Source of the DNA: Planctomycetota bacterium
GTDB taxonomy: Bacteria > Planctomycetota > Phycisphaerae > Phycisphaerales > UBA1924
Assembly (NCBI GenBank): GCA_018968885.1
Contig: JAGWZK010000010.1
Span: 1-64,000 of the forward strand
Length of the DNA stretch: 64,000 nucleotides
Direction: 5' to 3'
Shown here: one piece after another, positions 1 through 64,000 of the stretch
Numbering within the stretch: position 1 is the first letter of the stretch
Layout: every line of letters begins with the position of its first letter
The notes under the pieces: model-generated
The model's input: only the letters and a program-made list of their open reading frames with translations
Databases searched by the model: none
Told to the model about the DNA's origin: nothing
Program-made: the position numbers and the translations under genes

Positions 1-162
1 ACCATCGCCAACTCTGATTCCTTCTGGCTGGTGATCAACGATGGTGCCGACGAACTGGACCATGAAGCGGCAATCGAGTACGCAGAGAACGTGATTGTGC
101 CGACTCCGGCATCGGCGGGAGTGGCGTTGATGGGCTTGGTTGCGATTCGCCGCCGCCGCTGA
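1..162 (+). CDS. PEP-CTERM-type exported protein, C-terminal end only
   Basis: The reading frame is open from the window edge and stops with TGA at 160-162, giving the last 53 residues of a protein whose start lies outside. The tail has the sorting-signal layout: a VPTPASAG motif, a short hydrophobic stretch (VALMGLVAI) and a final RRRR. In planctomycetes this variant PEP-CTERM signal marks exported, envelope-anchored proteins processed by an exosortase-type system. The visible upstream part is acidic and gives no family hint. The function of the rest of the protein cannot be judged. Confidence 0.75.
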   Translation, partial: TIANSDSFWLVINDGADELDHEAAIEYAENVIVPTPASAGVALMGLVAIRRRR

Positions 163-228
163 TTGCAGGTTGGTCATTCCCTCGCCCGAAACACGAACCG
201 ATTCGCCGTCCCATCCGGGGCGGCGTCT

Positions 229-981
229 TCATGTTCCCCGCCGATGCCCGAAGAGATCAATGTGCAAACGGCGGCAGAAACGCCAGCCGCGCTGGATGCA
301 GGCATCAACAATCCATTGATGCTCACCAGGCGTGGGCACGTGCGTCCCCTCGGGCATGAGCATGATCCGATCACGCTGTGCATTGGGCATGGCGAGTTCG
401 GCCAGCATCGCGGCGATCTCTGCGAGTTCCGCGGGGTGCGAGACGACGAACTTGAGTTGATAGGCGGGAAAGTCGTTCATCAAGGCCCGCACCACATCCG
501 GTTTCCACCGTCGCTCATTGTGCCGCAGGCGCCACGCCCCGTCGGGATCGCGCGGGTCGCCTTTCTGGGGTGCCGAATCTGCGAGCTTGGGGCTGATGCT
601 CATCAGGTCACAAGCCAGTCGATCCGGACTTCGGTGAATTGTCCCGGCGGTTTCGATCGTGATGCGCATCCCTAGCTGCCGCAGACCGGCACACAGTGGC
701 TCGACTGCATCAAAGAGCATTGGCTCACCACCCGTGACCACGGCGTGCCGCACACCTGACCGCGCGGCTTCCTCCAAAACACTCTCCACGCCGCGCACAT
801 CCCCTTCGGGTTCCCAACTCGCAAACGCCGTGTCGCACCAGCGGCACCGGAGATTACAGCCACTGAGTCGAATGAAATAGGAAGGCACACCTGTGAGCGA
901 GCCCTCACCTTGCACAGAGGTAAACGTCTCTGCGACCTTGACACGCGAGGCGGTTTCGGTATGCAGTCGCACATCACTCAC
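229..981 (-). CDS. queE: 7-carboxy-7-deazaguanine synthase (radical SAM)
   Basis: About 250 residues. QueE makes 7-carboxy-7-deazaguanine from carboxytetrahydropterin, a step toward the queuosine base. The N-terminal part has ETFTSVQGEG (substrate-binding region) and the SAM-cluster motif CNLRCRWC (CxxxCxxC form), then a VTGGEP glycine motif; all fit QueE. The GTG at 981 is chosen because it lies just before the conserved part and overlaps the trmB stop by 8 bp, so the two genes are probably translated together. An upstream ATG at 999 would add six residues. The pathway link is strengthened by tgt at 27.8-29.1 kb and a QueC-like gene near 20 kb. Confidence 0.93.
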   Translation of the reverse strand: MSDVRLHTETASRVKVAETFTSVQGEGSLTGVPSYFIRLSGCNLRCRWCDTAFASWEPEGDVRGVESVLEEAARSGVRHAVVTGGEPMLFDAVEPLCAGLRQLGMRITIETAGTIHRSPDRLACDLMSISPKLADSAPQKGDPRDPDGAWRLRHNERRWKPDVVRALMNDFPAYQLKFVVSHPAELAEIAAMLAELAMPNAQRDRIMLMPEGTHVPTPGEHQWIVDACIQRGWRFCRRLHIDLFGHRRGT

Positions 982-1756
982 GCGACACCGCCACCCCAAC
1001 CGTCCCCTGCTTCACCAGCACCGTTGCGTGAGCGAGGCGATCATCACGCTTGAACTTGCGTTCGTAGTTGGTCCCCAGCAGTTCACCATCTTCGGCCCAC
1101 AAAGGCGCGGTAAACGGTCTCTCGGTAAACGCCGCTCCGCCTGCCGCAGCGCGAATCTCCGCAGGCACACCAGCCCCACTCTTGCTGCACCAGCGATCAA
1201 AGAACGTGCGGTCCCATTCCCACAATTCATCGTGGTCGGTCACCACGCGCAATTCGCCACCAGGAATCAGCACGCGCCACGCTTGGGTCAGAAACCCATC
1301 CTGAATTACGCGGTTCTTGTGGTGCTTGGTCTTTGGCCAGGGGTCGCTGAAATACAGGTGAATCACCCGCACGATGCCTGCTGGCGTGCGCCAACGCAGA
1401 AAGTCCACGGCGTTGGTGTGCAGCATGCGCACGTTCTTGGCTCCGCGTCGCCGCAGGCGATCCGCGCAGTACGCGCAAATCTCCCCTTCCCATTCGATGC
1501 CCAGATAGTTTGTCTCCGGGTCTGCCGCACTTTGGTTGACGATGAACGCGCCCTTGCCAGTGCCGATCTCGATTTCAAACGGTCGCTCAGGATGCGCAAA
1601 CCAACGGCGCGGATCGAGTCGCCCCGCTTCCGGATCAGTCATCGCGGCATCCGGCAACACCGGGCACTCTGCCAGCGTCACAGCGATCACACCCGGTGCC
1701 GTGTCATACAGCTTGGGCTTGATCGAATCCGCGTTGCTCTTGGCCACATCCGTCAT
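974..1756 (-). CDS. trmB: tRNA (guanine-N7)-methyltransferase
   Basis: A SAM-dependent methyltransferase of about 260 residues that forms m7G46 in tRNA. Motif I is EIGTGKG, followed by GIEWEG. The TrmB signature DPWPKTKHHKNR is intact, and the VVTDHDELWEW segment matches the family C-terminal half. An ATG 57 nt further upstream (1813) exists. The ATG at 1756 is preferred because a TAAAGT hexamer lies exactly 5 nt before it, matching the leaderless pattern seen at folD, and because the domain starts soon after. It is followed by queE with an 8-bp overlap; both products act on tRNA modification. Confidence 0.93.
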   Translation of the reverse strand: MTDVAKSNADSIKPKLYDTAPGVIAVTLAECPVLPDAAMTDPEAGRLDPRRWFAHPERPFEIEIGTGKGAFIVNQSAADPETNYLGIEWEGEICAYCADRLRRRGAKNVRMLHTNAVDFLRWRTPAGIVRVIHLYFSDPWPKTKHHKNRVIQDGFLTQAWRVLIPGGELRVVTDHDELWEWDRTFFDRWCSKSGAGVPAEIRAAAGGAAFTERPFTAPLWAEDGELLGTNYERKFKRDDRLAHATVLVKQGTVGVAVSRE

Positions 1757-1761
1757 GCCTG

Positions 1762-1767
1762 ACTTTA
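1762..1767 (-). promoter_or_regulatory. Putative leaderless -10 element of trmB (TAAAGT)
   Basis: Reading the minus strand, TAAAGT is followed by five bases and then the trmB ATG. That spacing puts transcription start at or next to the A of ATG. No Shine-Dalgarno sequence is visible. The same hexamer with the same spacing occurs before folD. Confidence 0.5.
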
Positions 1768-2037
1768 TGCGGGCGTTCCCTCGGTCTATGCGTGAATTCG
1801 CGTGTAACTGCACAGGGACGCGGAACGGATAACCGGCCCTGACGTATCTCTAGTTGAGGACGTTCCGGGGTATGGGGTTCAGACGACCGTGCGCCGGGCC
1901 GATATCTCAGGGATGGATGCGCTGCGGCACATCCACCTTTCCGGCGCGAGGGGCAACCTCACACCGGGCCTTGCCGGGTTGTTCGATGTTCCCGCCGGTC
2001 GGGGCCGGCCAAGTTCATCTCACGCTTCCCGGTCCGA

Positions 2038-2062
2038 GGCGATGGATTCCATCGCCAGGAGG
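2038..2062 (+). promoter_or_regulatory. Hairpin abutting the prkA Shine-Dalgarno
   Basis: GGCGATGGA and TCCATCGCC (2038-2056) form an almost loopless inverted repeat. It is followed directly by AGGAGG (2057-2062), seven bases before the GTG start of prkA. The rest of the gap from trmB (1757-2037) is GC-rich with no gene that I can support. The stem could affect ribosome access or mRNA stability, but nothing in the sequence proves this. Confidence 0.45.
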
Positions 2063-2069
2063 CCTTGCC

Positions 2070-4262
2070 GTGAACGATGAGATCAACCAGCCGTCGTGGA
2101 ATACTGCCGCGTTTTATAAGGCAAGTGGCACCACCCCACCTGTGGGCGGCGAGTCCAGCAACGAAGCCGATCTGGCCTCCGTGATCGAGTCACGACTTGA
2201 TCGCAAGCGCTATCAGGACCATCACTGGAGCGGCACGTTCTTTGAATACCTCGACATGGTGAATGCCAACCCTGCCATGTTGCGCAATGCGTATCAGCGC
2301 GCGTTTGATGCCATCATGGCGCACGGCAGCGAGCACTACAAGCTCTTCAAGAAAGAGTGCGTGCGGTATCACTTCTTCAGCGATCCCTTCGATCGTGGTC
2401 AGGATGCGATTTTTGGGCTGGATTTCGCCCTCATGCAGTTGGTGGACTTCTTCCGCTCGGCGGCTGAGGGGTATGGCACCGACAAACGCATTCTGTTGCT
2501 GCACGGGCCAGTGGGATCATCGAAGTCAACGATCGCTCGGATCCTGAAGAAGGGGATGGAGCATTACTCGCGCACGCAGGAAGGCGCGCTGTATTCGTAC
2601 TCGTGGCTGTTGAACAGCAACTGCGAAGTGGAGCCGGTGGCCACGGCGGGTGGCACGCGCGAGGCAGTGAAGAGCCATGAATTCATCTGTCCGATGCACG
2701 AGGAGCCGCTGCTGCTGGTGCCGCGGGAAGCCCGCGAAGACATCATGGCGAGATTGAACGCCAAGTACCGCCCCGAGCACCACAACGGACGTCTGAAGCT
2801 GCAGGGCGAGCCGTGCCCCTTCTGCCGCAAGGTGGTTGAGGACTTGATGCGGTTCTATGACGGCGATTGGAAGAAGGTGATGGGGCACGTGAAGGTTCGC
2901 CGCATTGTGCTGAGCGAGAAGGATCGCGTAGGTATTGGCACCTTCCAGCCCAAGGATGAGAAGAATCAGGATTCAACCGAACTCACCGGCGATATCAACT
3001 ATCGCAAGATCGCCCAGTTTGGCAGCGATTCAGATCCGCGTGCGTTCAACTTTGATGGCGAACTGAATATCGCCAATCGCGGCGTGTGCGAATTCATCGA
3101 AGTGCTGAAGCTGGATGTGGCGTTCTTGTATGACTTGCTGGGCGCATCGCAGGAACACTCGATCAAGCCCAAAAAGTTCGCCCAGACGCACATCGACGAA
3201 GTCATCATCGGGCACACCAATGAGCCGGAATACAAGCGGCTTCAGAACAATGAACTGATGGAGGCGTTCAGAGACCGCACCATCAAGATCGATGTGCCGT
3301 ACAACATCAAGCTTGATGACGAGATCAAGATCTATCAGAAGGATTTCAGTGCCGAGCGGATCAAGGGCATGCACATCGCCCCGCACACGCTGGAGGTCGC
3401 CGCGATGTGGGCGGTGCTGACGCGTCTGGAAGAGCCCAAGAAAGCGGGGCTCACCCTGTTGCAGAAGTTGAAACTCTACAATGGCAAGTCGATCCCGGGG
3501 TTCACCGAGGATTCGATCAAGGAACTCAAGGAAGAGTCGCACCGCGAAGGCATGACGGGGATCAGTCCTCGGTATATCCAGGACAAGGTGTCGAACGCGC
3601 TGGTGAGCCGCGGGGCCATTGAAGACCGAACGGTGAATCCCTTCATGGTGATCAATGAGCTGGAGCAGGGAATCTCCGGGCACTCCCTGATCAACGATGA
3701 GAACACCCGCAAGCGATTCCGCGAATTGCTGGCGGTGGTGAAAGAGGAATACGAGGACATCATCAAGAGCGAAGTGCAGCGGGCCATCAGCGCCGACGAG
3801 GACGCCATCCGCCGCCTGTGCGCCAACTACATCGAATCAGTCCGCGCCTACACGCAGAAGGAAAAGGTGTTGAACAAGTACACCGGCAAGTACGATGAGC
3901 CGGATGAACGCCTCATGCGCTCGATCGAGGAAAAGATCGAGATCGCCGAATCTCGCAAGGACGATTTCCGTCAGGAGATCATGAACTACATCGGCGCACT
4001 GGCGCTGGATGGACGCAAGTTTGAATTCAACACCAATGCACGTTTGTACAAGGCCTTGGAACTCAAACTCTTTGAGGACCAGCGCGACACCATCAAGCTC
4101 AAGAACCTGGTCTCCAGCGTGGTTGACGATGAGACGCAGAAGAAGATCGACGTCGTCAAGCAGCGTCTGATCAAGAACTTTGGGTACAACGAAACCAGCG
4201 CGACGGATGTGCTGAACTACGTTGCCTCGATCTTTGCCCGCGGCGACAGCAAGAGCCGGTGA
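2070..4262 (+). CDS. prkA: PrkA-family serine protein kinase (AAA-type)
   Basis: A protein of 730 residues, slightly longer than the usual 640-690 of PrkA/YeaG. These proteins combine an AAA-like ATPase region with a C-terminal kinase-like domain and act in stress and sporulation physiology. The Walker A form GPVGSSKST lies in the N-terminal third, within [14 protein letters not shown]. It is followed by the family's internal Cys pairs (CPMHEEPLL and CPFCRKV). The GTG at 2070 is set by a perfect AGGAGG seven bases upstream; the longer open frame back to 1854 has unrelated composition. The gene has its own terminator just downstream. The usual yeaH/yeaI partners are not adjacent. Confidence 0.92.
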
Positions 4263-4286
4263 GAACCACCAGAAAGTCACGTATCA

Positions 4287-4313
4287 GGCGGGAGGTTTGC
4301 ACCTCCCGCCTTT
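4287..4313 (+). terminator. Intrinsic terminator of prkA
   Basis: GGCGGGAGGT and ACCTCCCGCC form a perfect 10-bp stem with a TTGC loop, followed by a short TTTGT. It sits 24 nt after the prkA stop. Confidence 0.85.
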
Positions 4314-4322
4314 GTCATTCGG

Positions 4323-4328
4323 TATGCT
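4323..4328 (+). promoter_or_regulatory. Putative leaderless -10 element (TATGCT)
   Basis: TATGCT is followed by six bases and the ATG of the zinc-ribbon gene at 4335. The gene sits behind the prkA terminator, so it needs its own promoter. No Shine-Dalgarno or good -35 box is visible. Confidence 0.5.
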
Positions 4329-4334
4329 CTTGAT

Positions 4335-4808
4335 ATGAAGCCGCCAACGAAAGGATCCGCGGAGAACCTGCCGCTGGATGCACGCTGCGAATCGTGCCTG
4401 TATTCCTTCGCTGGCCTGCCCACGAAAGGCAATTGCCCGGAATGCGGCATCACGTACGGCTTTGAATACCTCTACCGGCGCGGTTCACTTGCCAAGGAAA
4501 CATGTGCCAAGTGTCGGTATCCGCTCAAAGGTCTTGCATTACGCGGCAACTGTCCAGAGTGCGGTGAGACATACCGATTTGACGCACCCAAGCGAGAGAG
4601 ACCCGCGGCGGGCTGGGGTGGGGTGTGGCGATGGTTCAGCGATCGCCTGCCGCGATTTGACTTCAAGATCGCGCTGGTGCTGCTGATTCTCGCGACAGCG
4701 ATATTCCTCGGAATCACCGGTTGGATTGCCTTTCGAAAGATCTACAAGAAAGTAGTTCTGGGCCCACAGGGTGTATTCATCACTTGGCCGTCTGCATCTT
4801 ATCGATAA
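4335..4808 (+). CDS. Double zinc-ribbon protein with one membrane segment
   Basis: 157 residues of unknown function. Two C-x2-C-x11-C-x2-C ribbons lie at about residues 15-32 and 56-73, each ending in GNCPECG and each carrying a hydrophobic/aromatic-L-x-G-L core. One transmembrane helix follows (ALVLLILATAIFLGITGWIAF), then a short tail. The ribbons would bind zinc in the cytoplasm next to the membrane. The 3' end overlaps the convergent lipoprotein gene by 29 bp. A related protein with the same two ribbons and more membrane segments lies at 18.1-18.8 kb. I know no function for this type of protein. Confidence 0.75.
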   Translation: MKPPTKGSAENLPLDARCESCLYSFAGLPTKGNCPECGITYGFEYLYRRGSLAKETCAKCRYPLKGLALRGNCPECGETYRFDAPKRERPAAGWGGVWRWFSDRLPRFDFKIALVLLILATAIFLGITGWIAFRKIYKKVVLGPQGVFITWPSASYR

Positions 4809-5451
4809 ATGTCGTCGCCTCAGTGATGGAAGCTTCCATCTCCTTGATCAGCGCGCTGACATCGTTCTGAATCGTGGTCGCCTCGCCTTGCAGACTAGCG
4901 ATGGCCTGAGCGTTGAGATTGTGCTTCAGAAAGAGGACGTGCTCTTTGAGAGATTGCAGAACGGGCTGCATCTTGCCCTCAGCCGCGCGCATCTTGGAAA
5001 GCAGGGTCTGATACTGACTCTTTGTCGCGTTCAACTGATTCTCACTCGCCGAGCGCAGGGATTGATTGGTGTACTGGCTGAGTTCTTTCTGCCATTCGGC
5101 AAAGAGGGCATCCGCCACATTCTCAACATCCTTGATGCGGCCGGAGACTTTGGATGCCTTGCCATCCGCAGATTCGTACGCGCTCTTGAGCTTGTCGTAC
5201 TTGGCTTCCAGATCACCGAGTTTGCCTTTCTGGTCCGTCACATCAAGGAATTGGGCGAGGGCAGACTCAAACTGCTTCTTGGCCTCGACCTGTCCCTCTT
5301 TGGCGTCCTGCACCCGCGCCACGAGCTGATCACGTTTGGCGATGCCAAAAATGCTCTCTTTGGCAGCGATCGTCGTGGAAGCGCAACCCACCAGCGCTGC
5401 ACACGAGCAACCGAGAATCACACACAACGCAGCCACGCGGCACATGGACAT
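4780..5451 (-). CDS. DUF2959-type lipoprotein, coiled coil
   Basis: 223 residues. The N-terminus is a lipoprotein signal peptide ending in LVGCAS (lipobox Cys near residue 23). The mature part starts with FGIAKRDQLVARVQDA, the hallmark of DUF2959, and is almost wholly Ala/Lys/Glu-rich helix, so a long coiled coil is likely. It should be anchored in a membrane facing the periplasm. The start is the ATG at 5451, because AAGGAG lies seven bases before it; a TTG two codons earlier lacks spacing. It is downstream of, and on the same strand as, the haem-motif protein at 5.5-6.3 kb. The role of DUF2959 is not established. Confidence 0.8.
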   Translation of the reverse strand: MSMCRVAALCVILGCSCAALVGCASTTIAAKESIFGIAKRDQLVARVQDAKEGQVEAKKQFESALAQFLDVTDQKGKLGDLEAKYDKLKSAYESADGKASKVSGRIKDVENVADALFAEWQKELSQYTNQSLRSASENQLNATKSQYQTLLSKMRAAEGKMQPVLQSLKEHVLFLKHNLNAQAIASLQGEATTIQNDVSALIKEMEASITEATTFIDKMQTAK

Positions 5452-5501
5452 AGGCAAACTCCTTGAAGAACACGCAACAGTAGGTTCAATGGCTCTCGCG
5501 A

Positions 5502-6254
5502 TTACGACTCGATCTTCACCGGCCGCCAGAGATCAATCAACACCATTACCAGCAGGAGCCCACTGGACAAGGCGTACATGGCTCCGCCGGCAACGACTCC
5601 ATAGATCATGGGCTTGATGTCGCCAGCGAACCATTGGCACGCCAGATCCATCAACAGGCCAAACCCGGAAAGGAAGACCAGCGCCCCCACTCCCTTGCGT
5701 GACCACGCTGTGCACACCGCAAGCCCCGCGATGGCAATGGACATAGTGCCCAACGCAAGAGAGTGCGTGTGCAAACTGGCGGCGACAATCTTCTTCGGAG
5801 TCCGATCAATCTTGCGGCTGAACGCCACCTTCTTCACATCGTCGAAAAAGTCCAACGGCAGTTTCTTGGCAACCGCTTGTGCCTCAGGCGCTTTGCGGCT
5901 GTGGCACGATGTGCAGTTCTTGGCGATGATCTCTGCTGGGGCATAGTCCCCGGCATCCAGATTGTCATAGTCCTCGGCGATGCGCGTACCTGTGAGCCAC
6001 TTCAGCAATGCTTCCTTGGCCTTGGGGTCCAGATTCTCGGGGTGATTGCGATCCAGGGCCAAGAGCAATGGAGCCCGTGATTCCAGTCCCTGATACTGGG
6101 CCTTCACATCGTCCATGGTGAACTCTGGCCGTTCATCGCGATTGCCGTGATGCCAGAACATGTGCGCGGCAGAGGCGATCAACCCGCCGCAGAGCACGAG
6201 CACAAGACATGTCAGGCCAAGTCGCGTCAGAGCAGGAAGCGATCGAAGTTGCAT
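5502..6254 (-). CDS. Membrane protein with a single CxxCH haem motif
   Basis: About 250 residues. An N-terminal hydrophobic segment (LTCLVLVLCGGLIASAAHMFW) is followed by a soluble region with one cytochrome c motif, CTSCH, near residue 118. At least three further membrane segments make up the C-terminal half, and HTHSLALG lies at the start of the first of them. The soluble part should face the periplasm, where haem is attached. One haem and conserved histidines near the membrane suggest electron transfer or redox sensing, but no oxidase partner is nearby. The start is the ATG at 6254, with AAGGA seven bases upstream. The family is not one I can name. Confidence 0.7.
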   Translation of the reverse strand: MQLRSLPALTRLGLTCLVLVLCGGLIASAAHMFWHHGNRDERPEFTMDDVKAQYQGLESRAPLLLALDRNHPENLDPKAKEALLKWLTGTRIAEDYDNLDAGDYAPAEIIAKNCTSCHSRKAPEAQAVAKKLPLDFFDDVKKVAFSRKIDRTPKKIVAASLHTHSLALGTMSIAIAGLAVCTAWSRKGVGALVFLSGFGLLMDLACQWFAGDIKPMIYGVVAGGAMYALSSGLLLVMVLIDLWRPVKIES

Positions 6255-6322
6255 GGTCACATCCTTGTGAAGGTCAATTGATCAAGAGCTAAAGACAATG
6301 CGCATAGGGCCGATCTTTGAAT

Positions 6323-7600
6323 TCAAGCCTTAAGCTCGTCTGGAGAAATCTTCACTTCTGAACCGGATGCCATTGCCTTATTGATCGCTGCTGCGACCAC
6401 GACGTTGCGCAGCCCTTCTTCCGCGGAACACGTCGGCGCCTTGCCCTCGCCGACGCTGGCGAGAAAATCCCAAAGACCGTAATAGACGGTGGGATTGGGA
6501 ATGCCGACACCATCTTTGAGTTTGCCCTGTGCCGCGAGCTTGGTGGCATCTGCGATGAGCGTGATGCCTTCGTCGTTGTGGAACTGCTGGCGATTGGCAT
6601 ACACCTCCCACCCCTGGGTGGGGGCATCGGCTTCCTTGAACATCCAGCCAGCGGTCCACGCGAGCTTGATGGCAGCATTGGAGCCAAGGAACTGCTCAAA
6701 CTTGCCGCCGAAGCTGTTACCCAGGGTGGCGGAGTACTGCATCGAAGTACCATCATCAAAGATCAGTGTGGCCGCGATAGTGTCCGGGACTTCGCGCCCG
6801 TCCTGATAGCTGCGGACCGCACCGCTGGCGCGTACGGCGATCGGATACTTGCCCGTGTACCAATGCACCACATCGATCTGGTGGCTGGCGATTTCGCCTG
6901 CGAGCCCAAGTGAGACGTCCTTATCCAAACGCCAGTTCAAGGCACGACCACGCTCACCATCACCGGGAATGCGCCAACTGGTCTTCTGATTGGCCTGGGC
7001 CTGAATGCCCATGAGGTCGCGGATTGCGTCGCTCTTGTAGAACTTTCGAGCCAGCTTGTAGATCGGATTGGAACGCCCTTCATGTCCCACGGCAAACACA
7101 ACCTTGGCACCGGCGGCGGCCTTGGCGATTTCACGGGCATCGGCGGCGGTGTGCGCCAGCGGTCCTTCGCAATAGACGTGCTTGCCCGCGGCGATCGCTG
7201 CAAGTGCGATCTCCTTGTGTTGATGGGTTGGCGTTGCGATCACGATCGCGCTCACCGCTTTATTCTCGAGCACTTTGCGATAGTCGGCTTCCCCAGCAAG
7301 CCCCTGATACTTGCGCAATCCGCGTTGCAGGCGGCCATCATCCGAATCGCACAGAGCCAGCAACTTGGCATTTTCCATCTTGCCAATCTCGCCCAAGATC
7401 GCGCTGCCTTGTTTACCCAGCCCGACCACTCCCAGACCGACACTGTCCGCCTGCACGCCGCTTCTGGCAGAGGCGACCGAAGGAACCCCCCCGAGCACGG
7501 CTGCCGCTCCCACAGCTCCGGCAACGCCGGCGGCCTGACCCAGAAATGCGCGGCGGTCGGAGACGCACGCCGCGAAATCGATGATGTTATTCTGATTCAT
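6323..7600 (-). CDS. Gfo/Idh/MocA-family oxidoreductase with Tat signal
   Basis: 425 residues. The N-terminus has a twin-arginine-like signal (DRRAFLGQAAGVAGAVGAAAVLG). The Rossmann motif VGLGVVGLGKQGSAILGEIG follows, then an EGPLAHT segment where family members have EKPL, so the usual Lys is missing, and the alpha/beta C-terminal domain. Planctomycetes carry many such exported dehydrogenases, thought to act on sugars or cyclitols, with NAD(P) bound before export. The ATG at 7600 is used because the signal peptide starts there; the open frame runs 52 codons further upstream without family character. The substrate cannot be inferred. Confidence 0.85.
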   Translation of the reverse strand: MNQNNIIDFAACVSDRRAFLGQAAGVAGAVGAAAVLGGVPSVASARSGVQADSVGLGVVGLGKQGSAILGEIGKMENAKLLALCDSDDGRLQRGLRKYQGLAGEADYRKVLENKAVSAIVIATPTHQHKEIALAAIAAGKHVYCEGPLAHTAADAREIAKAAAGAKVVFAVGHEGRSNPIYKLARKFYKSDAIRDLMGIQAQANQKTSWRIPGDGERGRALNWRLDKDVSLGLAGEIASHQIDVVHWYTGKYPIAVRASGAVRSYQDGREVPDTIAATLIFDDGTSMQYSATLGNSFGGKFEQFLGSNAAIKLAWTAGWMFKEADAPTQGWEVYANRQQFHNDEGITLIADATKLAAQGKLKDGVGIPNPTVYYGLWDFLASVGEGKAPTCSAEEGLRNVVVAAAINKAMASGSEVKISPDELKA

Positions 7601-7972
7601 GGCAAACTCGATCTGCGGCACAGCCGCGGTAGTGAGGCGATTGGAACCCCCAGGCGCATACACCTTGGCCCGAGGGTGGCTGCCGAACCAGGGCGGTCCG
7701 GGCAGCCGGGCGCATAGTTGACCGTCAAACGCTTCGCCTGTCAAGCAGAGACGCACCGTTCACAAGAAAGTGCCGGGAAAACCTGTTTGATTTTCATGGA
7801 GCGCCAAACAAATGCTCACTTTCTGCAAGAAACACGGCCCCATCGCGGATTCTCTATACACAGAACTGGCTTTTTCCTGTGAGATTCGTACGCTTTGCTT
7901 GCCGCGGTCACGGCTCTGATCCTCTTCCCGAGGGCGCACACGCTGCGCGTGTCGGGAGTAGGGACTTTTCTC
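7601..7972. other. Divergent intergenic region between oxidoreductase and ffh
   Basis: There is no convincing gene in these 372 bases. Just before ffh is an imperfect hairpin: outer CCCGA/TCGGG (7927-7931 and 7952-7956) and inner ACACGC-TGC-GCGTGT (7938-7952). GGGAG (7954-7958) follows, 14 bases before the ffh ATG. Promoters for both flanking genes must lie here, but I cannot place them with confidence. Confidence 0.5.
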
Positions 7973-9481
7973 ATGTTTGACCGCATTACTGACGGTTTCA
8001 ATTCACTCCTTCGCAAAGTCAGTGGCAAAGGGACGATCACCGAATCCAATGTTCGCGAGGCGATGGGTGATGTGCGCTCGGCCCTCATCGATGCCGACGT
8101 GCATCATTCGGTCGTGGACGAGTTCACCGAGCAGGTGCTTGCGGATGCCATCGGCAAGGACGTAACCAAATCGCTTGAACCCGGTCAGGAGATGATCGGG
8201 ATCGTGTATCACAAGCTCGTCGAATTTCTGGGCGGCACCCCAAAGCTCCCGGGCACCCCTGCGCTTCCCGCTCCGGATTCGGGCCTCTTCTTTGCCTCTC
8301 CCGGCCCGACCGTCATCATGATGTGTGGCTTGCAGGGCTCAGGCAAGACCACAACCAGTGGCAAGCTCGCCGGATTCCTAAAAAAGCGTGGCAAGTCTGT
8401 CATGCTTGCCGCGGCAGACCTGCAACGTCCGGCCGCGGTGGATCAGTTGGAAACCATCGCCAAGCAAGTGGAAGGCACACCGGGAAACGCTCGAGTGCTG
8501 TTCTACAGCGAGCCGACTCGTGTGGCGGAGTATGGCAAGGCGGTTGGTGTCGCGGTCGATGTGTGCCGCAACGCTCTGGCGGCAGCCCGCAAGGCCAACG
8601 TGGATGTGCTGATTCTGGACACTGCCGGTCGTTTGCACGTCAACGACGACCTGATGCAGGAACTGGGACAGGTCAAGTTTGCCGTGCAGCCCCACCAGAT
8701 TCTGCTGGTGGTAGATGCCATGACCGGGCAGGATGCCGTCAACTCTGCCAAGAGCTTCCACGACAAACTCGCCATCGACGGAGTGATCCTGACCAAATTT
8801 GATTCAGACACGCGCGGCGGCGCAGCACTTTCGGTGAAGAAAGTGACTGGCGCACCCATCAAGTTCATCGGAGTCGGTGAAAAGCTCGACGCCCTGGAAG
8901 AGTTCTATCCCGACCGCATCGCCAGCCGCATGTTGGGGATGGGCGACGTGCTTTCGCTGGTGGAAAAGGCGCAAGCCGAATCAAGCGAAGAAGACGCGGC
9001 AGAACTCAACAAGAAGCTCGAATCCGGCGAGATGTCTCTGGATGACTTCCTCAAGCAGCTCCGCACCATTCGCCGCATGGGACCATTGAAGCAACTCATG
9101 GGCCTCTTGCCCGGAGTGGGTGGCATGCTCAAAGATGTGAATCTGGATGAAAAGCACATCGATCGCGTCGAGGCGATCATCCAATCCATGACTCCGGCGG
9201 AGCGCAAAAAGCCGTCAGTGCTGGATAATTCACGCCGTCGGCGTATCTCCAAGGGAAGTTCCACGCAGCCCAATGACGTCGGACAGCTCGTCAAGCAGTT
9301 TGAAATGGTCAATCAGATGACCAAGACCATGTCGGGCATGAACAGTGCCGACAAGATGGCTGCGGTGCAGGCACTGCAGAACAACAATCCGGCGGCGCTC
9401 GCGTCGATTCCCGGTCTGCGAGGCAAGGGGTCAAGTTTCACACCCAGCATCAAATCGCAGTTCAAGAAACGGCGGAAGTGA
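7973..9481 (+). CDS. ffh: Signal recognition particle GTPase Ffh
   Basis: 502 residues. It binds SRP RNA and signal peptides and delivers ribosomes to the membrane through FtsY. The order is an N domain (FDRITDGFNSLLRKVSGKG), a G domain with GLQGSGKTT, AADLQRPAA, DTAGR, TKFD and DTRGGAALSV, and a Met-rich M domain from about residue 330. The start is set at MFDRITDG because all family members begin here; the frame upstream is not conserved. The SRP RNA gene was not found in the window. Confidence 0.96.
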   Translation: MFDRITDGFNSLLRKVSGKGTITESNVREAMGDVRSALIDADVHHSVVDEFTEQVLADAIGKDVTKSLEPGQEMIGIVYHKLVEFLGGTPKLPGTPALPAPDSGLFFASPGPTVIMMCGLQGSGKTTTSGKLAGFLKKRGKSVMLAAADLQRPAAVDQLETIAKQVEGTPGNARVLFYSEPTRVAEYGKAVGVAVDVCRNALAAARKANVDVLILDTAGRLHVNDDLMQELGQVKFAVQPHQILLVVDAMTGQDAVNSAKSFHDKLAIDGVILTKFDSDTRGGAALSVKKVTGAPIKFIGVGEKLDALEEFYPDRIASRMLGMGDVLSLVEKAQAESSEEDAAELNKKLESGEMSLDDFLKQLRTIRRMGPLKQLMGLLPGVGGMLKDVNLDEKHIDRVEAIIQSMTPAERKKPSVLDNSRRRRISKGSSTQPNDVGQLVKQFEMVNQMTKTMSGMNSADKMAAVQALQNNNPAALASIPGLRGKGSSFTPSIKSQFKKRRK

Positions 9482-9504
9482 TGCTCACTCAAGCAAAAAC
9501 ACGA

Positions 9505-9529
9505 CGGGCCGCCCACCACGAGCGGCCCG
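9505..9529 (-). terminator. Intrinsic terminator of the threonine-rich gene
   Basis: CGGGCCGC and GCGGCCCG form an 8-bp perfect stem with a 9-nt loop. On the minus strand the stem is followed by TCGTGTTTTTGC, so it fits as terminator of the gene ending at 9555. It may also slow plus-strand transcription leaving ffh. Confidence 0.7.
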
Positions 9530-9554
9530 CCGGAATCATCTATTTATACGTCGA

Positions 9555-10409
9555 TTACTTGGATTCGACGTTGGCCTGATCCTTGGACACGCCCTTCGAG
9601 GCGGTGCGCTTGGCAGGGAGAGTGAAGTTCTTCTCGCCGGTCGAGCCGTTGCCATCAGTCCACTTGATGTTGCGGACAACGGAGCCAGTGCTGCTGGTGT
9701 CGGTCACGATGCGCTCGCGCGAGCCATCGGGACGGCTCGACTTCTCGTTGGCGACAACCACGTTGCCGGTGCGGGTAAATGTGCCGTTGGTCGTGAAGGT
9801 CTGACCCTTGCGGTTGGTCAGGGTGCCGGTACGCTCCAGCGTGGTGTCGCCGGTGCGGGTGGTCGTGACGTTGTGGGTAAAGGTCGTGCCATCGCCAAAG
9901 CTGGCGTTGCCGTTATTCGTCACCGTGCGGCCGTCCTTACTGATGGTGTTGGTGGTGGTGACCGTGCGGCCGTCAAAGCCGACGATCTTGCCCGTCTCAA
10001 CCACGCCCTGCTCGGTGCGGGTGGCGGTCACGGTGTGAGTCGCCGTTTGACCGGCCTTGTTGGTCACGGTCTCGGTGCGGGTCACCGAACCGGTGGCCAC
10101 ATCGCGCGTCACGGTCGTGGTGAGGGTGTCACCGCGAGCATTGGTGCGAGTCGTCGTGCCTTCGGCCGAACGGACCAACGAGGTATTGACCTGATTCCAG
10201 CCCGGAGCGCTCACGCGGCCACCCTTGGGGGCAAGCATCGCGGCGGAGGAATCGGTATTGCTCGTCGCGGGAGCAGCGCCATCCTGCTGAACGGGCTGAG
10301 CTGGCTCAGCGGCGGGGTTGTTCTTGTTGTCAGACATGGCCGGAGAAGCGATCTCCATGAGGGCCACAGCAGCGGGGACGCCAATCACAAACCAGCGATT
10401 CATAGACAT
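9555..10409 (-). CDS. Secreted threonine-rich repeat protein
   Basis: 284 residues. A signal peptide (NRWFVIGVPAAVALMEIASPAMS) is followed by a linker rich in Pro, Gln and Ala. From about residue 80 there are many short beta-strand-like repeats of the form xTxTxxxxxGxT (NARGDTLTTT, NKAGQTATH, FDGRTVTTT, KDGRTVTN, GDGTTFTH, NRKGQTFTT). This resembles YD/RHS-like or beta-solenoid spacing, but without the conserved YD residues. The tail is basic. The start at 10409 is supported by GGAG seven bases upstream; ATGs exist two codons to either side. It is probably extracellular or envelope-bound. No enzyme motif is visible. Confidence 0.7.
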   Translation of the reverse strand: MSMNRWFVIGVPAAVALMEIASPAMSDNKNNPAAEPAQPVQQDGAAPATSNTDSSAAMLAPKGGRVSAPGWNQVNTSLVRSAEGTTTRTNARGDTLTTTVTRDVATGSVTRTETVTNKAGQTATHTVTATRTEQGVVETGKIVGFDGRTVTTTNTISKDGRTVTNNGNASFGDGTTFTHNVTTTRTGDTTLERTGTLTNRKGQTFTTNGTFTRTGNVVVANEKSSRPDGSRERIVTDTSSTGSVVRNIKWTDGNGSTGEKNFTLPAKRTASKGVSKDQANVESK

Positions 10410-10646
10410 GGACATGCTCCGGAAATGCAGTTTCTCTTCTCACCAGCGTTCCATCGCCCTGTGCGAAAGTGTGGACGACGCTGAAGGAGTCATCGAGCAT
10501 CCGAGTTCATGTGTTTGCTGCGAGAGCTACAGACACCCCCGGTCGGCGCATCGCGTGACCGTCTGGGCCGCCTGTGCCATGTGTACCGTCTGTAACGACT
10601 ATGAGGGCCTTGACGTGTATTCCGTTGGTCCGAGAATCTGGAACTT

Positions 10647-11678
10647 TCACACCACTTTCTTACCGGCCACCGACTCCCCGGACTCAGCGCTGAAGGCATT
10701 AACCCCGGCCACCGACTCGCCTGACATCGATCCAGACCCAAAACCGGTTGACCCGGACAAAGAAGCTTGGTTCTCGACTGCTCCCGCAACACTCGAACCA
10801 CCCAATGGATCATGCTCGGCGACACCATCGACCACAACCGGGGTGAGTGTGCCATCCTGAGTCGCCACGGGCTTGGGCGCGGTGGCTTTGAGTCGCTTGA
10901 GCAATTCGATCTGCAACTCATCCCCGGAAAGGGGGCTACTAAGTTTGCCTCGTTCGGCAATACGAATGTGACCACGTTCCTCGCTGACGATCACCACCAA
11001 CGCGTCACATTCCTTGCTTAGGCCAATCGCCGCGCGGTGGCGGCTGCCAAAGCTGGGGTCGGGCATTTCACCGGGCTCAGCCAGAGGCAACTGCACCCCC
11101 GCCGCGACCAAACGCCGCCCCTTGATGACCACAGCCAGATCGTGCAGCGCCGAGCCGGGGAAAAAGAGCGTCTGCAACAGCCGGGCCGACAACTCGGCAT
11201 TCAGCGTGGTTCCCCCCTCAACGATGCCGGCCAGAGCCACCGAACGCTCAATGACGATCAGAGCGCCAAACTTGGCACGAGAGAGGTACGTCGCCGCCTC
11301 AACTACCTCGGTCACCATGATTGAGATGTCTTTGGGAGTCGAACGGAAGAGCGATGTTTCGCCCAGGCGCACCAACGCGCGGCGTAATTCGGGCTGAAAG
11401 ATCACAATCAGGGCTATCGCCACCAGAGCCAGGAACCGGTCGTAGAGGTACCCGACACGCTGAAAAGTGCCTGCACTGCCAAAGAGGCGAGCCAGAATCG
11501 TGGCCACAATCAGCAGGAAAAGCAGGCCTTTGAGTGCTCCTGCGGCACGGGTTCCCTGCACAAACCGCAGCGCGACATACACCACTACCCAGATTAACGC
11601 GAATTCAAGAGCCACCTCCAGTGGCGAATAGCCACTGAGGCGGTCGAGGAGGTCTTGGAATCGCTGAAACTGAAACAC
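10647..11678 (-). CDS. cdaA: CdaA-type diadenylate cyclase, variant active site
   Basis: 343 residues. CdaA enzymes join two ATP into cyclic di-AMP at the membrane. Three hydrophobic helices occupy residues 20-95, followed by the DAC domain. RHR is present (residues 213-215, GSRHRAA), as is GGTTLNAELS. The usual DGA catalytic motif reads DLA (180-182), so the metal-binding Asp remains but Gly is replaced by Leu. The last 85 residues are a Ser/Gly/Val-rich extension with no recognised domain. The start is a GTG and lies 37 bp from the divergent Nfu-like gene. The usual CdaR and GlmM neighbours are absent. Confidence 0.85.
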   Translation of the reverse strand: MFQFQRFQDLLDRLSGYSPLEVALEFALIWVVVYVALRFVQGTRAAGALKGLLFLLIVATILARLFGSAGTFQRVGYLYDRFLALVAIALIVIFQPELRRALVRLGETSLFRSTPKDISIMVTEVVEAATYLSRAKFGALIVIERSVALAGIVEGGTTLNAELSARLLQTLFFPGSALHDLAVVIKGRRLVAAGVQLPLAEPGEMPDPSFGSRHRAAIGLSKECDALVVIVSEERGHIRIAERGKLSSPLSGDELQIELLKRLKATAPKPVATQDGTLTPVVVDGVAEHDPLGGSSVAGAVENQASLSGSTGFGSGSMSGESVAGVNAFSAESGESVAGKKVV

Positions 11679-11715
11679 GCTGGTGAATTCCTGTTTATCC
11701 CTGAGGGGGTTACCC

Positions 11716-12030
11716 TTGAATGTGACGCAACGAACTGTGACTGACTTTCAACCCACACCGAATCCCAACGCGCTCAAATGCGTGTTGAGCCACCCCTTAC
11801 CCGATGAGCCCGGGGCCAAGACCCCACGATCATACTTTAACTCATCGGATGCTCAAACCGATCCTCTCGCGTCAAAGTTCTTTGCACTTTCTGGGATAGT
11901 CAGCGTGCTCATCCTCCCCGGGTGGGTCACCGTGGTCAAAGCCCCCAACACGACTTGGACAACGCTCAAGCCCAAGATCACCGCGATCCTCGCGCAGGTT
12001 CCTCTCGAATCCGCGTTGCCAAAGGGCTGA
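11716..12030 (+). CDS. Nfu/NifU N-terminal-domain protein
   Basis: About 104 residues. QPTPNPNALKCVL and FFALSGIVSVLILPGWVTVVK match the Nfu N-terminal domain found in iron-sulfur scaffold proteins. The cysteine-bearing NifU C-terminal domain is absent, so this is a stand-alone N domain. The TTG at 11716 is chosen from GAGGGGG six bases upstream; an ATG at 11683 or a GTG at 11722 are alternatives. mutY, an iron-sulfur enzyme, starts 3 bp after the stop, so the two are co-transcribed and may be linked in cluster supply; that link is inference. Confidence 0.8.
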   Translation: MNVTQRTVTDFQPTPNPNALKCVLSHPLPDEPGAKTPRSYFNSSDAQTDPLASKFFALSGIVSVLILPGWVTVVKAPNTTWTTLKPKITAILAQVPLESALPKG

Positions 12031-12033
12031 ACC

Positions 12034-13206
12034 ATGCCGCGGCATTCCGCCAAGTCCGCCACTCCCGACACCAAAGTCCCCACGAAAGCGCTGATTCGAC
12101 TCCTGCTCCGCTGGTATCGGGCCAACGCACGAGACCTGCCGTGGCGGCACTCCGGTCCACCGGGGCAGCGCGACCCGTACCAGACACTGGTCTCCGAGTT
12201 CATGTTGCAGCAAACGCAGGTTTCCCGCGTCTTGGAGAAGTTTGAGCCGTTTCTCAAGCGTTTTCCCACCTTGGAATCGCTGGCCACCGCTCCAGAATCG
12301 GCCGTGCTCACGGCGTGGAGTGGTCTGGGGTATTACCGCCGCGCCCGCCTCTTGCACACCGCGGCTCAGGACATCCTCAACACCTACGGGGGAAACGTCC
12401 CTCACGAAGTCGAGACATTACTGAATATTCGCGGCATAGGTCCGTACACGGCCGGTGCGCTGGCCTCTATCGCCTTCGATCAGCGCGTGCCCCTGGTGGA
12501 TGGCAACGTCTCGAGAGTCTTGCAAAGAGTGCTTGCCAAGCCGGGCCGAAGCGCTGAAAAGGAAGTTGCGACATGGACATGGCAGACCGCTGAGTCGTGG
12601 GTGCTCGCGCTCCCTCAGGCGGCATCCCCGGGAATGTTCAACGAGGCCTTGATGGAGCTCGGAGCCACCGTCTGCACCCCCAAGGCACCTCGTTGTCACG
12701 AATGCCCGTGGCAGGATGATTGTGCCGCGCGCGCCCGGGGGTTGGTCGATTCCATTCCCACGCCAAAGTTGCGCATTGCGCGGCCGCAGATTCACCTCGC
12801 TGCGCTCTTGGTGGATCTTGGGGATGGCCAGATCCTCATCGAAGATCGCAACGATTCCGGCCTCTTTGCCAACCTGACTCAGCCGCCGATGCTGGAAATC
12901 AAGGGTGAGATCTCTCCGGCGAAGTTGAAATCGCTGGCCGCCAAGTACCTTGACATGCCTGCACCATCGCTGGGGCGAGTACAAGAACTCGCGACCATGA
13001 CACACACGCTCACCCATCGCGAGTTGCACATCACTGCCTTTGGAATTCGCCCGGGAAAAGGTCTCTCATTCACGCGGTTCAATCGCCGCGCCGCATCTCG
13101 CGAAGACCTCTCCGAACTTCCCCTGGCCAACATTCAGCGCAAGCTCCTCGTTCTGGGCTTCGATTTTGCCTCAGAAGCCACCCCCCGCCGAAGTCGTCGC
13201 GGATAA
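12034..13206 (+). CDS. mutY: A/G-specific adenine glycosylase
   Basis: 390 residues. MutY removes adenine mispaired with 8-oxoguanine. SEFMLQQTQV holds the catalytic Glu, and the helix-hairpin-helix (LLNIRGIGPYTAGAL) leads to VDGNVSRV with the catalytic Asp. The 4Fe-4S cluster loop CTPKAPRCHECPWQDDC has the C-x6-C-x2-C-x5-C spacing. A C-terminal MutT-like domain follows, with THTLTHRELHI for 8-oxoG recognition. It lies between the Nfu-like gene and a glycosyltransferase on the same strand. Confidence 0.95.
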   Translation: MPRHSAKSATPDTKVPTKALIRLLLRWYRANARDLPWRHSGPPGQRDPYQTLVSEFMLQQTQVSRVLEKFEPFLKRFPTLESLATAPESAVLTAWSGLGYYRRARLLHTAAQDILNTYGGNVPHEVETLLNIRGIGPYTAGALASIAFDQRVPLVDGNVSRVLQRVLAKPGRSAEKEVATWTWQTAESWVLALPQAASPGMFNEALMELGATVCTPKAPRCHECPWQDDCAARARGLVDSIPTPKLRIARPQIHLAALLVDLGDGQILIEDRNDSGLFANLTQPPMLEIKGEISPAKLKSLAAKYLDMPAPSLGRVQELATMTHTLTHRELHITAFGIRPGKGLSFTRFNRRAASREDLSELPLANIQRKLLVLGFDFASEATPRRSRRG

Positions 13207-13217
13207 CCTCTCTTTGC

Positions 13218-13967
13218 ATGTTGCTTGCTTTGGTCATTCCGGTATACAACGAGCGCAACCTGTTCATGCAGGCGATCGCGCGCGTCGATCAGACTCCCCC
13301 ACCACCGGGGCTGAGTCGCGTTCTCTGCATCGTCGACGATGGCTCCACCGACGGCACGGCGGCGTTGGTGCAGCAACTTTCCACGCGACCCGATGTGCGC
13401 ACTGTCATTCACAATGCCAATCGAGGCAAAGGCGCTGCCCTTCGCACCGGCTTTACTCTCGCCATGGAGCAGAACGCTGATTTCATTCTGGTGCAGGATG
13501 CCGATCTGGAATACGACCCGGCAGACCATGCGGCCGTGCTGGCACCCCTCATCGACGGCAAGGCCGATGCCGTCATCGGTTCGCGCTTTCTCGGGCAGAC
13601 TCATCGCGTTCTCTACTACTGGCACTCCATCGCCAATCGCTTCATTACCACATTCTCCAACATGTGCACCAATCTGAACCTCACCGATATCGAGTGCGGC
13701 ACCAAGGCCTTTGCCAAAGACATTCTCGCCAAGATTAATATCGACGAATCTGACTTTGCAGTCGAACCCGAACTGATCGCCAAGCTCGCGCGGCTCCGCG
13801 TCCGCGATGATTCACTCAAAGACACCCCCTCCCAAGGGTGGCGGCGTTTACGAATCTACGAAGTGCCCGTGTCATACTGGGGACGCACCTACGACGAAGG
13901 CAAAAAAATCCGCCCCAAGGATGGCGTCAAAGCCCTCGCGGCAATCGTGAAGCACAACCTGCTGTAA
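13218..13967 (+). CDS. Family 2 glycosyltransferase (dolichol-phosphate-mannose-synthase-like)
   Basis: 249 residues with a GT-A fold. ALVIPVYNERN, the nucleotide motif CIVDDGSTDGT, NRGKGAALRTG and the metal motif QDADLEYDP are in family order, and GTKAF follows. No membrane anchor is visible. Such enzymes move a sugar to a polyprenyl phosphate or a glycan acceptor. It starts 12 bp after mutY and ends 14 bp before the flavoprotein gene, so it is probably in one transcript with them. Confidence 0.88.
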   Translation: MLLALVIPVYNERNLFMQAIARVDQTPPPPGLSRVLCIVDDGSTDGTAALVQQLSTRPDVRTVIHNANRGKGAALRTGFTLAMEQNADFILVQDADLEYDPADHAAVLAPLIDGKADAVIGSRFLGQTHRVLYYWHSIANRFITTFSNMCTNLNLTDIECGTKAFAKDILAKINIDESDFAVEPELIAKLARLRVRDDSLKDTPSQGWRRLRIYEVPVSYWGRTYDEGKKIRPKDGVKALAAIVKHNLL

Positions 13968-13980
13968 ATCCAATCTGCTC

Positions 13981-15369
13981 GTGCCTACTGACTCTGCACC
14001 AACTCCGCTGAACACCACCACCTGCGATCTGGCGATTGTCGGTGCTGGCGCGGCAGGACTATTTGCGTCTATTTGGGCAGGGTTGACCGACCCCAGCATC
14101 TCCATCATCGCGGTCGACGGTGCCCGCAAGATCGGGGCCAAAATCCTCGTTGCCGGTGGCGGGCGCTGCAATGTCACGCACGCGGCAGTCTCTGAAACTG
14201 CGTACTACGGCTCGAGCCGCAACTCCATCCGCAACGTCCTACGTCAGTTTCCTGTGGAGAAGACCGTCGAGTTCTTTGCCAGTCGAGGCGTGACACTCAA
14301 AGCCGAACCCACCGGCAAACTCTTTCCCACCACCGACGATGCACACACCATCCTCGATGCGCTTCTCGCGGCTGTCAAGACAAGCCGTGTGCGGCTGTTG
14401 AACCCTTGGCGTGTCACGGGCGTTGAACACAGCGGCTCAGACTTTCTCATCGCTCGTGATACCGCCTTCGATCACGTCCCCGGCGATCCCGCATTCATCC
14501 GCGCTCGACGGTTGATTCTCGCCACCGGTGGTAAGGCGTTGCCCAGAACCGGCTCCGATGGGTTGGGTTACTCCTTTGCCAAAGCACTCGGACACACGCT
14601 GACGCCGCAAATCGTGCCCGCGCTCGTCCCTCTCACCCTTCAACAAAATGGCCAACAGAGCCACCCGCTTGTCACGCTCTCCGGCCTTGCGCTCCCCTGC
14701 ACACTCGAGGTCCGCGGTGGTACCAACAAGCGTCTGGCGGCATTCACCAACGACACTCTGCTCACTCATTTTGGCTTGTCCGGACCGGGGCCGCTGGATA
14801 TCAGCCGCTCCCTGCAAGCCGCACAAGCAACCGATGCGGGGGCGGCACTCTACATCAACTTTCTCCCCGGATACCTCACCGATGATCTGGATCAGATGCT
14901 GGCCACCGGCGCAGGCACATCGGTTGGTAACTTCGTCAGTGATCTCTCTCGCCGCAAGCCGCCACGCGAACCCTTGGAACTTGCCGAGGGAGTGACCGGG
15001 CTTTGCGATCTCCCCGAGCGACTAATCCGCGTGCTCTGCGCGATGGCCAACATCGAACCTTCCATGCCTTGCCATGCGCTCACCCGCGACAGCCGCAAGG
15101 CATTGTCCCGCACATTGACCGACCTGAAACTCCCGATCAGCGGCACGCGCGGTTTCACCTTTGCAGAAGTCACCGCCGGAGGCATCCCCCTCTCCGAAAT
15201 CCAACTCGCCACCATGGAATCGCGTGTGCGCCCCGGCCTGCACTTGTGCGGCGAAATCCTCGATGTCGACGGTCGCATCGGCGGGTACAACTTCCAATGG
15301 GCCTGGGCCAGCGGCTTTGTCGCAGGAAAGTCCGCCGCAATGGCACTCGGTCAACAATCCGCCACCTGA
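13981..15369 (+). CDS. BaiN/HI0933-family flavoprotein
   Basis: 462 residues starting at a GTG. The FAD-binding GxGxxG motif (LAIVGAGAAGLFASI) is at about residues 17-31. It is followed by the family signature KILVAGGGRCNVTHA, the second dinucleotide region LILATGGKALPRTGSDG, and the C-terminal motif DVDGRIGGYNFQWAWASG. Members are called aminoacetone oxidase family or BaiN-like; the substrate is mostly unknown. The stop is 2 bp before the aroDE start. Confidence 0.9.
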   Translation: MPTDSAPTPLNTTTCDLAIVGAGAAGLFASIWAGLTDPSISIIAVDGARKIGAKILVAGGGRCNVTHAAVSETAYYGSSRNSIRNVLRQFPVEKTVEFFASRGVTLKAEPTGKLFPTTDDAHTILDALLAAVKTSRVRLLNPWRVTGVEHSGSDFLIARDTAFDHVPGDPAFIRARRLILATGGKALPRTGSDGLGYSFAKALGHTLTPQIVPALVPLTLQQNGQQSHPLVTLSGLALPCTLEVRGGTNKRLAAFTNDTLLTHFGLSGPGPLDISRSLQAAQATDAGAALYINFLPGYLTDDLDQMLATGAGTSVGNFVSDLSRRKPPREPLELAEGVTGLCDLPERLIRVLCAMANIEPSMPCHALTRDSRKALSRTLTDLKLPISGTRGFTFAEVTAGGIPLSEIQLATMESRVRPGLHLCGEILDVDGRIGGYNFQWAWASGFVAGKSAAMALGQQSAT

Positions 15370-15371
15370 CC

Positions 15372-17087
15372 ATGACACGCCGCCCCCCCACCACACCCCG
15401 CACGCTCATCTGTGTCCCCATCATGGTGCACGATGTGGATGAGGCCTTGCATGATGCCCAGCGCAGCAAGAGTGGCGGCGCGGATCTGGTTGAGTTCCGC
15501 ATCGATGACTTCTTCACTGGAGATGCCCAGACCGCCGATCGCGAGGAACGCGAACTGCTGCGCCTCGTTGCGTCTTCCCCTTTGGCGTGCATCGTCACCT
15601 GCCGCAGCAAAGACGAGGGTGGCCACTACGACGGCACTGATGAAGCACGCATTTCCCTCTACGAGCGGCTAGGCACCGCGAGTGGCAAGATCGGCGATCT
15701 CAACTCTCATCCTCCCCGCTATCTGGATATCGAAGCGGCAACCTACCTGCGTTCGGCCAATCTGGCGATGAAAGTGAATCTGGCCGTCGCCGAGCGTGAT
15801 CGCGATGATGCTCCCTGGCTCATCGCTTCGATGCACGACTTTGCGACAAGACCACCGGACCTTTTGCGGCGGCTCGCCGCAGCGCGACAGATCGACAAGG
15901 CATCCGTCCTTAAAGTCGCGTATCGCGCTCGTTCGCTACGGGATTCGCTGGAATTGCTCGATCTGTGCCGCGAGGCTGACAGCCCCACAATCGCGCTCGG
16001 CATGGGCGAGTATGGCACGCTCTCGCGGATTCTGGCACCCAAGTTCGGCGGGTTTCTCACCTTCGCCTCGCTGGCTGCGCAGTCTGCGACTGCGCCGGGG
16101 CAACCAACACTCTCCGAACTCACTGATCTCTACCGGTTCAGATCCATCAAGCCCAGCACGCGCGTCTACGGCATCATTGGGTCGCCGGTAAGTCACTCGC
16201 TTTCGCCCAAAGTGCACAACGCTGGCTTTGAACTTCTCAAACAGGATGCGGTGTATGTGCCGCTGCCCATCGCGGCGAGTGATGACCTCGAAGCGTCGTA
16301 CATCAGCTTCAAAGCCACCATGTGGGATCTGATCCATCATTCCCATCTGAATTTCTGCGGGGCCAGCGTCACGCTACCTCACAAGGAGAATCTGGTGCGG
16401 CTCGCTCGCGCAGAGAAATGGAAGCTGGACACGATCAGCGATGTTTCGGGGAGTGCCAACACTCTGGTAGTAGATCGCAGCAACCCCGCGTTTCCTCGAT
16501 GTTCTGTCTTCAATACGGATGTTCGTGCGGTATCGGAGTTACTCGATCCTCACGGTGTCGCCATGTCGGGCGGAGCTGGACACTCTGGTCGGCCCAAGGC
16601 ACTTGTGATTGGTGCAGGCGGTGTGGGCCGCGCGATTGCTCATGGCCTGGCTCGTGACAATTGCCACGTCACCATCGCTAACCGCACCATCGACAAGGCC
16701 CAGGCGATCGTCAACTCCATCGCGCTCTCCGGATTCCCCAATCACGCTCGATCCGCGTATCTTGAAACCATCAAAGCCGAAGGATTCCACTTCATCATTC
16801 AGTGCACCAGCGTGGGCATGGTCGGCCCCAATCAGGATCAGACTCCGGTATCGCCCGAGTTCTGGAACAACGCAGGCAACGCGGCAGTTCTGGAGACCAT
16901 CTACACGCCTCGCGAGACGCCATTCGTCAAAGACGCCCTGGCCGCCGGATGCAGAGTGCACTACGGCCGCGACATGTTCATTCTGCAGGCACTCGCCCAG
17001 ATGATGCTGTGGGTGCCTGATCCAGACATCCCTTACGCCCCGCCGCCCGAACACCTCGCGGCGATCTACGAACGGCTGACGCGCTGA
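15372..17087 (+). CDS. aroDE: Fused 3-dehydroquinate dehydratase and shikimate dehydrogenase
   Basis: 571 residues covering two consecutive steps of the shikimate pathway. The first ~250 residues are a type I dehydroquinase: EFRIDDF, IASMHDF with the catalytic His, and SVLKVAYRA with the Schiff-base Lys. From about residue 270 comes AroE: YGIIGSPVSHSLSPKVHN, GASVTLPHKENL with the catalytic Lys, and the NADP Rossmann motif VIGAGGVGRAIAHGL. The start is the ATG at 15372 next to the flavoprotein stop. AroD-AroE fusions are known from plants and from Chlamydiae and Planctomycetes, so this supports the taxonomic guess. Confidence 0.94.
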   Translation: MTRRPPTTPRTLICVPIMVHDVDEALHDAQRSKSGGADLVEFRIDDFFTGDAQTADREERELLRLVASSPLACIVTCRSKDEGGHYDGTDEARISLYERLGTASGKIGDLNSHPPRYLDIEAATYLRSANLAMKVNLAVAERDRDDAPWLIASMHDFATRPPDLLRRLAAARQIDKASVLKVAYRARSLRDSLELLDLCREADSPTIALGMGEYGTLSRILAPKFGGFLTFASLAAQSATAPGQPTLSELTDLYRFRSIKPSTRVYGIIGSPVSHSLSPKVHNAGFELLKQDAVYVPLPIAASDDLEASYISFKATMWDLIHHSHLNFCGASVTLPHKENLVRLARAEKWKLDTISDVSGSANTLVVDRSNPAFPRCSVFNTDVRAVSELLDPHGVAMSGGAGHSGRPKALVIGAGGVGRAIAHGLARDNCHVTIANRTIDKAQAIVNSIALSGFPNHARSAYLETIKAEGFHFIIQCTSVGMVGPNQDQTPVSPEFWNNAGNAAVLETIYTPRETPFVKDALAAGCRVHYGRDMFILQALAQMMLWVPDPDIPYAPPPEHLAAIYERLTR

Positions 17088-17106
17088 TCGCGGCCTGAGA
17101 ACATCC

Positions 17107-17144
17107 AAAAAAAGAATGCGGGCCCGCCAAAGCGAGTCCCGCAC
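17107..17144 (-). terminator. Intrinsic terminator, minus strand
   Basis: On the minus strand TGCGGG and CCCGCA flank an inner CGC-TTTG-GCG, followed by TTCTTTTTTT. It ends the hsp20 or small-RNA transcript. Confidence 0.75.
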
Positions 17145-17300
17145 CCCGGAAGGAGAGAGCTCTTGGATCCACGTGGGGATTGTGTCATCCCACGACGTGG
17201 CATAGTTCTTACGCTCGAACCACCTGAGCGGTTCGCGCTGCTCTCTCCAATCTCCTCTCTCCGTACCTGAAGTTCGGGCAGGATTTTTCCCTACCCGTCT
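17107..17300 (-). ncRNA. Candidate structured RNA downstream of hsp20
   Basis: Between the hsp20 stop and aroDE lies a strongly folded segment. A 9-bp closing stem (17152-17160 with 17240-17248, GGAGAGAGC/GCTCTCTCC) encloses two hairpins: CCACGT/ACGTGG with inner GGGAT/ATCCC (17169-17200), and CGAACC/GGTTCG (17216-17235). A further hairpin (17276-17296) has a pair that is a G-U wobble only if the minus strand is the RNA. The segment ends in a minus-strand terminator with seven T. It could be a separate small RNA or the hsp20 3' UTR. It matches no RNA family that I recognise. Confidence 0.45.
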
Positions 17301-17323
17301 GACCTTTCTCACGTGTCTGACTC

Positions 17324-17785
17324 TCAGCGAATCTCGACCCTGCGCCCCTTCTCAGGCGTGATCTTGGTCAAGCGCAGCGTCAGCACGCCATCACGCAACT
17401 CAGCATCGACACTCTCAGGATCCAAGGTCTCGGGCAGAGCCAGAGATCGCGTCACCGTGCCGCTGTAGCGCTCGCGGCGGATCATTGTCTCATCGCTTGA
17501 GTCGGTGTTCGATTCACGCGTCGCCGTGATGGTCAACACGCGATCCTCCACCTCGACTTGCACATGCTCACGGGAAAAGCCCGGAAGCGATGCCCGCAGA
17601 ATGGTGTGAGTCGCGGTTTCAGAAATGTCCAGAGGCAGTGCTTCGCCACTGCGGGCGCGAGGCGCAGCAAAGCTGGTTCCGAAGAACGGCGCAAAGAAAG
17701 GATCTGAAAGCAGCGACTGTGCGACCACCGAAGGAACCGGTGCCGTGCGGGTGCTGACCAGACCGTTGCGAGTATTGCAATTCAT
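17324..17785 (-). CDS. Small heat-shock protein (Hsp20/alpha-crystallin)
   Basis: 153 residues. The alpha-crystallin domain spans about residues 50-150: LPLDISETATHTILRASLPG, VEVEDRVLTITATRE, then SLALPETLDPESVDAELRDGVLTLRL ending in the usual strand, with a short tail. It acts as an ATP-independent holdase in the cytoplasm. The ATG at 17785 has GGAGG eight bases upstream (CTGGAGGTTTGGAC); a longer frame from 17860 is less likely. No CIRCE-type operator was found upstream. The 3' side carries the structured RNA candidate and a terminator. Confidence 0.92.
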   Translation of the reverse strand: MNCNTRNGLVSTRTAPVPSVVAQSLLSDPFFAPFFGTSFAAPRARSGEALPLDISETATHTILRASLPGFSREHVQVEVEDRVLTITATRESNTDSSDETMIRRERYSGTVTRSLALPETLDPESVDAELRDGVLTLRLTKITPEKGRRVEIR

Positions 17786-18074
17786 GTCCAAACCTCCAGA
17801 ATATTGGTTCAATTTGCCGGAGTGGTCCACACCACCCGGATAGCTCAGGTATTGCAACACCCGTGCCAGACCAGATCCAGCCCATCAGGAACGTCCACTC
17901 TCATTTATCAAGGTGCCAACACACTTGGAATGCCACGGTTTCGTGCCGGAGTGACACCTGACTGACAGAGTGGCAGCGAAGCCCGGTCGATCACCTTTGC
18001 AAGTAGCTTCCTGCCGTTCCCAATCACTTTCCAGTCGAACCGCAACCCTGATTTCCCCGTATCCTCTGAAACTC

Positions 18075-18809
18075 GTGACGACCACCCCGGATAGTGCAGC
18101 CATTACACCGACCGACCCGGCTTCGTTTGGTTCAAGTCCAGATGGCCAAGGTCCTGAAACTGCATCGACCGCTGCCACTTCCGAAATCTCTTCGGATACC
18201 CCACCGCCTCTGCCGGGTGGCAAGCACGTGCACACCACGGATGAATGCCGCTGCATCACCTGCGGCTATTCGCTGCGAGGGCTAGCCGCCACCGGGTCGT
18301 GCCCCGAGTGTCGCACGCTCTACGAGCCACTTCCTCCCCGCATCCCCGCTGGCTACGTCTGCTATCGCTGCTCCTATTCCCTCGCCGACATGCCCACCGA
18401 CGGGGCCTGCCCGGAGTGCGGCACCAACTACTCCTTTGCCCACGCCTTTCGAGGCCTTCCCTATCCGGGTCAGTTCTCACTGGTCATGCGGCTAGGATGG
18501 CCAGCCCTCATCGCAGCACCCATGATCTTCTTTGTGATGCTGAGCGCCTGGTCTCCACGCGGCTCACTTGAATCTCTGGCTTGCCCGATCGCGCTGCTGT
18601 TCATCGCCAACCTGCTGAATTTCCCCATTTCCACCAGCCACGCGCTGAGAAACTATGTTCCCCCCTCCAAACGCAAAGGATACTTTGCCGCGTTTCGTTC
18701 CCTGGGTGGGTGGGTGCTGACGGCATGGATTCTCTCCGGGGTATTTCTTCTTGGTCCGGTCCTTGCCATCGGACTGGCGATTCACTTCGCCATCTTCAGC
18801 AAACTCTGA
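18075..18809 (+). CDS. Double zinc-ribbon membrane protein
   Basis: About 244 residues. A Ser/Thr/Pro-rich N-terminal tail is followed by two C-x2-C-x11-C-x2-C ribbons (CITCGYSLRGLAATGSCPEC and a second starting CYRCSYSLADM), then three to four membrane helices in the C-terminal half. The ribbons match those of the 157-residue protein at 4.3-4.8 kb, so the two are paralogous in design. The start is uncertain: the GTG at 18075 is used, and a GTG at 17970 would add 35 residues. The 17786-18074 gap upstream holds no other gene that I can support. Function unknown. Confidence 0.7.
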   Translation: MTTTPDSAAITPTDPASFGSSPDGQGPETASTAATSEISSDTPPPLPGGKHVHTTDECRCITCGYSLRGLAATGSCPECRTLYEPLPPRIPAGYVCYRCSYSLADMPTDGACPECGTNYSFAHAFRGLPYPGQFSLVMRLGWPALIAAPMIFFVMLSAWSPRGSLESLACPIALLFIANLLNFPISTSHALRNYVPPSKRKGYFAAFRSLGGWVLTAWILSGVFLLGPVLAIGLAIHFAIFSKL

Positions 18810-18864
18810 CCATTCATGGACGGTTTTGCGTACAGTGCCCCCGGAAAGCAGATGGGAGGCGCGT

Positions 18865-20055
18865 TTGGCACACATCGGATCTCAACGGCCGGGAACTCTT
18901 CGCATGGGCATGGTCGGTGGCGGACGCGATGCCTTCATCGGCGCCGTGCACCGCCTCGCGGCGTGCATGGATGGGCATGTCGCCGTTGTTGCTGGGGCAC
19001 TGGCCTCCACACCCGAAAAGTCTCTGGCTTCGGGGCGCGATTTGGGTCTGGACCCCTCGCGTGTCTATCCGGATTGGCAGACCATGCTGGCTGCGGAATG
19101 TAAGCTGCCGCGCGAGCAGCGCATCGACTTTGTCAGCATCGTTACGCCCAACTTCATGCACTTTCCCATTGCCAAGGCCTTCGCCGAGGCGGGGATTCAT
19201 GTCGTCTGCGACAAGCCCATGGTGCTGACCTCGGCTCAGGCCAAAGAACTCTGCGCGATCACAGCGGCCCAAAAGGTCGTCTTTGGCGTCACATACAACT
19301 ACTCGGGATACCCGATGGTCAAGCAAGCGCGCGATCTGGTGCGCAGTGGCGAACTCGGCGACATCCGCCGCGTGGTGGTGGAATACCACCAGGGGTGGCT
19401 GGCCACACCGCTGGAGAGCAGCGGCCAGAAGCAGGCAGGTTGGCGCACCGACCCAGCGCGTTCGGGCGCAGGCGCCATCGGTGACATCGGCAGCCACGCC
19501 GAGCAACTGGCGTCTTACATCACCGGGTTAGAACTGGATTCGATCTGCGCCGACCTGAGCACATTCCTCCCGGGTCGGCGTGTCGATGATGACGCCGCCG
19601 TCATGATGCGCTTTGCCCCTCGCAACGGCGTCGCCGCCAGAGGCATGCTCATCGCCAGCCAGATTCAGGCCGGCTGCGAAAACGACCTCACCATCCGCAT
19701 CGGTGGCAGCAAGGGCACACTCACCTGGAGTCAGGAAGACCCTAACTTCCTGGTGCTGCGCAGCGATGGCCAGCCAGAGCGCATCTTCCGTCGCGGCAAT
19801 CCGTATTTAGGCAACCTCGCCAAGGCCAGTGCTCGCGTCCCCAGTGGCCACCCCGAAGGATTTATCGAGGCCTTTGCCAACGTTTACAACAGCATCGCTG
19901 CGGCAATCCGAGCCGGCGCGGGTGGACCACAAGCGGCCACTGAGTTTGACTTTCCGGGTGTCATCGATGGTGCGCGGGGTGTGCACTTCATCGAGCGAGC
20001 CATCGCCAGCAGCCAGTCGCAGAACAAGTGGACTGAAGCACGCTTTACGGCCTGA
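18865..20055 (+). CDS. Gfo/Idh/MocA-family oxidoreductase (cytoplasmic)
   Basis: 396 residues. The dinucleotide-binding start is [19 protein letters not shown], followed by [14 protein letters not shown], the HVVCDKPM motif with the catalytic Lys, and the C-terminal domain ([19 protein letters not shown]). Unlike the relative at 6.3-7.6 kb it has no signal peptide. The TTG at 18865 is preferred because GGGAGG lies five bases upstream; an ATG at 18904 would remove 13 residues. It ends 6 bp from the convergent QueC-like gene. The substrate is probably a sugar or inositol derivative, but the sequence does not settle it. Confidence 0.88.
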
Positions 20056-20061
20056 GCGGAG

Positions 20062-20712
20062 TCACGCCGTCGGCAGCGAAAGATCGATCCCGGCATCCAT
20101 CAAAATCGGCAGCCAGCGGCGGATCTGAATCAACTTCAATCGCGATGCCGCATCAAGCGCGGTATCTGGTGGAAGTCGATCAGACATGACTCGCGCCACC
20201 AGCGTGTCATCCCACCACCACGCCAATCGCACCGGCGCATCGACATCCAGAGCGAGATCGGCCACCTGCTCATCAGCAAGATCAACGAGCTCAGCTCGAA
20301 TCGGGATCGGGTCCGGATCAGCACTGGCGAGTTGCACCAGTCGGGCCGCAAGTCCGGCGCGGTGCACCAGACGTGCCGCTTCATCCAGATCGACCACACC
20401 CACTCCACCCGCGTGCACCGGCCAACTGATCTTGCCGACGCGCTGCTCGCGAGCCACCTCGGCAGCGCGAACCAGCAACTGATTCTGGCTCTCATCCGCT
20501 CTTTGCGTCAGCACCACACGAAGTCCAAAGGCCTCGGCGATATCGATGGCGGCGGATCGGCGCAGTGGTGCGGCGGCGCCCACTCCCGGTGCAATCGCGG
20601 CCAAACCCTGCCCCCCGGCAGAGCCGAGCAGTTCATCGCGCACGATCGCAGCACCAATGACACTGGAAAGATCGCCATCGAGCAAAGTCAGAATGTTGGA
20701 GCCGTCGGCCAC
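20062..20712 (-). CDS. QueC/PP-loop-like protein without the SGGxDS motif
   Basis: 216 residues, GTG start. The general layout resembles QueC-type ATP pyrophosphatases: an N-terminal strand and loop (ILTLLDGDLSSVIGAAIVRDE), then a helix (RRSAAIDIAEAFGLRVV), KISWPVHAGG, a DLDEAARLVHRAGLAARL helix, and a short C-terminal part with WWWDD where QueC has zinc cysteines. The ATP-binding SGGxDS reads DGDLSS, and the zinc cysteines are missing. The enzyme activity is therefore probably lost or changed. It may be the last gene of the minus-strand block that also holds tgt. Homology to QueC is my judgement from motif order and needs a profile search. Confidence 0.5.
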   Translation of the reverse strand: MADGSNILTLLDGDLSSVIGAAIVRDELLGSAGGQGLAAIAPGVGAAAPLRRSAAIDIAEAFGLRVVLTQRADESQNQLLVRAAEVAREQRVGKISWPVHAGGVGVVDLDEAARLVHRAGLAARLVQLASADPDPIPIRAELVDLADEQVADLALDVDAPVRLAWWWDDTLVARVMSDRLPPDTALDAASRLKLIQIRRWLPILMDAGIDLSLPTA

Positions 20713-20783
20713 GTCGGCATGATAACGCGCTGGGCCGATGGGTGCGGCCGGTCGCCGTCACCGACACATCCATGGTTTGGTGC

Positions 20784-21755
20784 TCAATAGTTGGGAGTCG
20801 GCGCCCTGAAATCAGAGAAATTGATGGAACGGAAGTAGTCGATGGTTTTGACCAGACCATCGCGGAGCTGAGTCTTGGGTTCCCAACCCAGTTTCTGCCG
20901 CGCCAGCGTGATGTCGGGCTGACGCTGCAGCGGGTCATCCTGCGGCAGGGGCTTGTGGATGATTTTGCCTTTGTTGCCCGTCAGTTCCATGATCAACTGA
21001 GCCAACTGCATGATGGTGAACTCGTTGGGATTGCCGATGTTAACCGGGCCAACAAACTCGTCGGGACCATTCATCATGCGGATCATCGCCTCCACCAGAT
21101 CGTCGCGATAGCAGAAACTGCGGGTCTGGGCCCCGTCACCAAACATGCTGATGTCCTGACCCAAAAGGGCCTGACGAATGAAGTTTGACACCACGCGACC
21201 ATCAAAGGGGTGCATGCGGGGGCCATACGTATTGAAGATGCGCACCACGCGGATATTCACGCGATTGGAGCGGTAATAGTCAAAGAAAAGCGTCTCGGCT
21301 GCGCGCTTTCCCTCGTCATAGCACGCGCGAGGGCCGATCGGATTCACATTGCCGCGATACGACTCTGGCTGCGGATGCACCGTCGGATCGCCGTACACCT
21401 CGCTGGTGCTGGCCTGCAAGACCTTGGCGCGGCAGCGCTTGGCCATGCCCAGCACGTTGATCGCCCCCATGACGGAAGTCTTCATCGTCTTAATGGGGTT
21501 GTACTGATAGTGACCAGGTGCCGCAGGGCAGGCAAGGTTGTAAATCTCATCCACTTCCAGATGAATCGGATGCGTGACATCGTGGCGGATCAACTCAAAG
21601 TTGGGCTTGCCAAGCAAGTGTGCGACGTTGGACTTCTGGCTGGTGAAAAAGTTATCCAGGCAGATCACATCGTGCCCGGACTCGACCAATCGCTCGCACA
21701 AGTGCGAACCAAGAAAGCCAGCTCCGCCAGTCACCAGAATCCGCTTGATCGCCAC
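20784..21755 (-). CDS. UDP-glucuronate decarboxylase (UDP-xylose synthase)
   Basis: 323 residues, SDR family. [19 protein letters not shown] binds [32 protein letters not shown] and the catalytic S/T-Y-K set ([10 protein letters not shown], then [11 protein letters not shown]) are those of UXS enzymes, as is [21 protein letters not shown]. It converts UDP-glucuronate to UDP-xylose for surface glycans. The GTG at 21755 has AGAGGAA upstream. It lies directly behind another epimerase gene, which points to glycan or LPS precursor supply. Confidence 0.92.
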
Positions 21756-21786
21756 GGTTATTCCTCTCGCTGAGTGCAGTTTGGGG

Positions 21787-22815
21787 TCAGAGTGTCGGGT
21801 CTTGGCTTAACATGGCAGCGTATCGCGCCACGGCCTCGCGGGGCTTCCACACCGGTCGCCATCCCAGCCCGGATGTCGTCGCCGAAAGATCGGCACAAGT
21901 GAAATCCTGATAAAAGGCCCGGATGTGTTCGGGCATGTCGAAGTACTCAACCTTGAATTCGGCGAATTGAGGAACCGAGGCGATCGCCTCGGCAATCTCG
22001 CGGAAGCTCGTCGCCACGCCAGAGCCGACGTTGTAGACGCCACTGATCGGGTTGGGCAGGTGGCCTCCGGGGTTGGCCAGTCCCGCCGCGGCGAGGGTGC
22101 AATTCACCACATCGTCGACATACACCTGATCGCGGGCCTGAGACCCATCCTTAAAGAGGCGCGACGGTTGGCCTGAGGTGAACTGCCTGACCAATTGGCG
22201 AGCCATGGAGGCCATCTTTCCTTTTGCCGCCTCGCCGGGGCCAAAGACGTTGAAGTAGCGCAGCCCCACCACCGACGAGCGGGCGCTGCCCCCAGCGCGT
22301 GCGATGGCTCGCGAGGCGACCGATTCCATCAGCCATTTGCTGAAGCCGTAGATGTTGTTGGGCCTGCCCGCCGCAGAGATTGGGAACGCAACCCGCGCCG
22401 CCGTCTGGGGGGGTGTGCCATAGGTCGCGGCACTGGAGCAATACGCCAAAGTCACACCATGCTTCAGACACGCATCGACGAGAGGGCGGAATCCTTCAGT
22501 GTTGATCGCCAGCATGCGTTGCTGGTCCATCACGGTGGTATCGGTGATGGCTGCAAGGTGAAAGACCGCCCGAGTGGGCTTTGAAAGGAGGTCATTCCAA
22601 TCGACACTGGTGTAACAGCGGCCGATGCATTCACCATGAAAGGGAGCCACGTTGGCACGATCGCACGCAGAGACGACGTTGGAAAAATGGCTGCTGGAAA
22701 AGTCATCGATGATGACGATTTCGGCGCCGGGGCGCGAGCCAAGCAACGCCGCCACCAGATTGGATCCGACAAATCCACTGCCACCCGTGATGATGAAGCG
22801 TTCGCGTACAGTCAT
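21787..22815 (-). CDS. NAD-dependent epimerase, HldD-like
   Basis: 342 residues, SDR family. [66 protein letters not shown] and [19 protein letters not shown] follow the order in ADP-L-glycero-D-manno-heptose 6-epimerase, although identity to true HldD cannot be measured here. The likely role is sugar-nucleotide epimerisation for LPS core or other glycans. The ATG at 22815 has GAGGAG close upstream; an ATG at 22833 overlaps the end of the LysM gene. It is coupled to the LysM gene upstream and UXS downstream. Confidence 0.85.
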
Positions 22816-22822
22816 GCGCTCC

Positions 22823-23491
22823 TCACCGCCCATCCTGCTGGGTGTCGTTCACCTGCGGAATGGTCAATACCTGGCCGATCTTCAAAGCATCTTTGGAAGC
22901 CATGGTCGAGCGGTTGGCCTGATAAATCGCGTCGGCGTACTTGGGTGAACCGAGCATTCGTTGCGCGATCAAAGACAACGAATCACCCCTTTGTACCGTG
23001 TATGTGCGAGTTACCGAAGTTGGCTGACCTGCCCCTGCTGCATCCGGACTCTCCTTCACCGGCTCTGGCACAGCAACGGGAATGCCCTGAATGTTGTTGG
23101 GGTCTTTGGGCACAAGGATCACGCGGCCGGCGCGAAGACGCCGCGGATCCATCAGCGGGTTTGACCTGGCGATGACACTGCCATCGACGCCGGAACCAAA
23201 GAATCGCTCGGCGATGGTCTGGAAGGAATCACCCGGTTGCACCGTGTACTGATGAAAGCCGGGTGGAATCACACCAGCATTCGGAGAGACCGGGGGCGGA
23301 CCATCGGCCTCGGCACCCTGATCAGGTGCCGCGAGTAGTGTCGGATTTTCGGTTAATCCGCCATTTTCGTCGGAAGGAGCCGCAGCGAAACTGATGCGGG
23401 GAGCCCGGGGTGTCCACATCCAATAGGTGCCGATCCACACTACCGCCAGCAACAGCAATCCACCCAGAATGCGTGCTGAGGCGTGATTCAC
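22823..23491 (-). CDS. Membrane-anchored protein with two LysM domains
   Basis: 222 residues. One N-terminal membrane helix (GGLLLLAVVWIGTYWMW) is followed by a Pro/Ala-rich spacer and two LysM modules: YTVQPGDSFQTIAERFFGSG (about 82-130) and YTVQRGDSLSLIAQRMLGSP (about 163-212). LysM binds peptidoglycan or related N-acetylglucosamine polymers, so the protein probably tethers the inner membrane to the wall. No hydrolase domain is present. It follows secDF after a short tandem-repeat spacer. Confidence 0.88.
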   Translation of the reverse strand: MNHASARILGGLLLLAVVWIGTYWMWTPRAPRISFAAAPSDENGGLTENPTLLAAPDQGAEADGPPPVSPNAGVIPPGFHQYTVQPGDSFQTIAERFFGSGVDGSVIARSNPLMDPRRLRAGRVILVPKDPNNIQGIPVAVPEPVKESPDAAGAGQPTSVTRTYTVQRGDSLSLIAQRMLGSPKYADAIYQANRSTMASKDALKIGQVLTIPQVNDTQQDGR

Positions 23492-23551
23492 GCGAACCTC
23501 CTATCCAAACCTGATGGCTCAAAATGAATCATCGGCCTAAACCTCCCTTGT

Positions 23552-23605
23552 CCCATCAGTCCTGAGCCCATCAGTCCTGAGCCCATCAGTCCCGGGTCCA
23601 TCAGT
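23552..23605. repeat. 15-bp tandem repeat, about 3.6 copies
   Basis: The unit CCCATCAGTCCTGAG occurs at 23552, 23567 and 23582 (third copy with CCGGG at its end), with a partial fourth copy that runs into the secDF stop codon. It fills part of the gap between secDF and the LysM gene. Confidence 0.85.
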
Positions 23606-26600
23606 TTGTGGGAGCCACCACGCCGCGAGGCGTCGCCTCAGTCTCATTGCCTTTGCGTGACCAGACCATGGGCGCGGCAACCGCAATCGACGAGTAGGTG
23701 CCGATGCCGATGCCAACCACAAGGGCGAATGCGAACGGACGGACACCCTCTCCGCCGAAGCAGTAGAGAATAAGGGACGTACACACGGTCGAGCCGGAAG
23801 TGATGATGGTGCGGCTGATGGTCTGATTGACCGCCAGATTGATCATCTCTGCCGTGGCATACTGCAATTTGCCCTTAGTCTCGCGAATGCGGTCCATGAT
23901 GATGATGGTGTCGTTCAGGGAGTATCCTGCAACGGTGAGCATCGCTGCGACCATGTTGAGATCAATCTTGAAGGGCAGAATGCCCAGCGTGTGAGCCACA
24001 CCCTGCAATGAAGGTGACTCCCAAAGAATCTCACACAGAGCGATTGCACCCAGCACAGTGAGCACGTCGTGCAGAGTCGCGACAATTGCCGCCAACGAAT
24101 ACCTGGCACCCTTGAATCGAACCCAGATGTAGATTGCGATCAACACGAACGAAAGGAGCACGGCAGCCACTGCCTGGGCCTTAAAGGTGTTGGCGATCGC
24201 CGGGCTGAAATTCTGCACACTCGCGGAGGTAGAGGAAACCGTGAGTGCATCCCGAACCAGATTCCATTCGCGCCGGGCGACGGTGTCCGACCAGCGATCC
24301 TCATCGGCCATGAAACTGAAGTTCTCATCGCGCACCACAAGCGCAAAGCCGGATACTGCGGTTTCATCTCCGGCAAGCACGAAGTACTCGGATGTGCGGC
24401 TGAGCGTGTCGGAGTATTCCGGTTCACCACGCTTCTTTTCGATGCGAGCGCGAATCGATTCCAAAGAAACCGGGGGTTCGATCCCATCGACGACAAGGGC
24501 CACGCCCCCTTCAAACCGCTTGACATCACTGCGAATGGCCGGACGCTCGATCACATCACCCAGCGTCGCCCGATCGACGCGATACACCGGCGCCTTGCGC
24601 CAATCCGTCGCCTCCATGGAGGCAAAGCGCAGTTCGCGGTCTTCGCTGATCAGACCCACAAGCCCCTGACCAACCACGTCGCGCACCGTGGCTTCGTCCG
24701 TCGCCGTGGTCTTGATCATGAACCAGTGCGAACGAACACCCGTTTCATCGGGATTAATCGGGGTGACATCCAGAGTTTGCAACGGCAATCGCGAAGGGTC
24801 ATCCGCAGCCAGCGATTCGGCGGCCTTGCGCAATCGGGATTCAACCTCAGCACGTTCCATGGTGATGGGTTTGCCGGTCTTGGGGTCGGTGGCAAACTGC
24901 ACATCCACCTGAGTACCGCCCAAGAACTCGATGTGCAGCATTTTGTCGCCACGCAGGAACACGGCATACAGGCCCATGAGCACATAGATCGTGGAGATCG
25001 TGAAAAATATGTGCCGATAACGCATCCAGTTGATGTTGGGGGTCAACGCCTTCTGCAAGCCGGGAACCGCCATCGGCAACATGCTGGTCTTGCGCCACCC
25101 CAATTGCACGATGAGCACATCAAAGATCAATCGGGTGATTACCAAAGCTGCAAACAGCGTGGCGATGACGCCGATGCCCATAGTGATGGCAAAGCCTTTG
25201 ATTTCCTGCGTGCCGACATACGCCAGCACCACGCACACAATCAGGTTGGTGACGTTGCCGTCGACAATGGATGACAGGGCCTTGGAGAAGCCGAGTCGCA
25301 CTGCAGTCTTCAGATCTGCGCCGCGGTTCATTTCCTCGCGCATGCGCTCGTAGATGAGCACGTTAGCATCCACCGCCATGCCGAAGGTGAGAATCACGCC
25401 GGCAATGCCCGGCATCGTGAACGCGGCTTTGGCCAGAGCCATCATGCCCACGATGATCAGGGCGTTGCAGAAGAGGGCGATCACGGCGATGAAGCCGCAA
25501 CCAAAGTAGTAGACGACCATAAATCCGCTGACAACCACCAGCGCGACCACACCGGCTTTCAGACCATTCTGCAGGTTGTCAGCACCCAATGCCGGACCAA
25601 TCGATTGAATCGACAGCGGCTTGGGAGAGAGCTTGGCCTGCAACGAGCCGGCATTCAGCACGCGGATCACGTAATCGCGTTCTTCCTTCTGATCCACACC
25701 CGTGATCTGACCCGATCTGGAGATCGCCGATTGCAACCGCGGCGCTGTGTACACCTGATCATCCAGCAGGATCGCCATTTTGTTATTTGTCTTGGCTGGC
25801 TCGCGCGTCAGGTTCCCCAGCAGCGTGCCACCCAAAGGGTCCATCTGAAAAGCAATCGAGGGCTTGCCGAGTTCGTCGGCACTCTCCTGAGCACCTTTGA
25901 CGCGCCAATCGCCTTCGTCCGCCGTCAAACGCTTGCCCCGCACATCCCAACACAGGAGGTAATACTCCCCTTCTTTGGACATGTCACCGACGTAGCCGCG
26001 CGAGGCAAAGAACGCCGCCGGGTCGGCCTGCAAGAACGCCAATTCCGCTGTGCTGGTGTACCAGTTCTCGATCTGATTGACCTTGTACCAGCGTGCATCT
26101 GTCGATCGCACATTCTGGGCACCGCGCGTCCGCAGTTCCGTGCGCAGGCGATCCTCATCTGTGGTGAAATTGCTGCCACCACTCGCTGCCGGATCAACCG
26201 TGATACGGAAGGAGATCACGCCCGCGCCCTTGAGCAGGCGAATCAGATCCTGGGGATCATCAAGTGTGGTACGTTCCTTCAGATACGCATCCTGAGCCGC
26301 GATAATCCGCTCGATTTGCGGCACCGCCTCAGGGTGGGCCGCCTTCAGCACCTTGATACCACGCTCACGCGGGCTTTCCACCACGATGCGCTTCTGGGCC
26401 GGGTCTTTGGCAGCCGGATCCTCCAGAGTGCGTGTGCGATTGGAAAGGTTCAGGATGCGTTGAACTTCTTCACCTGAGACAACGCCCTTGAAAAACTCCG
26501 TTCGAGCGGCGTCAAAGCGGCCAATCGCTTCGCCTGCTGCGACAACCAAAGCGTCATACTCAGGACCACTCTTGTTGGCGGCGCGAGCTGCGCGCTCAGC

Positions 26601-27095
26601 CTCTCTGGCTACGGCTACCTCATCCGCGGCAGCAAGGGCCGCCTTGAGCTTGGTCTTCTGACCCGATTCTTCCTTAAACAGGTCGTTGATGGCTTTCTCA
26701 CGCCCAGCGGCATCCATGCGGACGATGGAGTCAAACCTCGCCTCGCTCATCGCGGTGCGGCCGAGTTGCTGCAACTCTGACTCGTACACCGCCTTCAATC
26801 CTTTGACCTTGTCGCTGGGGAGGGGCATCGTCACTTCGATGCGGTCGTTGCCCTGCGCGACAAAGGTGATGTCCAGAGTGCCGGTGGGGTTGATGCGCTG
26901 CTTGAGGACGTTGATCGTCTGATCCAGCACCGCCTTGGCACTTTCATCCTGCTTGATCTGCACGGCATACACCAGCGAGACACCGCCTCGCAGGTCCTTG
27001 CCCAGCTTCAACTGCTTTTCCAGCGGCACAATCGAGTACCAGCACAACGCCAGCACCGCAAGCACCAAAACCGCCGTCTGATAGATCTTTCTCAT
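23601..27095 (-). CDS. secDF: Fused protein-export proteins SecD-SecF
   Basis: 1164 residues. It uses the proton gradient to complete Sec-dependent export. The SecD half has an N-terminal helix, LGKDLRGGVSLVY, a large periplasmic region, and the GMAVDANVLIYERMREE motif in its membrane part. The SecF half begins near residue 740 (HIFFTISTIYVLMG, LHIEFLGGTQVDV) and has AAMLTVAGYSLNDTIIIMDRIRE. The SecD periplasmic part carries an Ala/Glu-rich coiled-coil-like insert at about residues 140-220. Order with yajC and tgt upstream matches the classical tgt-yajC-secD-secF cluster. SecD-SecF fusions are known in several phyla. Confidence 0.95.
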   Translation of the reverse strand: MRKIYQTAVLVLAVLALCWYSIVPLEKQLKLGKDLRGGVSLVYAVQIKQDESAKAVLDQTINVLKQRINPTGTLDITFVAQGNDRIEVTMPLPSDKVKGLKAVYESELQQLGRTAMSEARFDSIVRMDAAGREKAINDLFKEESGQKTKLKAALAAADEVAVAREAERAARAANKSGPEYDALVVAAGEAIGRFDAARTEFFKGVVSGEEVQRILNLSNRTRTLEDPAAKDPAQKRIVVESPRERGIKVLKAAHPEAVPQIERIIAAQDAYLKERTTLDDPQDLIRLLKGAGVISFRITVDPAASGGSNFTTDEDRLRTELRTRGAQNVRSTDARWYKVNQIENWYTSTAELAFLQADPAAFFASRGYVGDMSKEGEYYLLCWDVRGKRLTADEGDWRVKGAQESADELGKPSIAFQMDPLGGTLLGNLTREPAKTNNKMAILLDDQVYTAPRLQSAISRSGQITGVDQKEERDYVIRVLNAGSLQAKLSPKPLSIQSIGPALGADNLQNGLKAGVVALVVVSGFMVVYYFGCGFIAVIALFCNALIIVGMMALAKAAFTMPGIAGVILTFGMAVDANVLIYERMREEMNRGADLKTAVRLGFSKALSSIVDGNVTNLIVCVVLAYVGTQEIKGFAITMGIGVIATLFAALVITRLIFDVLIVQLGWRKTSMLPMAVPGLQKALTPNINWMRYRHIFFTISTIYVLMGLYAVFLRGDKMLHIEFLGGTQVDVQFATDPKTGKPITMERAEVESRLRKAAESLAADDPSRLPLQTLDVTPINPDETGVRSHWFMIKTTATDEATVRDVVGQGLVGLISEDRELRFASMEATDWRKAPVYRVDRATLGDVIERPAIRSDVKRFEGGVALVVDGIEPPVSLESIRARIEKKRGEPEYSDTLSRTSEYFVLAGDETAVSGFALVVRDENFSFMADEDRWSDTVARREWNLVRDALTVSSTSASVQNFSPAIANTFKAQAVAAVLLSFVLIAIYIWVRFKGARYSLAAIVATLHDVLTVLGAIALCEILWESPSLQGVAHTLGILPFKIDLNMVAAMLTVAGYSLNDTIIIMDRIRETKGKLQYATAEMINLAVNQTISRTIITSGSTVCTSLILYCFGGEGVRPFAFALVVGIGIGTYSSIAVAAPMVWSRKGNETEATPRGVVAPTN

Positions 27096-27157
27096 CGCGT
27101 CCCTTTTGCGATCACCACCGATGCATCAACACATGCTGTCCGCCAGCCCAACACAGA

Positions 27158-27676
27158 TCACACCGTCGCCGTGGTCATGGGCTTGGCTTCGATCTTGGCA
27201 TCAGACTTTGGGTCGGTCTTTCCCTCCGACTTCAGCACCGTGGCCAATGCCGAGCGGCTGAAGCGGATCTTGCCAGTCTCGACCTGCAAGACCATCTCCT
27301 GATCGTTCAACTCCACCACCGTGCCGATGATGCCGGCAGTCGTCGCCACCTTGTCATGCTTTTTGACGCTGTTCAAGAGCGTCTCGCGCTGCTTGCTCTG
27401 CTTGCGCCCCTGCCACCACATCAAGAGCATAAAGACAGCCATCACGCCCAACATGGGGATCAGCGGACTCGACCAGATCGAGGGAGCCGGACCCGGAACA
27501 GGACCTGGAGTGGCAGTGCCCGTCGTTGCAGTCTGCGTCGGAGTCGTTGTGCTCGTCGGAGCTGCTCCCGCAGTTGCGCCGGGCACCGACGCAGCCGAAG
27601 CTCCGGGCACACCGACACCAGTGCCGGTCGAGGGTGTAGATGTAGTTTGCGCCAACGTGAAGACCAGATCAGACAT
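27158..27676 (-). CDS. yajC: Sec translocase accessory subunit YajC
   Basis: 172 residues, longer than the usual ~110 because of a low-complexity Thr/Pro/Gly/Ala-rich stretch at about residues 10-70. One membrane helix follows (PLIPMLGVMAVFMLLMWW), then the YajC domain (KQRETLLNSVKKHDKVATTAGIIGTVVEL) and a charged tail. AAAGG lies five bases before the ATG. It sits between tgt and secDF. Confidence 0.92.
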   Translation of the reverse strand: MSDLVFTLAQTTSTPSTGTGVGVPGASAASVPGATAGAAPTSTTTPTQTATTGTATPGPVPGPAPSIWSSPLIPMLGVMAVFMLLMWWQGRKQSKQRETLLNSVKKHDKVATTAGIIGTVVELNDQEMVLQVETGKIRFSRSALATVLKSEGKTDPKSDAKIEAKPMTTATV

Positions 27677-27800
27677 GACAACCTTTCACCCGACGAATCA
27701 CTCCTGCGAACTGCGCAGCGCGGCCACGTCGGAATTCACACTTGCTAACAATACCCAAACTAGATAGTCCGGGCAAGATTCTACGCGAGGGAATCTGCGG

Positions 27801-29072
27801 TCATTGGCCTCCACCCCGAACCACCAGACCACCTGCGGGGCGGGCCACCGGCCAGCGGCTCAGCAGCCCGTCCCAATCGTCAGTCGCCACCGTGGCCCGA
27901 ATATCTGCCATGAAGCGTTGGAAATGACGCAGATTGTGCAACGTGACCAGAATCGGCCCCAGCATCTCCTCGGCCATGAACAGGTGCCGAATGTACGAGC
28001 GTGAGAAATGCCCCAGATCCGAACCCTGCCATCCATGAGAGCGCGGCGAGCAGGCGTAGCAGTCGCACCCTGGCTCGATCGGTCGTTCATCCTCCGCATG
28101 AGCCAGGTTGCGAAGTTTGAGCGCCCCCGTCGCCGTGAACGCGCTGGCATTCCTGCCATTGCGCGTCGGCAGCACGCAATCAAACATATCCACACCTGCC
28201 ATCACCGCCGCGAGAATGTCGCGTTCGTACCCCACACCCATCAGGTACCGGGGCTTGCCATCCGGCAACCTCGGCGCGGCAAATCGCACCACCGATGCGA
28301 TCTCCTCCGTTGTTTCCCCCACAGCCACGCCACCAATCGCATATCCTGGCAATTCGACGTTGCAAACCTGCTCGATGGATCTGGCACGCCGCGTCAGATC
28401 CGACCCACCTTGAGTGATGCCAAAGAGCGACTGCTCCTGCGGACGCGAGTGCGCGTTCTTGCATCGCTGCAACCACTTGGCCGTGCGATCCAGCGCGATA
28501 TCCAGACGCTTGACGTGGTCATACCCCTTCTTACCACTATCTCGCTTGACAGCCGCCTCTCTCCGTGCTGGCTGAGTTCCCGCCTCCACCACCTGACCAG
28601 AATCCGGCGCGGCTGGCGGACAGTCATCAAACGCCATGATGATGTCAGCACCCAGCAGGTTCTGCACTTCGATAGCCCGCTCCGGCGTCATGCGAATCGA
28701 CGCACCATCGACAATCGACTTGAACGTCACGCCATCGTCATCTACCTTGTTCGTCTCAGCGAGTGAAAACGCCTGATACCCACCCGAATCAGTCAAAATC
28801 GGGCCGTTCCAATTCATGAAGCGATGCACACCGCCGCGGCGCCACACCAACTCCGGCCCCGGCCTGAGCAGAAGGTGATACGTGTTATTCAACACAACCT
28901 GCGCACCAGTGCCCGCCACCAACTCTGGCAAGATCCCCTTGATCGAACCCTTGGTCCCCACCGGCATGAATGCGGGAGTATCAAACGTGCCGTGCAGCGT
29001 CGTCACCCGCCCCCTTCGCGCGTGGCTGACCGTTGATCTATGCAAAATCTGAAACTGCAAGGGCTCTGGCAT
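27801..29072 (-). CDS. tgt: Queuine tRNA-ribosyltransferase
   Basis: 423 residues. It swaps the guanine at position 34 of GUN-anticodon tRNAs for the queuosine precursor. It has TDSGGYQAFSL with a catalytic Asp, GVDMFDCVLPTRNGRNASAFT with the nucleophile region, GITQGG, and the zinc ligands CDCYACSPRSH. An insert of about 30 residues between AFDDCPP and DRTAKWLQRC (PDSGQVVEAG...KRDSGKKG) is unusual for the family. The ATG at 29072 is preferred over the adjacent GTG. It is downstream of the rhomboid gene and upstream of yajC. Confidence 0.94.
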   Translation of the reverse strand: MPEPLQFQILHRSTVSHARRGRVTTLHGTFDTPAFMPVGTKGSIKGILPELVAGTGAQVVLNNTYHLLLRPGPELVWRRGGVHRFMNWNGPILTDSGGYQAFSLAETNKVDDDGVTFKSIVDGASIRMTPERAIEVQNLLGADIIMAFDDCPPAAPDSGQVVEAGTQPARREAAVKRDSGKKGYDHVKRLDIALDRTAKWLQRCKNAHSRPQEQSLFGITQGGSDLTRRARSIEQVCNVELPGYAIGGVAVGETTEEIASVVRFAAPRLPDGKPRYLMGVGYERDILAAVMAGVDMFDCVLPTRNGRNASAFTATGALKLRNLAHAEDERPIEPGCDCYACSPRSHGWQGSDLGHFSRSYIRHLFMAEEMLGPILVTLHNLRHFQRFMADIRATVATDDWDGLLSRWPVARPAGGLVVRGGGQ

Positions 29073-29101
29073 CACCTGACCGTATCACCACCGCCATCGA
29101 C

Positions 29102-30058
29102 TCATCCGGCCCGGCGTTTGAGGTCTGTCTCATCACGCAGGGCCTCTCGCTCTTTCTCTGTCAGCGAATGCAGCCCGGCGGTCTTGACCTTGTCCAGAAT
29201 CCTGTCGATCTCTGCCCGCCTCTGCCCCTCATCCCGGACTCGCTGCGCCGCACGCCGGTCCTTCCGCGAATCACTCCACACATCCCAGAAATCCCTGAGC
29301 AGGTGTATCCGCCGGATGAAGAACGCCCCGGCAATCGCCCCGCCCAGATGCGCCGCATCGCCACCGGCGTTGTAGGAATTGATCAACGGGAACCACGACA
29401 GATACCGGCCGAAGAAGAGATTCAACGTCGCCAGCCCAAGATACACATACACCAGCGTCCGCAACTTCATGGGAATCGGGATCGGGAAAGCAATCACTTC
29501 GGTCTTGGGCTCCAGATGCGCCGCCGCCATCATCACGCCAAAGACTCCCGCCGAAGCCCCCACCAGCGGCGTGTTCATGTCATTGAATAACAACCCGGGA
29601 ATCTCGCTCATGTTGAAGTACTTGGCCGCGATCGTGCCACCGAGATTCAACAGGAAGTACATCACGCCGCCAAAGATGCCGCAGACGATGTAAAACGCCA
29701 GATACCGGCGCGCTCCCAATCGCTCTTCAACCACACTGCCGAACATATAAAGCCCGAGCATGTTCAGCGCGATGTGAATCACACCCGAGTGCAGGAACTG
29801 AAACGAGATCAGCCGCCAAAACTCCAGCCGATGCAGCATCGCTTCGCTGGAAAAGTGTCCCTGGAAGTACAACCACTGGCCAAACCCTTCGGCCACCGTG
29901 CCGCTCGGGGTCTGCACTGTTCGCACCGTGATCGCCTGAATCACAAAGATCGCGATGTTGATGATGATCAGCCACGTGTTACACGAACGAATGGGAAAGC
30001 CATTCGCAAGTGGGTTGGTCGGCTTCTCTCGGTAGTAGTCTCGGTTGTCTATCGCCAT
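29102..30058 (-). CDS. Rhomboid-family intramembrane serine protease
   Basis: 318 residues. About six membrane helices carry the rhomboid active site: GASAGVFG with the catalytic Ser near residue 155, and a His in GGDAAHLGGAIAGAFF. LEFWRLISFQFLHSGVIHIALNMLGLYMFG is the expected loop and helix. The cytoplasmic tail of about 90 residues is charged and helical, a feature of planctomycete members. The ATG at 30058 is used; one at 30088 would add ten residues. It follows an M50-like gene, so two membrane protease folds lie side by side. Confidence 0.92.
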   Translation of the reverse strand: MAIDNRDYYREKPTNPLANGFPIRSCNTWLIIINIAIFVIQAITVRTVQTPSGTVAEGFGQWLYFQGHFSSEAMLHRLEFWRLISFQFLHSGVIHIALNMLGLYMFGSVVEERLGARRYLAFYIVCGIFGGVMYFLLNLGGTIAAKYFNMSEIPGLLFNDMNTPLVGASAGVFGVMMAAAHLEPKTEVIAFPIPIPMKLRTLVYVYLGLATLNLFFGRYLSWFPLINSYNAGGDAAHLGGAIAGAFFIRRIHLLRDFWDVWSDSRKDRRAAQRVRDEGQRRAEIDRILDKVKTAGLHSLTEKEREALRDETDLKRRAG

Positions 30059-30131
30059 GGGTGCCGCGTTCCGTACGTGAAATCCCACTCCGGGTTCACG
30101 TCACGGTATCGGCGATTGCACCCCCGGGTCA

Positions 30132-31193
30132 TCATCGCTCGGGGAAAACCTGTGAATCTCCCGCACTTTCCGATCGCCCTTCCTGCTCGGAATGAGGCCC
30201 GGAACGCCACCCTGTTTGTCGATCTGATTCCAGGTGCAGGTGATCTCGCAAGTCCGCCTGAATCTGGTCCAATTCTGAAATCTCTTTGCCCGTCAATGCC
30301 CCCGGTCCATGGGTACGAAGCCGCGTCAGCGCGTCTACCAGCCAGTGACCCTCTTGAGGATCACTTGTCGCACTCAAATCCACTTCATCAGCAAAGACAA
30401 CATCATCAACTTCGCCCCTATTCGAAAGCGACCACCACGCACAGCAAGCCACAAGCGCCACACCTCGCGTGGAATCAAATGCCACCGCCAACCCGATCAA
30501 GACCGCTCCAGCCAGCACTCCGGCAAAGCTTCGCTGCGACTCCCACCCCGCGTGCGAAAGCACTTCACCCGCCAGCACACCCCCATCCATCGGCCGCAAC
30601 GGAATCAGATTCATCAGAAACGCAACCACACTCGCGGCGTACAGCCACCACGCCCACAACATCCACCCCTGCTCAACACCCCACTTACGAATCGCTTCAG
30701 ACGGGTGAAGAGGGTTGAATACCAACATCTCCCAACTCGCCCCACTCGCCAGCAGCGTTCCAGACGCCACCCCCACCAACACCGCTCCGCATGCCAGCCC
30801 CACCACCGCGTGACGTACCCGGCGAAATCTTGCCACACCACCCGCCGCAGCGCCCCACACACCATATGCCCCTGCGCAAACCGCGCCACCCGGCCACATC
30901 ACAGATGTTTGACGACCACTCCATCCCGTGTCACCGCGTCGCGGCACGGTGCCGCGATCCAGTGCCGCACGCATCATCTCGCGGCACAACACCACCGCCA
31001 GCATGGCATACACACACGCCAATGCACTCTGCACGCTCGCACCTGGCTGCGCCACTGAGATCAGAATCTCGCTCGCACCCCACACCACGAACAACGCATG
31101 CAGACGGATTGAGCATCCTCGCACAGTCACGAATGGCAACGACCACGACAACGGGTGGTATCGCGACCATGACTTCTCAGCACTCAGGAGCAT
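30132..31193 (-). CDS. M50 site-2-protease-like membrane protein, HExxH lost
   Basis: 353 residues. The layout is that of M50 metalloproteases: a beta-hairpin-like entry (SLPFVTVRGCSIRLHALFVVWG), a helix that should carry HExxH, more helices, then NLIPLRPMDGG where the family has the NxxPxxxLDGG metal motif. The zinc site is changed to REMMR (residues 71-75), so both histidines are arginine while the Glu and the PMDGG Asp remain. The C-terminal 90 residues are soluble and charged. The start is the ATG at 31193; a GTG at 31223 is possible. It lies in the same operon as rhomboid. A non-proteolytic role is likely. Confidence 0.7.
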   Translation of the reverse strand: MLLSAEKSWSRYHPLSWSLPFVTVRGCSIRLHALFVVWGASEILISVAQPGASVQSALACVYAMLAVVLCREMMRAALDRGTVPRRGDTGWSGRQTSVMWPGGAVCAGAYGVWGAAAGGVARFRRVRHAVVGLACGAVLVGVASGTLLASGASWEMLVFNPLHPSEAIRKWGVEQGWMLWAWWLYAASVVAFLMNLIPLRPMDGGVLAGEVLSHAGWESQRSFAGVLAGAVLIGLAVAFDSTRGVALVACCAWWSLSNRGEVDDVVFADEVDLSATSDPQEGHWLVDALTRLRTHGPGALTGKEISELDQIQADLRDHLHLESDRQTGWRSGPHSEQEGRSESAGDSQVFPER

Positions 31194-31258
31194 CTTGTCA
31201 CCCGATTCCCATGTCTCAATCACACACCCAACTACCCCACCGACCCCTCTCGCTCGAT

Positions 31259-31822
31259 CTAGATCAATCCTTTTCTCCGCGCCAGATGCATCGCCAGCAT
31301 GCTCTTGGCATCCATCAATTCGCCGGAATCAATCGCGGCGAAAACCGCCTCCACCGACATCAACTCCACCGTCAAATCCTCATCCTCCTCAAGTCGCTGC
31401 CCCACATGGGATAACCCCGTGGCGGCATAGGCCACCATCAGTTCATCCGACAGCCCCGGACTCGTGTAAAACCGCCCGATCTCGGTCAAGGTTGCGGCTT
31501 CGTAACCAATTTCCTCGACAATCTCCCTCCCAGCCGTCACCGCCGCATCCTCTCCCACCTCGCGCGTCCCCGCCGGCAACTCCAGGATGTATTTCTCCAG
31601 CGAGGCCCGGAACGATCGAATCATCGCCACATGCGGTTCTCCCCCTGTGCCGGGCCCATGCCCAGTCAAAATCGGCACGATCACCACCGCTCCCGGGTGT
31701 CTCACGACCTGTTTGCTCAACACCTTTCCAGACTTGCCGACATACTGGACGGATTCATAATCAAACTTCCGTCCCTTATGAATCACAACGCGGCTGATCT
31801 GGCCCCTAGCATCATTTTCCAT
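31259..31822 (-). CDS. NUDIX hydrolase, ADP-ribose pyrophosphatase type
   Basis: 187 residues. The Nudix box is complete (GTREVGEDAAVTAGREIVEEIGYE, with the REIVEE metal ligands), preceded by VIVPIL and ASLEKYILELPAGT and followed by YTSPGLSDE, which is typical of the ADP-ribose branch. It hydrolyses nucleoside diphosphate-X compounds in the cytoplasm. The ATG at 31822 is chosen from the TACGCT hexamer six bases upstream; an open frame continues to 31957 but overlaps the divergent ABC gene. It is the first gene of the long minus-strand block. Confidence 0.9.
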   Translation of the reverse strand: MENDARGQISRVVIHKGRKFDYESVQYVGKSGKVLSKQVVRHPGAVVIVPILTGHGPGTGGEPHVAMIRSFRASLEKYILELPAGTREVGEDAAVTAGREIVEEIGYEAATLTEIGRFYTSPGLSDELMVAYAATGLSHVGQRLEEDEDLTVELMSVEAVFAAIDSGELMDAKSMLAMHLARRKGLI

Positions 31823-31828
31823 ACTCAG

Positions 31829-31834
31829 AGCGTA
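31829..31834 (-). promoter_or_regulatory. Putative leaderless -10 element of the NUDIX gene (TACGCT)
   Basis: On the minus strand TACGCT is followed by six bases and ATG. Only 17 bp separate this gene from the divergent ABC transporter GTG, so the promoters must overlap coding ends. Confidence 0.45.
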
Positions 31835-31839
31835 CGAAC

Positions 31840-32709
31840 GTGAGCACACTTTCGCCCCAGCATGGACGCGCCGCTTCAGCCCCAAATCCTGGGTCAGCGT
31901 CATCTCACACCCCCACCACCGGCTACGCCATTCGCCTCGTGAACGTCTCACGTTCATTCGGCCCGCAAACCGTCCTCGACGGTGTCAATATCAACATTCC
32001 CCGTGGCCAGACCACCGTCATCATGGGCCCATCCGGTTGCGGCAAGTCGGTCATGCTCAAGCACATCGTTGGCCTGCTGCAACCCACTGGCGGCGAGGTT
32101 TGGGTCGAGGATCAGCGGATCGACACCCTCCGCGAGCGTGATCTTCGCCCCATCCGTCTCCAGATCGGCTTTCTCTTCCAGCTCTCCGCCCTCTTTGATT
32201 CGATGTCCGTCGCCGACAACATCGCTTTCCCCCTCATCGAACACACCAACCTCACCGAATCGCAACGCCGCGACAAGATTCATCACGCCCTTGAACTCGT
32301 TGACCTCGACGGAGTCGAAAATAAACTTCCGGCTCAGCTCTCCGGCGGTCAGCGCAAGCGCGTTGCCCTCGCCCGCGCCATCGTCCTCGAACCCCGCATC
32401 ATCCTCTACGACGAACCCACCACCGGCCTGGACCCCATTCGCTCCGATGGCATCGACCAACTCGTCAACAAGCTCCGCAGAGAGCTCGGCGTCACCAGCG
32501 TCGTCGTCACCCACGACATGAACAGCGCCCGCAAGGTCGCCGAGCACTGCTTCCTACTCCTGAACGGCAAAGTCGCGGCCCAGGGCACTTTCGAACAACT
32601 GCAGCAGAACCCCGACTTCCGCGTGCAGCAATTCCTCCAGGGTGTCTATCGCCGCGATGACATCGAAGCCGAACGCCCCAGCTCTCCCGGCCAGGCGGCA
32701 AGCTTGTAG
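31840..32709 (+). CDS. MlaF-type ABC transporter ATP-binding protein
   Basis: 289 residues. Walker A is GPSGCGKSVM, the Q-loop region is GFLFQLSALFDSMSV, the signature is LSGGQRKRVALARAIV, Walker B is IILYDEPTTGLDP, and the H-loop is VVTHDM. FLFQLSALFDSMSVADNIAFPL is typical of the Mla/Mkl lipid-transport subfamily. It should power phospholipid movement between membranes. The GTG at 31840 is the upstream-most start and the first 25 residues are low complexity, so the true start could be later. An MCE-domain gene follows, but no MlaE permease is adjacent. Confidence 0.88.
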   Translation: MSTLSPQHGRAASAPNPGSASSHTPTTGYAIRLVNVSRSFGPQTVLDGVNINIPRGQTTVIMGPSGCGKSVMLKHIVGLLQPTGGEVWVEDQRIDTLRERDLRPIRLQIGFLFQLSALFDSMSVADNIAFPLIEHTNLTESQRRDKIHHALELVDLDGVENKLPAQLSGGQRKRVALARAIVLEPRIILYDEPTTGLDPIRSDGIDQLVNKLRRELGVTSVVVTHDMNSARKVAEHCFLLLNGKVAAQGTFEQLQQNPDFRVQQFLQGVYRRDDIEAERPSSPGQAASL

Positions 32710-32782
32710 TGCTCACGAAACTCCCCTCTCCCATCTACCATTGGACGCATTGCACCGTTGACCACGCAGCAGGAAGCCACCC

Positions 32783-33826
32783 GTGACCAGCAGTCCATTT
32801 CGCCGCGATCTCTTCACCGGCTTTGTCTCGCTCCTCACCCTCGCCGGGCTGGTGTGGATGCTCTGGCGCTTTGGTGAATTGCGCGGGCTCTCGGAAAAAA
32901 CCTATCAATTCGACATCAAGCTCACCTCCGCCGATGGCATCTCCTCCACCGCCTCCATCGCATTCAGCGGCGTCAAAGTCGGCAAAGTCGTCAGCATCAA
33001 GAACGAGCCCGATCCCCGCAACGGTGTCGTGATCCGTGCTCAGGTCAAGGAAGAGATCAGCATCCCACGCTCCGTCCAGATCATCATCGACAAGGGCTTC
33101 GTCGGCGATAGTTCCATCGACCTCCGCCTCCCTGCCGACGCCACCGCCGAGTCCATCACCCAAACCCTGAAGAAAGACGGCACCGATGCTCTCGGCCCCA
33201 CCAAGGCCTCATCCCTCTTTGCCGATCTCGCCAACATCGCGCAGGATGCCAGCAAGGAACTCAGCGCAACCGCCAAGGAAATCCGCCGCGTCGCCACCAC
33301 GCTCGAGACCACCGGTCAACGCTTGAACGATCTCCTCGAACCCCGCACCCTCGCCGAAGTCGATTCCGGCGACAAGCAACCCAACCTTCGCTCCACCATG
33401 GCCCGCGCCGATGCCGCCCTCGCCTCCGCCAATAAGTGGCTCGGCGACGATGCCGCCCTCGGCGATGCCAAGGCCTCCCTCGCCCGAATCAAGACTCTCC
33501 TCGACGATGCCTCCAGCGCTGTCAAGACCATCGACGACACCTCCAAGGAAGTCAAAGCCCTCGTCGCCGCCAACTCTCCCAAGATCCAATCCCTCATCGA
33601 CGATGCCAACAAGACCATCCGCAGCGTCGATTCAGCTGCTTCATCTCTCACCAGCATCGCAACATCCATCGAAAAGGGCGAAGGCACCCTGGGCCAACTC
33701 GTCAAAAACCCAGACCTCTACCGCAACCTCGACGATGCCGCCAAACGCCTCGATGCCGCACTCCTCGAAGCCAAACTCATGATCGAGAAGTTCAAGCAGG
33801 AAGGCCTGCCGCTGAAGTTGCGATAG
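32783..33826 (+). CDS. MlaD/MCE-domain lipid-binding protein
   Basis: 347 residues. One N-terminal membrane helix (LFTGFVSLLTLAGLVWML) is followed by an MCE domain (residues ~40-115: YQFDIKLTSADGISSTASIAFSGVKVGKVVSI, then DKGFVGDSSIDL). A long helical region comes next, with repeated DDA and LDDASSAV/IDDANKTI segments, which probably forms the extended channel seen in MCE proteins. AGGAAG lies six bases before the GTG. It pairs with the ATPase upstream. Confidence 0.87.
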   Translation: MTSSPFRRDLFTGFVSLLTLAGLVWMLWRFGELRGLSEKTYQFDIKLTSADGISSTASIAFSGVKVGKVVSIKNEPDPRNGVVIRAQVKEEISIPRSVQIIIDKGFVGDSSIDLRLPADATAESITQTLKKDGTDALGPTKASSLFADLANIAQDASKELSATAKEIRRVATTLETTGQRLNDLLEPRTLAEVDSGDKQPNLRSTMARADAALASANKWLGDDAALGDAKASLARIKTLLDDASSAVKTIDDTSKEVKALVAANSPKIQSLIDDANKTIRSVDSAASSLTSIATSIEKGEGTLGQLVKNPDLYRNLDDAAKRLDAALLEAKLMIEKFKQEGLPLKLR

Positions 33827-33831
33827 ACACA

Positions 33832-33935
33832 AATTCGCAAATTTACAAATGTGCAAATCTGCAATTAGAACCGTGCGTCAAGTCACGACGGGTCTCATTT
33901 GCGCATTTGCAAATTTGTCAATTTGCACATTTCTG
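33832..33935. repeat. AT-rich inverted repeat between convergent genes
   Basis: Two arms of about 35 bp built from CAAATTTGCAAAT-like words (33832-33866 and 33900-33935) are inverted relative to each other; 22 of 26 aligned core bases match. The composition is far more AT-rich than the neighbours. The arms flank a normal-GC centre. It lies between the ends of the MCE gene and folD and might act as a two-way terminator or be a dispersed repeat. Confidence 0.6.
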
Positions 33936-33949
33936 TGATGTCATGTGCG

Positions 33950-34867
33950 TCACCGCTCACACGCCTCAATCACATTCAACAGCAGCATCGCCACCGTCAT
34001 CGGTCCCACGCCACCCGGCACAGGGCTGATGTGGCCCGCCACTTGCGAAGCCCCCGCAAAATCCACATCTCCCACCGTCACCGTCTTCCCATCCGGGCCC
34101 GTCACCCGATTCACTCCCACATCCACCACGATCGCCCCCGGCCGCACCATCTCCGCCGTCACCAATCGCGGCACACCCGCCGCCGCCACCACGATGTCCG
34201 CCTCCCTGCACAATTCCGCCACGCCGCCCTTCTGCGCACTCGTCCACTTGTTGCAGCTCACCACCGTCGCCTCTTGCCTCATGAGCAGCACCGCGATCGG
34301 CTTCCCGACCACATCTCCCGCCCCCACCACCACAGCACGCTTCCCCCGCAAAAACCCATCACCCGGCGGCACGCCCGGCGTCTTCCGCACCACGTGCTCG
34401 ATCATCTTCAACGTCGCCAGCGCAGTGCACGGCGCCAGACTGCTCCGCCCATACACCACGTTGCCGATGTTCGCAGGGTTCACACCCTCCACATCCTTCT
34501 CCGCCGCGATCAGCCGCTGCACGCTGTACGCATCCACCCCCTCCGGCAGTGGCAGGTGCACCATGATCGCCTTCACATCATCCTGCGTGTTCAATAGCAG
34601 CACCCGCCCCGCAATGTCATCAAACCCCGCCCCCGCCGGCAACCGGTGCAGCTTGTAATCAATTCCCAGCGCCTGGCACGTCTTGGCCTGATTCTCCGCA
34701 TACACCTTCGACGAGTTGTCCCCCGCATCCACCAGCACGGCATCCAGCCGCACCACGCCTACGCCCGCCACTCCATTCCCACGCGCCCGTATCGCCGCCG
34801 CTCTCGCGGCAATGCTCTCGCGGTACTGCTTGGCCAATGACAATCCATCAATGATCTGGGCTGGCAT
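33950..34867 (-). CDS. folD: Methylenetetrahydrofolate dehydrogenase/cyclohydrolase
   Basis: 305 residues. It interconverts 5,10-methylene-, methenyl- and 10-formyl-tetrahydrofolate. DNSSKVYAENQAKTC has the catalytic Tyr and Lys region, VHLPLPEGVD and KDVEGVNPANIG are family motifs, and the NADP fold is KRAVVVGAGDVVGKPIAVLLM. PGGVGPMTVAMLL is the C-terminal signature. The ATG at 34867 follows a TAAAGT hexamer by five bases; the start seven codons upstream is less likely. It is divergent from ligA with only 44 bp between. Confidence 0.95.
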   Translation of the reverse strand: MPAQIIDGLSLAKQYRESIAARAAAIRARGNGVAGVGVVRLDAVLVDAGDNSSKVYAENQAKTCQALGIDYKLHRLPAGAGFDDIAGRVLLLNTQDDVKAIMVHLPLPEGVDAYSVQRLIAAEKDVEGVNPANIGNVVYGRSSLAPCTALATLKMIEHVVRKTPGVPPGDGFLRGKRAVVVGAGDVVGKPIAVLLMRQEATVVSCNKWTSAQKGGVAELCREADIVVAAAGVPRLVTAEMVRPGAIVVDVGVNRVTGPDGKTVTVGDVDFAGASQVAGHISPVPGGVGPMTVAMLLLNVIEACER

Positions 34868-34872
34868 TCCCG

Positions 34873-34878
34873 ACTTTA
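34873..34878 (-). promoter_or_regulatory. Putative leaderless -10 element of folD (TAAAGT)
   Basis: TAAAGT on the minus strand, five bases, then the folD ATG; the same hexamer and spacing as trmB. Confidence 0.5.
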
Positions 34879-34900
34879 GCCCCTCCACTCAGATTCCCTG

Positions 34901-34906
34901 TACGAT
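34901..34906 (+). promoter_or_regulatory. Putative leaderless -10 element of ligA (TACGAT)
   Basis: TACGAT is followed by five bases and the ligA ATG, with no Shine-Dalgarno. Both divergent genes here show the same arrangement. Confidence 0.5.
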
Positions 34907-34911
34907 TCGAC

Positions 34912-37089
34912 ATGCCCCCCGCCGACTCCATCGCACGCATCCACCACCTCCGCGATCTCCTCACTCGCGCCAATCGCGCCTACTACGTCGATGCCACATC
35001 CATCATGCCCGATTTGGAATTCGATCAACTCCTCACCGAGCTCGCCGAACTCGAATCCAAGCATCCCGAACTCGATGATCCCGCCAGCCCCACCAAGCGC
35101 GTCGGCGGCGAGCCCATCGACGGCTTCACGCAAGTCACTCACCGCGTTCCCATGCTCTCGATCGACAATTCCTACGACGAGTCCACCATCCGTGAGTGGG
35201 CCGCCCGCATGACTCGCGGCATTTCTGGCGACTCCGGCCTCTTCGCCTCCCCGCCCTCCCTCACCTTCGTCTGCGATCCCAAGATCGACGGTGTCGCACT
35301 CTCCATTCGCTACGAGAATGGCAAGCTCATCCACGCCGTCACCCGTGGCGACGGTGTCAAAGGCGATGATGTCACCCACGCCGCACGCGTCATCCGCGCC
35401 ATCCCCATGACGCTCGACAGCAAGACTCCACCCAAAGTCCTCGAAGTCCGTGGCGAAGTCTTCATGACCACCACCGAGTTCGCCCGGATCAACCGCGAAC
35501 TCGAAGACGCCGGCGAAGACCTTCTCGCCAATCCCCGCAACGCCACCGCAGGCACGATCAAGAACCTCGATCCCAACCTCATCGCCCGCCGCAAACTCTC
35601 CTTTCAGGCCCACGGTCGTGGCGACGTCGATCCCAACTTCGCCTCATCTCACACCGAGTTTCTCGCCAAGATCAAATCCCTCGGCATCCCCACCAATCCG
35701 CACACCAAATCCTGCTCCAGCGTTGATGAAGTCGTCGCCACCATCGCTGCCTTCGCTGACGCGCGCCGTTCTCTCCCTTACGCCACCGATGGCATGGTCA
35801 TCCGTCTCGATCGCTTTGATCAGCAGGCAGCCCTTGGCCTCACCAGCAAGAGCCCGCGCTGGATCACTGCGTACAAGTATCCCCCCGACCGCAAGTCCAC
35901 CATCCTGCTCGATGTGCTGCACCAGGTCGGCAAGACCGGCAAGATCACGCCCCGCGCTGTCATGCAGCCCGTGCACCTCGCTGGCACCACTGTGAAACAC
36001 GCCACCCTGCACAACTACGGCCAGATCCGCCAGAAAGACATACACATCGGCGACACCATCGAGATCGAGAAAGCCGGCGAAATCATTCCTTACGTCGTCG
36101 GCATCATCACCGAAAAGCGTCCCGCCGATGCCCGCCCCATCATCGCACCGGAAACCTGCCCCGAATGCAATGGCCCTGTTGAGCCCGAGTATCCCGATCC
36201 TTCCAACCCCACTCCCGAATCCGAATCCGCCCGCCGCTGCATCAATCCTGAGTGCCCCGCCCAAGTGCGTGAGAAACTCGTCTGGTTCTGTGGTCGCAAA
36301 CAAATGGATATCGACAGTCTGGGCGAAAAGACTATCGACCAGGTCCGGGCCGAAGCCCCCTCCATCCCCCTCAACTCCTTCGCCGACATCTTCCGCCTTC
36401 CCGAGCATCGCGCCACACTCCTCACCCTCGATCGCATGGGTGAAAAGAAAGTCGACAACCTTCTCGCCGGCATCGAAGCTGCCAAGTCTCGTGGCCTTGG
36501 CAAACTCCTTGCCGGCATGGGCATTCGCCACGTCGGCGACACCACCGGCAAACTCCTCGCTCGCAACTTCCGCGGCATCGACGATCTTCTCGCCGCCCCC
36601 GTTTACAAGCTCATGCCCATCGCCGTCAACCGCATGAGCCCCAAGAAGCGCATGGAACTCTTCAACCTCGATGCACCGTTACCCAATGAGTATGAAACCG
36701 GGCTCGGTGTCGACACCGCTCCGGCTGTCTACGCCTATCTCCACAGCCCAGTCGCTCAGCGCACATTCGCCGCGCTCAAGTCACTCGGTGTCTCCCTCGC
36801 CTCGGTCGACTACATCGATCCCACCCGCGCCCCAACCACCACCGACTCTCCCGTCACGGGCAAGACCATCGTCATCACCGGCACCCTCACCAAATGGGAA
36901 CGCACCGAACTCGCCGAAGCCCTGGAAAGACTCGGTGCCAAAGTCACCGACTCGGTCAGCAAAAAAACCCACATCCTCATCGTCGGCAAATCCGCCGGAA
37001 GCAAACTCGCCAAGGCCGAATCCCTCGGCATCCCCACTTGGGATGAAGCCAAACTCCACGCTGAACTCGGCACACTGCTTGGTCGATAG
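34912..37089 (+). CDS. ligA: NAD-dependent DNA ligase
   Basis: 725 residues. It seals nicks in DNA. Domain Ia has Y-V-D and SIDN motifs, and the adenylation site is CDPKIDGVALSIRYENG with the KxDG Lys. The OB fold follows, then a four-cysteine zinc finger (CPECNGP and CINPECP), helix-hairpin-helix repeats around GLGKLLAGMGIRHVGDTTG, and a C-terminal BRCT domain (GKTIVITGTL...KVTDSVSKKTHILIVG). Length and order are normal. The downstream CYTH gene follows after 52 bp. Confidence 0.97.
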   Translation: MPPADSIARIHHLRDLLTRANRAYYVDATSIMPDLEFDQLLTELAELESKHPELDDPASPTKRVGGEPIDGFTQVTHRVPMLSIDNSYDESTIREWAARMTRGISGDSGLFASPPSLTFVCDPKIDGVALSIRYENGKLIHAVTRGDGVKGDDVTHAARVIRAIPMTLDSKTPPKVLEVRGEVFMTTTEFARINRELEDAGEDLLANPRNATAGTIKNLDPNLIARRKLSFQAHGRGDVDPNFASSHTEFLAKIKSLGIPTNPHTKSCSSVDEVVATIAAFADARRSLPYATDGMVIRLDRFDQQAALGLTSKSPRWITAYKYPPDRKSTILLDVLHQVGKTGKITPRAVMQPVHLAGTTVKHATLHNYGQIRQKDIHIGDTIEIEKAGEIIPYVVGIITEKRPADARPIIAPETCPECNGPVEPEYPDPSNPTPESESARRCINPECPAQVREKLVWFCGRKQMDIDSLGEKTIDQVRAEAPSIPLNSFADIFRLPEHRATLLTLDRMGEKKVDNLLAGIEAAKSRGLGKLLAGMGIRHVGDTTGKLLARNFRGIDDLLAAPVYKLMPIAVNRMSPKKRMELFNLDAPLPNEYETGLGVDTAPAVYAYLHSPVAQRTFAALKSLGVSLASVDYIDPTRAPTTTDSPVTGKTIVITGTLTKWERTELAEALERLGAKVTDSVSKKTHILIVGKSAGSKLAKAESLGIPTWDEAKLHAELGTLLGR

Positions 37090-37141
37090 CTTGTTTGGCC
37101 GATAACTCTCTACCCACTTGAGGTGATTTCACAGGTCTCAC

Positions 37142-37714
37142 ATGCAGAACGTTGAGTGCAAATACGAACTGCGCGATCTGCCACTGGCACGCTCTATCGC
37201 ACGCGCCATCGGCTCCACTTTCATCGGCAACCTCAAACAAAAAGACACCTACTACCGCCTCACCACCGGCCGCCTTAAACGCCGTGAGTGCATCGGCGAG
37301 CCACCCGAATACATCTTCTACGACCGAAGCGACGATTCGCGTCCGCGGCTGTCCAGTTTCATGATCTACACCCAATCCGAAGCACAAACGCGCTTTGGTT
37401 CTCATCCCCTCCCAGTGTGGATCAACGTCTTCAAAACCCGCGAACTCTTCATGGTTGAAAATGTCCGCATCCACCTCGACACTGTCGAGGATCTCGGCAC
37501 GTTCCTCGAATTTGAGGCGCTCGTCTCTCCCAGCCACCACATGAGCCAGTGCCACTCCATCCTCAACATCCTCAAAGCCAAATTCGCTCCAGCCCTTGGC
37601 GAACCCCTCAGCACTTCCTATTCCGACCTTCTGGCACAGAAGCAAACCGCGCACATCCCCACTCCACTTCCAGCGATTGATCTTCCCGAAATAGAGCCCC
37701 CTAAACGCCCGTAA
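37142..37714 (+). CDS. CYTH-domain protein (class IV adenylate cyclase-like)
   Basis: 190 residues. NVECKYEL supplies a reduced ExExK signature; QKDTYYRLTTGRLKRRE, EYIFYDRSD and FLEFEALV follow the CyaB/thiamine-triphosphatase fold with its run of charged strand residues. CYTH proteins bind triphosphates with metal. The substrate could be ATP, a tri- or polyphosphate, and the sequence does not decide. The last 40 residues are Pro-rich and not part of the domain. Confidence 0.75.
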   Translation: MQNVECKYELRDLPLARSIARAIGSTFIGNLKQKDTYYRLTTGRLKRRECIGEPPEYIFYDRSDDSRPRLSSFMIYTQSEAQTRFGSHPLPVWINVFKTRELFMVENVRIHLDTVEDLGTFLEFEALVSPSHHMSQCHSILNILKAKFAPALGEPLSTSYSDLLAQKQTAHIPTPLPAIDLPEIEPPKRP

Positions 37715-37790
37715 ATCCACTATTTCATTTTGAAATCAGCGTTATTATCGGCGACGTTGTCAGTTGCCGCTAGCTCTCCTCACGTCCCAC

Positions 37791-37819
37791 TTGACGCGCG
37801 AGGCATATGTTTGTATTCT
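37791..37819 (+). promoter_or_regulatory. Sigma70-type promoter of the UDP-sugar pyrophosphorylase gene
   Basis: TTGACG (37791-37796) and TATTCT (37814-37819) are separated by 17 bases. The expected start near 37826 leaves a leader of about 60 nt, and the upstream CYTH gene has ended. Confidence 0.65.
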
Positions 37820-37887
37820 GATTGGGTAATTGCGCGTCGGCAAGGCTTTGCTGGCGTGCCCTCTCTCCACATCACCAAAGGATCACC

Positions 37888-39315
37888 ATGTCCACTCCCT
37901 CTTTCCCGACTCTCACCCAAGCCCTCGCTTCCATCAACCAATCTCACCTTCTCACCTATTACCCCTCCCTCTCGCCAGATTCTCAATCCAAACTCCTCGC
38001 CCAGATCAAAGCTCTCGACCTCCGTCACATTCCCAAGTGGGTCTCTGAATACGTCACTGCCAAGCCCGACGCCACCACCGCCTCCACCTCCATCAACCCC
38101 GCGCCGTACTACGCCATTCACGACACTTCTTGGGATCGCTCCAAGTACGCCAAGGTCGGCGAACAACTCCTCCGCGATGGCAAAGTCGCCGCCTTCACCG
38201 TCGCCGGTGGCCAGGGCACGCGGCTCGGCTACGACGGCCCCAAGGGGTGCTATCCCGCCACCCCCATCACCAACAAACCACTCTTTCAGGTTTTCGCCGA
38301 GGGGCTTCTCGCCGCTGGCCGCAAATACGGTCGCCCGATTCCCTGGTACATCATGACTAGCCCCTTGAATCACGCACAGACCGTCGCCTTTTTCACTCAA
38401 CACTCGCACTTCGGCCTCAACGCCAAAGACGTGAAATTCTTCGAACAAGGCGTCATGCCGTCCTTCGACATGGTCAGTGGCAAGATCCTCCTCGCTGCCA
38501 AAGACGAACTCGCCACCAACCCGGATGGTCACGGCGGAGCCATCCGCGCCCTCGACATCAGTGGCTCCATCGCCGATATGCAATCTCGCGGCATCGCCTA
38601 CCTCTCCTACTTTCAGGTCGATAACCCCAGCGTCAACATCGTCGACCCGGTCTTCCTCGGACTGCACGCCGCGGCTCCCGACTCCAGTGGCGAAATGTCG
38701 AGCAAAATGGTCCGCAAAGCAGGGCCCGACGAAAAAGTCGGCGTCTTTGTCTCCATCGATGGACGCACGCAGGTCATGGAATATTCCGACATGCCGCCGG
38801 CACTTTCCAAAGCCACTCTTGCTGACGGCTCTCTGAAGTTCCCCGGTGGCTCCATCGCCATCCACATCATCAGCGTCGAATTCCTCTCGCGCATGGCCAG
38901 CGATGCCCGCTTTGCCCTTCCCTTCCATCGCGCTGAAAAGAAGGTGCCGCACGTCGACCTCTCCACCGGCAACCTCGTCAACCCGGAAAGGCCCAACGCC
39001 GTCAAACTCGAGAAGTTCATTTTCGATGCGCTCCCACTTTGCAAGAATTCTTTGGTCTACGAAACCGACCGGCTGGAAGAGTTCGCCCCCATCAAAAATG
39101 CCACCGGTACTGATAGCGCCGAATCAAGCAAAGACCTGCAATCCACCCGCGCTGCACGCTGGCTCGAATCCGTCGGAGTCAAGGTGCCGCGGCATACCAA
39201 CGGCACTGTCAACGCCCTCATCGAACTTTCCCCCCTCACCGCAATCGCGCCCGAAGACCTCAAGTCCAAAGCCGCATCCATCAAGATTGATCCCGGTGCG
39301 CGAATCACCCTCTGA
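37888..39315 (+). CDS. UDPGP-family UDP-sugar pyrophosphorylase
   Basis: 475 residues. The nucleotide-binding motif is VAGGQGTRLGYDGPKGCYP, followed by YIMTSPLNHAQTVAFF, FFEQGVMPSFD and YFQVDNPSVNIVDP. This is the eukaryote-like UDPGP type 1 family, which includes UDP-GlcNAc and UDP-glucose/galactose pyrophosphorylases; PKGCYPATPITNKPLFQ is closer to the UDP-GlcNAc branch. It makes UDP-activated sugars for cell-surface glycans. The ATG at 37888 is preferred to an upstream one at 37822, which would fall at or before the predicted transcription start. The next gene begins 5 bp after its stop. Confidence 0.88.
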   Translation: MSTPSFPTLTQALASINQSHLLTYYPSLSPDSQSKLLAQIKALDLRHIPKWVSEYVTAKPDATTASTSINPAPYYAIHDTSWDRSKYAKVGEQLLRDGKVAAFTVAGGQGTRLGYDGPKGCYPATPITNKPLFQVFAEGLLAAGRKYGRPIPWYIMTSPLNHAQTVAFFTQHSHFGLNAKDVKFFEQGVMPSFDMVSGKILLAAKDELATNPDGHGGAIRALDISGSIADMQSRGIAYLSYFQVDNPSVNIVDPVFLGLHAAAPDSSGEMSSKMVRKAGPDEKVGVFVSIDGRTQVMEYSDMPPALSKATLADGSLKFPGGSIAIHIISVEFLSRMASDARFALPFHRAEKKVPHVDLSTGNLVNPERPNAVKLEKFIFDALPLCKNSLVYETDRLEEFAPIKNATGTDSAESSKDLQSTRAARWLESVGVKVPRHTNGTVNALIELSPLTAIAPEDLKSKAASIKIDPGARITL

Positions 39316-39320
39316 TCCTC

Positions 39321-40199
39321 ATGTCTCTCGACACTCCCAAAGTCCCCGGGGTTCCCGACCGTTTCGCGCAGTTCCCCTCCGAACTCGCGGCACGGGTTCG
39401 CACCATGCGCTTGGGCGCATCGTCTATCCCCACGCTTCTTGCCCATCCTGATTGGGTCACACCCGCGCCCGTGATGATCTGGCTGCATGGGCGCACCGTC
39501 TCCAAGGAACTCGACCCCGGCCGCTACCTGCGCTGGCTCCGCGCTGGCATCGCCACCTGCGCGATCGACCTACCCGGTCATGGTGAACGCTTCGATGAAT
39601 CCATGCAGCTCCCCGAGTGCACTCTCGACATCCTCCTGCAGGCGGTCGGCGAGATCGATCAGATCACCGCCGCGCTTTCCAGCCCACACTTTCGCGGATG
39701 CTTCGACCAGTCGCGCTTCGGCATCGGTGGCATGAGCGCTGGAGGCATGACCACGCTCCGCCGCCTCTGCGATCCTCATCCATTCACTTGCGCGGCCATC
39801 GAGGGCGCGACCGGCTGGCTCGAAGGGCTCTATGCCCCACTGCGCTCTGGCATGCCGGTACGCTCATCAACCTTGCCTCAACACCCTCAGGACAAGATCA
39901 AAGCCCTCGATCCCACCCGCCGCCTTGCGAGTTTCAAGCCCCTTCCGCTTCTGGTGCTGCACTCTGAAAAAGATGAAGTCGTGCCGTGGGCAGGAATGCG
40001 GGTGTTTCTCTCCAATCTCAAGGATCGCTACATCGTGGCGGGTGCCGATGCATCCCTGATCGAAATCAAGACCTGGCCCACCACCGGCGCACCCCAGGAA
40101 CACAGTGGCTTTGGTCGCGTCAGTGCTGAAGCCAAAACCGTCCAGACCGATTTTCTGGCACGCCATCTGGGTGCTACCCCGATCGAGGCCAACGCATGA
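39321..40199 (+). CDS. Alpha/beta hydrolase (dienelactone-hydrolase-like)
   Basis: 292 residues. It has MIWLHGRTVSKEL near the oxyanion hole, the DLPGHGER strand turn, the nucleophile elbow GMSAGG, a VLHSEKDEVVPW segment with the acid Asp, and a HSGFG near the end with the likely catalytic His. It is cytoplasmic, with no signal peptide. The substrate is unknown. Its end overlaps the patatin gene by 4 bp (ATGA), so the two are translationally linked and probably share a lipid or ester-related role. Confidence 0.82.
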   Translation: MSLDTPKVPGVPDRFAQFPSELAARVRTMRLGASSIPTLLAHPDWVTPAPVMIWLHGRTVSKELDPGRYLRWLRAGIATCAIDLPGHGERFDESMQLPECTLDILLQAVGEIDQITAALSSPHFRGCFDQSRFGIGGMSAGGMTTLRRLCDPHPFTCAAIEGATGWLEGLYAPLRSGMPVRSSTLPQHPQDKIKALDPTRRLASFKPLPLLVLHSEKDEVVPWAGMRVFLSNLKDRYIVAGADASLIEIKTWPTTGAPQEHSGFGRVSAEAKTVQTDFLARHLGATPIEANA

Positions 40200-41446
40200 T
40201 CTACCGACTTTTGCACATCCTCGCATGCGTCTCGCTCCTCGCGTGTCTCATCATGCCACTCAGTGGCTGCGCGGTCAATCGCCCAACCCAGACCACCGAA
40301 GAACTCGAGCGCATGCGCATCGAACGTCTGCGTGACATCGACAAATACCGTCAGATCACACTCGATCGGTATGTGCAGCGCATGAAGATTGATGCCGATG
40401 CATTTCATGCTGGCGTCGACACCTCTCCGACCTTCGACATTCTCATCCTCTCAGGCGGTGGAGATTACGGTGCATTCGGAGCTGGCTTCCTCCAAGGATG
40501 GGGTTCGGTCAAGGACGCGACCATGCATCGTCCCACGTTTGATGTGGTGACTGGCGTCAGCACAGGCGCGCTGATCGCGCCCTTCGCGTTATTGGGCGAT
40601 GAGACTTCCTACAAACGCATTACCAAGCTCTATCGAAATCCCAAGGAGGATTGGGCTTCGCTCAAGGACATCTTTTTCTTTCTGCCCGGGCGCGAGTCCT
40701 TCATGAGCACCAAGGGGTTGCGTCGCGACTTGGAACGCGAAGTCGATGTCGAGGTCATCCGCCGCATCGCTCAGGCCGAACGTGAGGGTCGCACCCTTTC
40801 CATCGGCACGACAAACCTGGATCTGGGCGTCCAGCATCCATGGGATCTCACCGCCGAGGCAAAAAAGTTTGTCGAGCGTGGAGTACCCGGTCGGTTCTAC
40901 GACATTCTCATGGCTTCCGCCGCGATTCCCGCGGCGTTTCCACCTGTCGTCATCGATGGTGCACTCTATGTCGATGGCGGCACCACCGGCAACATCCTCT
41001 TCCTCAACGTCATGCACCCCGACGATTCGCCTCTTGGCGTATATCAGAAGCGATACCCCAATCAACCCGTTCCGCGTTTCCGATACTGGATCATCATCAA
41101 TAACCAGCTCGGCGCCGAACCCCGCATCATTCAGCCCACGTGGATCAGCATCACTGAAGCCAGTGTCTCCACCGCCATCCGCGCCAGCACCCTTGGCTCA
41201 CTCCGCCAACTCATGCTTCAAGCCGAAGTTCTCCGCCGTCAGAATGTCGATGTTGAGTTCCGCTATGTCGCCATACCCGACTCTTGGCGTCCGCCCAAGG
41301 CCGGCATCTTCGTCAAAGAGACCATGGAATCACTCGCCGATCTTGGCATGCAGATGGGGTCGGATCCCAAGGCGTGGCAAAGTGATCTCTTTCCCCAGTT
41401 GCTGAAGGAAGATCAGCCGGTGTCTCCAGAAGAACATCAGCCCTGA
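40196..41446 (+). CDS. Patatin-like phospholipase lipoprotein
   Basis: 416 residues. The signal peptide ends in the lipobox LSGC (Cys near residue 23). The patatin domain has the oxyanion motif SGGGDYGAFGAGF, the nucleophile GVSTGAL and the dyad Asp in DGG (ALYVDGGTTGN). It is a membrane-anchored, periplasm-facing acyl hydrolase. It overlaps the hydrolase gene by 4 bp. The stop is 21 bp from the convergent tRNA-binding-domain gene. Confidence 0.9.
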   Translation: MIYRLLHILACVSLLACLIMPLSGCAVNRPTQTTEELERMRIERLRDIDKYRQITLDRYVQRMKIDADAFHAGVDTSPTFDILILSGGGDYGAFGAGFLQGWGSVKDATMHRPTFDVVTGVSTGALIAPFALLGDETSYKRITKLYRNPKEDWASLKDIFFFLPGRESFMSTKGLRRDLEREVDVEVIRRIAQAEREGRTLSIGTTNLDLGVQHPWDLTAEAKKFVERGVPGRFYDILMASAAIPAAFPPVVIDGALYVDGGTTGNILFLNVMHPDDSPLGVYQKRYPNQPVPRFRYWIIINNQLGAEPRIIQPTWISITEASVSTAIRASTLGSLRQLMLQAEVLRRQNVDVEFRYVAIPDSWRPPKAGIFVKETMESLADLGMQMGSDPKAWQSDLFPQLLKEDQPVSPEEHQP

Positions 41447-41467
41447 CATCAAAAAGTCAGGCTACTC

Positions 41468-41908
41468 TCACGACACAATCGCCCCCGGCGCGATATCAGT
41501 CGATGGCATCAAAATCACCACGCGACGATCCGCGTTCGGATTTGCCGGGTCCTTGGGTGCGTCGCTCGCCGCCAGCAACATGCCACGTGACTCTTCCCCA
41601 CGGATCACGCGAGGAGCGAGATTGGCGACGATGATGATGGAGCGTCCGACCAATTCCTCAGCCGTGTAATGCCCGCGAATACCCGCGCAGATCTGCCGAG
41701 GAGTGCCCGAGCCATCATCCAACTGGAGCTTGAACAGGCGATCCGCCGACGGGTGATTCTCGGCGTGCACAATCTTGGCGACTCGCAGATCGACCTTCGC
41801 GAATTCATCAAATGTGATCGTTGGCTTGGAAACCGGGCCGACAACAGGAGCAGCGGCAGCGGGCGCAGCAGTAGAAACCGGAGCAGGAGTACCAGTGGGC
41901 TGTGTCAT
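41468..41908 (-). CDS. Stand-alone tRNA-binding (EMAP/MetG-beta-like) domain
   Basis: 146 residues. After a Pro/Ala/Val-rich leader of about 35 residues comes an OB-fold: ITFDEFAKVDLRVAKIVHAENHPSADRLFKLQLD, QICAGI, NLAPRVIRGEESRGMLLAAS. This matches the C-terminal domain of methionyl-tRNA synthetase, here a separate gene; a CsaA-type chaperone is the alternative. The ATG at 41908 has GAGG about ten bases upstream. It lies 26 bp after the 355-residue protein and may be the last gene of that cluster. Confidence 0.85.
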   Translation of the reverse strand: MTQPTGTPAPVSTAAPAAAAPVVGPVSKPTITFDEFAKVDLRVAKIVHAENHPSADRLFKLQLDDGSGTPRQICAGIRGHYTAEELVGRSIIIVANLAPRVIRGEESRGMLLAASDAPKDPANPNADRRVVILMPSTDIAPGAIVS

Positions 41909-41934
41909 TTCGATCAATCCTCATCAAACCCCAA

Positions 41935-43002
41935 TCACTTGGGCTGATCCGGCACTTCCGAATCCCGCCGCGGCTGACTGTAGTTCGGGGCAATCAGCGA
42001 CGGCTGTTTCTTGGGCTGCCGCGCCTGCTGAATCTCCGCCCCACTCTTTCCCGAGTTCAGTTCCTCGCGATTCATCCACACCCCATCGCGAAACAGGGGC
42101 CGCGTGACATCCACACCCATTGCCCTCGCCAATGCTCTGGGGTCCGGATCGCGTAGGGGCGAATCTCCATCGGCCGTCACAATCGCCGACCACGAAGACT
42201 GAATCCCCGACAGCAGCCGCGACTCCAGCCGTAACTGGTTTACCAGTTCAAATTCGGACAGTGCCAAGCCGGGCCTGCCCCGGCACACCGCACACACCTT
42301 GGCTTCTCCCGCCGCGCTTGGAGTTCGTGCCTTGACGATGTACCGCTCATTGTTGCAATGTGAGCACGGCCACTTGTCGGCAGCGTCGATGATCCGGGCT
42401 GCCCCACCCGGCCCACCACCCGTCAGCAAACGCTCGTACCGCGTCAGTGTCGCTTTCACTTCGGGCTTGGCCAAGAGATTTCTTGCAGTCACTCCATCGC
42501 CCGCCCGCACCGCACCCAGCACCATCGCCACCTGCAACGCCAAAGACTCTGACACGCCCGACATATCCGCACCTTGCGCCAGTCCGGCATAGCGGCTGTC
42601 CACCGCCGCGGCCACACTCAGCAGCCACTCTTGATCTCTGGCACTGCTGACCTTGGTGAGCAGTACGCACGCCGATGCCGCCAGCCCCGGCTTCTGCTCA
42701 CCACCGGCATCGCGCTTGCCACTGACTCGATCCAGTTCAAAGGCGTGCACCAGCATCGCCTGCGCCAGGCGTGCATCGGCATACGTAACGTGAATCTCTG
42801 CCAGCTCCTCACCCAGATCAAAGTACTTCTGCGCGGTCGAGCCATCCAGGGATTCCATCTCGCGTTTGATCTCTGCGATGCGTGTAAGTGTGCCCACCGA
42901 AACGCTCGTCGTTGCAGGTGCCGACACCTGTGCCCTTGCAACGCACTGCGCCAGCACGCTCAAGATGCTCGCTACGGCCATGCACGTCAGTCGGTGCGTC
43001 AC
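41935..43002 (-). CDS. Secreted protein with a CxxC...CxxC motif, unknown function
   Basis: 355 residues. The GTG start (GTGA) overlaps the upstream stop by 4 bp. A signal peptide (RLTCMAVASILSVLAQCVARAQ) precedes an Ala-rich helical region; a two-CxxC site (WPCSHCNNERY, then VCAVCRG) lies near residues 220-255 and could bind zinc or a redox metal. The Pro/Gln-rich tail is disordered. No family is recognised. It is the fifth gene of the vWA cluster. Confidence 0.65.
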   Translation of the reverse strand: MTHRLTCMAVASILSVLAQCVARAQVSAPATTSVSVGTLTRIAEIKREMESLDGSTAQKYFDLGEELAEIHVTYADARLAQAMLVHAFELDRVSGKRDAGGEQKPGLAASACVLLTKVSSARDQEWLLSVAAAVDSRYAGLAQGADMSGVSESLALQVAMVLGAVRAGDGVTARNLLAKPEVKATLTRYERLLTGGGPGGAARIIDAADKWPCSHCNNERYIVKARTPSAAGEAKVCAVCRGRPGLALSEFELVNQLRLESRLLSGIQSSWSAIVTADGDSPLRDPDPRALARAMGVDVTRPLFRDGVWMNREELNSGKSGAEIQQARQPKKQPSLIAPNYSQPRRDSEVPDQPK

Positions 43003-45884
43003 TTGGGTGCTCCTTCCTGGATCGGCGCCAAGCGCAGCAGCCACAGCTCGCAGATCCCCCGCTCGGCAATACGCGCCTGCTCCATCGACGAATTCGCTCC
43101 GCTCCAAACCTGCGACACGCGGCTCACCACCTCTTTCACCCTGGCCTCGCGCGTGGGATCTTCGGTGACCATTGTGTACGCTGTCAATTCCAGACACGTC
43201 ATCTGATGAGCTAGAAAGACACGGATTTTTCCTGTGGAACTGGCCTTCTCGCGCTGCTGCCGCGCGGTCCAGCGTTGCGAAATCTCCGTAAGCGTTGCGT
43301 GCTCGCGCCCTGTCGCCGGCAGCGTCTCAGCAACTTTCATCATCCGCGTCGCCAGACGGTGAGCCGCCTCCTCGGGGTTCTGCACTGTGCCAGTGGCGAC
43401 CACTCCGCTGCGGACTTGGTACGCCTCGCCCATCTGCTCGGCCAAGGTGTCCACCACGCCAAACTCGCCCCCCGCCGCGATGGCCGTCAGCAGACGCTCG
43501 ACCAAGGCCCGGCGCGCGTACTCGCGCCAGCGCGGGTCATCGGTCGAGGGCATGGTCTGAATCGTGACAAAGTCCAAAAGTTCGTTGGTCTCGCGCGTGC
43601 GCGGCAGCGTGCCCACCAGGTCCAGCAGCGTCGCCAGCATCGGAGCCTGACCACTGAGAAACCTCACCCGGTCGCGTGCTCCCGCGCGCAGCGGCACACT
43701 CTGCCCACGAATCATCTCATTGACGATCACAAAACAGTCGCGTGGCCCAACCACCTCGGCACCACTCCCCACCGCGTTGAGCATCTCGCGTTTCTCATTC
43801 ACCGATGCGACCAAGTACTTGGCACCCCATTCACCGTCCGGCGGTCCGGGATCGAGAATCGAATTGGGCTTCACGGCCTCCAGCGCCTTTTGCACCATCG
43901 CCGCGGGCTCGATGCGTCGATCCAGCGCGAAGGAAGCTCTCTCGGGCTCTCCGGTCCACATCAGCCATGCTGCCTCGTTGATCCGCGCTGCGGCGACCGC
44001 TCCCGCGAGGGCCATCGCTGGACTTTGCGGCACACTGGCATCCGCCAAGAACTCCTTGGTCCAGGCCACCCAATCACCTTTGAGTGCATCCGCATCCTGC
44101 GAATCCACCATGCCCCAGGCCTTAGCGTATCGATCGCGCAGATCAGCCCGAAGATTCTCATGCGCTGCGGCGGGCACGACCAATGAGGTGTCGACGCCGC
44201 CAGATTCTGCCGGCTCCTGTGCCAAGCGCGCTGTGAGTGCGAACAAGCGCCCGGCGGTGATCTCTGGCGAAATCAGCCAGCGCAGCAGCCACTGGCGCGG
44301 AGGACCGGCAGTGGAGAAATCCAAGCGCGATGTGATGGCCTGGATGGATTCAAAGGCCTGCTTGTCGGCACTGGGATCGGGCCCGGTGCGAAGAAAATCC
44401 TCAAAGGGCACCAGCAGCACGAGCGACCGTCGCGACACATCGCCAGAGCCGCTCATATCCGCCGTCGCAAGCGCGGCATCGGCCCACTTGCCCCACGCGG
44501 CGCCCAGATCGGTGGTCGACGAAGTCGAGCCCCTCACCGCCGAGAGGTTGCTGGCCACCGCCTGCAAGCCGGATCGTGCGCCTGCTTCAAAGGTGGCATC
44601 GGAGGGAGTCGCCGAAACCCGCGTCAACTCGATGTTCACTGCGCTGCGCACTGCGGTGGGAAGATCACGCTCGCGCGACAGCCGCGCCAGCGCTCCAGAG
44701 GCAAAGACCGAAGGCCAGACACGTGGAGCGACTTCACGCGCGTCCACCGGTTGTCTCCACACTGTGGGGGCCATGATGGCATCGATGGCACCGCGACCCC
44801 AATCGGCATCGCGCGACAATGCGTACACCGCATCTACCACGCCATCGGTGAATGCGGCGATCTGATCCGGCTGCCACGTGGCCCAAGCACTTCCCGCCTG
44901 CTCAACCGCCAGCGCCAGTTGCCTCGAAGCCGCCGCGGGGTCAGTTGCGCCCACACTGCGAATCTCACGGACCTGGGTGAGGAGAGCGGTGGCATCGGTC
45001 ACACCGGACTTTGCGACGGTTGCTACGGCTCCATCTGTCGTTGCTGGCTTGGGCAGTCGTTCGCCATCTGCCGCAAAGAGGGTCCCCGGCAGGGGGGCAC
45101 GGTCCTGCTCGCGGACTGCGGGTGCTGGCACCTGTTGCTGCTTGGCCACCGGATTTGCAGGAACCTTGGTGCTTTCGCAGCGTGTGGCAGCAAAGCCGAT
45201 GATTGAGACGAGCACGATGGTGCCGCAGCCGATTCCGGCAATACGCACGCCGGTCTGCATCTTGCGATACGCCGGGTCCACCTGCTCACTGAGCACTGGT
45301 TTGGCCGTGGCTTCGGCTGCTGCCACGCTTTCGGCAAGTTCGCTGCGACGCGTCGGCGCTGGCGCAGCGACGGGACTTCCTGCACTCGATGCGACCTGCG
45401 CGAGTTGCTGAATCGATGCCCCAGTGTCGCGTGACATCGAGGCCAGCGCCAGCATGGAATCGCGATTCCACCCACCGTGCATCGCCATGACGCGGCGGGC
45501 CTCATCGTTGATCGGGTTTGGTTGTGCATCCCCCGCGGGCGAAAGTTGTGGCACAACCTCCACCGGCGCGTGCTCTGGATGCCAGTAGCGCAGTTGGGCT
45601 AGGCGAGTCTTTGGGTTCAACAACTGTGCCGCCGCGGCGTGGACAGCAAGACGAACCTGATCTGCCTCAGGAGTTCTGGCCTGGGGATGCCCATTGACGC
45701 GCATCAGGCGAGCTTCGAGCAAGGGTGGCACCAGACGATCGGCCTGCTCGTGTGCTGCGGGATCCAGCCCCATGAGCACGAAGGGGCCTTGCTCTTCGAC
45801 GTCCGGGCCCAGAAACCGCGCGATCGCGCTGATTGGTCGCGGCGCTGATGCCGGATCGGTGTTGTGTGGCTCGCTGGGTGGCAC
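42999..45884 (-). CDS. Large membrane-anchored protein with an N-terminal J-like domain, unknown function
   Basis: 961 residues, GTG start. Residues ~35-100 (FVLMGLDPAAHEQADRLV ... LLNPKTRLAQLRYW) have the helix pattern of a J-like domain found in planctomycete proteins, but no HPD motif. One membrane helix follows at about 212-234 (VRIAGIGCGTIVLVSIIGFAA), so the N-terminus is cytoplasmic and the ~720-residue remainder is periplasmic. That part is Ala-rich, helical and without motifs that I can name. It starts 15 bp after the 950-residue gene and overlaps the next by 4 bp. Confidence 0.65.
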   Translation of the reverse strand: MPPSEPHNTDPASAPRPISAIARFLGPDVEEQGPFVLMGLDPAAHEQADRLVPPLLEARLMRVNGHPQARTPEADQVRLAVHAAAAQLLNPKTRLAQLRYWHPEHAPVEVVPQLSPAGDAQPNPINDEARRVMAMHGGWNRDSMLALASMSRDTGASIQQLAQVASSAGSPVAAPAPTRRSELAESVAAAEATAKPVLSEQVDPAYRKMQTGVRIAGIGCGTIVLVSIIGFAATRCESTKVPANPVAKQQQVPAPAVREQDRAPLPGTLFAADGERLPKPATTDGAVATVAKSGVTDATALLTQVREIRSVGATDPAAASRQLALAVEQAGSAWATWQPDQIAAFTDGVVDAVYALSRDADWGRGAIDAIMAPTVWRQPVDAREVAPRVWPSVFASGALARLSRERDLPTAVRSAVNIELTRVSATPSDATFEAGARSGLQAVASNLSAVRGSTSSTTDLGAAWGKWADAALATADMSGSGDVSRRSLVLLVPFEDFLRTGPDPSADKQAFESIQAITSRLDFSTAGPPRQWLLRWLISPEITAGRLFALTARLAQEPAESGGVDTSLVVPAAAHENLRADLRDRYAKAWGMVDSQDADALKGDWVAWTKEFLADASVPQSPAMALAGAVAAARINEAAWLMWTGEPERASFALDRRIEPAAMVQKALEAVKPNSILDPGPPDGEWGAKYLVASVNEKREMLNAVGSGAEVVGPRDCFVIVNEMIRGQSVPLRAGARDRVRFLSGQAPMLATLLDLVGTLPRTRETNELLDFVTIQTMPSTDDPRWREYARRALVERLLTAIAAGGEFGVVDTLAEQMGEAYQVRSGVVATGTVQNPEEAAHRLATRMMKVAETLPATGREHATLTEISQRWTARQQREKASSTGKIRVFLAHQMTCLELTAYTMVTEDPTREARVKEVVSRVSQVWSGANSSMEQARIAERGICELWLLRLAPIQEGAPK

Positions 45885-45899
45885 GGTGATCGTCTGTTC

Positions 45900-48752
45900 C
45901 TACTTGGGTGAGTTTGAATTCGGGGCTGAAGTGGGTTGGGGGGTGGGATTCGAGTTCGGATTTGAGTTTGGTTTTGCGTTTCCGGGTGGTGCGGGCAAAG
46001 GACCAAGTTCGCGGTCGATTCCGGCCAGCACCGCATCATGCGGAGGCGGCCCGTAGTTGGGATAGAGCGCCTTGTGCTGCACCATCACCTCGCGGGCCCG
46101 CGCGGCATCGATGCGCGACAAAAGGCGAAGCGTCTCCACGCGAGCGACGAACCAGCCATCAGTGCCGGGAGTCTGCAGGAGCAGGGCCTGACGCCACGCT
46201 TCCAGCGCATCGGCGTGCCGCGCGACGGATTCAGCCAGTCGCCCAAATCGCATCAATGTACCGAGGGAGTGCTTCTTGGCTGCGATCAATTTTTCATCAC
46301 CGTTGATGGCGGCATCTCGAGCGACCACATCCTGACTCTGCCTCCACAATTCACCGTTGGCCTCGCCAGCATCGTCAAAGACCTGGGCCATGCCACTTTC
46401 GGCAAACGGGTTCACTTTGTCTGCACGGGCCATGATGCGCGTGGTGAAGAGGAGCAGGTCGCGTGCTGCTGCCGCACGCGCCTCATCAGTCGCCTTGATG
46501 ATGTCGCCGAGTTGCAGAGCGTCGGGGGATGGGGCGGTTACCGGCTTCATGGCCTCGGCAAACTTGGCCTTGGCCCAGCGGTACATTGAGCGATCTGCTG
46601 CGATTGAGAAAGGCGATTCGAACGATCGAAGCGAATCGTGCATCGCGAGAGCGGCGGCCCAATCCTGTCGCGCGAGTGCCATCTGCAGGCGGCGGTAGTA
46701 CACCTCATCACGGAGCTTGCTGACATCGACGATCTTGGCTTGAGACAGTTGGTCGAGCAGATCCAGCACACGCCCGGCGCGATCCACATCCGGGGCCGAG
46801 AGCGACAACGACACATCGGCAATCTGGCGAACCCGCAGCACCAGGCGCTCGGCGGATTCCGCACCCTCGGTCTTGCCCGCTTCCATCACGCTGCGTTGTT
46901 CGGGCTCGAGCGATTCCTCGGCAAGGGTCAGAAACCGCTGTGCCGCGGCATCACGTTCGGCTCCGGCTTTGGACTTACGGAACATCTGGTAGAGAAGCCG
47001 CACGGCCTCGCGCTGGGCTGCGTCACGCAAAGGTGATTCCACGGGAATCGCCAGCAAAGTTGCCAGGGCATCTTCATCGGGGACACCAGCCGAAGCGCGG
47101 CGCAAGAGTAATTTGGCCGCCTGCTCGGTCTTTGGATAGCGAGCCAGGAAGAGGAGTGCAACGCGATCGCGCGGAGCGACCTGAGAGAGTTTGCCCGCCT
47201 CGACAGCGCGATCCAGCGCGACCACGGCAAACCAGAGCGCCTCACGCTTGACATCTGCCTGGGCCAAAGTTTCGGCAGCGACCTCAAAGTCTGCTGCGGC
47301 ATCGGCAAACTCGGCGGCGTAATAGCGGGCCAGACCGAGTTTCATCCGCGCCTGGGCCACATCGGGGGCAAACTTGGATTGATCAGTAAGGACGGCGGCA
47401 TCCTGCAGATTCGCGGCAGCACGGCGATACAACTCGATCGACTGCACGTCCGTCGCCGGCTCTTCGGTCTTCCCGGGGGCCACTTCGGCGTGGTGCTTGC
47501 GGGCTCGATCAAAGGCCACCAGGCCGCGCGCGTAGCGCGTCACAAAGCCATCATCGCCCAGTGGCTCGACGCCGAAGCGCGTCGTGAGATCGACGACGTG
47601 CCCGATCTCACCCACTGCGATCAGGTCTGCAATCGCCAGTTGCGAGAGTGCCTTGCGGGCTTCGCGCGATCGCTCCGAGAGCCCTTCTTCGGATGCTTCC
47701 AACGCCAGCACCGCGAGCAGGCGTGCTTGGGGCACGGTCAACCGTTTCACTGTTCCCGGGGGAGCGGTGCGTTGGTACTGATAGACGTAGACCTCAATAT
47801 CCGGCCAACGACGCGCCGCAGCAAAGACGGCGATGCGCCGATCCAAAAGCTGAGCGGAAATGGACTTGGGCACATCTTCAATGGAACTCAAGAGATCCAG
47901 CCAGCGCGCGGCCTCGACGTCGTTCCCTTTCACCGAATTGGCCATGGCACAGCCGATGACGGCGCGGCACACGTGCTCATACTTGAGCATGGATTTCTGC
48001 ATGCGTTCCACGGTCGGCGCTTTGCCTGCGGACGCGCCCAAGAGATGACCAAAGTCGACGATCGCCTCATTGGCCGCGCTGCTGTTGCCGGTGAGGAGGC
48101 CAAGGTAATAGCGCGTCCACCCGGCGTAATAGCGAGCCAATGAGCGAATGCGGCGCGACTCTTCGGCTTCGCGGCGATTGCGCTCGGCATCCTCGCCGCG
48201 GGTGTTCTGCTGTTTGCGTTCGGCAGTCTCCACGCGAGCGGATGCGCGCATGGCAATCTGTTCAAATGCTGGCCCGGCAGCACGCAAGATGCGCTCGGCC
48301 TCGGCCTTTTCACCGTCGCTGGCCAGGCGCAGGCGGTACTTCTCAGAAAATTCCTCGGCCTTCAGATAGGTCGCCTTGGCCAGATCCAGCTTCAAGTCCC
48401 ACGCCTCAGCATCGGGGACGGTGCGAATCAACTCGCGTGCGGCATCTTCGAGGGCCAGACGTTCCCGGGAGGTTTTGGCTTTGGCAAGCAAGCGAACATA
48501 CAGCCGGCCCAGACGCTCTGCGGCCTGAGTGCGCTGCGGCCCGGTGGTATCGGACATGGACTGCCGCAGGTGTGCAGCGAGGACCGATTCCAACCCGTGA
48601 TCCATCAGAAACTGTTCGTGCGAAGTCAACGGCGCTTCACCGGTTGCTGCGGTGGGATCGGGTGGATCCTGATTGGGCTGTCGGGCCGCAGCACTATGGA
48701 CGGCACCAGCTGCAAACAGCGTGGCCAGCATCATCAACCGAGTGCGCATCAT
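45900..48752 (-). CDS. Secreted helical-repeat (TPR-like) protein, unknown function
   Basis: 950 residues. A signal peptide (LMMLATLFAAGAVHSAAARQ) is followed by almost continuous amphipathic helix pairs. They carry TPR-like A/L/Y spacing, for example AARYYAGWTRYYLGLL, AQARMKLGLARYYAAEFADAAADFEVAAE and HADALEAWRQALLLQT. TPR arrays bind other proteins, so it is probably a periplasmic scaffold. The C-terminus is Asn/Pro-rich. The ATG overlaps the previous stop (ATGA). Confidence 0.65.
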   Translation of the reverse strand: MMRTRLMMLATLFAAGAVHSAAARQPNQDPPDPTAATGEAPLTSHEQFLMDHGLESVLAAHLRQSMSDTTGPQRTQAAERLGRLYVRLLAKAKTSRERLALEDAARELIRTVPDAEAWDLKLDLAKATYLKAEEFSEKYRLRLASDGEKAEAERILRAAGPAFEQIAMRASARVETAERKQQNTRGEDAERNRREAEESRRIRSLARYYAGWTRYYLGLLTGNSSAANEAIVDFGHLLGASAGKAPTVERMQKSMLKYEHVCRAVIGCAMANSVKGNDVEAARWLDLLSSIEDVPKSISAQLLDRRIAVFAAARRWPDIEVYVYQYQRTAPPGTVKRLTVPQARLLAVLALEASEEGLSERSREARKALSQLAIADLIAVGEIGHVVDLTTRFGVEPLGDDGFVTRYARGLVAFDRARKHHAEVAPGKTEEPATDVQSIELYRRAAANLQDAAVLTDQSKFAPDVAQARMKLGLARYYAAEFADAAADFEVAAETLAQADVKREALWFAVVALDRAVEAGKLSQVAPRDRVALLFLARYPKTEQAAKLLLRRASAGVPDEDALATLLAIPVESPLRDAAQREAVRLLYQMFRKSKAGAERDAAAQRFLTLAEESLEPEQRSVMEAGKTEGAESAERLVLRVRQIADVSLSLSAPDVDRAGRVLDLLDQLSQAKIVDVSKLRDEVYYRRLQMALARQDWAAALAMHDSLRSFESPFSIAADRSMYRWAKAKFAEAMKPVTAPSPDALQLGDIIKATDEARAAAARDLLLFTTRIMARADKVNPFAESGMAQVFDDAGEANGELWRQSQDVVARDAAINGDEKLIAAKKHSLGTLMRFGRLAESVARHADALEAWRQALLLQTPGTDGWFVARVETLRLLSRIDAARAREVMVQHKALYPNYGPPPHDAVLAGIDRELGPLPAPPGNAKPNSNPNSNPTPQPTSAPNSNSPK

Positions 48753-49975
48753 GGCGCACCTCCGGTCGCGGGATTGGCTGGCGAGTTCGTCGCCCCGGAT
48801 GCCGGATTTGCCGCCGATGGCGTGCCAGGTTGTGTGGCCATTGGCACAGACACCTTGCGCAGTGGCGGCCACGTCAGGACCGGGCTGGAACTGAAGCGTT
48901 GAAACAAAGTCGCCTTGAGTGACGCGGCACCGGCAACTTCGCCCAGGTCGTGCAGCACGATGATCGCTTCGGCCAGACACACGGCGGCAAGGCCGCCTGA
49001 GCCGGTGTCGCTGCTGCCACCCACCTGCAAGAGCGCATCGATCCCCAGCAGTTTCTGATCGCGTTCACTTTCGCGCACCAGTGAACGCCCGATCCCGGCC
49101 AGCAGCCAACTACGCCGCCAGGAGACGGTTTCGGCACTGAGCCGCGCGATCAGTGCCATTCGCGCTTTGGCTCGACCCGCACCATCCGCGATGCGCGCGG
49201 TCACGATGTCGTTCACCAGCATGACCGCCGCACTGTCTGCGGATGCTGGTGCAAGGAGTTGACCATCAGCGTGCTGCCCCGCCTCAAACGCCGCGGCATG
49301 CACATACAACCATGCCAGGCGAGCACTGTCGCCCCGCGCTTCGGCGGCGGTTGCTCGCTGAGCAAAGGCGCGAACCGCCGGAGTATCCAACCAGAAAGGG
49401 TGCAACTCTGGAATCAGGCCCGAGTCATCGAATCGCAACGAATTCATTCGTGGCTCAATGGGCCCGGCATCGGCAAAGAAATTGGTCCGATCACTGCTGG
49501 CATCCAACCACCCCAGCCAAGAGTCCACTGCCGCCGTACGTGCGCCTCGCTTCAGGCGGCACGCTGTCTGTGCCGCCAGCGTCAGCGTAAGGGAAGGCCC
49601 GTGGGCATCCTTCAATTCAATCGCGAGCTCGTCGGCCATCGGCTCAGCCAGCACGAAATCCTCGCGTTCGATGCGCAGGCGCAAACGCCACAATCTTTCG
49701 GCCATGTCTGCGAAGGCCTTGGACTCGGTGGAGTTGGTTCCCGTGATGGACTTGACACGATCCCACCCCAGGAGCGCTGGACGCGAAGACCCCGATTGCA
49801 CCAGCACGCCCGCCTTGGAGACATTCTTCACGGTGATAGCGGAACTGGTGAAGACAACGTTGGGACGGGGCTCCACTTCACCGGCGTTTACGCGCGGCAC
49901 TAGCACTCCGGCAGCGCACAGCAGCACGCTCACGCGAAGTGCCATCGCACAATGCATCCGTGCGAAGCGCATCAC
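48749..49975 (-). CDS. Secreted protein of the vWA cluster, unknown function
   Basis: 408 residues. A signal peptide (ALRVSVLLCAAGVLVPRVNA) is followed by a short beta region with VVFTSSAITVKN and ALLGWDRVKSI. A mostly helical part comes after it, and a Pro/Ala/Ser-rich tail (about 35 residues) ends the protein. It starts with overlapping GTG/ATG at the stop of the vWA gene (4-bp overlap) and ends with a 4-bp overlap into the TPR-like gene. No known domain is seen. Confidence 0.6.
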   Translation of the reverse strand: MMRFARMHCAMALRVSVLLCAAGVLVPRVNAGEVEPRPNVVFTSSAITVKNVSKAGVLVQSGSSRPALLGWDRVKSITGTNSTESKAFADMAERLWRLRLRIEREDFVLAEPMADELAIELKDAHGPSLTLTLAAQTACRLKRGARTAAVDSWLGWLDASSDRTNFFADAGPIEPRMNSLRFDDSGLIPELHPFWLDTPAVRAFAQRATAAEARGDSARLAWLYVHAAAFEAGQHADGQLLAPASADSAAVMLVNDIVTARIADGAGRAKARMALIARLSAETVSWRRSWLLAGIGRSLVRESERDQKLLGIDALLQVGGSSDTGSGGLAAVCLAEAIIVLHDLGEVAGAASLKATLFQRFSSSPVLTWPPLRKVSVPMATQPGTPSAANPASGATNSPANPATGGAP

Positions 49976-50994
49976 GGATTACCGCCCCCGCCCGGCGCGG
50001 TCGCGCTACCGACATACTTGAATGTGCCGCCGGATTCCTTGGCAATCTGCTGCATCAGGGCCTGAGATTCCTGCGTCTCCAGACAGATGGTGTTGATGGG
50101 AATGCGATACTCGCTGTTCATGAGGCGCACTTCTTCCGCCACCGACGGCTCAAACTCGCCATCTGTGAGAAAGAAGATCGCCTCGGGCTTTGGTCGCAAG
50201 GCAAAGACGATGTCGAACGCTGGCTTGGGATTGGTGTTCCCGCCCGATTGAAGTTGCGTGACATTCTGCCGCGCCCAACGTTTACCCGGCTCATCGCTGT
50301 GCACCCACTCGCGGCGGCCCATCAGCGCATCAGCGCCCGTTGCAAAGTGGACGATGATGTATTGACCACCCTCACCCAAAGCCACCACGCTTTTGATGAG
50401 CTCGGCCTTGAGAGCTGGGAACTTACTCCCCACGCTCATCGACCCTGACACATCGACGATGAAGGCGAACCTTGACCCCTTGGCCTCAAGTCCGAAAAAG
50501 CTGGTGCCGCCACCACCCGAACCACCCATGCCAAGACCGCCAGCGCCGCCAGCGATATCGCCACCACCGGAAATCGGCCCGACGCCACCCAATTCGGTCG
50601 CCGCGCCGCCACCATCGGAACTGACACTGGGACTGAGAGTGGCCAACTCCGGACTCGGGCCCGACAGATCCTCGGGCGCACTCGTCCCAACCTCGCCCAT
50701 GGCGGCGTCCTGGGTTGGGATATCCGTCTCGTTGATGATCGCCATGCCCACTTCGGATGGACCAAAGCCCCCACCACTGCCGCCACCGACGACGATGAAC
50801 TTGGAAATGGCTAGAAAACTGAGGTGGGCGACGATGGACAGGACGACGGCGCCGACGGAGACTCGCCAGAACCACTTAGCCAGAACCTGGCTGAGGGTCG
50901 GCGGCGTATCGGGATACACCTCTGGTGGATACTCGACTTCGCCCGTGGGCGAGGAAGGGCTGGGTGAGAATTTGGGCCCGGTTGGGTTGGCCAT
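49972..50994 (-). CDS. Membrane-anchored von Willebrand factor A-domain protein
   Basis: 340 residues. A cytoplasmic Pro-rich tail of about 40 residues is followed by one membrane helix (44-68) and a Gly/Ser-rich linker. The vWA domain comes at about 172-325: AFIVDVSGSMS carries the MIDAS D-x-S-x-S, and further motifs are VHFATGADAL, SGGNTNP (T ligand) and FLTDGEF. vWA domains bind protein partners through a metal ion. It is the first gene of the cluster that runs to 41.5 kb and probably its surface-sensing or assembly member. Confidence 0.85.
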   Translation of the reverse strand: MANPTGPKFSPSPSSPTGEVEYPPEVYPDTPPTLSQVLAKWFWRVSVGAVVLSIVAHLSFLAISKFIVVGGGSGGGFGPSEVGMAIINETDIPTQDAAMGEVGTSAPEDLSGPSPELATLSPSVSSDGGGAATELGGVGPISGGGDIAGGAGGLGMGGSGGGGTSFFGLEAKGSRFAFIVDVSGSMSVGSKFPALKAELIKSVVALGEGGQYIIVHFATGADALMGRREWVHSDEPGKRWARQNVTQLQSGGNTNPKPAFDIVFALRPKPEAIFFLTDGEFEPSVAEEVRLMNSEYRIPINTICLETQESQALMQQIAKESGGTFKYVGSATAPGGGGNP

Positions 50995-51337
50995 AAATGG
51001 GACAATCGGCTGCGCGCGTCGAATCAGTCGAGTGAAATGTTAGGGGGTCCGACACTTGGCATTCGACCAGTTGGCGGGCTCCTCTCGACCAGACTTGTAC
51101 GGGTGAGAAGGGGCTGGGTTGCGAGATGGTTTTCAAGCCGATGCGGTCGCCCAGGGGCGAGGAGCGCTCTGCCGAAATTCGTCTGGACTACGTCCGACGA
51201 CGGACTTCAGATTGAAGCGAATGGCTCCGCTCGGTGTCCAAGTCACCTCACCGTGTATCACGCGAACCTCTGATGCACAATCGTTCGGCGATGTGTCCGA
51301 ATCATCCGATGCCTTCGTCTGGCACTCGTCAATGACT
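50995..51337. other. Intergenic region between the vWA gene start and the HAF gene end
   Basis: Both neighbours are on the minus strand. No gene or strong terminator could be supported. A minus-strand open frame runs through most of it, but it overlaps the HAF gene in another frame and its C-terminal part has no recognised similarity. Promoter elements for the vWA cluster must lie near 51000-51060; I could not place them. Confidence 0.4.
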
Positions 51338-52504
51338 TCAGCAGCCGATACTGAACGCGCTGACAAAATCAAGGTAATCAAAGAAATCAACAACTCCATC
51401 AGTATTAAAGTCAGCCGCCGGAGTGCCGCCGGCAAAGATGTCCACAAAATCGAGATAATCAAAGAAATCAACAGTGCCATCGGCGTTGAAATCCGCCGGA
51501 CAGACATTCACCATCGGTGTCAGACGAATCGCGCCTATCGGACCTGAAGATCCTTGGCGAGCGGCGGCAATGATCTGCCTTGCGTTATTGATTCCGTTTG
51601 CGCCACCGGGCTGCACGTTCCACACGCCTTGAGAGGCGTCGATCAGGCTGCCGAGCATGAAGTAGCCCTCACCGACAAACTGCACACCAGTTGCGGCCGA
51701 GGCGTAATAGGTGACCGCATCGCCACGATCATTGATCGATGTCGCACTGGTCGTGGTGCCACACCCACCGAGAAACTCCCAACCCGCCGATTGGCGGTAG
51801 CGGATAGGAAATGTGCTGCAGCCGGAGAACCCGGCGATGTAGCCACAAAAATCGTTGTTGTTGTTCAGGTCTGCACTTTGGAAGCCCTGCCAGTTTCCCG
51901 GCGGCAAAGGGATCTCAGTTGTGACGCCGATATCCAGATCCAGAAGTCTGGTACTCGACATCACGACACGCTGATCGTTGACTTCTCCACCGAGGAATCC
52001 GGATGGCAAAGGAACAAGTCCATTTGCGGTGAATCGCACACCCGTCGAGAGATTCCAACCAAAGAAGCCAGACCCGCCGACGATGTCGCCCACGTTGTTG
52101 ATTGCGTACGCAGCGCTGTAGGGATTTCCCGGCAATGTGCCCAGGACCTCAACTTCATAACCGCCTGCGGTCGGCCTCCAGATTGCGGCGATCGGCTGTG
52201 TGATGACGTATTGATTCGGACAGACGGAACCGACGATCACACCGGCGTTGTTGATGTCGTGGGCCCGCGATGTCTGCATGCCAGGCGGCAGCGGCAGATA
52301 TTCAAACGGCTGGCCATCGTGCGAGACGCCCGCCAACAAGGAAGTGCCATCCGGAGAGATCTGGCCGCACGCATCGCCGCGTTCGTTCATCGCGGTGGCC
52401 GTCCAACCAGCCCCGAGATATTCAACCCGATACGTTGGAACATCAGCAAACGCGGAAGCCGCAGGAACGAACATCGCGACTGCCAACCACATCGAAGTTC
52501 TCAT
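51338..52504 (-). CDS. Secreted HAF-repeat protein with dockerin-like tail
   Basis: 388 residues. A signal peptide (RTSMWLAVAMFVPAASAFADV) is followed by HAF-like repeats with the pattern AxxINxxGxIVG (AHDINNAGVIVGSV, AYAINNVGDIVGGS, DLNNNNDFCGY). The C-terminus has two calcium-binding loops, PADFNADGTVDFFDYLDFVDIF and AADFNTDGVVDFFDYLDFVSAF, typical of planctomycete dockerin-like modules, and ends in GC. AAAGGA upstream fixes the ATG at 52504. It should be extracellular; HAF-type beta repeats have no assigned enzyme activity. It may interact with a cohesin-like partner, which is not seen here. Confidence 0.8.
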   Translation of the reverse strand: MRTSMWLAVAMFVPAASAFADVPTYRVEYLGAGWTATAMNERGDACGQISPDGTSLLAGVSHDGQPFEYLPLPPGMQTSRAHDINNAGVIVGSVCPNQYVITQPIAAIWRPTAGGYEVEVLGTLPGNPYSAAYAINNVGDIVGGSGFFGWNLSTGVRFTANGLVPLPSGFLGGEVNDQRVVMSSTRLLDLDIGVTTEIPLPPGNWQGFQSADLNNNNDFCGYIAGFSGCSTFPIRYRQSAGWEFLGGCGTTTSATSINDRGDAVTYYASAATGVQFVGEGYFMLGSLIDASQGVWNVQPGGANGINNARQIIAAARQGSSGPIGAIRLTPMVNVCPADFNADGTVDFFDYLDFVDIFAGGTPAADFNTDGVVDFFDYLDFVSAFSIGC

Positions 52505-52900
52505 AGGTGTTCCTTTCGTCACCTTCACCCGGCGCAAACCGTTTGGGGAGGTCTGCTACTTGGACAATCTCGAGATTCGACCACCCGCGTCCCCATCAAA
52601 GCCAATCTCGAAATGTTTCTGGAAACAATAGGCCGGCTCTGCCAAGAATTCTGCTTCCGTGAATCAACCAAAGTCATTCCGGCCGATAAGGGCACGAACC
52701 CACGGCATCTCAACTCAGGACCGATCGACGGGTAACACGCTCGAATTGAACTGCTTGCGACTGCCGATGGCGTTTCGCACTGAACAAACCAAAACTGAAT
52801 GGCTCAACCGAGCGACGCCAAACTCGTGCAATTCAGATTCGGAGTCGAGCCTGCTCATTGAAAGGAACACGATGGCACCTTCGGCCAAAGCCGAAGGAAA
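52505..52900. other. Intergenic region upstream of the HAF gene
   Basis: About 400 bases with no supported gene; a plus-strand open frame across it is not convincing. It holds the promoter of the HAF gene and, near its right end, the pyrH hairpin. Confidence 0.45.
52878..52897 (-). terminator. Hairpin just after pyrH, possible terminator
   Basis: CCTTCGGC and GCCGAAGG pair with a four-base loop, directly after the pyrH stop. No T tract follows on the minus strand, so it could also be an mRNA-end stabiliser. Confidence 0.45.
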
Positions 52901-53632
52901 CTACGCATGCACCACTGTCCCCACGCTCTCACCCCGCACCACCCGCGCGATATTCCCCGGCTTCTTGAAATCAAAGACCAGCACGGGCAGCTTGTGCTCC
53001 TGGCACATCGCCAGAGCTGTCATATCCATCACTCGCAGGTTCTTGGAAAGGGCTTCGGCGAATGACAAACTCTCATAGCGCGTCGCCGAGGGGTCTTTCT
53101 TGGGGTCTGCGGTGTACACACCATCGACCTTGGTTCCCTTCATCAGGATCTCGCACTCGAGTTCAATCGCGCGAAGCGAAGCGCAGGTATCGGTCGTGAA
53201 GAACGGGTTTCCCGTTCCCGCCGCCAGAATAACCACCCGCCCCTTTTCCATGTGCCGCAGCGCGCGGCCGCGAATGAAGGGCTCAGCCACTGCCTTGATC
53301 TCAATCGCCGACATCACGCGGCAGGGCACACCCAGCCCCACCAGCGTCTCTTTCAACGCCAGCGCGTTGATCACGGTGCCGAGCATGCCCATCTGGTCCG
53401 CCGTCGCCTGATGAATGTGCCCCGACTCCGCCAGAGTCGCGCCACGGATGATGTTGCCACCACCCACCACGATCGCCACCTGCGTGCCGCTGGAAAGGGC
53501 CTGCTTGATCTCATTGCCGATGAGCGTCAGTTCAGAGGGGTCAAGGCCAAACGTGCCACTCTTGGCAAAGGCCTCACCAGAGAGTTTCAGCAGAACGCGC
53601 TTGTACTTCGGACCAACTTGTGTGCCCGCCAT
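52901..53632 (-). CDS. pyrH: UMP kinase
   Basis: 243 residues. It phosphorylates UMP to UDP. KRVLLKLSGEAFA, VAIVVGGGNIIRG, RVVILAAGTGNPFFTTDTCASLRA and the C-terminal segment are those of PyrH. GGAGG with short spacing precedes the ATG, in contrast to frr upstream. frr-pyrH is a frequent bacterial pair; tsf and rpsB are not present here. Confidence 0.96.
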   Translation of the reverse strand: MAGTQVGPKYKRVLLKLSGEAFAKSGTFGLDPSELTLIGNEIKQALSSGTQVAIVVGGGNIIRGATLAESGHIHQATADQMGMLGTVINALALKETLVGLGVPCRVMSAIEIKAVAEPFIRGRALRHMEKGRVVILAAGTGNPFFTTDTCASLRAIELECEILMKGTKVDGVYTADPKKDPSATRYESLSFAEALSKNLRVMDMTALAMCQEHKLPVLVFDFKKPGNIARVVRGESVGTVVHA

Positions 53633-53692
53633 GAGGACCTCCGTGCCCGCCCGTTGTGAAACACTCTTGAATTCAACGCCACCACAGCGGAC

Positions 53693-54253
53693 TCAGACCG
53701 TCTGCACTTCCTTGCTCTTGGCTTCCACCAGCTTGTCCACTTCATCCTCAAACTTCTTGATGAGTTCCTGAATCTCTTCCTTCAGCTGTTTGACCTCATC
53801 TTCGGGGAGGGTCTTGGCAAGTCCATCCGCGTGCTTATTGGCATCGCGGCGGACGTTGCGGATCGCCACCTTAGACTCTTCACCGAGCTTCTTGCAGCGT
53901 GCAGCCATCTGAGCGCGACGATCAGCCGAAAGTGGTGGCACATTCAGACGGATCTGCTTCACTTCGACCATCGGGTTCAGGCCCAGCCCGCTCTGCTCGA
54001 TCGCAGTCTTGATCGCTGCGACCGCGCCCTGATCAAAAGGTTTGATGAGGAGCTGCGTCGGCTCCGGCACGCTGATCGCGGCAAGATTCTTCAGATCCTG
54101 CATCGAGCCGTAGTAATCAACCTTGACAAACTCCACCATCGCCGGCGTGGCACGCCCGGTGCGGATACCCCTCAATTCGCTCTTGAGGTAATCGGTGGAT
54201 TTCTGCATCGCCTCTTCGGCTTCCAGGAGAATCATGTCAGGGTCGGTGCTCAT
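53693..54253 (-). CDS. frr: Ribosome recycling factor
   Basis: 186 residues, normal length. It splits post-termination ribosomes together with EF-G. MQKSTDYLKSELRGIRTGRATPAMVEFVKVDYYGS, LKNLAAISVPEPTQLLIKPFD, NVPPLSADRRAQM and NVRRDANKHAD are the family segments. It starts leaderless-like, with TATACT six bases before the ATG, and is followed by pyrH. Confidence 0.97.
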   Translation of the reverse strand: MSTDPDMILLEAEEAMQKSTDYLKSELRGIRTGRATPAMVEFVKVDYYGSMQDLKNLAAISVPEPTQLLIKPFDQGAVAAIKTAIEQSGLGLNPMVEVKQIRLNVPPLSADRRAQMAARCKKLGEESKVAIRNVRRDANKHADGLAKTLPEDEVKQLKEEIQELIKKFEDEVDKLVEAKSKEVQTV

Positions 54254-54259
54254 GCCGCG

Positions 54260-54265
54260 AGTATA
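54260..54265 (-). promoter_or_regulatory. Leaderless -10 element of frr (TATACT)
   Basis: On the minus strand TATACT is followed by six bases and the frr ATG, with no Shine-Dalgarno. This is the best-matching hexamer of the leaderless set, and the next gene pyrH has a Shine-Dalgarno. Confidence 0.6.
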
Positions 54266-54283
54266 TGGCGGGAAGGGGCATTT

Positions 54284-55591
54284 TCACGCTTGGCTGTCGC
54301 CAACGACATTCTGTGCCGGGGCATGCGGTCCGGGCCGCAGGCCAGCCCACGTCCAAACGATGCCGCTGAGAAGCATGGTGAAGGAAACGACCAGAAAACC
54401 CATGTTCATGTCGCCTTTGGTTGCATCGGTGATGGCACCGATCACCGGCGGGCTGATGGCATCGCCCAGGGCGTGGATCATGAAGATCGAAAGGGCGTAG
54501 GCGGTCATGCGAAGTTCGGGTGCCACGACGTTGGCGATGGTGGCATTGGAGGGGCCAGTGTTGATGAACATGAAGAAGATAGTGAGGCCGATCAACCACC
54601 AGGCATATGGGAACGGCACGTACAGGACACCGATCATCAAAGGAAACGCAATCAGCATCGACACGCCCGAGACCAGCATGTATGACCCGGCAAAGCGCTT
54701 TTTGAGGCGATCCGCCAGCCACGACCCCGCCGCGATGGCGAGAATGCCCCCCACCACTGTGATCGCGCCAAAGAGGAAATTCACTTCCTTCAAATCACCC
54801 GCCTTGCGAAAATCACTGACATATCGGGGAATCCAGAAACTCATCCCTCCCATGGCAAACGTCATCAGCGTCATGCCGATGACGCAGAAGAGATACTCGC
54901 GATTGGAAAGCAGCATCTTGTACCTCGCCCACGAGAATCGCTGAGGGGCTTTCTTTTGACCTTGGGTAGGCAACACGCGCGGCGGATCCTTCTTAAAAAA
55001 CGCCCACGCCCCCAGAATCAAACCCGGTGGCACCGCGGCATAGAACGCCGTCCGCCATCCCCAATGCGAACTGATCCAGCCGCCGAGCAGATACCCGAGG
55101 GCGGACCCCACGGGAATCGCCAAATAGAACATGCTCATCGCCTTGCCGCGGCGGGATTCGGGGAAGATGTCGGCGATGATGGTGGGTGCGACGGGGCCGT
55201 ATCCACCCTCACCGATTCCCACCAGCATCCGCATCACCAGCATCACCCCGAAGACCGTGGCCAAACCCGAACCGCCAGTGGCCAATGACCACAACATCAC
55301 CCCCACCGCCACCACGCCCCAGCGTCGCCACGAATCCGCCATCGCCCCCAGCAAGGGCGCGGCGATCATGTACGAAACCAGAAAAGCCGTGGCCAGCAAA
55401 CCCATCTTGCCATGGGCGTGAGGGTCGTTGGGGAGCAAGTCTTTGCTGATCAGTGGTTCGACGGCGGCAAGAACATACCTATCTATGTAGTTGAGGAGGT
55501 TGATGCCCAGGAGCAGGCAGAGAGATGGCCAAGCGTCGCCATGGAGCGGGACAAGAGGGGTCTTTTCAGGTTGGAGAACGGGTCCGGTCAA
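54284..55591 (-). CDS. MFS transporter (spinster/UhpT-like)
   Basis: 435 residues with about twelve membrane helices. INLLNYIDRYVLAAV is typical of spinster-like members, and RRGKAMSMFYLAIPVGSALGYLLGGW is an MFS motif. The substrate is not clear. The start is a TTG at 55591 with a TACAGT seven bases upstream; later starts would cut into helix 1. It ends 30 bp before frr and may have its own promoter. Confidence 0.85.
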   Translation of the reverse strand: MTGPVLQPEKTPLVPLHGDAWPSLCLLLGINLLNYIDRYVLAAVEPLISKDLLPNDPHAHGKMGLLATAFLVSYMIAAPLLGAMADSWRRWGVVAVGVMLWSLATGGSGLATVFGVMLVMRMLVGIGEGGYGPVAPTIIADIFPESRRGKAMSMFYLAIPVGSALGYLLGGWISSHWGWRTAFYAAVPPGLILGAWAFFKKDPPRVLPTQGQKKAPQRFSWARYKMLLSNREYLFCVIGMTLMTFAMGGMSFWIPRYVSDFRKAGDLKEVNFLFGAITVVGGILAIAAGSWLADRLKKRFAGSYMLVSGVSMLIAFPLMIGVLYVPFPYAWWLIGLTIFFMFINTGPSNATIANVVAPELRMTAYALSIFMIHALGDAISPPVIGAITDATKGDMNMGFLVVSFTMLLSGIVWTWAGLRPGPHAPAQNVVGDSQA

Positions 55592-55719
55592 GGCGAGAAC
55601 TGTACATCAAGAAGGCCTTGCTTGACCGCGACTTCTCTATGAATTCACTCGGTGGCGGCGAGTGTGTCGATACTTGGCAGCATTCAAGGGTGATACGCGT
55701 CCAAATCAAGGAAACCGAA

Positions 55720-56293
55720 ATGAGCTTTCTCACTCAACTCTGGCTCCCCATCCTCCTCTCTGGCGTCGGGGTCTGGATCGCCAGCGCGGTGTGCTGGATG
55801 GCCATTGGCCACCATAAGAAAGATCGCGATGCCATTCCCGCCGGACGCGAGCAGGAGTTCATGGACTCCATCACCAAGCTCGGCATCGGCCCCGGCAATT
55901 ACGGCTTCCCCGATTTCTGCCAGTACGACAACCTGCCGCGCAAGGAGCGCATGGAAAAGCTGAAGGCCTTGTACGACAGGCGCCCCTACGGCATCCTCCG
56001 CGTCTGGGGCGAAATGAACATGGGTGTGAACATGTTTCTCACCTTTCTCTTCTTCCTCGTCACCAGCGCGATCATCGCGTATCTGGGATGGGCAGTCATG
56101 CCTGCGGGGCACCGCGTTTGCCAAAGTCTTTCAGGTGGTTGGGACCGCCGCTATTCTGGCGTATTGCTTTGCGAGCTTTCCCAACGATGTGTGGTTTCAG
56201 ACTAAACGCCGCGCGATGGTGATGAACCTGATCGATGGAATCATGTACGGCCTGATCACCGGCACCATCTTCGCATGGCTGTGGCCGAGGTGA
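55720..56293 (+). pseudogene. Conserved small membrane protein gene with a frameshift
   Basis: The first frame (55720 to about 56105) gives an N-terminal helix (LWLPILLSGVGVWIASAVCWMAI), a soluble middle (GPGNYGFPDF...) and a second helix. At a run of four G (56106-56109) the frame breaks. With three G the reading would continue as PAGTAFAKVFQVVGTAAILAY and end near TIFAWLWPR at 56291-56293, which is the normal C-terminus of this conserved family. The unshifted frame ends at 56205 in unrelated sequence. It is either a real lesion or a sequencing indel. AAGGA precedes the ATG. Function unknown. Confidence 0.75.
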
Positions 56294-56343
56294 TCGTCGA
56301 CGGCGCATCATTCGAAGGGTAACTCCTCCGCACTACCTCGCCC

Positions 56344-56349
56344 TACCCT
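56344..56349 (+). promoter_or_regulatory. Putative leaderless -10 element of trpB (TACCCT)
   Basis: TACCCT, six bases, then the trpB ATG at 56356; no Shine-Dalgarno. If correct, it supports the long N-terminal form of the protein. Confidence 0.4.
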
Positions 56350-56355
56350 TTCCCC

Positions 56356-57969
56356 ATGAGCGCGGCAGGCACGCCACAACCCAATTCTCCTCAAGCGTCA
56401 GGTCCCGATTCCGGCGCCGTTTCCGGATCTCAATCTCACGCCCCCACCGCACCCGCCAACCAGCCCCCTCGCGGCAACCCTCTGCAATCACAACAGCCCA
56501 ACTCCAACCAGCCCAACCACAACCAACAGCGCCGCCCTGGTCCATCCTCTGGTGGCCCCAATTACGGTCCCGGAAACGGCCCCTCCAATGGTCCCGGCCC
56601 CGGCCCCAATGGTGCCCGCCGCGATGGGGGTCGCGACGATCGTCGAGATGACCGCAGACCTGGCCCACCCACCATGGAAGCCGCGCGCTCCCGCCGCAGC
56701 GACCCGCGCGATCTGATCCCCGCCAAGCCCAAGCCACCCAAACTCTCCGATGTCCCCGATGCCAACGGGCGGTTCGGAAAGTTTGGTGGTCGCTACGTCC
56801 CGGAAACTCTCTACTCGGCACTCGACCAACTCCGCGCCACGTATGACGAAGTCTCCAGCGACCCGCGTTTCTGGGATGATCTTTCCGATCTTCTCCGCTC
56901 CTTCGTCGGTCGCTCGACTCCCCTCTATCCCGCACAACGCCTCACCGCCTTTGCCCGCTCGCGCAGCCAGACTGGCGAAGCCGCGACGATCTGGCTCAAG
57001 CGCGAAGACCTGGCTCACACCGGCGCACACAAAATCAATAACACCCTTGGTCAGGCACTCCTCACCCGCCGCATGGGTAAGAAACGCATCATCGCTGAGA
57101 CCGGTGCCGGTCAGCATGGCGTGGCCAGCGCCACCGCTGCTGCACATTTCGGCTTCGAGTGCGATGTCTACATGGGTGCTGAAGATGTCCGCCGCCAGAA
57201 ACTCAACGTGACTCGCATGAAACTCCTCGGCGCTCGCGTCATCGAGGTCGAGTCCGGCTCCAAAACCCTCAAAGATGCCACCAACGAAGCCATGCGCGAC
57301 TGGATGGGGAGCGTCGAACACACGCACTACATCATCGGTTCCGTCGTTGGCCCTGATCCCTTTCCCCGCATTGTCCGCGATTTCCAATCCATCATCGGCC
57401 GCGAGACCAAGTCGCAGTGTCTGCGCCTCTTGAACGGCCTTCCCGCGGCGGTCGTCGCCTGTGTCGGTGGCGGCTCCAACGCCGCGGGGATCTTCTACGA
57501 CTTTGTCGATGACACGAACGTCCAATTGATCGGTGTCGAGGCAGGTGGTCGGGGCAATGTCCCCGGTGGTCACGCCGCATCCCTCTCGGCCGGTTCACCT
57601 GGCGTGCTGCACGGCTCACTCTCCTACGTCCTGCAGGATCAATTTGGTCAGACCGCGGATGTTCATTCCTGCTCTGCGGGTCTGGATTACCCCGGCGTCG
57701 GTCCTGAGCACTCTTACTGGAAAGATGCGGGCCGCGTCCGCTACACCGCCGTCACCGATGATCAGGCCCTCGACGCCTTCACCCTCTTGGCCAGCACCGA
57801 GGGGATCATCCCTGCCCTGGAAACCAGCCACGCTCTTGCCGAGGCGGTCGAACTGGCTCAAAAGCTCCCCAAAGACAAGCACATCGTCGTGTGCCTCTCC
57901 GGTCGTGGCGACAAAGACGTCGATGAGGCCTCACGCCTGCTTGCCTTGCGAAGTAACAAATCCCGCTGA
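56356..57969 (+). CDS. trpB: Tryptophan synthase beta chain with disordered N-terminal extension
   Basis: 537 residues against the usual ~400. The first ~105 residues are Pro/Asn/Gly/Ser-rich with a short [14 protein letters not shown] stretch. The enzyme part begins at about residue 133 ([18 protein letters not shown]). PLP lysine is in HTGAHKINN, with [27 protein letters not shown] and CVGGGSNA following; all are intact. It joins indole and serine to tryptophan. No trpA is adjacent. An ATG at 56671 would give a protein of nearly normal length; the TACCCT hexamer before 56356 speaks for the long form. Confidence 0.93.
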
Positions 57970-58029
57970 CCTCTATCCGATTCTCTCCTGACCGCGAACC
58001 TCACGGCGAGTGCAATCGAACACCGATAT

Positions 58030-58060
58030 GGGAACAGGGAGTTTTTTCTCCCTCAGTCCC
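58030..58060 (+). promoter_or_regulatory. Hairpin before the HEAT-like gene
   Basis: AGGGAG (58036-58041), a T6 loop, and CTCCCT (58048-58053), with outer GGGA/TCCC, end two bases before the ATG at 58063. The AGGGAG arm is the only Shine-Dalgarno-like sequence, so it would be hidden in the stem. Confidence 0.45.
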
Positions 58061-58062
58061 AA

Positions 58063-60138
58063 ATGCCCAAATCGGAGAGAGCATTGATCGTCGGCACTTC
58101 CATTCCGCACCTTTCGCGCCGCCACCCGGTGTGGCCCTCCGCCCTACTGCTGTTGGTCGCGGCACATTCTGCCCTTGCCCAACCTGCCACTCCCGCGCCC
58201 GCACATTTCACCAGCTCAAACGCGACCGATATCGACGATGCCGACCGCCGCTTCCTCGACATCATCAACGACAATGCCGCTGCAGCGCAGACTCGCGTGC
58301 AGGCCGCCCGCGCGTTGCTCAACGACAACTCCTCTTCGGCTGCACGGGCGCTCGTGTGCCAGTTACTGCAGACCGACATCCTCTACAACATTCAGCCGCT
58401 CCTGACCGCCGCCGATTCACTCACACTCATCCCTGAGGATCTGGCATTGTGCCTTGCTTCCTGCGCTGACAAGAATCAGATCCTGGCTCCCCAGATCGCT
58501 CGCGTCCTTGCCCGCTGTGAGGGTCGCAACACGCTTCCCTGGCTCGTCAGCCATACTGCAGCCGATGCCAACGAACTCACCCGCGCTGCCGCACGCCAAT
58601 CGCTCCTTGCTCTCGCTGGCCCTTCTGCACCCGATCCTGACGATCACGCCTCTTGGACTGATTGGCTCAACCGTGCTCAAGCCCTCACCGAAGCGCAATG
58701 GCTCTCGCTTCGCCTTCGCACAATGGCGAACCAACACGCCAAGGTTTCTCAGGTGCTTTCCTCCACCGCCGCCGATCTCACCGCTGCACGCCGCCGCCTC
58801 TATCTCGCGCTCAATCCTGCCGAACGTGCTCCACTTCTCTCTGAATGGCTGACCCAATCCAATCCCTCCGGCCGAGGCGTCGCTCTTGAGCTCATGCTTC
58901 GCGAACTTGCGGCGGGCACGTCCATCGACGCTTCTCTTGCCCAAGGCGTTTTTCCTCTGCTTCGTAGCGACAATCCCTCCGAACGAGCCGATGCCGCACG
59001 CGTCCTGGCCCGCCTCTCACCTCCCGATGCTGGTTCGGCCCTCGCCGCCCAGCTCTCGCGCGAAACCGAATCCGCGCCCATTGATGCCATCCTCTCAGCC
59101 CTCGTCGCCTGGCCATCGCACGTCACGGATGCCGAACTCGAGCACTGGATCGAATGGTCAAACCCGCCTCACCCCGCGGCTCTTGAAATCGCTCTCGGCA
59201 AAATGCGTCGGGGTGAGATCAACAGCGACAGTCTCCGTTCTGTGGTCCTCTCCGCAGCTCGCGAACGCCTGCAATCCGGCCCAACTCCCGCCTCTTGCCA
59301 GCTCCTCTGTCAGTATGGCACCGATGCCGACCGCGCGCTCGTCAGCGAACTTCTTCAGGATTCCCGCCCCGCCATCCGCTACGCCGCGGCTGAATCCCTC
59401 GTACCCGAACCGCAATACGTCATCCCCATCGCAGTTGCCGCGTCCAATGATCCCGCGCTCATCACCCTCGCCGCGCGGGCCTTCGTGCTTCACGCCCCCA
59501 CGCTCGACAGCTTCAAACTTCTCTTTGCCATGCCCGGAGAGGCCCAACAGCGCATCTTCCTCCTTTCCTTCCTCGCCAGCGTCATGCCCGCCGATCAGGT
59601 GCAATCCGCCATCACCATCATCGGCCCTGATCCCTCGCTCCTGGATCGCCTCCTCTCCACGCTCGAGAATCCCAATCGCATCCTCTCCGAATCCCAGGAC
59701 GACACGCAAGCCACAGCCATCGCAAAAGGCCTCCTCACTCTCGCCCAAGCCCGTCTCGAACTCGGCAAGCCCGATGCCGCCCTCTCCGCTCTCCAATCTC
59801 TCCCCTCTCTCGATATCTACGCCGACCCCGCCATCACCACGCGCACCTTTCTCGCCTGCTGGCTCGCCCTCGCTCGCATCGATGATGCCCGCGCCATGAA
59901 GGCCGATGCCGACGCCTGGCTTGATGCCCTCACCGTCATCAAGGGTCAGCCACGCGACGAACGTCAGCGCACCTTCGATGCCTTCTCCATTGACTTTGGT
60001 CCCACCCTCACCACCGATCAGCGCGCCCGCTTCGAAGCCCTGCAGTCTCGCCTGAACGCCCAAAGCCCACCTCTCGACACGACTTCCGCAGCCCCTGGAA
60101 ACGACACCACGCGCGACGCTTCTCCCGCGCCGCGCTGA
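58063..60138 (+). CDS. Exported HEAT-like repeat protein
   Basis: 691 residues. A signal peptide (SALLLLVAAHSALAQ) is followed by HEAT/Armadillo-type helix pairs with repeated A-R-x-L-A and DxDxxVRxxA-like spacing (RVQAARALLNDN, ERADAARVLARLSPPDAGSAL, RPAIRYAAAESLV). A more Ser/Leu-rich helical region follows, ending in a Ser/Thr/Pro tail. It probably binds proteins in the periplasm. No enzyme motif is visible, and it does not clearly belong with trpB upstream. Confidence 0.65.
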   Translation: MPKSERALIVGTSIPHLSRRHPVWPSALLLLVAAHSALAQPATPAPAHFTSSNATDIDDADRRFLDIINDNAAAAQTRVQAARALLNDNSSSAARALVCQLLQTDILYNIQPLLTAADSLTLIPEDLALCLASCADKNQILAPQIARVLARCEGRNTLPWLVSHTAADANELTRAAARQSLLALAGPSAPDPDDHASWTDWLNRAQALTEAQWLSLRLRTMANQHAKVSQVLSSTAADLTAARRRLYLALNPAERAPLLSEWLTQSNPSGRGVALELMLRELAAGTSIDASLAQGVFPLLRSDNPSERADAARVLARLSPPDAGSALAAQLSRETESAPIDAILSALVAWPSHVTDAELEHWIEWSNPPHPAALEIALGKMRRGEINSDSLRSVVLSAARERLQSGPTPASCQLLCQYGTDADRALVSELLQDSRPAIRYAAAESLVPEPQYVIPIAVAASNDPALITLAARAFVLHAPTLDSFKLLFAMPGEAQQRIFLLSFLASVMPADQVQSAITIIGPDPSLLDRLLSTLENPNRILSESQDDTQATAIAKGLLTLAQARLELGKPDAALSALQSLPSLDIYADPAITTRTFLACWLALARIDDARAMKADADAWLDALTVIKGQPRDERQRTFDAFSIDFGPTLTTDQRARFEALQSRLNAQSPPLDTTSAAPGNDTTRDASPAPR

Positions 60139-60154
60139 TCAAGTTTCCGCTTAT

Positions 60155-61033
60155 TCACTTGGCACGCAGCCAGCGGCCAACCGTCTGCGATAACCCGGTC
60201 TTGGGCTTGGCTGTCTCCAGCCGTGGCAACGCATCCAGTGCCGCGCCCGCTGTCGCGTATCCGCCGTACACCTTCAGCCCCACCGCGAAAAACTCATTCC
60301 ACGCCGGGTCAATCGTTTTGGCCTCGTGCTTATCCACCAACCGCTTCAACACCTCAGTCACCGGTACCGGCGGCACATCCGGCCTGAAACCCGTCATCAA
60401 CCGATAGCCGATCGCCACCATCGACAGCACTTCCGCCCGCACCAACACCTCAAACGTCTCATCCCCACCACTCAAGCGCCGATCCAATCCATACATCTCA
60501 ATCAACGTCTTGCCGTGCCGATCCACCAGAATTTGATCCATCTCCAGCGTCCCGTGCGCCTGCTTGCGCGAGTGCGCATGATCCGCGGCAGTCAACAACT
60601 GCCTCAGCGTGCGGTGCGCCTCCACCGCGATCATTCGCCCGCCCTTCATCGACAGCAGCGACCCCAGCGTCGTCAGCCCCTCCGCATGTCCACGGTGAGG
60701 CGTGACAATGCAACCCCGCCCCTTCTCATCAATCGCATACTGCGAGATCGACTGCACATGCGGATGATCGACCTCAGCCAGATCCTTCACCAATCCCAAA
60801 AACCGCCTGTGAACGCTCACGCTCGCCTTCAGCGGGAAGCGATACACCACATGGCTCGTTAGGTCGCGCTCGTGCAACGCCAAGTACCTGCTCGCCGATC
60901 GCGCTGATTCCAACCGCCTCACAAATCGATACGGCCCGAAACGTCCGATATCCGCTGTCGCCAGTCGAGATAGAAACGGCGCGCTTTCCGCTCTCGTTTC
61001 CTCTCCACTTACATTGTCGCGGCTGTCGTCCAT
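60155..61033 (-). CDS. Protein-kinase-fold protein lacking catalytic motifs
   Basis: 292 residues. FGPYRFVRRLESARSASRYLALHE resembles the kinase glycine-rich lobe, and the middle has a KxxxHPHVQS-like helix. At the catalytic loop HRDLKPxNIL is replaced by HGTLEMDQIL (around residues 160-169), and DFG by MYG (180-182). This points to a pseudokinase. The start is set at the ATG at 61033, in line with GGGGAA upstream; a longer frame begins at 61078. It ends 17 bp from the convergent HEAT-like gene. Confidence 0.55.
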   Translation of the reverse strand: MDDSRDNVSGEETRAESAPFLSRLATADIGRFGPYRFVRRLESARSASRYLALHERDLTSHVVYRFPLKASVSVHRRFLGLVKDLAEVDHPHVQSISQYAIDEKGRGCIVTPHRGHAEGLTTLGSLLSMKGGRMIAVEAHRTLRQLLTAADHAHSRKQAHGTLEMDQILVDRHGKTLIEMYGLDRRLSGGDETFEVLVRAEVLSMVAIGYRLMTGFRPDVPPVPVTEVLKRLVDKHEAKTIDPAWNEFFAVGLKVYGGYATAGAALDALPRLETAKPKTGLSQTVGRWLRAK

Positions 61034-61425
61034 GCTTCCCCATGAGTTCCAATGGTGGCCAACCAATCCCGATTCCACCGATCGCCCTTGCGACCCAGTA
61101 CATCACCCGCAAACACCGTTCCGGGCACGCCTTGTCTCTCGCGACTATTCCTATTGATACTCCCCAACCCAACTCCCGTCACCCTGATCAATCCCAACCA
61201 CCCCAAGGCATGGCCAACTTGAAGTGTGAAGTATACTTCACACAACCCCTCCGGTTCCCGAATCGTTGGGTCCGAGAGCCCATTCCTCCACCCGCGCGCC
61301 TTCTGCGGTGGACAACCTGTCGGACACCAAACACCCTCCACCGTCCCCAATCCCCGTCCCTCCCCTTTCCTTCCTCTGTTTGACCCCCCAAAATACCCTT
61401 CGCGATCACCTCGGAGAATCCATCC
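61034..61425. other. Divergent intergenic region between pseudokinase and hppD
   Basis: It holds the 18-bp palindrome at 61225-61242 and a pyrimidine-rich stretch from 61310 to 61400. The long minus-strand open frame that overlaps this region and hppD is a shadow. Confidence 0.5.
61225..61242. promoter_or_regulatory. Perfect 18-bp palindrome, probable operator of hppD
   Basis: TGTGAAGTATACTTCACA is a perfect inverted repeat in the only gap in front of hppD, 184 bp before the ATG. The arms TGTGAA-N6-TTCACA resemble the TyrR/PhhR box (TGTAAA-N6-TTTACA); TyrR-type regulators control aromatic amino acid genes. The spacing is eight inside TGTGA/TCACA, not the six of CRP. The identity of the regulator is inference. 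Confidence 0.6.
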
Positions 61426-62649
61426 ATGACCACCCTCACCACCCAGCCCGCCTCCGCCCCTTCCTTCGCCGCCGATCCTCTCACCCTGATCGATGTCGAT
61501 CACGTTCGCTTCTATTGCGGCAACGCCAAGCAAGCCGCCTACTTCTATTGCCACTGCTTCGGCTTCACCTGCGAACAAGTCAGCGATCAAACCACCGGCA
61601 GCCGCGAAGCCGCCCACTACTACCTCACCCAGGGCAACATCCGCTTCATCCTCACCAGCGGCCTCACCAAAGACCACCCCGCCTCGCGCCATGTCGAGCT
61701 CTTCGGCGATGGTGTCAAAGATGTCGCCTTCACCGTTCACAACGCCGAAGCCGCCTGGAAACAAGCCATCAAGAACGGTGGCACTTCCGCCTACGAACCC
61801 CGCGAGATGAAGGATGGCGATGGCACCGTCATCGTCGCCGCCATCAAGACCTACGGCGAAGTCATCCATACCTTCGTCCAGCGTCCTCAGTCCGGACCAT
61901 ACGCCCTCCCCAACGTCAAGCAGGCCCACGGCACCGGCACTGGTAAGTTCATGCCCGGCTTCGCCCAGACCAAGCTCTTCAAGAACCTCAACGACTTCAA
62001 CGCCAAAAACCCCTGCGGCCTCAAATACACCGACCACCTCGTCGGCAACGTCGAGCTCGGCAAAATGAATCACTGGGTGAAGTTCTACGAGGATGTCCTG
62101 GGCTTCAAGATGTTCATGTCCTTCGACGACAAGGACATCGCGACCGACTACTCCGCCCTGATGTCCAAGGTCATGGCTTCCGGCCAGGGCCTCATCAAGA
62201 TGCCCATCAACGAGCCCGCCCCCGGCAAGAAAAAGTCGCAGGTCCAGGAATACCTCGACTGGCACAACAACACCCCCGGCGTCCAGCACCTGGCCCTCCG
62301 CACCGACGATGAACTCCACTCGATCGCGGCCCTCCGCAGCCGCGGCGTGGACTTCCTCTCGATCCCCGACTCCTACTACGAGCAGTGCTGGAAACGCATC
62401 GAGCCCATGCTGGCCTCGATCGGCAAGAGCGTGAAGGAAGACCACCAGAAGGTCAAGGACCTCGGCATCCTCGTCGATGCGGACGATGAGGGCTACCTCC
62501 TGCAACTCTTCACCAAGCCGCTCCAGGACCGCCCCACCCTCTTCTTCGAAATCATCTGCCGCCGCGGCAGCCAGGCCTTCGGCAAAGGCAACTTCAAAGC
62601 TCTGTTTGAGGCGCTGGAACTGGAGCAGGAGAAGAGAGGGAATCTGTAA
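61426..62649 (+). CDS. hppD: 4-hydroxyphenylpyruvate dioxygenase
   Basis: 407 residues. It converts 4-hydroxyphenylpyruvate to homogentisate in tyrosine breakdown. Two glyoxalase-type halves are present. Metal ligands are the His in YTDHLVGNVELG, the His in GVQHLALRTDD and the Glu in FFEIICRRG. QAFGKGNFKALFEALELEQEKRG is the conserved C-terminal helix. GGAG lies ten bases before the ATG. Homogentisate dioxygenase is not in the window. The upstream palindrome suggests regulated expression. Confidence 0.95.
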   Translation: MTTLTTQPASAPSFAADPLTLIDVDHVRFYCGNAKQAAYFYCHCFGFTCEQVSDQTTGSREAAHYYLTQGNIRFILTSGLTKDHPASRHVELFGDGVKDVAFTVHNAEAAWKQAIKNGGTSAYEPREMKDGDGTVIVAAIKTYGEVIHTFVQRPQSGPYALPNVKQAHGTGTGKFMPGFAQTKLFKNLNDFNAKNPCGLKYTDHLVGNVELGKMNHWVKFYEDVLGFKMFMSFDDKDIATDYSALMSKVMASGQGLIKMPINEPAPGKKKSQVQEYLDWHNNTPGVQHLALRTDDELHSIAALRSRGVDFLSIPDSYYEQCWKRIEPMLASIGKSVKEDHQKVKDLGILVDADDEGYLLQLFTKPLQDRPTLFFEIICRRGSQAFGKGNFKALFEALELEQEKRGNL

Positions 62650-62680
62650 GCACAAGCAGACCAACGCGACATGGCTCACC

Positions 62681-63121
62681 ATGCCTGTAACCCCCGCCGA
62701 ATTCTGCGCTGCGAGAAACACGACACGAAAGACTGGTGCGACCCATCAGGAGATTTGTTCGGTAGAGCGAAGCATCGGTGCAGCTTTGCCGCCCGAACTT
62801 CGAGCGTTCCTTGCGTTCTCGAACGGATTGAGCGGATTCGTCGGTCCAGAGGACAATGGCTGGTACATTCGGATCTTCTCAACCACGGAACTCCTGGACG
62901 TACACGCGCAACCGGCAATCAAAGATCAGTGGCCCGAACTGATTCAGTTCGGTGGGAATGGGGCTGGTGAGGGTTTTTTCTTCGATCCAACCCGGAATGG
63001 CCCGCCAGTCTTGATGATCGAGTATGCGAGCGACGGGCATGCAGACCACATCGCCTACGCGAGCAACATGTCAGAGTTCTTCGAGCGAATGCACACTGGT
63101 TTCAATCCGTATCGCGAGTAA
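62681..63121 (+). CDS. SMI1/KNR4-family protein
   Basis: 146 residues. LPPELRAFLAFSNGLSGFVG, WYIRIFSTTELLD and the acidic FGGNGAGEGFFFD are SMI1/KNR4 features. In bacteria this fold often serves as immunity against polymorphic toxins, but no toxin is adjacent. The ATG at 62681 is used; the open frame continues upstream into hppD in another frame. It follows hppD by 31 bp on the same strand and is followed by a small gene of unknown function. Confidence 0.75.
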   Translation: MPVTPAEFCAARNTTRKTGATHQEICSVERSIGAALPPELRAFLAFSNGLSGFVGPEDNGWYIRIFSTTELLDVHAQPAIKDQWPELIQFGGNGAGEGFFFDPTRNGPPVLMIEYASDGHADHIAYASNMSEFFERMHTGFNPYRE

Positions 63122-63138
63122 TAGTAATCGGTGACACG

Positions 63139-63420
63139 ATGACCCGTGAAATGTGGATGCTGAATCAACTTGCGGGCACCGATATGCCCTTGCCACTGAT
63201 GGTCGATGGATTCGGTTCGAGTGAGTCCGCGCAGCGCGCAGTGGCCTCCTTGCATGCAGATGACGTCATAGAACTCTTCAACACCGAATCAAAGGCCCTG
63301 CCCGCGTGGCGGGTGGCAGAACTTTGCCGACTTTCATCCTCTGAATGGGAAACTCAAATCGCCGATCTCCGCATCCGGATGACAGATCATGGGTTGCGAA
63401 AGTATCCCGGACTTGCTTAA
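63139..63420 (+). CDS. Small protein of unknown function
   Basis: 93 residues with a normal amino acid make-up and no signal or membrane segment. It starts 17 bp after the SMI1/KNR4 gene stop, so it is probably in the same transcript. It is predicted helical (SAQRAVASLHADDVIELFN, WRVAELCRL, WETQIADLRIRM). No family is recognised; with its neighbour it could be part of an immunity-gene pair, but this is a guess. Confidence 0.5.
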   Translation: MTREMWMLNQLAGTDMPLPLMVDGFGSSESAQRAVASLHADDVIELFNTESKALPAWRVAELCRLSSSEWETQIADLRIRMTDHGLRKYPGLA

Positions 63421-63510
63421 CCCCTAATCCGCGGCAGCCGTCGCTTTTGCATGTACGAGAAGCTGAAGCGTGTTCTTCGCTTTCCGCCGCGAAGCGACGT
63501 CCGTCATGAG

Positions 63511-63530
63511 CCCGGGGCGTGAGCCCCGGG
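63511..63530. repeat. Possible REP-like palindrome
   Basis: The CCCGGGGCGTGAGCCCCGGG stem-loop is preceded by GAG and followed by GAAAC. Only one copy is seen in the window, so the repeat nature is inferred from its form. Confidence 0.35.
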
Positions 63531-63711
63531 GAAACAGAACCAACCACCAATTTCTTCTATCCCTTTCCGAGCGCCGAAGGTGCGACACACACCATCACAT
63601 CATCTCGCCGCATCGCGGCGATCTTGACGAACCAATCCTCTACCCCGTATGGCTTGCATGAAATAGACCGGGACAGCACCCCTGCAACGGTCGCTCACAT
63701 CTACCCCTCAC

Positions 63712-63717
63712 TATCCT
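63712..63717 (+). promoter_or_regulatory. Putative leaderless -10 element of the sanA-like gene (TATCCT)
   Basis: TATCCT is followed by five bases and the ATG at 63723; no Shine-Dalgarno is visible. Confidence 0.45.
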
Positions 63718-63722
63718 TTCCG

Positions 63723-64000
63723 ATGCCACTCTCCCGCAGGCTCCTCCGCCGCATCTTCATCTCAACCGGCATCGCATGCCTCACCGTTTTCTCTGCCGCG
63801 CTCCTCTGCGATCGCTGGGTTGCCTCCTCTACAACCTCTCACATCCATCGCGACATCAACACCCTTCCCGCCCACGACATCGCCCTCGTCCTCGGAGCCA
63901 ACCCGCTCACCCAGGGCCGTCCCAATCTCTTTTTCACTTCGCGCATCGACACCGCTGCAACCCTCTATAGCTCGGGCAAAGTCCGCCATTTCATCGTCAG
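63723..64000 (+). CDS. sanA: SanA/YdcF-like (DUF218) membrane protein, N-terminal part
   Basis: The frame starts at ATG 63723 and is open to the window edge (about 92 residues). It has a basic N-terminus (SRRLLRRIF), one membrane helix (STGIACLTVFSAALLCDRW), then ALVLGANPLTQGRPNLFFTSRIDTAATLYSSGKV, which matches SanA/DUF218. Members act on envelope barrier or cell-wall precursors. The missing C-terminal part prevents further placement. Confidence 0.8.
   Translation, partial: MPLSRRLLRRIFISTGIACLTVFSAALLCDRWVASSTTSHIHRDINTLPAHDIALVLGANPLTQGRPNLFFTSRIDTAATLYSSGKVRHFIV

Follow-up and report, generated by a model that had tools for sequence, protein, structure and literature searches.

Gene context of the structured element

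The window analysed here is a stretch of 64,000 nucleotides from a genome of 3.39 Mb in 52 contigs. It carries hsp20, encoding a small heat-shock protein whose ATG is preceded by CTGGAGG, and a convergent gene for a fused 3-dehydroquinate dehydratase/shikimate dehydrogenase (Table 1). The 236-nt gap between the stop codons of hsp20 (17324, minus strand) and aroDE (17087) contains only open reading frames (ORFs) that resemble chance, which agrees with the non-coding location given in a first-pass annotation made from the letters alone. Directly 5' of the aroDE fusion lies an HI0933-like flavoprotein gene (13981-15369, also plus strand), and the aroDE protein was matched at E 1e-40 in 97 of the 101 genomes searched. 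No tRNA or tmRNA was found within the 64-kb window, nor was there a match in it to the consensus CIRCE and sigma-32-like patterns.

Table 1. Features of the hsp20-aroDE locus, with positions numbered from the first letter of the window.
Feature	Position	Strand	Basis
Fused 3-dehydroquinate dehydratase/shikimate dehydrogenase (aroDE type), convergent neighbour	15372..17087	+	PF01487, PF08501, PF01488
Putative hsp20 3' UTR, 217 nt, stop codon to end of T tract	17107..17323	-	transcript end predicted from the terminator
Predicted intrinsic terminator, G+C-rich stem-loop of 12 pairs with a bulge, then T tract TTCTTTTTTT	17107..17144	-	sequence, folding, pair probabilities
Closing stem of predicted three-way junction, 3' arm GCTCTCTCC	17152..17160	-	fold prediction
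Junction hairpin 2, outer stem CCACGT/ACGTGG	17169..17200	-	pair probability 0.98 to 1.0
Junction hairpin 1, 8 pairs including one G-U	17216..17235	-	pair probability 0.92 to 1.0
Closing stem of predicted three-way junction, 5' arm GGAGAGAGC	17240..17248	-	pair probability ~0.85
Hairpin A, 5-nt loop, 9 pairs of which two are G-U, not followed by a T tract	17275..17297	-	fold prediction; pair probability >0.96 for 7 pairs tested
hsp20 (small heat-shock protein) CDS	17324..17785	-	PF00011 HSP20, E 6e-20; ORF list

Predicted structure and terminator

All structural elements described in the first-pass annotation were recovered at their positions on the minus strand. The 9-bp closing stem was borne out, with nine Watson-Crick pairs between GGAGAGAGC (17248-17240) and GCTCTCTCC (17160-17152). 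Both hairpins enclosed by this stem exist as well, but the description of them as perfect holds only in part: hairpin 1 has one G-U pair, and in hairpin 2 perfect pairing is confined to the six outer pairs, which are followed by unpaired bases and an inner stem. The further hairpin (hairpin A) is present, with two G-U pairs among its nine pairs. Pairing probabilities are ≥ 0.92 for the helices other than the closing stem, and the predicted three-way junction appears thermodynamically well supported.

The minus-strand terminator was also confirmed as a G+C-rich stem followed by a T tract. Its stem (17144-17116) has a one-base bulge and its tail TTCTTTTTTT (17116-17107) lies directly 3' of the stem on the minus strand only. 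The terminator hairpin (17145-17107) folds at -20.5 kcal/mol, a value that was equalled or exceeded in 2 of 200 shuffles. A simple terminator scan gave no report of the terminator at 17144-17107, probably because of the one-base bulge in the stem. The arrangement resembles an intrinsic (Rho-independent) terminator that ends a long 3' UTR, with a G+C-rich stem-loop and then a T tract located 3' of hsp20 on the same strand. Unlike the usual intrinsic terminator, the predicted one of hsp20 has a bulged stem, which ends 208 nt past the stop codon and is preceded by hairpin A and the junction.

Fold strength relative to shuffled sequences

The minus strand (231 nt) folds at -106.5 kcal/mol, whereas its shuffles average -80.35 (z -4.96), and none of the 200 shuffles folded as well; the z-score of the plus strand is -2.27. 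On the minus strand the junction alone scores z -5.0, and the junction together with the terminator z -6.0, or -5.2 when repeated with fewer shuffles. The minus strand folds better than the plus strand in each piece tested, namely hairpin A (-14.6 versus -9.4 kcal/mol), the junction (-49.2 versus -47.0 kcal/mol) and the terminator (-20.5 versus -15.1 kcal/mol). A perfect 9-bp inverted repeat occurred in 40 of 500 dinucleotide shuffles (8%) of the 236-nt gap and, therefore, the closing stem alone proves nothing.

The locus was also placed on a fixed grid of 1278 segments of 146 nt, spanning both strands of the 64 kb with 15 shuffles each. Nine of these segments have a z-score of -4 or lower, and two of the nine are 17101-17246, on either strand, at the hsp20 3' UTR locus. 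The minus-strand segment 17101-17246 (z -4.28) ranks 7th of 1278. In its best register, which was chosen, the 3' UTR element reaches z -5.2, below all grid segments. Segments within long ORFs, such as 44201-44346 on the minus strand, reach -4.4 to -4.8. The 3' UTR fold is not exceptional.

Searches for homologues

The earlier statement that the element has no likeness to known RNA classes is supported by an Rfam search, which yielded no family at the gathering cut-off here (best weak match 15.9 bits versus 58.7 needed, E 1.1). In a DNA search of 61 close, 163 family and 251 order genomes, all matches other than the window itself were 44 nt or shorter. Two of the four matches in the 163 family genomes fall on the terminator part, and in family genome G067 a match to the terminator part with 82% identity over 43 nt starts approximately 25 nt past the end of a same-strand ORF. 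Short DNA matches to hairpin 1 (query positions about 62 to 104) recur across many genomes, and many of the weakest matches in the 61 close genomes fall on this hairpin. When 20 of the matching loci were checked, one of them in the own genome, each was located inside an open frame of ≥ 324 codons. The matches at these 20 loci were discarded as homologues and read as chance, arising from coding sequence in G+C-rich genomes.

A structure model (R1) was derived from the single sequence of the element, entered twice, and holds no evolutionary information. R1 finds the window itself at 129.7 bits and has matches in 4 of the 163 family genomes, including the own genome. The three others are weak (23 to 26 bits, E 0.05 to 0.22), have deletions or mismatched pairs, and each falls within a 432- to 628-codon open frame on the match strand; all three, one of which is locus L070, were therefore taken as chance. 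Among 347 class genomes, only the window was returned at E 0.05. The model was further run on 64 sources, comprising 60 hsp20 or aroDE loci, the three weak-match loci and the window, and its best match on the 60 loci had an E-value of 3.6. An aroDE protein scan of genome contigs identified two loci with 43 to 47% identity, at which the structure model found nothing. Both loci carry a Phycisphaerae label, which makes a planctomycete of this type a likely source of the window. An Hsp20 protein scan of viral contigs returned none, and a literature search found no paper on this 3' UTR element. As far as these searches can tell, the junction appears to lack a convincing homologue among the 163 family genomes, none of which is listed under the same genus, and the 347 class genomes; weak homologues could be lost because stricter filters were used in searches of more than 40 genomes.

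Regions downstream of hsp20 in relatives

An hsp20 match at E 1e-10 was found in 52 of 81 family genomes, own genome included. For the 29 best other hsp20 loci, the downstream 240 nt were folded (only 79 nt for one, where the contig ends), and the 22 closer ones (L034-L055) were taken into a terminator scan. A hairpin with ≥ 3 T after it is present in 18 of the 22, and the remaining four have no hairpin by the criteria used. Half of the scanned loci (11 of 22) carry a strong terminator-like stem, with ≥ 10 pairs and ≥ 4 T in the next 10 bases. In those 11 relatives the stem ends 52 to 129 nt past the stop codon, compared to 208 nt in the studied genome. Neither the folding of the 29 loci nor the structure model applied to the hsp20 loci recovered the multi-hairpin structure in these relatives. 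Flanks of approximately 1.5 kb, some of which are shortened by contig ends, were without an aroDE match at all 29 of the other hsp20 loci. Together with the nearer terminators, this absence indicates that, as far as sampled, the gene neighbourhood and the long 3' UTR are both specific to the lineage.

Interpretation of the element

The element is located directly 3' of hsp20 on the same strand; the gene positions and the strand bias of the fold thus agree with the earlier placement of a minus-strand 3' UTR after a heat-shock gene. These features and the terminator-like end suggest that hsp20 transcription would stop there. We consider it likely that the element is a 217-nt, lineage-specific structured 3' UTR of hsp20 with an intrinsic terminator, in which the upstream helices act as filler. 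As read from the sequence, RNA polymerase would pass the hsp20 stop codon and halt at the G+C-rich hairpin and T tract at 17144-17107, while hairpin A and the three-way junction would ride along as lineage-specific filler. These helices would probably at most protect the 3' end of the mRNA from exonucleases and keep hsp20 and its convergent neighbour aroDE apart. They may have evolved alongside the local gene order, as in other bacterial 3' UTRs, and not as a conserved RNA gene. One paper (PMC7821165) describes bacterial 3' UTRs as often longer than 100 nt, reports that sequence conservation among close relatives is lost around the stop codon, and presents long, fast-changing 3' UTRs as common in bacteria. 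For Rickettsia, another paper (PMC3027695) indicates that most of the convergent transcripts examined had no specific termination site. Two findings weigh against the 3' UTR reading: the fold lies about 5 standard deviations beyond the shuffles, more than an idle spacer needs, although some segments within long ORFs reach -4.4 to -4.8, and four of the 22 relatives are without a hairpin, so that a near terminator is not universal. If the reading as a 3' UTR is correct, the locus serves mostly as a calibration: an RNA with several striking hairpins, set between two convergent genes, may be no more than a common 3' UTR that carries a terminator.

A different function would follow if the hsp20 mRNA were cut near the stop codon and the terminator-protected piece acted in trans under heat stress as a 3' UTR-derived small RNA (sRNA), comparable to CpxQ. 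The host is a stress gene, the fold is strong and the long T tract suits a stable 3' end; nevertheless, we regard this as unlikely. No promoter-like site for the element was found with a sigma-70 pattern, the only one used, though a processed RNA needs none. Hfq (PF17209) had no match in this 92%-complete genome; the control was positive in 5 of 14 genomes. Beyond the terminator, no convincing homologue was detected by DNA or model in the 163 family genomes, by DNA in the 251 order genomes or by model in the 347 class genomes. For 3' UTR-derived sRNAs, conservation beyond the terminator is usual and not required, and Hfq in the genome is usual and not universal. The precedent, CpxQ, is cleaved from the cpxP mRNA in enterobacteria, and is marked by an exceptionally conserved region in these bacteria and by Hfq dependence (PMC9438474). 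Like CpxQ, the element would derive from the 3'-terminal part of an mRNA for a stress protein and finish in its terminator. In contrast to CpxQ, which is about 60 nt long versus 217 nt here, it has no conservation, no Hfq match in its genome and no sign of processing. The dedicated small RNA proposed in the first-pass annotation is thus not supported, given the lack of a promoter-like site, of a DNA or model homologue and of Hfq, and given relatives without the structure. Because the absent homologues leave no covariation comparison, a young lineage-specific RNA keeps a small chance. That a genus-specific, Hfq-independent three-way-junction sRNA from the 3' end of the hsp20 mRNA tunes the heat response of this Phycisphaerae-type planctomycete seems very unlikely; an sRNA of this kind would mean that RNA takes part in the heat response of a bacterium in whose genome no Hfq match was found here.

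The 3' UTR might instead act in cis on hsp20 itself, either by pairing to the 5' UTR or by controlled decay. An 11-bp stretch of the 3' UTR, CTTCCGGGGTG, is complementary, if G-U pairs are allowed, to the Shine-Dalgarno stretch TATTCTGGAGG, and the simple duplex score, which ignores internal folding, was matched by only 3 of 300 shuffles. However, the co-folding gain is -2.6 kcal/mol once internal structure is included, with 168 of 200 shuffles equal or better, the predicted joint structure has no pairs between the two UTRs, and the longest complementary run was ≥ 11 in 63 of 200 shuffles. Pairing between the 5' and 3' UTRs was rejected on the basis of co-folding, being no better than in shuffles when internal folding is counted, and cis regulation is judged quite unlikely. 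Finally, the 9-bp stem, with arms about 79 nt apart, could be read as the terminal inverted repeats of a repeat or mobile-element remnant, and the gene neighbourhood does differ from that of the relatives. The own genome has only one copy of the element, with next best matches of 28 and 21 nt, and plasmids and phages gave no match, which disfavours such an origin and makes it highly improbable.

Other structured sequences in the window

Two further structured sequences were observed on the minus strand. The ribosome-binding site and start codon of hsp20 lie within an inverted repeat, GTTGCAAT ... ATTGCAAT (17764-17861), which is a possible 5' UTR thermometer candidate with no Rfam match. Its fold is only modestly better than that of shuffles, of which 9 of 200 folded as well (z -1.98), and heating is predicted to open the Shine-Dalgarno sequence only slightly, with an unpaired fraction of 0.19 at 20 °C and 0.34 at 50 °C. 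At 63485-63530, a match to Acido-Lenti-1 RNA (RF01687) was found with 40.8 bits. This region forms a G+C-rich hairpin (plus-strand sequence GCCCGGGGCGTGAGCCCCGGG). RF01687 has nine matches in the own genome at E 0.001, five of which exceed the cut-off; this copy number, together with the hairpin, would suggest a REP-like repeat dispersed in the genome instead of a single RNA gene.
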